A program made the translations under genes and the position numbers. A DNA stretch of 64,000 nucleotides from Apostichopus japonicus. Lineage: Eukaryota > Echinodermata > Holothuroidea > Aspidochirotida > Stichopodidae. Below are positions 1 through 64,000 of the stretch, in pieces. The stretch lies in the NCBI RefSeq assembly GCF_037975245.1, contig NC_092567.1, forward strand, positions 26,656,876 to 26,720,875. Reading direction: 5' to 3'. Every line of letters starts with the position of its first letter. The first letter of the stretch is position 1. The notes beneath the pieces are model-generated. The model saw only the letters and a list, made by a program, of their open reading frames with translations. It was not told the DNA's origin and did no database searches.

Positions 1-219
1 AGCTAATTTCCAGGAAGAACAAGATAGTTGCCTAGCAACCTAGAAGAGGTAGAAGTGTAGAGGTTTTAATCCACAAGACAACATACAAATATACTGTACA
101 AATGTATAGCCCCTCTGTTCAGTGCACAATGCACCTAATAAACAAGTAAAACTATGGTACAAAACAAAACTTTATGTAAGAGCTGACCATCTTACAAAGG
201 AAATAAGTATTCGAATAGG

Positions 220-432
220 CATTCAATGAAATAGGTGTTCGAATACTTATTGGAATAGCTATATTTAGCATTCTCTAAGCATTCGAAGGAAAGAAGTATT
301 CGAATACCTATTGGAATAGTTATTTTAAGTATTCAATTAGTTATTCTAAAGTCTGAATGCTTAAATTTTTGAAATACCAACTACATAGCTATTCGAATAC
401 TTAGCGAATACTTAGCGAATACTTAATAGTTA
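220..432. repeat. Degenerate ATTCGAATA-type short repeats
   Basis: Imperfect short repeats built on the near-palindrome TATTCGAATA recur about ten times. They lie in the calumenin-like gene region, left of exon 2. No coding signal was seen in 1-1064. Confidence 0.6.
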
Positions 433-1064
433 TTCGTGTTGGGTAAGGGTTATTGAGGGACTTGCGATACAATTACACTGTACATTAGTGCACCTTCCAG
501 GCTTTGAATAGCATTTAATCGAATGATCTACATTCTTCTCCCGTGGTGGTTGTGGTGAATCAAAAGCGCGGAGAAATACAATCCTTTATGTGGAACATAA
601 TAATCGGTTCCAAATAATCGGTAGCGCAATGGATTTTGCCCATGTCGGTTATTTACCGATCGTCTGATAATCAGCCTGATGCCAATTATCTAACTGATTT
701 TCGGTCGAACACTACTTTTCAGGCAGGCAGCTATGTTTTTTACCACGCTAGAGTGACTACCAATGTAAGAAAAGCCTGCAAGGGCTTATAGATTACAACT
801 TTCAGGTTAGGTGGCTTCCATTTCAACATTTTAACTCAAATTTGGAATCTCTTCAATTTTGAAAGTCATTTCAAACCAGAGGTTGCTCTTGGATGACAAG
901 CGCAACGTACTATGACCCGAGTTGGTATTGAAACCAGAACATTCTGATTGCAAAGCATCATTGTTTCACATTCCATGGCCTTACTACCATGAAAATCTGC
1001 TGAAATGCTGTCAGTTGTCGGGTAACCAAGAATAACTTTCAAAGCAAAAAATTGCTATAATTAC

Positions 1065-4000
1065 CTGATTGTGATGGATTTGGTCTTTCAGTTCCATATC
1101 GGACACAAAGCCATCTCCATTCTTGTCTATCTTATCAACAATTTTGCTGCAAGGAAAAGGGAACAACAAATAAAGAATTACATAAAAAGTAAACATTCAC
1201 CATCATTGTAAACATATGTCATTCAAACACTGGCTGAAAGATGAATAATGAATACCAGGGGAAACCCTGTATAACTAGTATAAACAGAGAGGAATATTAG
1301 GTGGTAAACCAACACCAGGGAGCAATTAATTTCATCACATTTACAGGTAACATAAATAGCAGTAACATGTAAGTGCTGTGTATGAATAAAAGACTTACTT
1401 TACATTGTCAAGGACAGGAGCATACACTGAATGCAATGGTTTATGATATGTCAGATCAGATAGAAAACTTACCCTCAACATCAGGTGAGAGTAAAGACAT
1501 GTATCAAACCAACTTAGATAAGGGATAGGAAAAATTCAGGGAATACTTTAGTATTAAAATTTTGCATGAAATGATAAGCAACTATATAGTAAACCCCCTG
1601 GTAACAAAGTGTATCAATCCCAAACCACAGTACATAAGATAAGCCCTACCCATTAGATGATGTCATAATGGCTGACTTTGTTCTAGACCCCCTAATTGAC
1701 CAGAAGAGTACTGTGTATTCATTATACAATGCTGTTTATCAGCAGAGTGTTATCTGACTTCATTGAATAGGGATATATATAATTACACTCTCCATCTCTT
1801 TGTACTAGTGATTGTTTCTTGCATTTCAATACACTGTTTGGAGTCAATAACCAAACATTACTGCGTATAACTTTTGAAGTCTCTGAAGTTTTTCTCTTAT
1901 AATGTTCTATGGTTCCTGTTTACAACACTGCTAGTGCTACATACATATATTCGAATCGTATAGCAATTTGCCTATATTGTAGGTCTATGGCATATATGTA
2001 GATTATTCTCTACAATTTCATAAAAACTGAGTCCCGTTTGTTAGACTTTTTGGGGAACTGACTACACAGTTTATGCAATTTAGACCAGAGCTCAGTTCAT
2101 AAGCCACTTTCAAGAAGAAATTTCAAGCGGATATGGATAAGATTTTTTCCTGGTCTCAGGGGTGGCAAATGCATAGGCGTACGGGACCATTTCAGTTTGG
2201 GGGGGCAGAACTTTTTGTGCCCGAAAGTTCCCGTGACACTATCTAAGCGGAGCGCCACCATCGGTTGGCGCGTAGCGTACAAGAAAATTTTTGGCACACA
2301 ATGCCTCTCAGATTGCCGGAAACGGCACTTCTGAGGCCTTGCAAGTTGCATCTAAACATTCTTTATTTTATAATCTCACGATTTAGAAATTTACACTTCC
2401 CCAAAAATTTGGTAAATTAGAAGAAGAAAAAATGGTAACATCACTTTGAAGGGGAAAAATGGGACAGTACATTTTTGAAGCTCCTATTTAGTTACCTTAT
2501 TTATTATTTTAACACAGTACTCAGCTACCTCCAGAAAAACATAAATTGTTCAACGACACGTAGGCGGGATAATGTCGCTGTGTCGGGTGAGACTGCAATT
2601 TGTCTCACAAAAAAGTATAAAATATAACAAAGAATATGATAAACGTGTACTTCTAGGCTTGTAGGCACCCCCCCCCACCATCCATGAACAAGAATACGTT
2701 TCTTATATACACTCATGTTGGGGATGTCCAGGTCAAGGGCAGCGGAAGCACTTTTAATCTTGGGGGGGGGGCACCGACATCAAAGGGCACTTTGCAGATA
2801 TTCGATTGGACTGATGCAGCCTTATATTTAGTACCCTTTATAACTCTTATTGTATTATCTTATTTGTGTAAACACATCACTCCATCAACGCCGCCCCCCC
2901 CCCCCCCTAAAAGAAAATATGCATACTAGCACTGCAATATCCAATGCGCAAATTGGGAAACAAAGAACAAGTTTTCTTTTTAGACAAAATGAGGTGAAAT
3001 CATGCTAGTTGCTAATGTAGGAATCTTCCGAATTAGAGTTTTTTTCTTGTTAATATCTAAACAAATCTTTTTCATTCGAAATAGCTTTGACTTTGACCCA
3101 CAGAAATTCATTAAAAGTCACGGGCTTAGCCAGGATTTGCAAAGTTGTATGCACGACTATCTGAACGGAGCGCCACCATCGGTTGGCGCGGAGCGTACTA
3201 GAAAATTTTTGGTTTAACAAACTCCTCAGATGGCCGGAAACGGCCCTTCCCGAGTGTTCATTCTGGTTCCCTGGCCTCTTACTAACTTGAGGCACCTCAA
3301 TTTTTATGTAGAAAAAAGGCACATTTTTAACCTCAGGAAAAGTGGGGGGCACGTGCCCCCTGTGCTCCCCCGGTTCCGCCGCCCTTGGTCCAGGTATACA
3401 ATTGACTAGTTAGAAAAAAATTGATCGTGCCAAAAGCGTGGTAGCCCAGATGAACTGCGCTTACGGTGGTGTTACACGGAAATATTCGGGCATCATGATG
3501 CTAAATAAAAAAAATCATGGAATTGTCGGGCAAAAATTTGAAAAAGATTCGGGCAAGCTACTGCATATTTATATATATATATATATGAACTGCGCTTACG
3601 GTGGTGTTACACGGAAATATTACCTCTTTTAGCAGCTTCATATATATATATATTTCCAGAGGACAAGAAATTCGGGCAAGAAATTCGGGCAAAAGTCCTG
3701 AACAATTCGGGCAGCCTAAGAGGAGAAAAAAAAAATATATATTTTTTCTCCTCTTAGGCTGCCCGAATTTTTCAGGACTTTTGCCTGAATTTCTTGTCCT
3801 CTGGAAATTTGGGGGGGGGCAGTCTGCCCCCCCTGCCCCCCGCCTCGTACGCCTATGGGCAAATGCTTTTTAATATTGACAAATGTAAGGTAATGCACAT
3901 AGGTAGTAGTAACCAAAAGTTTACATACAATCTTAATGGTGTGGATTTAGAGGAGGTCTCTGTTGAAAGAGACCTAGGTATCTACATTGACTCATCTCTG

Positions 4001-5224
4001 CAACCTTCTAAACATCGTCTTGAAGCTGCTAAAAGAGGTAATAGGGTTTTGGGTATGATCAAGAGGAACTTCAGTTTTCTGAAAGAGGACATCGTAGTTA
4101 GGCTTTATAAGCAGTTGGTTAGGCCTCATCTGGAGTATGCTGTGCAGGCTTGGAACCCTTACTTTGCTAAGGATAAGGAAGTACTTGAAAAGGTCCTGAG
4201 GAGGGCTACTAGGATGATTAGTTCCTTAAAGAGGGTTTCTTATTATAGGCGGTTACAACTGTCGATTGCCAGGTTTTCAAGATTGTGTATGGTTTCGACA
4301 ATTTATCCTTTACCGATTTTTTCTTGTTTTCAAACAGTAGTTGTACTAGAGGTCATTGTCTTAAACTCCAAAAGTCGCATAGTAGGATTAATATTTGGCA
4401 TAACTTTTTTTCTAATAGGGTTGTGAATGAGTGGAATAGTTTGCCTGAGAAAGTTGTACTTGCAAGTAGTGTGAATGGGTTTAAGAATGCTTTGGACAAG
4501 CACTTTAAGCATTGTAATCGGGTCTGAGTGTCTGTGTCTTCAGTTTTTTATTCTCTCTCTATAGGGTCCTTGATGGGGACTTAAGTGTCCCTCCTGATCC
4601 TTTTTTTCTACTAAACTAAACTAAACTTTGTGTGGCACAGCTTTACACTCCAAAAGCCATGGCATCAGTTCTTGGTTAGGCAGCCTTGGCCTATTGTAAC
4701 ATTTGTATTTGAAATACTTAGCCTTCTATTCAGCGAAGTCTTCATGGTGGAAGAATGACATTAAATGTAAATTAAAACTTGTTTGATATTCACGATTACT
4801 GTAACCTAGGCTTGTGTATAACTAGTACTAGTAATAGGGTAAGGCAAGTAAATATGGTACAAGGCTGGTCAGGACGGTAGCCTACTGTACACAAAAATGG
4901 AATTACACAAGGTCCAGCCTAGACCAAATTTAAACTGTTGACAAGGTCTAAGAATGTTTATACTTCTACGGTCACTTACCCAAGCCTTCCTCGACTTTGC
5001 TGTGGGGTCAGATGTTCGAACTGCCTCGCTTCATTTTCACCCAAGAACGCGTCGTGGTCATAGGCTGCGTTGTGTTCATTGTGGCCATCAAAATGTTCCT
5101 GGCTACTAAGTTTTTCAGGATTGTGTACACGAGCGCCATGATCTAGGGTTGCCTTTGTAAATACTGTATTGACTAGGCTAGTAAGAATGAAAGCGAGGGT
5201 AATTGCCGAACGAAAATAATCCAT
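1065..5224 (-). CDS. CALU: Calumenin/reticulocalbin-like EF-hand protein, first two coding exons (partial)
   Basis: Seen: coding exons complement(4980-5224) and complement(1065-1146); the gene continues beyond the left edge. Exon 1 starts at the ATG at 5224, followed by a hydrophobic signal-peptide-like stretch (about residues 5-22) and then the family signature YDHDAFLG and LTPQQS. Its donor is GG|GTAAGT. Exon 2 (acceptor CTTGCAG) completes a Gly codon and encodes the first EF-hand loop, DKNGDGFVSDME, with Asp/Asn/Gly in the calcium-coordinating positions; its donor is CAG|GTAATT in phase 0. Known: CREC-family proteins (calumenin, reticulocalbins) are soluble calcium-binding proteins of the ER/secretory pathway, normally with six or seven EF-hands and a C-terminal HDEF-like retention signal, which would lie outside this window. 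Inference: calumenin and reticulocalbin-1/3 cannot be separated from the N-terminus alone. The intron holds a LINE and nested hAT elements. Confidence 0.87.
2734..3387. mobile_element. Non-autonomous hAT-like element nested in the 2172-3857 element
   Basis: Terminal inverted repeats are CAAGGGCAGCGGAA at the left and TTCCGCCGCCCTTG at the right. A perfect 8-bp duplication, GTCCAGGT, lies at 2726-2733 and 3388-3395. Long G and C runs lie near both ends. A further internal 5'-end-like sequence (CACGGGCTTAGCCAGG, 3119) precedes a copy of the hairpin module at 3157-3290. No coding capacity was seen. Confidence 0.9.
3653..3807. repeat. Long near-perfect palindrome
   Basis: Left arm starts TTTCCAGAGGACAAGAAATT and the right arm ends with its reverse complement. 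Arms are roughly 66-79 nt around an AT-rich centre near 3735. The left arm carries a 13-bp duplication (GCAAGAAATTCGG) absent from the right arm. It lies near the right end of the 2172-3857 element. Confidence 0.85.
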
Positions 5225-5560
5225 TGTTAATAACAATCGATATGAATACTGACTGAATGCACTTTTCTCACCTGACGAACGAATCGAAATCCTGAATATC
5301 CAAGAAGACCTGTCAATTTTTATACCCACTGGTCGGATACACATGGGTTACGTGTCCTAAAACTATGATATGCTCCATCAGCTGAAAAGCCAATCAGATG
5401 CATGTTTTTGGGGCTCGTCTCTTTAAACCAATCAAAGAGCTTCTTAGAAAGTATCGCAGTGAAAGTGAACAGAACTTTCAAACTTCATTGTAATTGGCCG
5501 AGCCGTGAGAGTGTAAAGATGAGGGCAACTGATTGGATAAAATAAGTCATATGGTCAAAA
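5225..5560 (-). promoter_or_regulatory. Putative promoter/5' flank of the calumenin-like gene
   Basis: Seen: four CCAAT/ATTGG pentamers lie within about 310 bp upstream of the start codon (CCAAT near 5391 and 5428, ATTGG near 5492 and 5532). A CACGT motif lies near 5349. Known: CCAAT boxes are common in promoters of ER chaperone-type genes. I did not find a clean ER-stress element (CCAAT-N9-CCACG). The transcription start is not determined. Confidence 0.35.
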
Positions 5561-5819
5561 CCCCAAACAAACTTTTGCTACCCTTGCAACTTTTTGAGGG
5601 GAATTTTCTGGAAGCTCATCCAGCGACGTGGCAGGCTATTTCTAGAACAAAAAATGTAAGGCGTGATACAGCAAGACGGTTTGGAATTCAGGACATTCAC
5701 AAAGGGAAACTGATGCAATTGTTACCAAAAATTGCAAACTCGAAAGAGAGTGAGGCAATAGATGAAGGGGAAGTGATGGAAGGGTAGGATTTGATGGGAA
5801 GGGGAGAATGTTAAAAGTG

Positions 5820-6441
5820 GGACAAACTAAAACGAATGACAGCGAATGACCGAATGACAATTGACTTTGTACAGGGTAAATTATCATTTGCGAATGACAG
5901 CGAATGACAGCGAATGACAACGAATGACAACGAAGGACGGTGGTGAGAAGAGATAGAATGAATAACGGAATGGTAAATGGGTTTATTGGTTTTCTGCGCA
6001 AAAATGATTTGAGGAAAATCGCATGTTACGTGGTTGTAGGGTTTTGGTGTAATTTACGGATAGAAACCACAGGAAAGATTTTGTGTGAGAATGCGCTTGA
6101 GTGCTGTGCTTTTTACCTCTGTAAATTTATATAGCAAGATAACTGAAGCCGTTTCAAGATTATAGTACTGTTAGTTTCTAACAATTAATATCGAAAAATG
6201 ACGTTAAATGTACTTGTTAAAATCACACTTACAATTTCGCTTGCTAGTAAGGTGCGTTTTTATCTTGTCCGTACTATACTAGATCTAGATACCCACGAAG
6301 TCTGAACTGTGATATCCAGTTGAAGCAAATGTCTGTGCTGTCATTACTGTCATTCGTTTTAGTTAACGCAATTTTTTAGTGTGTACAACATATTGTCATT
6401 CGTTACGTGTAACGCAATTGTCATTCGTTTTAGTAACACCC
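5820..6441. mobile_element. Putative Mutator-like/foldback element with 10-bp duplication
   Basis: Inverted ends share ACTAAAACGAATGAC (left) and GTCATTCGTTTTAGT (right). A perfect 10-bp repeat, GTTAAAAGTG, lies at 5810-5819 and 6442-6451. Multiple GAATGAC repeats occur inside the left end, and their complements inside the right end. No transposase was seen. Known: 9-10 bp duplications are usual for Mutator-like elements. Superfamily assignment is inference. Confidence 0.7.
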
Positions 6442-6451
6442 GTTAAAAGTG

Positions 6452-7925
6452 TACAAATTAAGCCTGGTTACGATTTTTAGGTAGGAGTTTAGGGGTGAAT
6501 GCAGGATTTTGAGGAAGGTCCTTAAAGCCGAATCCCATTGCTAATTAAATTTTAAATTTTAAAAATGACATGTTTCATTTTGAGGCAAAATTATTAGGTC
6601 TTAAATAAGGTACACGCAATTGTCTGTGCTGATAAATACTTTTAAATTTCGAAAACAACAATTCCCCTGACTGAAAGTATTTTTTTCCCCTGCTGGATGC
6701 AGCCCGCCCCCCCCCCCTCCCACGAATGAATGTCAGGTTTCACCTCCCAGACTGATCGATGAAGGCCGGTGGGGGCCGCACGTGAGCAACCCTGTATGAT
6801 ATGTATGGTTAGGAATACAGTATATGACAACAATAGCCCCTAACAGTTGAAGAGGATATTTGTTCTGACCTATTCAGGCTAGTAGGTGGGAATATTGAGT
6901 TGGATGGGTACCAACAATTTAACGAGGCCATGATTAATACTCATGTCCTGTAAATTGTGACATTTTCGTATACATATGATGGTAGCCCACAATGGCACAG
7001 AATGGTGGGGTCATATAGTAGTCTGATACTGAGAAATAAGGGATTCCTGTGCTTGACCAGGCCTGAGAATACGGTCCGGAATCTTTTGTTATTATCTCGA
7101 CAGAACGGCGAAACATTGGGATATCATAAGTGGTACTTTACTCAAATATTGTAGTCATATTCACGTGTAGCTTCATGAAGTGTTACCTACTGATATAACC
7201 TTTCCCTGCATTGCGCTAATATGTGGAAATTACAATTTAAAGTGATATTTTTTGTCACGACCGGCCTTTACAACACGCGGCTAGTGTTGAATTAATTAAA
7301 GTGGAGAGTATTAGTAGGTTGCGGAATGTTTCTCATGCTTGGATATGTTAAATGGTTTGTCCATGTCGCATTTGGAAACTATGCAGAAAACATGCTGTCC
7401 CCTATACCCTTCTCCCCGGCCCCACCATCACCACACGGGCCCTCCGATACTCGATGATTATCGAATTTAGGGACTCCTCGATCGGTATAATATGAGTCAG
7501 TTTCGATTAAAACCATTTTGTGTTTTAAGCCATTACAAACCTTGTTGAGAAACAACTCATAACGCTGCTCAGTTCAAATAAGGTAACGTAATTCGTACCA
7601 TCGGTCCGGGTGAAATGACTCTGCACATGTGACCAAAATAACTGTAGACTTCCGTTGCTATGGAACTTGAAGCTAGGCTGTAACTCTGACACGTAGCTTA
7701 ACCCTGGTTGGCCGTTACATCAGTCAATGAGGTAGTATATGTAGCTTAGTATTGTCCGACTAGTATATATACAGGATGATGCAAGATGCAGTTATTAATA
7801 CGTGGAGGTTAACCCGTCATCATGTACGTAGCCTGCACTGATCAACGATGATCTGTGCAGTTAGAACCAGCATTCAGTGGCCTCGCCACACATTTAAATC
7901 TTGGGGGCACAGCCCTTACTCAAAT
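6452..7925. other. Intergenic DNA, no recognised feature
   Basis: No gene-like ORF, RNA gene or bounded repeat was recognised. It contains C-rich runs near 6700 and a long AT-rich stretch. Confidence 0.5.
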
Positions 7926-7929
7926 TCCA

Positions 7930-8935
7930 TATCAGGTTTGATATCTGGCTATATCTGGATAGATGAAGACTTTATATGGCCATATAAAGCCAGATATATT
8001 TTGATATAATTGTAAGCCAGATATCCATATAAAGTTTGATATGGCCATATAAAGCCAGATATATCTTGATATAATTGTAAGCCAGATATTCATATAAAGT
8101 TTGATATGGCCATATAAAGCCAAATATAACTTGATATAATTGTAATTAGCCAGATATGCATATAAAGTTTGATACGGCCATATAAAGCCAGATATATCTT
8201 GATATAATTGTAAGCCAGATATTCATATAAAGTTTGATATGGCCATATAAAGCCAAATATAACTTGATATAATTGTAATTAGCCAGATATCCATATAAAG
8301 TTTGATATGGCCATATTAGCCAGATATATCTTGATATAATTGTAATTAGCCAGATATGCATATAAAGTTTGATATGGCCATATAAAGCCAGATATATCTT
8401 GATATAATTGTAAGCCAGATATGCATATAAAGTTTGATACGGCCATATAAAGTTAGATATATATTGATATAATTGTAAGCCAGATATCCATATAAAGTTT
8501 GATATGGCCATATAAAGCCAAATATATCTTGATATAATTGTAAGCCAGATATGCATATAAAGTTTGATATGGCCATATAAAGCCAGATATATCTGGATAT
8601 AATTGTAAGCCAGATATTCATATAAAGTTTGATATGGCCATATAAAGCCAAATATAACTTGATATAATTGTAATTAGCCAGATATCCATATAAAGTTTGA
8701 TATGGCCATATTAGCCAGATATATATTGATATAATTGTAAGCCAGATATCCATATAAAGTTTGATATGGCCATATAAAGCCAGATAATTCTTGATATAAT
8801 TGTAATCCAGATATCCATATAAAGTTTTATCTGGCCATATAAAGCCAGATATAACTGGATATAGAGACAATCCAGATATGTAGATAAAGTTTTATCTGGC
8901 CATATAAAGCCAGATATAACTGGATATACATGTAA
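7930..8935. repeat. AT-rich 65-69 bp minisatellite, about 15 copies
   Basis: Each unit contains the 12-bp palindrome ATATGGCCATAT plus related GCCAGATAT and TTGATATAATTGTAA blocks. Units of 65 bp alternate with 69-bp variants carrying an extra TTAG. The open reading frames across it (repeats of a peptide like LYMNIWLT) are a by-product of the repeat. Confidence 0.95.
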
Positions 8936-11360
8936 CGCTGTATGCTCTTACATAGTGTATTTTCATAGAGATTTACATTGTCCTATATTGTGGTACTGCA
9001 AATGCATATATATTTCAATGGTAAAGCACTTACAGTGCACACTAAGTCAAAGGGGGAGGGTGGACTATGACTTGGCTACTTATTCTATCTGGGTTGCTAG
9101 GCGACCACAGGGTCTTAGATGGAAAAGGATGACTCGATCAGAGGGTAATTAAGTGTGAAGCCTGCTTGTGAACCGAAAGGACATATGTGTATTGTTACTC
9201 TGGGAGTGAGATAGGAAAGGGAGTGTACACATGGTAGGAGTAGAGAGCAGAAGGAAGTTTAATAGAAAGGATTGGTACATTAAGGAAAGGTGATGGAGAT
9301 TCGTAAAATATAACCTATTGATGTCAGGACATTGGCAAAGGATTCTATAGTGAACTGAACAGTCAGAAGTAAAGAAGGTTTTTTTTTTGTAATGGATGGA
9401 AACAACATATTTTGGAACTGAACTTTGATACTGAATTGAACATATTTTGCCCTCCTGGAACTTATTTACTAAAGCAAATATATTAAATAAAAGAATAACA
9501 CAACACAATTTAGTATCAACATCTACAGGACCACAGAAGAATAAAGAACTCAACCTTCAAGCATTATTTTTAAGTGTACTAGTGGTACCACACGATGCCA
9601 GTTTATTTAAGTAAGTATACTTTTACAATACAGTGTATACACAAAGAATCTCGTACAAGTAATATAACTGTCAGAGGGTGCAGGCTAATTTTCTGAACAG
9701 GAATCATTTTATGACCATAGCAGTCGGATTAGGTAACAGCAAGGAGCTTTTTTTAGTGATATGTTTGGGCCAATACTGCAGATTCGTAAGTCCAAGATAA
9801 GTTGATCTTTACCTCCAATTAAGCCTTGCTTTTTTGGTCTAATTGTCTGGAGATCGGGGATTTTTCAGACACAATTTGAATGATTTTGAAATCTCTTTAA
9901 AGTTGGAAGCACTGTGAGTCACAAATATAGCTGTGTCACAAAAAGTTGCGCACACAATTGGGTTTGGAATGTGCTGGAAATAAAGTAATCCCAACTTTAT
10001 ATGTCTTCGTCATTATTTTGAGAATTGTGACTTGCAGACCTTGCAGAGACTGAAGACAGCCTAGAAATGCGGCAGAGTGATGGGCATTTTGTCATGAAGC
10101 AGGCTTTCAAGTGCCAATTTATTCATGGAACATTTTATAACTTAATTATAGACCTAATATAAAGCCTAAGTGTGACTCAAAATGGACCATTTGAATAATT
10201 GTTTTGTGGGTGGACCCCTACCACCCACTGGCTTGGCTGCCAATACCTTAGTGCCACCCCCACCTTTTATAAAAATCCTGGATATGTTCCTGCTAAAGTG
10301 TAAGAAAACTTATTCTAAAAGAGATTCCAATAAACCCAAATTATAGAGAATGTCTGTGCTTCACAACTAAGTGTTTATTACATATATGCATATCATCCTC
10401 AGAAAAAATGTTACAGCATCACATAAATATGAAAGACTGGAATGGATCTGACCCAGTTCATGTGGACAATCCTTTCACAACTTGAAGATGATCCCTAATT
10501 AAACACTTCTTTGCTAGGTGTGACAGTTAGAAGTAACATAAACTTGAATACCTTACAACCAGGGATCTCACACCAGTTTCACTTCATGGAATAGTCCCCG
10601 CCCCTTCCCCTCCCCCATATTTCCATAGCTTTCACTCGTTTAACAAATACACTGTGCCTAGATGTTTTCAACTTTGACTATGGGCATTCCTCTGGCAGTT
10701 AGCCTAACCTAAATTGATGATAACAAATTTGGCCTTGAGTCTTATATGCTACCTAGGTTACATATAGATATAAATCATATGAAAACATATTTTGATTTGC
10801 AAAGAAATAGGTGTCAAGGTGTCACACTTTGTTAAACTGAAAAACTAACTATGGCTGATTGACTTGCAAACTAGTCTGCTTTAGTGCATGATTCTGACCA
10901 CATATACACAGATTAAATATAAAGATAGCTGAAGAAAACTCACAATTTGAAGGTATGTTGTTGTACGCAAGCAGAGGTTCGCTGTTCAAAAGTACTCGGT
11001 TTACTACAATGGAGAACACACATGCTCTTACCAACCAACTAAAGCAAGACAAGGTATGTCTGAAGTTTGTTAGCAATGGTCTACCGTGCATTACACTGGA
11101 GGCAAGTGAAGGTGAAGAGATGGTGCCTTTGAAAAATTGGACCAAATAACATTGCTACCCAACCCTTACCCACCCCCCCCCCCACCCACCCCAAATAGTA
11201 AGTACAGTACTACAGCTACAGGCATATGTGGTACAGTCATTGTAATATCACTCAATGTATATTTCCACTATCACAGCATCTCTGATATGGTTTCTTGTTT
11301 TGTCTCCTCATTGAGTGCAAAGATTGATTCCTGAGTTGTTCGTTTTCAGCAAACCCTCTG
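8936..11360. other. Intergenic DNA including the probable 3' UTR of IMMP1L
   Basis: On the minus strand an AATAAA signal lies at 10374-10379, about 980 bp past the IMMP1L stop codon; it is a candidate polyadenylation site. No other gene was recognised. Confidence 0.45.
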
Positions 11361-14133
11361 TCACCTCTCAGGCAGTAAACCCACAGAACTGAACGGCCAG
11401 ACCTGTAATACAAATGAAAGAAACTGTTTCATTCACTGGTGGAATGACAATAGGTTAAGGGCCGGCATTTATTTGCAACATATACATATATAATGACGGC
11501 AGTCTTTAAAGAGAACTTCCACTCCAGCCTTTTATAACATCTTCCCAACAGTTGCAGGTGAAATTCCTGTTTAACTAACTATCAAAGATGTATGGATATA
11601 AGCTGCACAGGTACCTTATAGATAGCTCTGCCTCGTATAAGTCCCACTGGTATGGGGCCAAAACATCTAGAGTCCATAGAATTCCTTCGGTTATCACCTT
11701 CAACCCATACATGGCCTCTTGGAACCTAAGGATCAAGGCAGTGGAAAGTCATGGAATGAGCTGCTTGCTTTAAATATCTTTTGTTAACTTATAGAATTCT
11801 GTCAAAATTAGAAAAATACTGAAAAATATTTGCTGATGTTTGTGATGTTTGCTGAGGTTTGTTAGATAAAAAAAATTGCCATTGTTTAAACAAAAATAAA
11901 GATTTTGGTATACTCTGATCAGTCTAATGACAATGTAATAATTGAAAAAGCAAAGTGAGGTTTAACAACACATTATTTTGTTGTTTTGATGTTGGGGTAT
12001 AGCAGTATTATACTTAAGGCTTTTAGAAGTGTCACAGCATGAATGGACCCCATTGGCAAAATGTAAAGAGGTTTACAGACCTCTAAAGTCAGCGGTATTG
12101 CTCCCCCCTCCTCCCCCCACCACTTCCCCATCATCAAGGGATCAAGTGATACTCCCCCCCTCTTCCCCCACCACTTCCCCATCATCAAGGGATCAAGTGA
12201 TACTCCCCCCTCTTCCCCCACCACTTCCCCATCATCAAGGGATCAAGTGATACTTCCCCCTCTTCCCCCACCACTTCCCCATCATCAAGGGATCAGGTGA
12301 TACTCCCCCCTCCTCCCCCCACCACTTCCCCATCATCAAGGGATTAAGTGATAGCAAGTCCAATAATGGTCACTCATGTTCTAACATCATATGGAATCAT
12401 TAACCAGGGTTAGTATAAGTTGATAGGCTATTTTAGCCTTTCTCTACATCTCAGAAATAATCTGGAGTTCCAGAATCTTTTTGAGAAATACTTTTCAAAG
12501 CTTTTAGCAAATTGATTGGTGAGGGGAGGGGGGGGGGATGGGCAATACTGATAACATTTAAAGTAATATTGGAATAATTAATAATTTTATTTTCATACAA
12601 GGTACTGTAGTATTAAATCACAGTATCAAATGGCAAATTTTGCATATCTCTGAAGACTCTGTACTTCCAGGAGAATCTCTCTCATTAATTAGTGTCAAAG
12701 TTAATTAGTAACTAAATGGTAAGGTTTTTGTTAAAACACATCATACGACCCATTGGCTACTGTAAGTTTACATGTAATAAACTTGTAACCTGGACAAAAG
12801 TGGAACACTATTAAAGTTACACTAGAAAGGGAAGTCTGCTGTTTTTGGAAATTTACACATGTGCAGGTGGACATAACTTATAAAAATTTAGGAAGCAGTG
12901 AGAAGCAAATTCTAAACAAGAATTTGTTGAATGCATCCAATAATTCTTACATATTGCCTCATTCTAGTAAACCTCCAGGACGTTTCATCAGGCATATGGT
13001 CAAATTCTAAAGCAACAACTCTCTTGCAAAGGAAGCAGTCAGGATTCAGTGGAGACTTGAAAACGACCACATCACCCCTGTGAAAATACAAAAGCAAAAT
13101 GTTTCAGCTTGTTGTGATAAAGATCATACTCTTAGAATTAGATAGTAGGTATGAGCATATAAGAATGCTAATTAGATCATACATGTTGGGGAAATAATGG
13201 TTACATCTCACAACAGATGGAATCCATGAAACTCTTTATAGATGGGGAGACACTTCAGTCATAATTAACACTGAGTGATAATTTATTATTATACCATTAA
13301 ATCGATCCTTCCATGCAACCTTGCAGGGAGGAGAATCTTATTTACCTGTTCACCTTGCACAGAAGTCTAGTGCTCACATGCTCCGTCAGGAGAACGCTAT
13401 CATCTTCGACAGTAGGAAGCATTGAGGGACCAGTGCACTGCAAAACAAAGAGAAATCTATATCAAACAGGATGCTAGTGATCAGTATCAACAGTAGCTAT
13501 CTCAGTTTCCTTCTTTCTCTTTTGCACATGCTGTGACTCTTGCACAAAAACCATTAAAACAAACAAGAAATTTAAATAGGGTATAAGACTTCTGGATTAT
13601 CCCCAAAAGTACCAGTGTACAGCTTTTCTGACAACAGTGATACAGTAACTGAGAACTGTAAAGAAAGTTTATTATACTTTATATCCGGATTTTCCATGGA
13701 CATGTCCTCTGCTGTAAGTACATGAGTGCCCATTTGGATTTTCAAAATTCAAAATAATAGTTAGGTTCTTATTCATAGCGTTGTAAGATAAATAGAGACA
13801 AAGATTGTCTGGATGGTGATTCGGCAATCTAGCTACTCCAAGTGAGAAGGAAATTTTAAGTGTCAATACTAATGGTGATTCAATATTCTAAAGATTGACT
13901 AAGTGGTAACAAATATGATGCCATTTGAAGCAGGTAAACTATATCCTTTATTTTAAAATCACTTCAACAAAAATGTGTAGGAACCCAAACTTTAACTTAG
14001 ACAACTCCCCACCTGGGCCATGACCACTTACCCACGTAAAATCCACAATGTACTCGGTCACAAAATGTGTACAACAATAAATCACTCCACCATACTTGCC
14101 AAGTTGAAGTGACCATTGGAGAAGTTTTGCCAT
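11361..14133 (-). CDS. IMMP1L: Mitochondrial inner membrane peptidase subunit 1 (IMMP1L), complete
   Basis: Seen: five coding exons, complement(14032-14133, 13346-13437, 12951-13077, 11615-11725, 11361-11402), 474 nt, 157 aa, all with GT-AG borders and matching phases. Human IMMP1L has 166 aa. Exon 2 carries CTGPSM with the catalytic Ser at about residue 39. Exon 3 carries [10 protein letters not shown] and CKRVVALE with the catalytic Lys at about residue 83. Exon 4 carries [12 protein letters not shown] and [15 protein letters not shown]. Exon 5 is 13 codons plus stop ([13 protein letters not shown]). Known: type I signal-peptidase family (S26); with IMMP2L it removes sorting signals from proteins exported to the intermembrane space. 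Odd: the usual LEGD after the Lys box reads LEFD. Start: 14133 was chosen from the family N-terminus; the frame is open upstream to an ATG at 14232, but possible splice acceptors lie between the two. Confidence 0.93.
12095..12352. repeat. C-rich ~50-bp tandem repeat, 5 copies
   Basis: Unit is built on CCATCATCAAGGGATCAAGT followed by a C-rich tract. It lies in intron 3 of IMMP1L (between 11726 and 12950). The proline-rich and glycine-rich ORFs on the two strands come from the repeat. Confidence 0.9.
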
Positions 14134-15478
14134 GGCTTCATATATATAACCATATAATGTATCATAACTGCACAGCTGAAAATATGAAACAAAGTACATT
14201 TTAAGATTCAGTTCAGAAAGCTTCCTGATCATAACTCAAAATAACTTGAACAAGTCGTATAAATATCTTTTGCATAACTCTGTCAAACATTCGAAAGTCT
14301 TGAGTTTTACTTTCTATGGTAGCTTGTAAAATGTTACCCTAATTAAAACAAGACATTCTGCCAGAAGAAAAGACAAAACAGAGAAAACTATGTTGTGAAA
14401 ATAACTGACCTACAGTAGCCTAGGCCTAATTTAATATTCACTTTATTTCTGAGCAAACACTTCATAGGTTAATATTGTTCAGCCTGAGCTGATTGGTACT
14501 AAAGTTAATTCAAAATATAAGAAGCTACAGTACTGAATACAGAAAGCTTTTGCTGCAAAAAAATACACTTTTACAAAACTTCTACACAGGCTACAGCCTA
14601 CAGTATTATTACACCACAACTGAGTTTGAAGATTTCGCATATCTGGTACCAAATATAATGGGCACATATTCAACATCATTAAAATGTGACAAACTTCAGA
14701 GTAACTATATTAATTAATAACAATGGCTTAACACAGTAATTTCAAAGAGCTGGAATATTTTTCATTGCGGACTTACAATGTCTGCACAGTAAGACTTAGA
14801 GTTAATGTAACTTCATAAACGTACTTCCCGAACCCATCAGGTTCTCTCGAAGTTGCTACCGCCTCTGTATAGGTCTTTGTTAGTGATGATTGCACCTCAT
14901 GGTGTTGTACATGCGACCTTGTATTTTCATTCTATGCAAGGTGTATTTTGAACATGCACATGAAACTAGAAAATCAATACGTCAGATACACAGTGACTAT
15001 CTAGTATTGGTGCGCCATAACAAAACACACACTGATGGAACAGTAATTCATCAATGAAAGGATGATACAACTACGCTTACCTGTAATGGAACTGATAAAA
15101 CAACATCCCGGCTTGGTAGTCACAGGATATATGGCAATCTGAACTATTAATGCTCAGCAATTACAAAGTTAACTGACCTCTGAAGTTTCAACATTCCGAA
15201 ATTTCGCTCATCTAGTCCTTTTGTACTGTTGTGTAGCCTTCCATATACATTCTACCTGAATTATTTGCAGGTTCAGTACAAGTCGACCTACTGTAGGCCT
15301 AAGTGTTAAATTATTAACGTGTTTATTAAATTATTAATGAATACAAATATAACGATCCATAACACTACACTCACTTTGGTTGGCCTACTATTGTAGCATG
15401 GTTGGCTCATAGTTGACGCACTTTAGAATTTGATCAACGATGGCTATCAAGGAAAAATCCAAATCACTCAACAGTAGG
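14134..15478. other. 5' flank of IMMP1L
   Basis: No other coding exon was recognised. It lies between the divergently transcribed IMMP1L and WDR45 genes and may hold IMMP1L 5' UTR exons and promoter, which cannot be placed from sequence alone. Confidence 0.35.
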
Positions 15479-15485
15479 CTATGCG

Positions 15486-16498
15486 CTTTCTGGTCACTTC
15501 GCCCAACAACCATTTCGCCCGACTGTCATTTCGCCCAACTAGCATGGTCATTTCGCCCAACCAGCATGGTCATTTCGCCCAACCAGCATGGTCATTTCGC
15601 CTAACCAGCATGGTCATTTCAGTCATATTCAGTCAGAATAGTACCACTCTTTCTATTTCACTAATCCACAGCTGTCGTTCTGCTTGATGACTTCGATCAA
15701 GCGTTTATCAAGTCCGCCAGGCGTTAATCAAGGGTATTGTTCACAGCAGTTAGGTGTTAATAGTTCTACATAGTGTTAATCTAATGTTATACAAACAAAG
15801 GGGAATCAGTCTCCATAAAAACCTATCAAACCTAACCCCTAAAACATGATCCATCCTACCAACTGTTACCACGACTTCAAGTTTCCTTAATATTCGTTTC
15901 GTATCCCGTAACGTTAACCAATTCCCAAACGTTTCCTTATTAAATTGACCAAACCCATAGAAGTATTCCCGTCCGGGAGTAGCTGCAGAATACTGCGCTG
16001 GATCCGAGATTGTGGTTTTGACGGAGACAAACAACGTCCAACGCCGTCTTATATTGTGCTTGAGTAGATGGCGTTATTATAGTATTGTTAAGATTATTGG
16101 ACTGATATTTTTTCCCTACAGTATTTTCGAGTGTACAATGCAATTTTTGTGGTAAGATGATCCTTGAACATACACGTAAAATTAATTTATAAGAATGCAC
16201 TGTGGAACTTAAGCCTATCCGTAAATAAGTTAGCGCCATCTATCCCTTATCCACTTTTACCTCGTAGCCCGTAGCACCTATTTTGGTTAAGTTTCAATAA
16301 CGCAGGGTATTCGACAGCTATTCCCCTGTCCGTTATATTGAAGTAACTTTAATCAATGTTGGTCGAAATAACCAGCAAGGTTGGGAGAAATGACCATACT
16401 GGTTGGGCGAAATGACCAACAAGGTTGTGCAAAATGGTAAGGTTGATGGAAATTGCAGTTGGGCGAAATGGTTGTTGTGCGAAGTGACCAGCTTCCGT
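15486..16498. mobile_element. Foldback-like element with tandem repeats in its arms
   Basis: Left arm begins near CTGGTCACTTCGCCCAACAA and the right arm ends with its near reverse complement. Inside the left arm about five ~23-bp units (CATTTCGCCCAACCAGCATG) repeat; the right arm has the inverse (GGTTGGGCGAAATGACC). A 7-bp direct repeat, CTATGCG, flanks it at 15479-15485 and 16499-16505. No coding. The class is inferred from architecture. Confidence 0.7.
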
Positions 16499-16505
16499 CT
16501 ATGCG

Positions 16506-17597
16506 TACTTCATACGTGTGCTGTAGTTCCTCAGAAATGTAATGATCTCAAAATATTTATTGTTCTGTGCCTACGCAATGTACAATTGAGCAGAATTTGA
16601 CCACAAAATGTCTGCCGTGTCAAGTTCTCACATACTTGAAATTGGCACATTCGCTGATAAGCCAACAATAAGTATATCCATTCATGATTGACTCTGACAG
16701 GTCAGGTCCCAGAGAGCTGTGGTATCATGTTGAGGTATTTTTGGTTCTTTTTAGGGAGTAAGAATTTCAAATGCCACAAATATGTGCAAAACTGTGGGGA
16801 GGATATTAAAAGCTTAAAAAAAAACACAATTTGATCAGCACATAGCTGAAATGAATTAAAAATCATGGAATATGTAACTCTGCTTCGCTGCAAAAAGTTT
16901 AGGTTGCCTGCTGTATCGTTGCTACAGTAGTACTAAGGTTTGTCAAATTTGTAGGTGTGTAATTATATATGAAGCCTTTACTTAACTGTGTATCTAGCCT
17001 TGGCCTAACTACTGTATTTATCGTGCACAATCATGACGATATAGTTTTTTGACAAAATTTTTACCTATTTGCAGAGAATCAGCAAATTTCACAGATCACA
17101 ATAATAATTGGTTTGACTGTGGCAATGTTTACATTTCATGGTCAAAATTTAAAGTATGGGATGTCATCACCTGGATTCACAAGAGCCACAAGTAAAAAAC
17201 AAGCATGGTCTGGATTATTTCTTACCAAAAAAAATAGAAGGAAATTAGAGGGAATCTAAGTGTTACTGTACATTGAGTAATTGAAATAACATGGGGGAGT
17301 GAGTAAGGTACAGTAGCTATGTGTTTGGAGTAATATACTGTTGAGACAAAATGAGTAAGGAAACCAGTGTAGGATGATGTATTACCATAGATGTCTTGTA
17401 ACCTGCAAAAATAAAATACAATGGGAGCACAAGGCATAGTCATAAAGTTACCAATGATGACTACAAAATCCATAATTCTACTTATAAATGCTTATTGTGT
17501 ACATCTACAATAATTTACAATATTCAGCCTGCATGGTTATTCACTGATTCTTACAGCATTTGCTTCCCAAAAATAATCTTGGTGTAGTCCAGTCAAG
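16506..17597. other. 5' flank of WDR45
   Basis: No exon, repeat array or bounded element was recognised. It probably contains the WDR45 promoter and 5' UTR. Confidence 0.35.
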
Positions 17598-20500
17598 ATG
17601 GCTTTGAGAGGAGTTTATTCCCTGCAATTTAATCAGGATCAAGGTAATGTATTTAATTCTGCTTTAATTTACAGTCCATTTACACTTAGAATTGTTGTTT
17701 TCAAACTTTATCCACCAAATGCTTAATTAGATATCTTGGTTGTATGTTGATAGGGGTTGATTGGGATTCTAGTATAATGTTTACTTATGTTCCCTTAAAT
17801 ACTGTTGTTAATAGGGGTTGATTGGGATTCTAGTATAATGTTTACTTATGTTCCCTTAAATACTGTTTTTGATAGGGGTTGATTGGGATTCTAGTATAAT
17901 GTTTACAGTATGTTCCCTTAAATACTGTTGTTGATAGGGGTTGATTGGAATTCTAGTATAATGTTTACTTATGTTCCCTTAAATACTGTTGTTGATATGG
18001 GTTGATTGGGATTCTAGTATAATGTTTACTTATGTTCCCTTAAATACTGTTGTTGATAGGGGTTGATTGGGATTCTAGTATATGTTTACTTATGTTCCCT
18101 TAAATACTGTTGTTGATATGGGTTGATTGGGATTCTAGTATAATGTTTAATTATGTTCCCTTAAATACTGTTGTTGATAGGGGTTGATTGGGATAATGTT
18201 AACTTATGTTCCCTTACAGGTAAATACTGTTGTTGATATGGGTTGATTGGGATTCTAGTATAATGTTTACTTATATTTTCCCTTAAATACTGTTGTTGAT
18301 AGGGGTTGATTGGGATTCTAGTATAATGTTTACTTATGTTCCCTTAAATACTGTTGTTTAATGTAAGCACTTAATGATTTGTTCGCTCTCTAATTTTTAT
18401 GAATATTGCAATGTAACTACTTTTGATTTCTCTTCTCTGGAAAATTATGAAAAAATAACTTTGTTTTACATTTTTTGTTTGATCAGGATGTTTCTCATGT
18501 GCGATGGAATCTGGTGTTAGAATCTATAATGTAGAGCCCCTCGCTCCAAGGCTTCGATTAGGTTTGTATATGAATTAATTTATTGACCACAACCATGTTT
18601 TGTACTGTTCAAAATAAGTGGAGACTTGTGGTAACTATGAAACATCATTTTCTCTAATCCTGTATATCAGATATATTCTTTGGTAAAATGTTGGCTCGTT
18701 ATTTTTCGGATCATCTATCGCTAATATGAAGCACTGAGCTATTCTTTTAAATTCAGTTTTAATACTCATAGGACTCTCACACACATCAAAGTTTGATAAA
18801 TTTCAGTCTTACTGTATTTTTAGTAAATTAATTGCCAATCAATTCCACAAATTCATACAGTGTATACTAATGATATCCAACTTCCAGTTGTGTAATAATG
18901 AACTGCCAATATCTGCTACTTGTTTCATATTTTAGAGAAAGATGTTGTTGGCAGTGTCACCAGAATAGAAATGCTCAATAGAACCAACCTAATTGCTATT
19001 GTCGGTAAGTAAAAAGATGACCCACCCATTAGTATCTTTATGTGACAGTGATGTAGACAAGTAGTTTTATCCAAGTAACTGGTACTTCAGAGTTTCTTAA
19101 TTCTGGAGTACCAGCGTCCAATTACTTCTCTCTTTTTTATCTGATTCCCAAACTTTAAAAATCCAAGAACAGAGTACAAATATGTTTTTATCAGAGTACC
19201 TTTGATGTATTTAATATAAAAGAGCTTTGTGCTTGTAACTGCTACTGTTGTTGATTAAACAATTGAATATAGAAATGATTTCTTGGACCTTGTTATTCTG
19301 TGCCAATTTCGGTCAATATGTCTCAATACAGTATTTTCAAAAACTCCTCATATTGGAATCGCATGTTAGAAGTATTTTTTTACTGAGATGAACATACTGT
19401 TTTGCAAGAAAGGCATTTTTAAGTGAGCAAAGGGTACTTGAAATTTAGTACAAGTACTTTAACATCTGAATATGAGTACCAAATGATGAGTACAGATACG
19501 TTTTAATACTCAAGTACTCAAAAGTGAGCACAAGTACTTGCAAAGATTATGCAAGTACTTGCAAAGATTATGCAAGTACTTTTTAAGTACAATGACGCTA
19601 ATATACAGTACGAAGCATGCCTGGCGTCAACCCTTGTGAAAAGCTCCTAAATTTTCCTCATGGAGTGATTTTGTAAGGCAAATTTAAATATTAAATGGGA
19701 AAATTGTAATTTTACCAAAAGGTGTTTCTCTTTTGTTAAACTTCTTTAGAAGTGAATATTAGGCTTTACTGGTTTACAATTTATGTTGCCTAATATTTTT
19801 CGCTTCCAATATGAAACATCCGGTTACATTTATTTTATTTCAGGAGGAGGAAAAATGCCAAAGTTTGATGAAAACACAGTCCTCATTTGGGATGATTTTA
19901 TGAAGAAATTTGTCCTAGAGTTGACATTTCCAGCTTGGGTCCTAAATGTGAAACTCAGAAAAGATAAGTAAGTATAGTAATGGTCATGTTTGCTTCGAAA
20001 GGCACGCATAATTTGTCTGAAAGTTGAAAAAAAAAAATTAAACACAACTGCTCAATTTTCATATATATTACATTGATTCCCTGTTCTGTTAACACCCTCC
20101 ACCTCTTCCCATACCCAAGTTTCTTTGTCTGTCTTCCTCCTTTTGTTTTAATAATTGAAGTAGTTAATTACAGTTTCCTCAATTTAGTCCTGTACTCTAC
20201 TAAATTTTGACCACATTGGAAGCACACTACAGCCATGATCAAAGCTTTAGTAGGTATTTCCTGAACTCTGTTTTACACATCTACTGTTTTATTTTCTTTC
20301 TCTCTCTCTCTTTAGGATAGTTGTGGTTCTCTGCAACCAAATATATGTATATAGTTTTCCAAATGATCCACAAAAGCTTTTCACATTTGACACCAGGCCA
20401 AATCCTCAAGGTAAAGAATTTTTTTTTCTTTTTCTTTTTTCTGACAGTTTCAAAGTAAATGTATACCTCTTGATTGTAGGTGTAATTTCTTCCTCCAAAA

Positions 20501-23500
20501 ATGTTACTCAGGTGATGGAAAGAGAAAGATCAAGAAGGAGGTGCGGTGGCCGGGGGGAATCAATATTAACGAGAAGGGGACAGATGGTTCTTCCTGATGT
20601 GATCAAACTTTCAGGTTGTCAGGCTTCTCAAGCTTTACATTATACAAGCACTGCATATTTGGTGACTCAATTCCATTTGTGTGTTACAGTAAGGTGACCA
20701 TATTTTCCTGACTGGAATCAGGGACATTTATTGCATGACTGATATGGGGGAGAGGTGGGGGAGAGGGGAAAGGTGCTTAGATGTAAAATGGTGATACTTA
20801 GAAGCACTTTTTAAATCAATTTTATTTTCAAAAATGTAGCTTTTTCTTAGATGAAATTTTCTTACTTTACGTGCTTCTTTAAGAGCTCGTGAGTTGCTCA
20901 TGCTCACACTATAAGTGTCGTTGTGTCGCCGTAGTTGCCAATTATATGGTCGAAAGATACTAGATCGATCTAGCATATTTTAACAGTGTTTCCACTTTAC
21001 ACTGGCCCACCTGAAATGCTGGTTATAAGTTCCGTTCTGCGACTGCACACGTGACTAAATTTTGTTTTTTAAATTATTTTACTAATAATGTGGGATATTT
21101 TCGAAATTCCTGAACAATTTGACGAATCGGGGACATTTTCGGGGACACTTGTTTATCAGGGACAGCAGACTGTAATCGGGGACTGTCCCCAAAAATCGGG
21201 GACGTCTGGTCACCTTATGTTACAGTATCTCCTTTGGTTATTCCTGCAGGTGTCTGTGCTCTTTCCCCTTCCAGTGATCACCAGATATTAGTCTTTCCTG
21301 GTCACAAGCAAGGCAGTATACAGATTCCAGACTTGAGTGTAGTAGAATCAGGCTTTTCCAGTTCTCCTGTCACTATCAATGCCCATCAGGGTGAAATCCA
21401 GTGTATTGCAATAAACCAAGAGGGTACACGCGTGGCAACAGCATCATCAAAGGTAACAAAAGGGGCAAGGGAAGGGGGACATTGAATGGATACTACATGG
21501 TGTTTACCTTTAAAGAGAGATCGGAGCAGACCAAGTTAAAGCTGTTATAGCAGTGTACTATGGAGACCCAACCAACTTGCATGTCTGAGGTTACTAGGTT
21601 TTTTAAAAAGGAAATTTTTCTTTGTTGGTTCCAAGAATAATGACTATCAACTTTGAGAGAGATTTTTATGAATACTTGCTTGTAACACATACTGTAACTG
21701 TATAAACATAACAGTTTTTCTTGAGGTGGCTGTATCACTATTGGTAGTTTCTCAGGAATGTCAGGGAGTTATATACAACCATGGAGGGCAATAGTTATGA
21801 AAATGAAGTCAAGGCACAACAAAACTTGCAAACAGACACCATGGCTGCGGCTATGAATGGCATCATGTGAGTGTGGTTGGGTTGAATAACAGCTGTGTGC
21901 ACCATTTGGACAAGTAGAAATACTTGAATTAGTTTCTGACATGGTGCCCTAGACTCCCTTGATTGCATTATTCATCTGGTGTGGTGGGTGAGGTGTGGAG
22001 TGTAGGGTCGGGCAGTGTGCAGTAGGGTTTGTATAATTGTAGTTGTGAATTGCTCAGCTGATTTTTCAACAAAGGTTACTTACATGTGTTGTTAAGAAGT
22101 TTTAAACAATAATGGAGGAGAGTTATATTTAATCTAGGGTTAAATTGCTGCAGCTATGCTTGTGCTGACACAACAACAGAATTACATGACTCTACTCTTT
22201 GACACATGTTTCCTTTTATGCAGGGGACATTAATCAGAGTATTTGACACTACATCTCGTAAGCAGCTAGTGGAGCTTAGAAGAGGATCTGACCCTGCTAC
22301 CCTTTACTGGTAAGGGGGACAGGTTATCCTTCAATAAAATCCTTGTTTGCATGTAAATCACAGCAGAAGGCAAAAGATTCATTGTAAACAATTGTTGCAA
22401 AAAACTGTTTTCTTACGTAGTTGTGAACTGCTTTATTTACATTGAAAGTACTTGTATGCCAGTTTTCCACCACATACAAGAGTCAGTAGACCTACAAAGT
22501 GTTAAAATAAATGATAATTGCAATTCATCCAAATGCTGCATTTTCCATGATGTTTTTGTCGCTTAAAGAACCTGTAACTGTTTCTATGAATTCTAAATCT
22601 TGTCCCTGAAATAGTTCTCACATTAGTGTCAAACAGATCCACTAGCAGATTGGACATTTTGGAAAAAAGAAAGTGTTCTGGCATTTAAAGTACTCCAGAA
22701 GTATATGTGGTTGCACCCCTTCTCTATGCCCTGATTTAAAATTTGAGGGGGGAGGGGGCATGAAATTTGGCTTACATCCATTCTAGGGAGGGGTCAAAGT
22801 GGGGGGGGGGTGGTAAGGGAGCTTCAGTGCAGAGTTATGCTATCATTTCCATCACTTCAACTACATTTGTGTATTACAATTCAATCTTGGCCAAGTAAAC
22901 AACTTAGGGTACATACAAGTGGTGCTTTGCCATCCCGTTTTGACCCAAACATTTCTGTAGCAGAACTCTGAACCCCCCTCCCCTCTTCACCACTAATTAT
23001 GGCTACTTCATTTTGATTTTGACTGCATTTTAGAGGCTGTAGAAAAAACATAGAATTCAGTTATTAAACAACATCAATAAGAAATTATTTTATGGGTTGG
23101 AGATTTTATTCTTGTCTGTTTTCTCTTGCTGCAGCATCAACTTCAGTAACGATTCATGCTATCTGTGTGCATCTAGCGATAAAGGCACTGTCCACGTATT
23201 TGCCCTGAGTAACACCACATTAAACAGAAGATCAACGTAAGTAGTCTCATGCTATCTGTGTGCATCTAGCGATAAAGGCACTGTCCACGTATTTGCCCTG
23301 AGTAACACCACATTAAACAGACGATCAACGTAAGTAGGCTCATGCTATCTGTGTGCATCTAGCGATAAAGGCACTGTCCACGTATTTGCCCTGAGTAACA
23401 CCACATTAAACAGACGATCAACGTAAGTAGTCTCATGCTATCTGTGTGCATCTAGCGATAAAGGCACTGTCCACGTATTTGCCCTGAGTAACACCACATT

Positions 23501-25416
23501 AAACAGACGATCAACGTAAGTAGTCTCATGCTATCTGTGTGCATCTAGCGATAAAGGCACTGTCCACGTATTTGCCCTGAGTAACACCACATTAAACAGA
23601 TGATCAACGTAAGTAGTCTCATGCTATCTGTGTGCATCTAGCGATAAAGGCACTGTCCACGTATTTGCCCTGAGTAACACCACATTAAACAGACGATCAA
23701 CGTAAGTAGTCTCATGCTATCTGTGTGCATCTAGCGATAAAGGCACTGTCCACGTATTTGCCCTGAGTAACACCACATTAAACAGACGATCAACGTAAGT
23801 AGTCTCATGCTATCTGTGTGCATCTAGCGATAAAGGCACTGTCCACGTATTTGCCCCGAGTAACACCACATTAAACAGACGATCAACGTAAGTAGTCTCA
23901 TGCTATCTGTGTGCATCTAGCGATAAAGGCACTGTCCACGTATTTGCCCCGAGTAACACCACATTAAACAGACGATCAACGTAAGTAGTCTCATGCTATC
24001 TGTGTGCATCTAGCGATAAAGGCACTGTCCACGTATTTGCCCTGAGTAACACCACATTAAACAGACGATCAACGTAAGTAGTCTCATGGAACGCAGACTT
24101 CCGAGTGGTACTTGGTGGTTGGTACTCAGCAGTTTTTTTCATTATAGAAGTATGTTCAACCTCGCAAAACAATGTGGTTATGCTAATGAGCTGTACTTTG
24201 AAATTTGTGTTCAAGCACTTTCATCATAACATTTTTGAGGTTTTGTCACAAGAGTACTTCTTAAAAGCCTCTGTGTATGATGGCATCTCCTAAACCAGCC
24301 ATACAGTGAAATTAACTAGTCTGTCGTACATTGGATAGTGGAGCAGTGTGTATTTGCCTATGGCTACGAACAAGATTTAGCCAGTTTTCAGTTGCTGGCT
24401 TTAGGCAACAGTACAGTTATTCAGTGTGTGACAGTTCATGATATGTCCATTTTCAACAAAGTTATTACCAATCCTGGAAGAAACAATGTTTGCATAATTA
24501 CGAGTTTTCACCATCAAAAACTAAAACCGGACAGTTAATTTAAGTTATGTCTTTTTCAGTCGGGTATAGTGTGCAGATGGTTTTAAAATCTTGGTTGGTT
24601 GGGATGTAGAATTCTCAATGTAACTTCTCTGGTTGACGTCCTAATGTAATAGATTGTAGCTCTTTTACCTATGACCTTCAGTTTATGCATTTTAGAACAC
24701 ATATATACATTTGTATATCCTGAATTAATTTCATTGGTGGTTGACAACAAGGGAAGTAAAACAAAGCCAGTCTTATACAGTCTGTTTACAACCTTTCCCT
24801 GTCGAAATATTCACTTTCTTTTAACAATTGGAAGTATTTTGTACATGAAGCAAGTTGGACATTATCAGCTGGGTATGTTCAAACTGCTAGAAGTTGTCAA
24901 ATGGTCATTTCCTCCAGGTTCTGACAATTCCGATTCTATGACAATATTGAGGATTGTTCAGATAGAAACTTCAATATCTCTGGGTGGGTAAATGCCCTTT
25001 GGGTGGTAATAAAAAACTATTTGAGTTTATATAGCTATTACAACTTTATTTTAGAGCATTTTTCATGGAAATCCTGATTGTTTTTTTTAGGATGATATAT
25101 ACAGCCAATCAAAACTCATGAAAACTGACTGTCACTCATTATTACATTTAAGTTCTTTTGTTTATTTCATGTTCACTCCAAATATAGACTTGCCAAGGTT
25201 GGAATCAAAGGCCAGTACGTGGAATCTCAGTGGGATTTGGCTAACTTTACGGTTTCGGCAGAATGTGCGTGTATCTGTGCCTTTGTGCAGCCGTCCTCAA
25301 TCATCGCAGCCTGTGTCGATGGAACTTTCCACAAATACGTATTCACTCCGGAAGGCAGTTGTAACAGAGAGGCATACGATGAATACTTAGAACTCGGCGA
25401 CGATGAAGAATTTTAA
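17598..25416 (+). CDS. WDR45: WDR45/WIPI4-like beta-propeller autophagy protein, complete
   Basis: Seen: nine exons, join(17598-17643, 18487-18561, 18936-19004, 19844-19967, 20316-20410, 21250-21452, 22224-22309, 23135-23236, 25188-25416), 1029 nt, 342 aa; every junction is GT-AG and in phase. Motifs include FNQDQG and [10 protein letters not shown] (blade 1), [38 protein letters not shown], then LRRG at residues 222-225, [27 protein letters not shown] and the acidic end DDEEF. Known: PROPPIN family; the L/FRRG motif binds PI3P/PI(3,5)P2, and WIPI4 acts with ATG2 in phagophore lipid supply. It resembles human WDR45 (360-361 aa) more than WDR45B, notably in the [10 protein letters not shown]...DDEEF end. 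Odd: exon 8 and its donor are repeated ten times, and the stop region is copied in the 3' UTR. Intron 1 has a 62-bp array and intron 5 a hAT element. Confidence 0.96.
17738..18357. repeat. ~62-bp minisatellite in WDR45 intron 1, about 10 copies
   Basis: The repeated block is GGGGTTGATTGGGATTCTAG plus a TATAATGTTTACTTATG segment and a CCCTTAAATACTGTTG segment. Copies are nearly identical, with one shortened copy near 18190. Confidence 0.95.
20690..21217. mobile_element. hAT-like non-autonomous element in WDR45 intron 5
   Basis: Ends TAAGGTGACCA (left) and TGGTCACCTTA (right). A perfect 8-bp duplication, TGTTACAG, lies at 20682-20689 and 21218-21225. No transposase coding. It ends only 24 bp upstream of the exon 6 acceptor, so its right target duplication lies close to the polypyrimidine tract. 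Confidence 0.92.
23154..24083 (+). repeat. 93-bp x 10 tandem repeat made from WDR45 exon 8 and its splice donor
   Basis: Unit starts TCATGCTATCTGTG and ends at GTAAGTAGTC. Copies start at 23154, 23247, 23340, 23433, 23526, 23619, 23712, 23805, 23898 and 23991. The first copy is the 3' part of the real exon 8; the other nine lie in intron 8. Each retains the AAC|GTAAGT donor. Copies are nearly identical: AGA in copy 1 is CGA in most others (both Arg) and TGA in copy 5. Confidence 0.97.
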
Positions 25417-25425
25417 ACTCATGTT

Positions 25426-25765
25426 ATATGTGGACTGAGGTACAGCTGTATCTGCCTGTGTTTGGTACTCTGGAAGGTATATGGCAATGATAGATGATGA
25501 AGAATTTTAATGGTGGATTGAACTCATGTTATATATTGAATGGGGTTTGTTGAACCATATCTTCTTGTGTTTGGTACTCTTCTGCCTGTATCTACCTGTT
25601 TTTGGTACCCAGTAGGGTATATGGCAATGATAGATGATGAAGAATTTTAATGGTGGATTGAACTCATGTTATATATGGAATGGGGTTTGTTGAACCATAT
25701 CTTCTTGTGTTTGGTACTCTTCTGCCTGTATCTACCTGTTTTACCATATACCCAGTAGGGTATAT
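25426..25765 (+). repeat. ~142-bp repeats in WDR45 3' UTR copying the stop-codon region
   Basis: The end of the coding region (GATGAAGAATTTTAA) recurs at about 25496-25510 and 25639-25653, with flanking TTTGGTACTCT and GGTATATGGCAATG blocks. Confidence 0.85.
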
Positions 25766-25899
25766 GGCACTGATAGACCTGTGTTATGTACAATGCTTAT
25801 GTAAATGTTAGTGGTGATGACTCGTATTCAATAGTTAACCAGACACTGCTCTTATTAATAACTGGGGTTTGTTCAACATCATTACAGTCTCCAGTGGCA

Positions 25900-25905
25900 A
25901 ATAAA
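25900..25905 (+). terminator. Candidate WDR45 polyadenylation signal
   Basis: AATAAA lies 484 bp past the WDR45 stop codon. No transcript evidence is available. Confidence 0.45.
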
Positions 25906-26306
25906 TGTATCATAGAGCAATAGGCACAATTGGTGAGTATGTACAATACATCGATGAAGACAAAGTTAGTTTATCGATATGCAGGTCTCGATCAAGATTT
26001 TTAGAGGCACTTATTTACTCCAGAAGTCAGCTGAAAATGTGAGAATTGGGAGATCAGTTATGCTGTAAGACTTGCATCATGGATTTCATCTATTTGGTTA
26101 ATGTGAAGCTTGTTCATACATGGCCAATAATTAGGATCTGTTTATGAACCTACCTGCATCTAAAAGGTACACATTTATAAACCGTATACGGATAGAGATT
26201 CATACCTTGGAGCAGTTTTGAAAGTGGATAATCTTCACTTTTTCGAAAAGCATGCGCATTCCTGGAGTAGCTATAGACAATGGTATTTAGTGATTCTTGT
26301 ATACCT

Positions 26307-26777
26307 CAGGGATGAGACTGAGCCGGGGAAAAAAAATCTGAAATTTATCGATCGCCGTCCTGGCGGAGGGGTTTAAGGGGAGTAGGTGTCCCCCTCCCCT
26401 TTAGAATTTTTTTGTCAGGTAAGGAGGGCTTAGATGCAAAATGGTGGACTCTAGATGGAATCTATCACATCACGTCACTCGCCAAAAAAGTGTGGAATTT
26501 CTGCTTGTATAATTTATCCATTAGCTTTTTTGAACCAAAAAAAGGCTTTTTTCTTGCTTTGTGCTACTTGATTCCACCACTGGTCAAATTCGGTGTTCCT
26601 TCCCTTCACAGTCCAGCATGTTCGGCAAAAAAAAAATCAAAAAAATAAAAATCAAAAAAATCAAAAAATTTAAATTAAATCAAAAAAATAATAAAAAACG
26701 CGAATTACGAGAAAAAACGCGAAAATGAAAAAAAAAAAATCGGAAATCCGCGTTTCCGCGGAAGAGTCTCATGCCTG
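26307..26777. mobile_element. Non-autonomous DNA transposon between WDR45 and RTN4IP1
   Basis: Inverted ends CAGGGATGAGACTG (left) and AGTCTCATGCCTG (right). The 6-bp direct repeat ATACCT flanks it at 26301-26306 and 26778-26783. The interior is A-rich with no coding. The ends resemble hAT termini, but an 8-bp duplication is not clear. Confidence 0.7.
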
Positions 26778-26783
26778 ATACCT

Positions 26784-28285
26784 GTGTGCATCACCCTGTA
26801 ACATATTAAATGCGTCACATTTTAATATTCAATTAATATGCTTCGTACAATTATTCCATGTTTGTGTTTTGACAAATGTTTGATGCCAACTGCAAATCAG
26901 GGAATACTTTATCTGGTAGATTGCTTACCAGTGCAAAGATAGTAGAGTACTCTACCTAATAGTAGAGTGCTCTACCTGTGCAAAGTATAGCAGTTTACCT
27001 ACAGTATGTACAGAAACCATTGACAAAATTCAGCCTTCAAAACTACTAGATTTGAACTCTAAATTAAATTATTCCTCCAAGTTACACAACAGTTCATTAG
27101 ACTCACTACTCAAAGTCTCATATTAAATCATTTTGAAAAGTTTTGATTTTCATTTCTGTCTGCAGTTCATACTAGTATGTAAATAGTCTGGGGCAATTGT
27201 GTAAAGAATTGAGTGGATTCAAACTTGTCAAATAAGAGGAATTACTAAAACAAATAAAGAGCTGCTTAAGAGAATGTTTTGTTTTATGATCACAATGAAA
27301 GTGACTGCTCTGCCTATTGCACAACTAATGGTGTCGACTTGTGAATGATACATGACTTCACCACCTTCATACTGTATATATTAGTCCTGTGCCAAATGAC
27401 ACAAGATGATGAAAGAAGTTTATTTGCTATAATGCTATGTAGGTTTCTCAGATCTGGACACCAAAAGTACAGCATGCATACATATACAGTTTTAACTTCA
27501 GATGAGCTGTATTAAAATGATCTATGTATTTCACATCCAATATCCGACATCAGTTGATGAGTCCCCACCAGCATTGAAAGCCAGGATTTGTTCCTATCCT
27601 TAAGTCAAAACAAGATCCAACATAATGTACACTATTGCAGAATAACATTGTAAATAAATATTGTAATAATTATATATCTTCTAATATTTTGTAAATAAAT
27701 ATTAGAAGAAAAGGTAAACAATACAACCTGTTAAAACCATCAGTTCTCAATATCTGATAAATGTGTTTGTGTCTCCATTTTCTACTCAATTTTGTGATTC
27801 ATTGCAAACTTGGATAACTTGTAATATGCTCAGATTGAAAGATAACATCACCTTTGAAAATCTGAAAGTATTCTCCTTTTCATATTTCTGTGGTGAAAAC
27901 ATGTTAATGATACCAGCATAAAGAAGTCAAGTGCAAATCTAGGACAAGCTTGGAGAGCAGCCATTTGCAAATGAAATGTAAAACATGACAGCTTTGAATA
28001 ATATGAAGCGATTTCTGATAACAAAATAAATCAAAGTATCTACCAGCTTTGAATACATTTTTTTGTACGAAGTACCAAATGTTCGGTTAATATTAATTAA
28101 TATACATGTATGCAAGCGGCAAATCTTCATATATATTTGGCATACAAAATAGATTATGTTGTGATGCTTATTTTGCTGTCTAGCGATGGTGTACATTAGC
28201 TCATGCAAGTTATGTAACATCACAAACTGACACAGAGACATCGGACAGAGAGAGTGACTAATTACCAGGTTGTTTTGGATACATA
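26784..28285. other. Intergenic DNA between convergent WDR45 and RTN4IP1
   Basis: AT-rich, with no gene or bounded element recognised. Confidence 0.4.
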
Positions 28286-28291
28286 TTTATT
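28286..28291 (-). terminator. Candidate RTN4IP1 polyadenylation signal
   Basis: TTTATT on the plus strand reads AATAAA on the minus strand, about 670 bp past the RTN4IP1 stop codon. Confidence 0.4.
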
Positions 28292-28713
28292 CACGGGATA
28301 TTTGGAGTAAAGGGGAAATTTCCCTAGACCTGTTCCTTGTCCTAAACTCAATAAATCAAGTACAACTTCTGACAGAAAATATTAATAATACATGAAAAAA
28401 GAAACTGCTTAATCAAACATGTATGACTAATAAGGATTCTGGAAGGTTCATTAAAGGGGAACAAACTTGAAGGGGTTGGCCTATATAATGCCAATGCTGC
28501 AGTTATACCATTTTTCAATGCATGCATTTATGACTTTTTACTTATGGAGTAAAAACCTGGTCAATACTGGCAAGCAGCTGCTCTATAGGGAGCTCAACAT
28601 TTACTTTGGCAAACCCGCAACTACTGTATTGATTAGCCTTAAAATGTTCTTTGTTTATATAAGTTCTCCATTGAATCTCTTGTGTGGCTCAGGCCCGAGT
28701 TTGCCTAGTCCAT

Positions 28714-28978
28714 CAATGTGCAACCAGACTGACACAAACAGTTACCATGATCACTGAAACAATTCTCAATGTGCAGCCAGACTGACACAAACAGTTACCA
28801 TGATCACTGAAACATTTCTCAATGTGCAGCCAGACTGACACAAACAGTTACCATGATCACTGAAACAATTCTCAATGTGCAGCCAGACTGACACAAACAG
28901 TTACCATGATCACTGAAACAATTCTCAATGTGCAGCCAGACTGACACAAACAGTTACCATGATCACTGAAACAACTCA
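28714..28978. repeat. 53-bp x 5 tandem repeat overlapping the RTN4IP1 stop codon
   Basis: Units begin with CAATGTGCAGCCAGACTGAC at 28714, 28767, 28820, 28873 and 28926. The last unit contains the minus-strand TGA stop (28963-28965) and the final Leu-Phe-Gln codons; the other four lie in the 3' UTR. Confidence 0.95.
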
Positions 28979-31900
28979 GGTGCACCTCTTTCAAACCCCT
29001 TTGCTGATTCTCCAGCCACATTTACAACCACTTTACCCCGAGTGTGACCATTTTCAACCTTTTTAAATGCTAAAGGCAGGTCCTGATAATCAAAAACTTC
29101 ATCAATAGCAGGCTTTATCTTGCCATCCTCAGCCAGCTTAGCCACCTCTTTCAATGCAAATCCATTTGGTTGAGCAAATGCCCATCTGAATGTTGCCCCT
29201 GCCCCTGCAAATTTTCTTGACTTCTTAAAGAGTTCTAAACTTGATGAAAGTCCACCTAACAGAGGTCCCTTTTTGTCGATTTCATTGAGAAAAGGAGTTA
29301 TAAGTGTAACATATTTTGCATAAGCTTTTTCTTTGATAACCTTGATAGCTAAGTCTTCAACTGCTTCTGTGGCTGCATTGAGGATGAAATCATATTTTCC
29401 ATGTTTCAACAATTCTTGTAAAATGTTTGGTGATTTATAATCTACTGCATGGTGGGCTCCTAACCTATACATCAAATCAAAGGCATTTTCACTGCATGTT
29501 ACAGTTACATTGGCTCCCCATGCATTCAGCAACTGGACACCAAATGTTCCTATTCCACCAGAACCACCAAAAATGAGAGCTCTTTTGCCTAAAGCGTTTT
29601 GGGGACGAAATTTTGCCACGGCATAAGCTGCACTCCAGTTAGTAATTGCCACATATGGTATGGAAGCAGCTTCGATATGGGTGAGATTCTTTGGCTTGCG
29701 GCTAAGTTCTTCCATTCCACAGACAACATATTCTGCGTGGCATCCTGCTTTGACAGCATTGACAGAAGTCCAGACTTCATCATCAACTGCAACGTCTTTC
29801 ACTCCTTTACCAACATCGACCACTACGCCAGAGCAGTCACGACCAAGGGTCAATGGAAATTCATCTCCAGGTTTTACTCTGCGGGCTTTGTTCAGAAGGG
29901 CTGCACCATAACCACCTCTGGTCCTAACATCTATAGGATTGACACTTGCAGCATAGACCTGTGGAATAGATTAATATATAGAAACTTAAAATATATTTAA
30001 ACAGGGTTTCCCCTGGGATTTCTTGTGTGAAAGGTAACTGGCTGGTGACACTGGCGGACATGTGCATATCTGGGGGCATGGTCGCCTGAAAAATTTGTTA
30101 AACATCCTAATGTCAATCATCCTTACAATAAATTAGATACAAATGCTATGTTAAATAGGCAGAAGAACATTTATTTGTTGCTATAATTTAGTGTCCACAG
30201 CCAATTTTTCAATATTAGATGCTGGCATGGGTAAAAAAGTTCGATTTGCACAATCAGTGCATCTTTTATACCTTCAAGGGGCTAGCAATTTGAGGGGCAT
30301 TAGGTTTCCAAATCTTATTGAATTAAACCTGGGACACTACAGTATCTGCACAGCAACAAAGCCCTACCATGGTGAAAATGATTCTGGAATCACTTAATAA
30401 ACAAAAAGAAAGGGAAGACATTTTTCATGAGATAAATCTTACATCAGAGATGAAGGCACATCGTCAAAACAGGGTGATCTGCCAAATTATGCCATGTACA
30501 GCTCTCAGTTATAACCAAATATGGCGAGTTTTATGCCATGTACAGCTCTCAGTTATAACCAAATATGGTGAGATTTAGGGATGCACTGGATCCAAATTTT
30601 GGATCCGGCCGGAACCGGATTTTGCCGGATAGTACCTGAAATTCGGCCGGATAAAATCCGGCCAGAACCAGATTTTTTCATTACACAATTTAAGAAAATC
30701 ATTTATAAGAAGTAGAAGTATGAAACAAAGAGCAAATCTTAGGTGAGGTACACGCAAAGTATAAAGAAGGTGAAATTAAGACCCCATTTATGAGATTAAA
30801 TATGACTTGCAGTGGTGTAATCTACATTCTTTAATAAAATAACTACAATATAATTTTTGACAAGCTTGATACAGTATGTAAATTTGTTTGCTGGAAAAAT
30901 ACTGCATACTACAGTACCTATGAAGTTTCTTTTAAAATGGGAAGCTACATTTCACAAATCTCATACCTTATACTGAATAAAAAGATTATTTAATTGTTGT
31001 AATAACACTTACTATCTGGATTTAGAATTGTCTTTTATTATTCATTATCTGTAAAATAAAAAGCATTGTATCTTTCCAGAAGTGGAAGAAACTTCTTATC
31101 TATCTTTTATCTATCCTTTAAAATAGAATTGAATGTTCATTAGAACACAAAATGATTTAGGTTTTTTTCATGAACTTTTAGGAGCTTTCAATATTATACT
31201 TTCAATATTATACTGATGAAGGCTGCAAGAAATGATTTCACTGCAAACTGTATTTGTTGTATATAGCTTCATATTATTACAGGTGGCATACTCCTATTAG
31301 AGTCTATATCAAACCGCTCGATTGTTCTCCTTCAGGAAAAGTGCCAAAAAGCAGCAGGGGAACATCTTTTGTGACTTGTTATCAATCATAATCTAGTTTT
31401 TTTGTGGCTTGCATGTTGAAGAGCATGAATGGAAGTACATGTGGTGAGAAAATTGGGTCAACTGAGGCAATTTTAGACCCCTTTAGGCCTCCCGGGAGCA
31501 GCGTAGGAAATTTGTTTACCACTGAGTGAAGAGGTTTGTTTACAAGTGACGAAAACTTCCGGCTCGGATAGCAAAAATTCTTCACGGTCATGGTACGGAA
31601 AATTGATGGTGCCATGAATGGCCAACTTGTCAGCTATCTGTTGTTTACAAATCCCGATGATCCAGTTTTGGCAAAGAACACCTTCAATTCTCTTTCTTTA
31701 TTCAAGTAGAAACTTAACAGTTGCACTGGAGTGACATGCAATATCAGTTTAACATGTTCCAAACAGTTCAGGAATACATTGGGGTATGTCCTGTGGGTCA
31801 GTTTGGGAGGAATCAGCTGAGCTAAACAAAAGTAGTTTTCATCACTTTTCAGAGCCAGAGACGAAAAAACCCTCACCGCTGACCCTTCTCTGGATGATGT

Positions 31901-34900
31901 TTCTGCAGGTAGGGCAAGCCAGACCAAGTGGACTGTGATCAGGGATACCAATAATACCTGCAAGAATCATAGATGCACCCAAATTGGTCAAGCTTATCAA
32001 AATTGGTGACTGGAAGTGTTGTTGCAGACATAGACCTGGTTACTGCTTACACAGTATTGCTCATATGTGTATTTACACACTGCACCTTGCATACTGAAAT
32101 CTCTGAAAATACATCTTTATGGACCTAAAATGATAATTGCATAGAATTCTGTTGTGGTTTATATTGTGACGACTATGAAAAGTATCATTTTGGTAAAAAA
32201 AAAAAAAATCATTTTTCACTTAAGGTGGCATACTCCTATTAGAGTCTATATCAATCCGCTCGATTGTTCTCCTTCAGGAAAAGTGCCAAAAAGCAGCGGG
32301 AGAACATCTTTTGTGACCTGTTATCAATCATAATCTAGTTTTTTTGTGGCTTGCATGTTGAAGAGCATGAATGGAAGTACATGTGATGAAAAAAATGGGT
32401 CAATTGAGGCAATTTTAGACCCCTTTAGGCCTCCCGGGAGCAGCGTAGGAAATTTGTTTACCACTGAGTGAAGAGGTTTGTTTACAAGTGACGAAAACTT
32501 CCGGCTCGGATAGCAAAAATTCTTCACGGTCATGGTACGGAAAATTGATGGTGCCATGAATGGCCAACTTGTCAGCTATCTGTTGTTTACAAATCCCGAT
32601 GATCCAGTTTTGGCAAAGAACACCTTCAATTCTCTTTCTTTATTCAAGTAGAAACTTAACAGTTGCACTGGAGTGACATGCAATATCAGTTTAACATGTT
32701 CCAAACAGTTCAGGAATACATTGGGGTATGTCCTGTAGGTCAGTTTGGGAGGAATCAGCTGAGCTAAACAAAAGTAGTTTTCATCACTTTTCAGAGCCAG
32801 AGACGAAAAAACCCTCCCCGCTGACCCTTCTCTGGATGACGTTTCTGCAGGTAGGGCAAGCCAGACCAAGTGGGCGGTGATCAGGAATACCAATACAACC
32901 TGCAGGAATCATAGATGCACCCAAATTGGTCAAGCTTATCAAAATTGGTGACTGGAAATGTTGTTGCAGTCGTAGACCTGGTTACTGCTTACACAGTGTT
33001 GCTCATATGTGTATTTACACACTGCACCTTGCATACTGAAATCTCTGAAAATACATCTTTATGGACCTAAAATGATAATTGCATAGAATTCTGTTGTGGT
33101 TTATATTGTGACGACTATGAAAAGTATCATTTTGGTAAAAAAAAAAAAAATCATTTTTCACTTAAGGTTGCATACTCCTATTAGAGTCTATATCAATCCG
33201 CTCGATTGTTCTCCTTCAGGAAAAGTGCCAAAAAGCAGCAAGGGAACATCTTTTGTGACCTGTTATCAATCATAATCTAGTTTTTTTGTGGCTTGCATGC
33301 TGAAGAGCATGAATGGAAGTACATGTGATGAAAAAATTGGGTCAATTGAGGCAATTTTAGACCCCTTTAGGCCTCCCGGGAGCAGCGTAGGAAATTTGTT
33401 TACCACTGAGTGAAGAGGTTTGTTTACAAGTGACAAAAACTTCCGGCTCGGATAGCAAAAATTCTTCACGGTCATGGTACGGAAAATTGATGGTGCCATG
33501 AATGGCCAACTTGTCAGCTATCCGGCGATGGGTAGCGTTTAGCTAGTGAAAACTTTTATCTAGACTTAGAGACCACATTACTTTTGTGATTTAGTGTGTA
33601 AGTCAATGGGGCTTTTAATGGGCGTATGCTACCTTAAGCAAAAATGCCAAATTTTTCATTTTAAGTGCTAGAAGTCCCAATTTTGGATCAAAGTAGTTGC
33701 TATGGTGTGTAAAAATGGTTTTCAAGCAAACGTCAGAAAATTTCAAGCTTGGGTGATCTTTACGCATAAATTAGTATTACAGCCTTAAAGTACCACAAAG
33801 AGCATATGCGTTTCCATACATTAGGCTAGAATAGCCTTCTGAGCATTTCTAACCAGTTTTCCTCCCCAATAAATATTGGGTCATTAAGCCTTGACCTACC
33901 AAAGCTTCCGTAGTATGATTCCTGCCTTGAATCTGCTAAGTTAGGTGCCAAATGCACGAAATTCAAACTCCTTCAGAATCAGAACAAAATGCCTGCAGTG
34001 TGTTTGACGTGAACGACTAAGTTCAGTGAAATTTGACATCTGTGGGCACCTAAAGTACATGGTAATCATACTTTGGGTTATTTTTGCTAAAGTTGGAAGT
34101 ACCTGGTGTTTAACTAAGGACAAAAACTCAGTTTCAATGCATGAAATACCCCTAATGTTGTTAGCTTAGGCCTAGGCCTCAGGTTCATAATGGCGCTACG
34201 TTAGTATCCTAGACCAAGTCTACACCAGCTGTAACACAATGTTGTATGAGGTCTGTATCCTAAGTGGAGTGGCTGCTGAGGGCTAATACCTTGCACAGAG
34301 AATGTTTTGAGTCTTATTTAGCAAATAATCCACAAAGGTATGCATTTTCTGCTTCTGCCAATGTGCATCAAGGGGTTTTTGAGCCTACTCACTCCTCATT
34401 AGCTTTCTGTTGTTTTGTTAATTTCAGAGAAAGTTGATGTGCTAAGTCCTCAGCATGCACAGCGATATACTTTGAATGGGTGTGGTATCAATGGACTCAA
34501 TTGGTTAGATGAGGTAACAACAAATCCCAAACAACTCTGACAGCAGAAAGAGATATCCTGATGCTTCCATGGGAGATCTACTGTAGTAACTATAGGAACC
34601 AGTGCTTGCCACCAATGGAAAATAAGGTAATTTGACGTTGTTGTTCTCTGCCGAGCAACAAATTTGAATGTTTTATCATGAAATAGGCCCCCCTATCCAC
34701 CTCTCTTCTCTTATAACTGTCTTTAATACATTGTAACAACCTACTGTACAGTATGCACAAACCTTTAAATGGACTGGATATGCTATTGAGGTGAACAGTG
34801 TATCTAGATAGCATTCCAGTAAGCTTTCCTTTTGACTACTGTAATACTGTTACAGTGAGGCTGTTGTTTACAAATCCCGATGATCCAGTTTTGGCAAAGA

Positions 34901-36763
34901 ACACCTTCAATTCTCTTTTTTTATTCAAGTAGTAACTTAACAGTTGCACTGGAGTGACATGCAATATCAGTTTAACATGTGCCAAACAGTTCAGGAATAC
35001 ATTGGGGTATGTCCTGTGGGTCAGTTTGTGAGGAATCTGCTGAGCTAAGCAAAAGTAGTTTTCATCACTTTTCAGAGCCAGAGACGAAAAAGCCCTCACC
35101 GCTAACCCTTCTATGGATGATGTTTCTGCAGGTAGGGCAAGCCAGACCAAGTGGACTGTGATCAGGGATACCAATAATACCTGCAAGAATCATAGATGCA
35201 CCCAAATTGGTCAAGCTTATCAAAATTGGTGACTGGAAGTGTTGTTGCAGACATAGACCTGGTTACTGCTTACACAGTATTGCTCATATGTGTATTTACA
35301 CACTGCACCTTGCATACTGAAATCTCTGAAAATACATCTTTATGGACCTAAAATGATAATTGCATAGAATTCTGTTGTGGTTTATATTGTGACGACTATG
35401 AAAAGTATCATTTTGGTAAAAAAAAAAAAAATCATTTTTCACTTAAGGTGGCATACTCCTATTAGAGTCTATATCAATCCGCTCGATTGTTCTCCTTCAG
35501 GAAAAGTGCCAAAAAGCAGCGGGAGAACATCTTTTGTGACCTGTTATCAATCATAATCTAGTTTTTTTGTGGCTTGCATGTTGAAGAGCATGAATGGAAG
35601 TACATGTGATGAAAAAAATGGGTCAATTGAGGCAATTTTAGACCCCTTTAGGCCTCCCGGGAGCAGCGTAGGAAATTTGTTTACCATTGAGTGAAGAGGT
35701 TTGTTTACAAGTGACGAAAACTTCCGGCTCGGATAGCAAAAAATCTTCACTGTCATGGTACGGAAAATTGATGGTTCCATGAATGGCCAACTTGTCAGCT
35801 ATCCGGCGATGGGTAGCGTTTAGCTAGTGAAAACTTCTATCTAGACTTAGAGACCACATTACTTTTGTGATTTAGTGTGTAAGTCAATGGGGCTTTTAAT
35901 GGGCGTATGCTACCTTACAGTAGTTGTATTATTTTGGTTGATCTTTAGAAACAGTGGGTCAGACCATTGAGAAAATTAAATTAAACATGTTAAACCTAAT
36001 TTTTCCTTACTTTGAATGTTTTAATTAATTGTTGGAAATGGTTTACATTGATTTAAGTTAATACCAACACCTTTTTAAGGAATTATTCAGGCCAGATTTT
36101 GAAAAAGATCCAGCCAGATTTTGAAAAAGATCCGACCGGATTTTGATATAAATCTGGCCGGAACCGGATAATTGCTCACTATCCGGCAGGATACTCCGGC
36201 CGGACCGGATATCCGGTGCATCCCTAGCGAGTTTTATATTAATTTGATGAATAAAAATAGTGATTTGTTGGTGGCATTCGACTAAGGTGTGATGTTGTAA
36301 ATTATGTTAAACTTGTAAGCTAGTGTGCCATTTTCCATATAACCATGTGGGCTATATTACAATGGATATAACTCTACAAGACAATTACCTTGATGAGAAC
36401 ATCATGTGGCTTTGATACAGTAGGTTTTAGCGTCTCAACCATCTGTAGCACTTGGTTTCCTCCATACTTTCCGATTTGCCATGCAGAAGATGTTAACGGT
36501 TCGGCTGATTGTGTTGAGTAAAACCTGCTTCTTCCGTAGACTGCTTGATTATGTATGGGACGAGTTCCACGACAATGATTTGTACAGATTGACGATGAAA
36601 ATAACATTAGCCTCATAGGCCTAGTGTTACTCTTTGCTTTGGTGGAGACGTAAACATTTGCACTTTCATTACGAAGAGAACTTTCCATACTCTTACGATG
36701 GAGAACTTCACGAAATGAAATAGTCTTTGAAAGAAGAACACATCCCTGACGCATGCATACCAT
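28963..36763 (-). CDS. RTN4IP1: RTN4IP1-like mitochondrial NAD(P)H oxidoreductase, complete
   Basis: Seen: two coding exons, complement(36389-36763) and complement(28963-29958), joined in phase 0 (LIK|VYAASVNP), about 456 aa against 396 in human. Exon 1 has a basic, Ser-rich, acid-poor N-terminus that fits a mitochondrial presequence, then SAWQIGKYGG and PHDVLIK. Exon 2 carries ASVNPIDVRTRGGYG, FPLTLGRDCSGVV, the nucleotide-binding loop GGSGGIGTFG (about residues 256-265), LGAHHAVDYKS and HTRGKVVVNV. Known: MDR-superfamily quinone-oxidoreductase-like protein of mitochondria, implicated in coenzyme Q synthesis; human mutations cause optic atrophy (OPA10). Odd: nearly the whole enzyme lies in one 996-bp exon, and the single intron (6.4 kb) is filled with repeats. 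The first ATG of the frame (36763) is used; starts further in are possible. Confidence 0.92.
30576..36226. mobile_element. Large hAT-like composite in the RTN4IP1 intron
   Basis: Inverted ends TAGGGATGCACTGGATCC (left) and GGTGCATCCCTA (right), both followed inward by CCGGCCGGAACCGGAT-like sequence. Flanking 8-mers GTGAGATT and GCGAGTTT match at 6 of 8. No transposase coding was recognised in its 5.6 kb, most of which is the repeat complex at 31282-35914. Confidence 0.7.
31282..35914. mobile_element. TIR element with internal 942-bp tandem duplication
   Basis: Left end GGTGGCATACTCCTATTAGA and right end TTAATGGGCGTATGCTACC are inverted repeats. A 5-bp repeat, TTACA, flanks the complex (31277-31281, 35915-35919). 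Left ends recur at 31282, about 32224, 33166 and 35448; right ends lie at about 33635 and 35914. Order: L-A-B, L-A-B, L-A-R, about 1.2 kb of unique DNA, B-L-A-R. Repeated small minus-strand ORFs (77 and 105-116 aa) track segments A and B and match no family I know. Confidence 0.75.
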
Positions 36764-36972
36764 CGTCTTATATTTACAGCCTAAATTAAGCGACTTCAAA
36801 GAAATAGTGTTCAACGTGGTGCGGAATGTCGCAACTTACTCCTCAGAGACTAGGTTTAATTCGCAAGTATTTCATGCTTAAGTTCTCCATGGATATTACC
36901 CTACTGAGGTACATTTCAAAAGCATGAGACACTTGATAGGGAAACAATGGCTGCATGAACGTAAGTTGACTA
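36764..36972. promoter_or_regulatory. Upstream flank of RTN4IP1
   Basis: This is immediately upstream of the RTN4IP1 start codon (minus strand). No clear core promoter motif was seen. The transcription start is unknown. Confidence 0.25.
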
Positions 36973-38542
36973 TTAAAGGGTGTGAAGACTCGCGCAAAAA
37001 GAAACGTCTAATGCCGGTAATCTTATTATTTAGTCTAACTTTTGTGATCATAATGCAACTGAGGTCAAACTTATGTATAGCACTAAAAGTAGTTATTTGG
37101 AGTCTAGTCGAAATAATGACAGAAAATTGTCGGACGAAGGTGATATTCAATGGTGCAAATTTTTAAAAATTTTAACTATTCACCAAAAAATATAAAACTT
37201 TTATATTGCACATATCCAATTAGTTCCATACAACTTGAAAGATGAATTTTCGAGTTATTATAGCCGACATTCCTCGAGAAATTAAGATACACAAGAAAAA
37301 AGTTGAAAATAATTCATAAATGACTCTCCTTAAATCTGGAGTCCTACCTATAATTTTCAAGTAGTTTTCAATTGGTTACACCATAAGCTCACCTAGATTA
37401 ATATGGGGGCCGGGGGGGGGGGCGGACTCTGGCAGTGGTGGCCCACCAATATAAATTACCCGAATTTTCCATCCCTTACATATGAAGTGCATGATACCTA
37501 TCATTTTCCAGTAGGTTTCAACTGGTTACCTCATAAGCTGACCTAGGTCATGGAGGAGATGGGCATTTTGGGGGTACCTGGCAGGGGGACCCCACTAATA
37601 GAAATTACTGGAAATGCCCATCCCTTACATATAGAGTCCTGTCAAGTGGTTACCTCATGAGCTGACCTAGGCCATCCGTGAGGGGTCAACTATTGATGAC
37701 TGGCGAACCTACCCCACCACCAATAATCACTGGCGATGGCAATGTGTTGCCTTGGGGCCACACCTGCCACATGGTACTTACTTTGATGGGGTTACCAATG
37801 AAAGCTGATCTAGTTTAGCTTTTAGGTGAATTTAAAGTTGCCCTCCCAGCCACACCCACCACTGCAGGTATGCCAGTCGACTGGTTTCATATACAGGAAT
37901 GCACTGTGAACATTGTGGTGTACAAGGCAATTGGTTACCTTCCCAGCTAACCAAACCCTCTGGGCTCCCGGTCTATTAGTTTATGCTTATACAGATAACA
38001 CTTAGCATTACAATAACATAGTTGTAATGTTATTGAATATGCATATGATACACGTGTTTAAACGATGCACTACATTGTAGAATCTGCACTTGTTGGTTAA
38101 CTTGAGCTGTGCATTTGTATATTGCTATATAAGTTAAAAGCATGCCGTATGTAGCATTGCTGCACTAGAGTCCATGACTGTCCAATCTAAATTAGACGTT
38201 TCTTTTTGCGCGAGTCTTCACCAGGCGCGTAGCCAAGGGGGGGGGGTGATGGGGGCAGCCGCCCCCCCCCCCTTGAGCATATATTTTAAATGTTTTTATG
38301 ATATCGCTAGTAATTTCAAAAGAGAAAATGCTAAGATGCACTTACGAGGCCTGGGAAGTGCCATTTCCAGCGATCTGGGAGGCATTTTCAGCCAAAATGT
38401 TCTTGTATGCTTCGCGCCAACTATGGTGGCGCTAAGCTTGGATAGTTTGCAATGCCGTATCTACGGCTCTGATAGTTTGTCTACATTTTCGCCCCTCCCT
38501 TGTCAAATTCCTGGCTACGCGCTTGGTCTTCACACCCTTTAA
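36973..38542. mobile_element. TIR transposon with perfect 38-bp ends, interrupted by a hAT element
   Basis: Left terminal repeat 36975-37012 starts AAAGGGTGTGAAGACTCGCG. The right one is its exact complement, but is split into 38191-38221 and 38534-38540 by the 304-bp element at 38222-38525. Inside, blocks like GGTTACCTCATAAGCTGACC recur three or four times. No transposase was seen. The superfamily is uncertain. Confidence 0.8.
38222..38525. mobile_element. hAT-like MITE inside a terminal repeat
   Basis: Ends CAGGCGCGTAGCCAAGG (left) and CCTGGCTACGCGCTTG (right). A perfect 8-bp duplication, GTCTTCAC, lies at 38214-38221 and 38526-38533. It contains the hairpin module in reverse orientation (about 38347-38455). 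Confidence 0.93.
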
Positions 38543-38614
38543 AAAAATTGTCGAAATGTCCTCATATAATATACTGTATAAATTAAATATCGAAATACGA
38601 TAAATATATACCTG

Positions 38615-38867
38615 CAGGGGCGTAGGAAAAGAAATCTCGGAAATCTAGGAAAGAAAAAAATCTCATTTGGAGCACCAAATTGCATCTAAGGCCAGGTGAA
38701 AATGCAAATGGAGTGGGTGTTGAAGTGTGCTACATTGCACCACATTGCATCTGAGGCCACCTGGAAATGCCAAAAAAATTCCACCCCCTTCCCTTGGACC
38801 CCCCCCCCCCCGGCCGGCCATCAGTCTTTAGCCCCCCCCCCCTCACTCAAAAATTCCTACGCCACTG
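38615..38867. mobile_element. hAT-like MITE, 253 bp
   Basis: Ends CAGGGGCGTAGGAA (left) and TTCCTACGCCACTG (right, spelled with AATTCC before it). A perfect 8-bp duplication, TATACCTG, lies at 38607-38614 and 38868-38875. Its interior matches, in reverse, the element at 39952-40323. Confidence 0.93.
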
Positions 38868-39094
38868 TATACCTGATTTTTTATTCAAAATACGTGTAGG
38901 TGCAAACTACAGGCGAAGGCCGGTTTGCATTGGGCTCAGCTTTTCATTTCCATTTTATTCGTTTACCTTTAGTTTTCTACTTCTTTTATGATTTTTTTAC
39001 ATGTTGGCTCTTACATTCAATTTTATTATTGCATTTACACCTATGTTTTCTTTTTCTAGCAATTGGGGAAGATAAGCCTCGACAGTCCGAGCTT

Positions 39095-41115
39095 ATGGCA
39101 AGCCGTTTTAACATTTACCTCGCGATTCGACTTAAGTCGAATACATTTCACTTAAGTGGAATTCAATTTCACTTAAGCAGAATACTATTTAACTTAAGTG
39201 GAATTCTATTTCACTTAAGTGGAATACCATTCCACTTAAGCTTAATTGTATTTTACTTAAGCTGAATTCATCAACTTGTCACTGCATTTTACTTAAGCTA
39301 AATTCTATTTCACTTAAGTGGAATTGCATTCCACTTAAGTGGAATTGTATTCCACTTAAGTGGAAATGCATTTCACTTAAGTGGAATTGTATTCTACTTA
39401 AGTGGAATACAATTCCACTTAAGTGGAGGGTCCTGTCTATTTCACTTAAGTGGAATACAATTCCACTTAAGTGGAAATGCATTCCACTTAAGTGAAATGT
39501 GATTGGATAGTCTATTTCACTTAAGTGGAATGTGATTGGCTAGTCTATTCCACTTAAGTGGAATGTGATTGGCTAGTACATTTACCGCCAAATTTTACCC
39601 ATGCCTTTGCGCGCCATTATAAACAACTTGCCGCGATACGTGTACGTACGTACGTGGTGTCGATATGTGCACAATGAATATCGGCTGTCCATCGGGATCC
39701 AGCTAGCACTTAACATCCGTGCAAGGTGTGTACGTACGTACCTGACCTGGTACCTGACGAATACCATTACCAAAATAAAGCCATGGCAAATACATTATAA
39801 GTGGTTGGAGCTACAGCCGAAAACGCATTGACAAGGGCAAGAAAACGTTTTACTTTTTGTGGATTTGGGGTTTTGGATGGAATCTTTTATTTCGTCAAAA
39901 GTTTCACTATCTAAAAAATTACAAATTCTGCCTTTATTACTTAAACAAGATCAGTGGCGTAGGAAGGTACTTTTGAGTGGGGGGGCTGAAGACTGATGGC
40001 CGGCCTGGGGGAGGGGTCTAAGGGGAGGGGGTGTCCCCCTCCCCTTTGGATTTTTTTTGCATTTCCAGGTGGCCTCAGATGCAATTTGGTGCAATATAGC
40101 ACACTTCAACACCCACTCCATTTTGTAAAGAATTTTGCATTTTCACCTGGCCTTAGATGCAATTTGGTGCTTCAAATGAGATTTTTTTCTCATTTGGAAA
40201 TGAAAAAGGGGTTTTCTGACTTGCGGAGCGGGGGGGGCGGAACGATACTTCCGCCCCCCATATTTTTCACTGGGGGGGGCTGGCGCCCCCCCCAGCCCCC
40301 CCCCCCCGGTTCCTACGCCCTTGAACAAGATGTAAGTCGCCTCTGTTGTGCATCATACTGATTGTTCCCCTGTGCAAGTGAGGAAACAACACTTCGAATT
40401 GTGTCTCTAACAACAATTATTTGATCGCATTCCAGCAATGTTAGATGTGAATGATTAGCCGTAGCCATGATGTACACGTGCAACGAGGATCGACTAAATC
40501 ATCATATGTGATGAGCAATTGAATGCGTTACGACGAACAATACCCTAAATTGTATTTATATGTAAGCCACATATCAACATTTCCACTTAAGTGGAATTGT
40601 ATTTTACTAAAGCAGAATAGAATTCCACTTAAGTGAAATTGACGCCCAAAAGATGTTATTCCACTTAAGTGAAATTGAATTCCACTTAAGTGAAATTGAA
40701 TTCCACTTAAGTGGAATACATTTCCACTTAAGTGGAATTGTATTTCACTTAAGTGGAAATGCATTCCACTTAAGTGGAATTGTATTCCACTTAAGTGAAA
40801 TAGATGGGCTATTTAGCTTAAGTGGAATACAATTCCACTTAAGTGGAAATGTATTCCACTTAAGTGAAATACAATTCCACTTAAGTGGAATGCAATTCCA
40901 CTTAAGTGGAATTCATTTCCACTTAAGTGAAATAGAAATGTCCATTTCTACTTAAGTGAAATTGAATTCCACTTAAGTGAAATTGAATTCCACTTAAGTG
41001 GAATACATTTCACTTAAGTGGAATTCCATTTCACTTAAGTAGAATGTATTCCACTTAAGTGAAATGTATTCGACTTAAGTCTAATTGCGAGGTAAATGTT
41101 AAAACGGCTTGCCAT
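39095..41115. mobile_element. Foldback-type element with arms of tandem TTCCACTTAAGTGGAA palindromes
   Basis: Outer inverted repeats ATGGCAAGCCGTTTTAACAT (left) and their complement (right, ending GGCTTGCCAT). CGAGCT flanks both sides (39088-39093, 41117-41122). The left arm (39130-39566) has 19 CTTAAG sites and the right arm (40580-41080) 22, mostly within the 16-bp palindrome at about 21-bp spacing. The central 1 kb is unrelated and carries a hAT MITE. No coding. Known: foldback elements have long inverted arms with internal tandem repeats. Confidence 0.8.
39952..40323. mobile_element. hAT-like MITE nested in the foldback element
   Basis: Ends CAGTGGCGTAGGAAGG (left) and GTTCCTACGCCCTTG (right). 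A perfect 8-bp duplication, AACAAGAT, lies at 39944-39951 and 40324-40331. It shares its interior with 38615-38867 in reverse orientation. Confidence 0.93.
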
Positions 41116-41122
41116 ACGAGCT

Positions 41123-41760
41123 ACCCTCTCAAAATGACCTATATACTTACCCTCGAAAATACTTACATGACTATCTTGAATGACGCTATCTTCACACGGT
41201 AACAATAACACCTAGATGCCACCAATCATATGACGGTCCATCGAGGTAAATGAATCATTCACCTCGCTGTGACGGTCTAGGTTGGGCTGATTGTATAGCT
41301 TCCGCGTCAAATTAACAAACTCCCAAAGTAAGTGAAATTTCGGCACAACAGCTCAGCTCTACCGTGTAAAATAGCGTTTTTGTGTGGACACTATATATTG
41401 CGCATAGCTCGTTCGAACATATGTTGTTTTGTACATAAAGGGCTCGATACTATATCCAGTTTATAATAACACTCACATGATGTTTGATCATCAGTAAATA
41501 CGTAACAATGCTATTTGTGCGAACAATAACACAGTGACAAAGAAACTTACCACAATCTGCACGCTCGTGAGAACTTCACTGTGATTTGCTCGTTCAGGTG
41601 ATATGTTCCAAGCTATATGCCTACTTGTACAAAATTTGACTGACTAAATCAAGCAAAGACTGAAAGAGTATTGGAACAGTTTAAAGACATTTCTTTGAAC
41701 GGCTGATCCGACTACACATAGTATTCAAGTATTAATCGTCGTGTAGCTTTAACTTTAAAA
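41123..41760 (+). promoter_or_regulatory. Putative promoter/5' flank of cathepsin D
   Basis: No repeat or coding sequence was recognised between the foldback element and the cathepsin D start codon. No TATA box was found at a convincing position. Confidence 0.3.
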
Positions 41761-53692
<11,932 letters not shown>

Positions 53693-53970
53693 ATTACTAA
53701 GAGACAAACATCCCTTAAACTTTCTCCTCCACTAATTAACAAGCTTAATTTTTTTTATGAAGCAGTAGATTTCTAAATTTCTTATTCAATGAATATACAA
53801 TGAAGTGTATTATTGGTGCAGGTTTGTAAGTAATATTGATTATCATTCAGAACTTTTAATGGAAATTCGTAGTGAAACGCTTATTTCGCAGCACCCTAAG
53901 TTGAGTTTTTTTTCTCTTATCGGGTCGTCTTTAGACTGTGTACATGTAAGCAGAAGGTATTTGTACTTGT

Positions 53971-53976
53971 AATAAA
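53971..53976 (+). terminator. Candidate CTSD polyadenylation signal
   Basis: AATAAA lies about 280 bp past the CTSD stop codon. Another AATAAA lies near 54294. Confidence 0.45.
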
Positions 53977-54309
53977 GAGTTGAAGTCGGAAACATACATT
54001 TGTGGTTACAGACATTAGCTTTTGAAAGAAGCATTTCGATATTAAGAGTACAACCTTGATACATAGAGAATCGTAATTCACAGCATTAAAAGGCTTGTTA
54101 TGTTCAATGAACTATATCATAGTTGGATGGCTAGAGGTGCTGAGTAATATTTCAGACTTAAAACTTTATTTAGTAAGTTCAAATGGTAGTTTGTTATCAA
54201 AAATTAAGAGTATAAGACCCCTCCCCTTAGACCACTCCCCTTAAACCACTCCCATTAACTGCTAACCCGGATGATGTAACAATGTATCATTTGCAATAAA
54301 AAATGCAGT

Positions 54310-55420
54310 TTTTGATGCTTTGTTAATTTGAATTATTTTGGGACTCATTTGTGGAAGAATATTAACCTCCATCTTGTGGAAATCAAAGCAAACTGTTGCT
54401 ATTTTGTGTTACTTAGGCAAAAATGAATGTGAAATGTGAAATCTCATGGAGGGTGACCGGGACAGATTTATGTATTGTGAAAATTGTCCTTGGCCTTTCG
54501 AGTGGGGGGGGGGGATGATGATAGAAATATATTAAACTCAAGCAGGCATTCCTCTTCCACTTTTGGTTAGAAACAATAGCTTTTAAAATGAACCTTTAAC
54601 ATAGTAGCTATTATTACCTTACCTATTGATGAATTTTGAGCCAGTAAGTGGAAATGGCCTGCTGAATTCTTTCATTTTCTTTCAACGTTAAACTAAGTTT
54701 CTCTGAACATCTAAACACTTTTTTAGCACTTTACTTTTGGCTCTTTTTGTCATAATAGATACTTCCTGTTAGGAATTATGGGTAATCCATTGTTTTAATT
54801 GCGATTGTTTCCACTCATTGTTCAAGCTTATAATGCCTGACTGACTGACTATGGTCTATCATGTGGGGGGGGTCTGTTGTTATGAGGGATAGGAGGAGCC
54901 TACTGTTTGACTGATGCTGAGGTGTTAGCTTAGCTGCTACTGAATTTCGTATTTCTCATTTAAAGTAATCAAATTCATTCAAGTTGGATTCCTTTCTTTC
55001 ACAAACTGAAAGAAATGTTTGACAAGATTGAATAAATTACTTTCGCCTATGTGTTGGGATTGTTGATTTTCTTTAGATTCACTTTAGTGCAAATTTATAT
55101 AAATTCATTGTATTTCTTCAGTTTTCTTTTGCTCAGGAATTATTTTACTGATGTTGATCAGGGCAGAAGAGAAGGAGGCTGCTCCCCCTTCCCCTACCTC
55201 CCCCCAAAACTTGTAAAAGATATATGCATCGATGCAGTAGGGCACTAAAAATCCTTTCTCCCCCACCCCTCCCCCTTACCAAAAGTTTGAAGAAAAAGGT
55301 CTGTAGGACATTTCAACATTTCACTACTTGGCTACTATGGTAATGCTGTCAGCTAACCTGTAATTGCTGTCCCTCTTTCCACGGCTAAAGACAGTCTGCT
55401 ATCTCAACCTTTAAAGGTTG
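54310..55420. other. Intergenic DNA downstream of CTSD
   Basis: No gene or bounded element was recognised. It contains G/C homopolymer runs near 54505 and 54864. Confidence 0.4.
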
Positions 55421-55424
55421 GTCC

Positions 55425-55790
55425 ATTGCTGGTTGGAGATGGGGCTGCCATTTATACCCTCAATTTGGGTCCCTTCCTGGTTGGAGATGGGCTGCCATTT
55501 ATACCCTTAATTGTGGGTCCCTCCCTGGTTAAAGATGGGCTGCCATTTATACCCTCAATTGTGGGTCCCTTCCTGGTTAAAGATGGGCTGCCATTTGTAC
55601 CCTCAATTATGGGTCCCTCCCTGGTTAAAGATGTGTTGTCATTTATACCCTCAATGGGGTCCCTCCCTGGTTAAAGATGGGCTGTCATACCCTCAATTGT
55701 GGGTCCCTCCCTGGTTAAAGATGAGCTGCCATTTTTACCCTCAATTGTGGGTCCCTTCCTGCTCGGAGATGGGCTGCCTCCTGATGTGAT
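55425..55790. repeat. ~54-bp tandem repeat, about 7 copies
   Basis: Unit contains GGTCCCTCCCTGGTTAAAGA, then GGGCTGCCATTTATACCCTC. The PSLVKDGLPFIPSIVG-type ORF is a repeat artefact. Confidence 0.92.
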
Positions 55791-57184
55791 AAAATCATTG
55801 AAAATAATACATTGTTGAGTTCAGTTCGATATCATTTAATTGTTTTACCTAAACAGTGCGCGAGTCTTCACTCACTTTAATTCTATTTTCTATCTAGTAT
55901 AAGATAACCCTTTCATAAAAATGAGCATCTTTTGTTGTTTGATTTTGGTATGCAATGGTAATCTTAAGAAGTTTTTGATTTAAAGTATTCACAGGTTTTG
56001 TAATGTTCTATCTTCTTTAATCATCAAATATAGTTTGTTATGAATAAAATTTTGTTTTCCTTCTTATCTCTGGCATTCTTTATGTTTCTGTGAGGAGTTG
56101 GGGGTGGGGGGGGGGCTAAAGAGCATGTTGTCCCCAGAAATCCCCATGTAGGCGCATCCTTAGAAGATCTCACGGGAGGTCCTTGCCCAAGCGCAATAAC
56201 TATCCACATCAGTGGCGGAGATTTCTTGTCAGAAGTGGGGGGGTTGCAGGCCATTGATGAAATAAAAAGTCATAACTGCTGGCTCACTATCTAAGTGGAG
56301 CGCCACCATAAGTTGGCGCGAAGTGCACAAGAATTTTTTGGCAAATATTGCCTCCCAGATTGCAGTAAATGACACTGCCCAGGCCTTGAAAAGCTGCATT
56401 TAACCAGGGGCGTATGCAGGATTTTCTAACCCGGGGGCGCGTATTACTATCTAAGCGGAGCGCCACCATTGGTTGGCGCGCAGCGTACAAGCAAATTTCT
56501 GGTTTTGGTACCCCCAGATCACCGGAAATGGCACTTCTCGGGCTTGAAACTGACGAACCATGTGTACACTTTTGCCTGAGAACCGAGTTTCTTCCAAATA
56601 CTTTTTTTCTCATCTATAACCTTTTTGAAGATTGTCACCAGTCACACATCATGTTCGACTTCATCACATATCCTGTGGATCATTGCTTTTGTAGGTGATT
56701 CTTCATCGCGGCCCACAATATCCGTCAGCCCCACTGTTCAGAATTTGAAAATTCACAATTCTCGTGAATAAATTCACTTCAAAACATACCCATAATGTTG
56801 CACAAAATATCATCTATGGACAACCGATATAGAAAAACCTCCTTCAAACCCTAACAGACGGGTCAAAATTGCACGAGTATGATGAAGTATGATGAAGAAT
56901 GTAGGTTAGGGAATTTTCGAAAATTCAGACGGCCAAAAAAATTTCGTTGAAGGAAATAAAAATATTCCAGACCGAACACTACACACATCGTCAGTTTTGA
57001 GCATGGGCGCAGATCAGTCTTGGATAATGGTGGGGACGCGTGTCTGTTCTATGACACTATCTAAGCGGAGCGCGACCATGGGTTCGCGCGTAGCGTACGA
57101 TTTTTTGGGCAAATATACCTCCCAGATCGCCGGAAATAACACTTCCCAGACCTAATGATGCTCCTAAACCTCCTTAAGTTTTAG

Positions 57185-58900
57185 CAGAGTTGTCAACAAG
57201 TCCCTAGCTGCAAGTCTCAAGTCAAGTCTCAAGTCACCTTGAAAATTTTGAGCGAGTTTCAAGTCAAGTCTCAAGTCTTTGGAGGTCGAGTCTCGAGTCA
57301 AGTCTCAAGTCCCTATGAGCAAGTCCCAAGTCAAGTCTCAAGTCTTTGAAGTTTGAATACAATGATGCAGGCTACGAATAATGTAACAGTGTTCCAGGAA
57401 ACTGAGGAAAGCAAATAAAAGTTATTGTTACAATCATGGGCGTCAGCAGGTTTCAGAAAGTGAGGGGGACACTATACTATCTAAGCGGAGCGCCAAGATT
57501 GGTTGGCGCGTAGCGTACCAGAAAATTTTGGGTACATAAGACCCCCTAGATCGCAGAAGACGGCCTTCCTGAGTCGTTTTTAGTTACATCAGAACCAGAT
57601 CTGTGAGGAGAAATTTTGTCTCACAAAACTAAATTCCGACAGAAAGTACTGGTAGAAAGAACCGTTGTTTACGTGGGTTCTAGGCCTAATTTCGGTAGTT
57701 TGGTATCATATAATATCCTGCATACAGGCAGAATACTGTCTGTAGGGCCTAAAATATATGATATTACCTTCCTGGTGGGGTCATCGCCTTGTTTTCAAGT
57801 TGAAATGCGCCGTTGTTTTCTCTGATTCACAGTGTAGGGCAAGGGGAATTCCATTTCTGGCGAGAAGGGGTGCTTCCACAAAACACTCTAAAACATCGTT
57901 CAAACATCGCACAAACTTTTATCAGAGGTCTCGGACGAAGCGGGGAGGGTGAATATCGGAGGAAGGGGGATAAAGGGCCAAGCACTGTTCTAATTTCCAG
58001 TGCAATTCATTGATAATGATTCTTAAGTTAGATTCTACTTGAATCAGCTCAGCAATTGTGATAGAAAATCGCGCATATGCATGTGATTTTTTTTAATAAC
58101 TGCTCTGAAAAGTGGGTGGGACAAATGATATGATATCCCCTCCACTTTTGAAAGTGGGGGGGACATGTCCCCCCCCCCCGTCCCCCACCTGTTGACGCCC
58201 ATGGTTACAATTGAATACATGTGTTTGTATCCAAACGAAACTATCTTCGGAATTGGTACGTACGCCGCCATAATTGTGATTGCAGCATACAGATGGAATC
58301 GGGGCTACCAGATGAAATCAATGCTTTGCGGCCAAATTGATTTTTTACGCCAAAATAAATTCAGACAAAACTCAGTCAAACAATGACCGAAATTCTGCCA
58401 AATTTTCGGCTGCTGAACACTAGAATTATGTGGTATAAATTAAACAGCCGAATAGCAAAACCGGGGCACACGCCACGGAACAAATCACCTCAAAATTTGC
58501 TAGCCACTGTTTTATTGAAAAAGGCCAACTTTCAGGCAAACAGCAGCCCTGGATGGAATATTCAACCAAGCCAATGGTAGTTATGGTAACGCCTGTAGTC
58601 GTCGTTGGGCGCTCGTATTTCCAGCGTACACGAAACCATAATTATTTATTATCAATATCAACTTATGAAGTTATTTAATGATTAAAAAATTGTGAAATAC
58701 AAACAAGTCTCTAGTAGAAAAACCGAGTCTTTTGAAGGCAAGTCTCAAGTCAAGTCCCAAGTCTTTGCTAACTTTTTGGGCAAGTCTCAAGTCAAGTCCC
58801 AAGTCTCTGACAGCCGAGTCTCGAGTCGAGTCTCAAGTCCTAAAATTTGCGACTCGAGTCGGACTCGAGTCCGAGTCCCTGACTCGAGTCCCCAACTCTG
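57185..58900. mobile_element. Third-level nested hAT-like element
   Basis: Ends CAGAGTTGTCAACAAGTCCC (left) and CGAGTCCCCAACTCTG (right). A perfect 8-bp duplication, AGTTTTAG, lies at 57177-57184 and 58901-58908. Near both ends are arrays of CAAGTCTCAAGTCAAGTC-type repeats. Confidence 0.92.
57435..58203. mobile_element. Innermost (fourth-level) hAT-like element
   Basis: Ends CATGGGCGTCAGCAGG (left) and CCTGTTGACGCCCATG (right). A perfect 8-bp duplication, GTTACAAT, lies at 57427-57434 and 58204-58211. It carries a hairpin module at 57477-57575 and a C/G run near 58160-58185. Confidence 0.93.
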
Positions 58901-59873
58901 AGTTTTAGATCTCATGGCTTAGAAATTTAGTTTGGAGAAATACATGGGCGTCTGCAGAAAGAAAATCAGGGGACAAATAATCCAAGTAGACTTTTGTATA
59001 TACGATGGGTCTGGGGTCCTCTCCCAGAAAACAAATATAGACTGCCGCAAATGCGATTTCCGTCCTATATTTAACAACTGTGGATAAAATACAATAAAAT
59101 GAAACTGCTGCATGTCATTTGCACAATGCTGGATCAAACTGCGCCAAAGTTCAATACAGGGGAACTTGAAATGCAGCTATTGGTCAAGACAAATTGGTGG
59201 GGACACGGTATATCATGTCCCCACTACTGAAAAAGTTGGTGGGGACGCGTCCCGCTGTCCTCACCAGGATCTGCGCCCATGGTTTGGAGGCTGTTTATCG
59301 TGGAACGCCATTTTCATGCTCACTGATATGATGTGATATCTGCTGTTTGCTTTACAAATTCGAATAATTTTGTCACTGTTCCTCTTTCTCTTCCCGTTTT
59401 CTTGCCGTATTTTCTACTCCATCCTTTTCTCTCTTTCTTCTTTTTCTTTTCCTTCCTTCACCTCGTTGAAGTTGGCAAGTGTATACAATTCCAAAGCTAT
59501 TCAACAGCAACAAAACGTTATTTTGTGTATGTCTGTTGTGGGGTGAAGTTAGCGCTATGAGCTACAAGTTCCAATGCGCAAGGTGGGGGGAAAGGGGCTA
59601 GAAATAATGTGTGGGTCAATTCTAACTCGGTTTTCGGTCGTTAATTGTTGATGTAGCCTACCAGGTAAACGGTAGAAATGACTTTAACAATTTCAAATTT
59701 AATAATTTGATTTATTAAGCCATTTGGAGCACATAACTTAGGCTATAACAGAACATTACTGGCAAAAACTTGGGGGGGTTGATTGTGTGGGCCAACCCCC
59801 CCTCTTCAAAAAGTGGCGGGGTTAAAACCCCCCCCCCCCCAACCCCCCCTGTTTCTCCGCCACTGATCCACAT

Positions 59874-60231
59874 TAAGACTTCTCTCAAACCATGAATAAA
59901 ACGGAGAGTCAATTTCTAGATATGTACTTAGGAACCACTTGCTGCAATAATTCTACATTTGTCAAACTGTTGATAAATTGGAAAGGCACTTGTAGGGCAT
60001 CTCGGTCAAATCTTTAACTTTTATGTCCAGCACTTCAGAGGCCAGGGACATTTGTTTGTGTACTGTGGGGAGGGGGGTGGAGATATTAATTTGTCCAGGG
60101 GAAGGGTACCCTCTCCCTTTTGAGAAATTTTGGTGCAATTGAAGGAGCTTACATGCAAAATGGTGCTATATTTTGCAACTCTAAAAACAAGATGAAACTT
60201 TGTCGACTGTTTAGGTTGTACTGCATATTCA

Positions 60232-60294
<63 letters not shown>

Positions 60295-61740
60295 CCTGTG
60301 TAGACTAGAATGGTCGTATACTATCCAGCTAATGAGGTAGGGGAGAGCTGGGTCCCCGGGTTTGTTTTCCTGGAGGGATAAAACCACCAGAAGTATACGT
60401 GGTTGTTCCAATGTCAGAGTCACGGAGAGCCAGGACCAGAGCACCAGGGACAGCTGTGGTCCCAAGCCCATTTTTTTCACCGTTGTTGTTACACTTACTA
60501 GCATATAATGCAAAAGAGAATATACTATTCTTTTCCATATTTTCCCTGCGGACCCGCAGGCTCGTCAATCATGCTGCGGAAAGAGATCTTATCTCTCCAG
60601 ATATATCTTACAGAGGTTTTTCATTAAACACCGCACCCCCCCCCCCCCCACACCCACATCTCTCTCTTTTTTCTCTTTCATCTCTGAGGCAACAAAGATC
60701 ATAAGAAAGTAAGTGTATATTTCTGCCACTCACATTTGCTATTAAGGATTCAATCCCAGGCGCAGTGCTACTGGTTATTATTCATGAGCATTTTTGTATT
60801 ATCAAAATGAATGCCAGACAATCAAATGATCTACTATATATTTACTACCTCGTTATACGTCTACTCGTCTCAAAATGTCAAGGTCGAGGTTTTGACGTGA
60901 TAATGAAAAATATATATGGAACAATGATATTCGAAAGGTTCGGAAAAGTAGAAATTTTGACGTAAAATAGTCAACATTTCCCATTAGTATCTAGAAGGCT
61001 TCTGGTGAAGACCCAAGTGATTTGTCTGCCCTTACTCCCCCACCCCCCCCCCCCCTGACCATTTTGGTAACCTCCTATGCCACTGATCTGCTTTCACAAA
61101 CTTGTACAAAATATCACAAATATAGGCTGCAGTTCATTTTGTGTTCTAATACTCAACTTTTTGCACATGCCCTGAATAAGGCTTTTCTGATATTTCGCTC
61201 TGCTAATGTACTGCTGATAATTACCATGGAGATGAATGCAGCAAGTCGAATAATTTCTACTGGATGAGCGATCAAAACATTGTTCGCTCCTAAATTGCTC
61301 TCAGTCTGAAAGCAACCGTAAAATCATACTGAACGCCTCATCCAACTTACAGTCAACTTAAGGTTATCAACTATTGGCACTCTATAATAACTTAAACACA
61401 CTTCTCAATCATACAACTTCCTAGGCCTAAACTCACGCACAGCGTTTAACATTACTGTCAAGTGCACACAAACATATGAGCCATATTTTTGCTGGAGAAC
61501 CCCAACTTGCAAATACATGAAGATCGCAATGAAGCCCTCCGTCAGTTGGGATTCTGTGGACTGACCAAACCAGGAGACTGGCAGCGGACTCGTGCAGTGT
61601 AAGAATATACAACAAAGTTAGTATGAGTACACGTAGAGTACCTTTCCGGGTAGAAATGCGTACTAGTTCGAGGAAAAGTAAAACCTAGTCTACCTAGACT
61701 TGCTCTAGGAGTATCTGCATGAGACTTTAAAATACCTCTA
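59874..61740. other. Intergenic DNA with an (AT)n microsatellite
   Basis: A 60-bp AT dinucleotide run lies at about 60234-60292. C-runs lie near 60637 and 61040. No gene was recognised. Confidence 0.55.
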
Positions 61741-61744
61741 CTAA

Positions 61745-62125
61745 GAGAACAAATCCATGAGTACTAGTATGCGAGAACACTGACAACCATTCTAGAATAC
61801 GGGTACAGAGTACAAATCCATGAGTACCAGTATGCGAGTACACTGACAACCATTCTAGAATACGGGTACAGAGTACAAATCCATGAGTACCAGTATGCGA
61901 GTACACTGACAACCATTCTAGAATACGGATACAGAGTACAAATCCATGAGTACCAGTATGCGAGTACACTGACAACCATTCTAGAATACGGGTACAGAGT
62001 ACAAATCCATGAGTACCAGTATGCGAGTACACTGACAACCATTCTAGAATACGGGTACAGAGTACAAATCCATGAGTACCAGTATGCGAGTACACTGACA
62101 ACCATTCTAGAATACGGGTACAGAG
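61745..62125. repeat. 63-bp tandem repeat, about 6 copies
   Basis: Unit contains GAGTACCAGTATGCGAGTAC, then CTGACAACCATTCTAGAATA and CAGAGTACAAATCCAT. Because 63 is a multiple of three, two minus-strand frames stay open as 21-residue repeats. No start context or flanking exon suggests a real protein. Confidence 0.95.
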
Positions 62126-62129
62126 TACA

Positions 62130-64000
62130 AATTCACTACTAGTCTCATGCTAGAATGTAAGTTCGTTTGCACAAGAGAAACCTATATATGACAGTACAAG
62201 ACCAAACCGGAAGTCTAACCGGAAAAAAAGAGACACGCATTGAGACTACACTAAACTGTATCCCATCTGTGCCTTACAGGAAACCTATTATATATACCTG
62301 GGGATACCATAATCATTTTACCAATCCTATTAGCTTACATCAGAATAATCCTGGGTGGATGGGTGCGTATATTCCATCAATACTGACATTGTGGGACAAT
62401 AGCATCATAATACATCATGTTACATGTGGGTAGGTTGGGCAGGTCGGGGGATTAAGCTGTTTGTTCAAGTTTCATGAACATGATCGTGTCCGTCATTGGT
62501 TTTTGTCGTAATTATGTAGATAATGTTGAGAGTTCTTAAGTTAAAGTCCTTCACCCACCAAGCCCTAGTGAAAATAAAGAAATGATCCCAGACACCGAAG
62601 ACAGGGAGTACGTATCATTACTCGAAAAGTTTTGACTGATTATCTTAACAGCTTATTGAAGTAAAAAAATATGTTCGGCTTTGAAATGACCCCACTTCTC
62701 ACAGACCTTTTCGAAACTCTTTCCCCTCACCGACTTCCACCCCCGCCCCCTCGTCCCCCAAAACAAACATTTATCGGACCCTTATAGGGGTCAGCGGACC
62801 TCGGGTGGAGAAAGATGAAACTTCACTGGATCATTAACCTGGTCGTTGCAACACGACTAATGCAATTATTTCTTCTCTAAATTGATTAAAATTTCCTTCT
62901 CGCAAAAAAGCATTGCCTGGTTCACTACCCTTAAATATTCTACTCGTTTCGAGTAAATGTCTCTTCAAGGAGGATGAGGATTTAATGAATAAAACTAGAC
63001 GGGATAAAATTCAATTTACAAGTATTGACCAATCGATAAAATGTCTTTTTTTATATGTCAGAGTGTATTTACTCATTGCCGACTACAATGTCCAGCATAT
63101 AAAACAATAGCACATATCCTACGGTAAGGGACCCTTGTTGATTTCATTTTATTACACGAAATGTAAGTGATATTACCAGCTATTAATGCAGATATTTTTA
63201 TGGCCATCAAATGTCAGTTCTTTAAATCGTTTCCTCAACACCTGTTTGAACGTAGCGGCCATTAAGAGTAGCCACTAACAGCAGCCAATAGTGTATACAT
63301 CAACGTTACACGCCGTTGGCCACTGATGTTTGTACACTGTGACGAGCGCATGGTACGCTGTGGCGGGAAAGTGGAACCCCAGCAGCCACTATGGGCAGCC
63401 TAAATTAGCGGACAATTACAAGACTTTACTTTTTCTTAACTGTTTTAAAGCGATAATAATTCACGCTATGCATCAATGAGGCTTCCTCAACGCCGTTTAA
63501 CTGTGGAAGTCATCGGTAGAATCTACCTTAATTAGTTACATCAACCATGCGATAAGGGACTGACTCGAATCGAAAAGTATACTCTAGGACTTTCATCTAT
63601 TACTATTGGAATTTGGAATATTCCTGTCTTAGGTGAGATGTTTTCTTAATTTGTCACACAATAAATGATTTCTATATTGCCTTCTTTTCAATGTGTGTAC
63701 TAATTGAGTTAGTATCCAGTGTAAGTGTAAAATGTATAGGCCTATAGCGAATTGTTCATGGAATCTTGAAACGTGCCTTAACGCATTGCACATTTTTTAT
63801 GATGAGACTGCGCTAAGTATAGTTACTTTGGTCAAATTGGGCCTATTTACTATTTACCCGTATTTTGGTAACCATCTCTCTGACCATGGCATGATGTATT
63901 TTGAACATGTAACCATGCATTGACCTACGTCTAAGCGGGCTATGGCTAAGTAGTAAAATTGGTTTATTCTTTCATTGGTAAAGTTTATGCAAAGACCTAA
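62130..64000. other. Right edge, no recognised feature
   Basis: Non-repetitive AT-rich DNA with only short ORFs (at most 88 codons), none resembling a known protein. Confidence 0.5.

Follow-up and report, generated by a model that had tools for sequence, protein, structure and literature searches.

A ten-copy minisatellite across the exon 8 donor border of WDR45 in the holothurian Apostichopus japonicus

Introduction

Among described minisatellite-like repeats at exon-intron borders, the closest to the locus reported here are the mirage minisatellites of amphioxus Adh3 and of the globins BflGb6 and BflGb9, which have units of 10-160 bp and, as the available passages of that report suggest, leave regular splicing undisturbed (PMC3087553). 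According to the same passages, BflGb6 carries six and three units in two haplotypes, with 81-100% identity, and BflGb9 a duplicate (PMC3087553). Variable internal tandem repeats are also described, in the portions of the source available, at exon-intron boundaries of human segmental-duplication genes, with units averaging 30 bp repeated four times and with transcript support (PMC2812944). Earthworm metallothionein, whose duplicated fourth exons are missing from transcripts in the passages at hand, is a looser parallel; the available passages on the human DDX3Y minisatellite present it as a site of transcription start and contain no exon-edge array, nor was one found in the passages of a C. 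elegans minisatellite paper. The words 'mirage' and 'minisatellite' are absent from the text of the amphioxus huntingtin paper, and a literature search on identical donors, for which the terms are awkward, returned none.

The array in WDR45 described here is a further case of this known class of exon-edge repeats. That is, tandem minisatellite-like copies lie over an exon-intron border and carry splice signals, namely ten identical AAC/GTAAGT donors. Homogenisation that spares the border copy, another trait of mirage repeats, may or may not apply here: copy 1 has a private base against the nine others, but only three unit positions vary in all.

Results

The window analysed, i.e., the whole 64,000-nt stretch of A. 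japonicus contig NC_092567.1 (assembly GCF_037975245.1; all positions below are those of the window), holds a WDR45/WIPI4 coding gene on the forward strand at 17598-25416. Its nine exons are modelled at 17598-17643, 18487-18561, 18936-19004, 19844-19967, 20316-20410, 21250-21452, 22224-22309, 23135-23236 and 25188-25416, giving a spliced coding sequence of 1029 nt and a 342-aa product without internal stop. Human WIPI4 is the top PDB match of this product (E 1.1e-147, against 8.1e-97 for WIPI3), with residues 2-342 aligned to human WIPI4 5-360, and the LRRG motif is present; this motif and the closer, near-full-length match to WIPI4 confirm the gene as WDR45, a member of the PROPPIN family, as the initial annotation had named it. 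Viral contigs were also screened for relatives of WDR45, none of which was confirmed.

Exon 8, when spliced from the first donor, is 102 nt long (23135-23236, forward strand) and ends in phase 2. Ten consecutive 93-bp copies of its end occupy 23154-24083, the unit comprising the last 83 nt of exon 8 plus the first 10 nt of the intron, in line with the initial annotation (TRF: period 93, 10.1 copies, 99% matches, 23154-24088). The units run in exact register from 23154 at 93-bp steps and are followed by a 5-bp partial eleventh copy, TCATG (24084-24088), a microhomology in common with exon positions 23154-23158; a match of at least 5 bp has P 0.006 by formula and 0.008 empirically, the empirical control omitting 23000-24200 and retaining the other arrays of the window. 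This microhomology at both ends of the founder unit was absent from the initial annotation. The unit begins within the exon, 19 nt past the real acceptor of exon 8, which is therefore uncopied. A chance match is ruled out as an account of such an array. For comparison, if a 93-bp founder fell at random within the gene, its chance of spanning a splice junction would be 19% and that of spanning a donor 9.6%.

The ten CAACGTAAGT donors are identical, as had been claimed, with their GT at 23237 (the authentic donor GTAAGT of copy 1, 23237-23242), 23330, 23423, 23516, 23609, 23702, 23795, 23888, 23981 and 24074; position 23236, previously given for the first donor, is the last exon base. Mean pairwise identity of the copies is 0.990 (45 pairs), which suggests youth or homogenisation of the array, and the copies vary at three unit positions. 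At position 76 (window 23229), the only one where copy 1 differs from all nine others, copy 1 has A (CAGAAGAT), copy 5 has T, which creates a TGA in the cassette frame discussed below (23601-23603, forward strand), and the remaining eight have C. At position 53, copies 8 and 9 carry C, a Leu-to-Pro change, where all others have T; at position 92, copy 2 alone has G instead of T.

Translation of spliced models shows that donor 1 gives the normal 342-aa protein and that any of donors 2-10 gives the same 267-aa product, ending at the in-frame TAA at 23238-23240; the earlier statement that reading past the first donor meets TAA at once is thus correct. By splice matrices that, like the U1 sequence used below, were checked only against this gene's eight introns, the array donors score 8.10 (top 1.3% of the 3851 GTs in the window), above five of the eight real donors of the gene, donor 1 counted among the eight. 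Their predicted U1 pairing energy, -5.2 kcal/mol, is the second weakest of the eight (range -5.1 to -8.8). Hence, the donor itself gives copy 1 no advantage, being identical in all copies and strong by matrix, and the weak U1 pairing makes leakage past donor 1 conceivable. The acceptor of exon 8 is strong (10.90). We also considered RNA structure that would hide the downstream donors and rejected it: shuffled versions of the array region fold more stably than the region itself (z 4.26; z 1.95-2.52 for three single-unit stretches), and mean donor openness, 0.40 for donor 1 and 0.33-0.56 for the others, favours the later donors, with donors 4-10 all exceeding donor 1.

Tandem repeats are frequent in this window, 22 arrays making up 9.4% of it; these were chosen by hand from 63 TRF rows, with sub-period rows and some arrays (e.g., 39130-39499 and 40581-41087) omitted. 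Short remainders as microhomology are no general feature across the 22: a remainder of 10 or less occurs in 10 of them, and in six of those ten the short remainder is uninformative since the periods are only 10-22 bp. One array elsewhere in the window begins within the last codons of another gene, and another holds copies of WDR45's own coding end. The heptamer AGGCCTA, which may be common in echinoderms, is about five-fold enriched in the window (24 vs. 4.4 expected), and a tRNA scan of the window found none.

Discussion

We favor, with a probability of roughly three in four, the reading that the array is a young exon-edge ('mirage'-type) minisatellite whose extra copies are intronic, with the first donor dominant and the whole close to neutral. 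The founder would have been a tandem duplication of 93 bp between the two TCATG microhomologies, after which local unit duplication presumably raised the array to ten copies; copies 8 and 9, with their common variant, look like the product of one unit-duplication step. The unit starts in the exon and extends only 10 nt into the intron, which leaves copy 1 in its native place and puts every additional copy in intron 8. Repeat number therefore does not alter the coding sequence, provided donor 1 is used, and the array can be tolerated. As for the choice of donor, exon definition that starts at the strong acceptor of exon 8 would most likely prefer the nearest donor, which gives the 102-nt exon, and any spillover to donors 2-10 would meet the identical early stop and probably be removed by nonsense-mediated decay.

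Alternatively, the nine extra donors might act as a dosage device, diverting a share of transcripts that depends on copy number to the decaying stop form, so that repeat number sets the WDR45 level. The nine downstream donors do match the first and yield the same stop, the distance from the TAA to the exon end is at least 89 nt whenever one of them is used (by coordinates), their matrix score lies above that of five of the eight real donors, and folding leaves them open. However, the 99% identity of the copies points to youth or homogenisation, and the amphioxus cases, in the passages available, suggested regular splicing free of interference (PMC3087553). We consider such a device unlikely, at about one chance in eight, though it is the best placed of the alternatives.

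It is less probable still that the ladder of donors is self-marked, a single base 8 nt upstream of the GT singling out the authentic donor, with repeat number setting the leak and occasional 60-nt cassettes lengthening a membrane-facing loop. Under this hypothesis, copy 1 would retain a purine-rich, enhancer-like GAAGAT, the decoys would derive from a copy without it, and only the weakened copy could be amplified tolerably. The base in question is that at 23229, beside the donor, where GAAGAT of copy 1 is GACGAT in the other copies and GATGAT in copy 5. GAAGA occurs four times in exons and once in introns of this gene, an exon bias that ranks second (tied) of 1024 pentamers (P 0.003, uncorrected), but chance would yield about three such pentamers among 1024 at that level, the motif was picked post hoc, and coding composition alone could produce such a bias. 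The decoy pentamer ACGAT is likewise exon-biased (3 to 0), and AGAAG shows no exon bias in this gene (2 exonic to 10 intronic, P 0.59). The same base had been read in the initial annotation as a sign that only copy 1 is under coding constraint, its change being synonymous. We reject that argument: this is a single difference, 58 of 249 random changes in the stretch (23%) are equally silent, the change could have gone in either direction, and copies 2-10 show just two other variants in their exon-derived portion, namely a stop and the Leu-to-Pro change.

A ladder of cassettes in their own right, with the CATCTAG of non-adjacent copies serving as acceptor and inserting 20-residue units into the flexible 6CD propeller loop behind residue 267, appears very improbable. 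Part of what had been proposed for these cassettes stands, namely the frame, the spacing and the TGA of copy 5. In copy 2, for example, CATCTAG at 23263-23269 is followed by 60 nt (23270-23329, forward strand), the spacing is identical in each copy, and all nine single cassettes from copies 2-10 keep frame, eight of them open and that of copy 5 stopped. The acceptor does not fare as well: CATCTAG scores 4.60, a value that 15.4% of the 3672 AGs in the window equal or exceed. Of the eight real acceptors of the gene, seven reach 8.53-13.78 and the lowest, that of exon 9 (25188-25416), 4.77. Further, the intron from a donor to the acceptor of the adjoining copy would be 33 nt, probably too short for splicing, or 126 nt with one copy skipped. 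The Leu-to-Pro change in copies 8 and 9 and the stop in copy 5 also leave no constraint visible on the cassettes, and the inserted piece would be expected to duplicate a beta strand. On the other hand, the insertion point lies within residues 259-278, a stretch left unaligned between the two segments that match a WIPI3 chain (8zqg), deletion of loops 75-80 and 264-281 (blade 6 C-D) from WIPI3 kept its binding to ATG2A fragments close to the wild-type level in the passages available (PMC7264293), and a potato gene is described, in the available part of its report, as having gained an intron through a boundary-crossing tandem duplication (PMC4974935). The 6CD loop is membrane-facing in other members of the family.

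An assembly artefact, the genome really having one or few copies, is just as improbable, since collapse of short reads loses copies rather than adding them and copies 1, 2, 5 and 8/9 are told apart by variants at three positions, even though the amphioxus mirage BflGb6 appeared, by a supplement legend, misassembled in a draft genome (PMC3087553).

Ten identical donors at one border amount to a test, set up by nature, of how the spliceosome chooses among identical 5' splice sites when only their position differs. Moreover, the coding exon is the end unit of a minisatellite, and unequal exchange could in principle move the copy 5 stop or the Leu-to-Pro change of copies 8 and 9 into the expressed copy. 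The two other arrays of the window at coding ends would fit a filter by which coding-edge arrays survive if the added copies land in non-coding sequence downstream, with three cases too few for a test of it.

Compared with known systems, and within the available passages of each source, the WDR45 array shares with the mirage minisatellites of amphioxus the minisatellite-like tandem copies over an exon/intron border, many of which carry splice signals, and with BflGb9 the duplication of the 3' border of an exon; it differs in having ten copies at 99.0% mean identity on the donor side, where BflGb6 has six or three units and BflGb9 a duplicate (PMC3087553). The human boundary repeats are likewise minisatellites at an exon-intron border, able to alter splicing, and the passages available give them transcript support, whereas the WDR45 array is known from genome sequence alone (PMC2812944). 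In the potato RdRp gene, as far as the available text goes, the duplicated segment also spans an exon-intron border and could provide splice sites, but on the acceptor side and with a new intron detected, while WDR45 is a donor-side case seen only at the level of the genome (PMC4974935). The novel introns of Drosophila similarly have intragenic tandem duplication as their source of splice sites in the passages available; there, AG/GY proto-splice sites within coding sequence were duplicated, whereas in WDR45 the border itself was multiplied, and no AGGT proto-splice site stands at the splice point within the duplicated segment, the donor being AAC/GTAAGT (PMC2891723). The UBC array, in the portions available, resembles WDR45 in its tandem units, fixed splice-site spacing and kept frame, but its units are whole coding monomers with an AGGT that is donor and acceptor at once, whereas the WDR45 donor, AAC/GT, lacks the AG and the acceptor-like motif and donor lie 60 nt apart, without dual-specific AGGT at the unit borders (PMC10809524). 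Nor are these mutually exclusive duplicated exons, the unit beginning inside exon 8 with the acceptor uncopied. WDR45 thus adds a donor-side, ten-copy case to the exon-edge repeats, which have been proposed as a source of new introns.

Structure of the array and its host gene

At the border of exon 8 and intron 8 of WDR45/WIPI4, a 93-bp unit is repeated ten times in direct succession (23154-24083, + strand), as the initial annotation had described; a 5-bp partial copy follows. Each unit joins 83 nt from the end of exon 8 to the initial 10 nt of intron 8, and the copies average 0.990 identity (45 pairs). They vary at three unit positions: at 76, eight copies have C, copy 1 (the native exon end) has A and copy 5 has T; at 92, copy 2 alone carries G against T elsewhere; at 53, copies 8 and 9 share a C where the remaining eight have T. 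The gene itself (17598-25416, +) comprises nine exons, with exon 8 at 23135-23236 (+) and the GT of its donor at 23237; the spliced CDS, 1029 nt long, stays open over its 342 codons up to the terminal stop. The WDR45 label given by the same annotation is right, because, among solved structures, the predicted protein matches human WIPI4 best (E 1.1e-147), with WIPI3 (8.1e-97) clearly behind.

Donor choice

Splicing in silico from the exon model yields the full-length protein from donor 1 (the 5' splice site of copy 1), whereas each of donors 2-10, the identical decoys downstream, is predicted to give the same 267-residue product because TAA comes next, at 23238, the immediate stop that had been claimed for read-through. 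Based on consensus matrices, all ten donors score 8.10, which is within the top 1.3% of the window's 3851 GTs and exceeds five of the eight real WDR45 donors; their U1 pairing energy (-5.2 kcal/mol) is the second weakest among those eight. RNA folding of the array region gave no indication that donors 2-10 are hidden: donor 1 is less open (0.40) than donors 4-10 (0.45-0.56), and shuffled versions of the region are more structured than the native sequence. We infer that donor 1 dominates splicing. The exon 9 acceptor scores lowest of the gene's real acceptors (4.77); an AG 97 nt upstream of it, at 25091 (+), scores 10.89, and its use, judged by eye, would lead to a stop.

It had also been proposed that copy 1 alone is under coding constraint; the pattern agrees with this proposal but cannot show constraint, and the inference is weak. 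Copy 1 differs from all other copies at a single position, where the change may lie in copy 1 or in the others, and 58 of the 249 possible changes in the exon part of the unit (23%) are synonymous. Copies 2-10 carry two further exon-part variants, one stop and one Leu-to-Pro.

Another idea, drawn from sequence context, is that the distinguishing base, 23229, located 8 nt upstream of the donor, might be an enhancer mark of donor 1, its context being CAGAAGATC in copy 1, CAGACGATC in eight others and CAGATGATC in copy 5. Splicing enhancers include GAAGA-type motifs. With two arrays excluded, GAAGA occurs four times in 993 exon positions of WDR45 and once in 5308 intron positions, an exon bias ranking second (tied) of 1024 pentamers (P 0.003 uncorrected, a level at which about 3 of 1024 are expected by chance). 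The decoy pentamer ACGAT is likewise exon-biased (3 exon vs. 0 intron), and AGAAG shows no exon bias in WDR45 (2 exon vs. 10 intron). An excerpt of PMC4039745 includes RAGAAG in a table, with overlaps to three published sets of enhancers; copy 1 reads CAGAAG, which is not an exact match.

Potential cassettes and the protein

The proposed 60-nt cassettes, each running from the acceptor-like CATCTAG of a downstream copy to the next donor, proved to be in frame in nine of nine cases and open in eight when tested singly, with the expected stop in copy 5. Splicing from donor 1 to the acceptor-like AG would leave an intron of 33 nt for copy 2 and 126 nt for copy 3. CATCTAG scores 4.60, equalled or beaten by 15.4% of the window's 3672 AGs; the real WDR45 acceptors score 4.77 to 13.78. 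Insertion would occur after residue 267, and residues 259-278 are unaligned in the alignment to a WIPI3 chain, between two matched pieces. According to an excerpt of PMC7264293, WIPI3 lacking two loops, one being the blade 6 C-D loop (264-281), binds ATG2A fragments about as well as the wild type, and the available part of PMC11387628 describes this loop as a membrane-binding helix in WIPI2b and yeast Atg18. An insertion at this point might be tolerated, the cassette itself being hypothetical.

Origin of the array

The founder unit is flanked by two TCATG motifs, one within the exon at 23154 and the other in the intron just past the final copy, an arrangement that fits a tandem duplication founded by microhomology. 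The chance of at least 5 bp being shared at two random breakpoints is 0.006 by formula and 0.008 as counted in the rest of the window, beyond 23000-24200, at 61301 offsets of 93 bp. Turnover of units within the array would have followed, a step suggested by the variant that copies 8 and 9 have in common. Arrays are frequent in the surroundings: 22 hand-picked ones together cover 9.4% of the window. Further, a randomly placed 93-bp segment in WDR45 has a 19% chance of crossing a junction and a 9.6% chance of crossing a donor, and therefore a single exon-edge array needs no special cause.

Other repeats in the window

Further arrays lie in WDR45. One, in the 3' UTR (25446-25777, +; 140-bp unit, about 2.1-2.3 copies), adds two copies of the CDS end GATGAAGAATTTTAA, then a short insertion and a related stretch, and is older than the exon 8 array. 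Another, in intron 1 (17745-18358, +), has ten 61-bp copies, one of which reads CTTACAGGTAAAT at 18213-18225, an acceptor-like and a donor-like motif side by side. Elsewhere, a 53-bp array (28713-28974, -; 4.9 copies) starts in the final 12 nt of the ORF at 28963-29970 and therefore spans its stop codon; this ORF encodes a zinc-binding dehydrogenase (Pfam), which we take to be RTN4IP1-like. An aspartyl-protease gene (Pfam PF00026) contains a 391-nt inverted repeat (48862-49252 and 50397-50787, 96% complementary, 1144 nt apart), in which a large part of an exon, together with its flank, is copied in reverse orientation farther downstream in the gene. Three near-alike ORFs (FLQV..LVSLITVHLVW...; 31634-31966, 32576-32908 and 34836-35189, -) appear to be copies of a single repeated element; the first, the sole one searched in Pfam, had no match there. 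The arrays at 39125-39577 and 40581-41087 share a palindromic core motif, TTCCACTTAAGTGGAA.

Comparison with known systems

Neither this array nor an echinoderm case of an exon-edge repeat was found among the matches listed in the open-licence PubMed Central literature, several of these lists giving the best 8-20 of many papers, and a search of viral contigs confirmed no WDR45 relatives. The WDR45 array resembles the mirages of amphioxus in that both are tandem copies of an exon-intron border. The available part of PMC3087553 reports mirages in Adh3 and two globin genes, with data suggesting that regular splicing continues, and arrays at human exon-intron borders are likewise described in an excerpt of PMC2812944.
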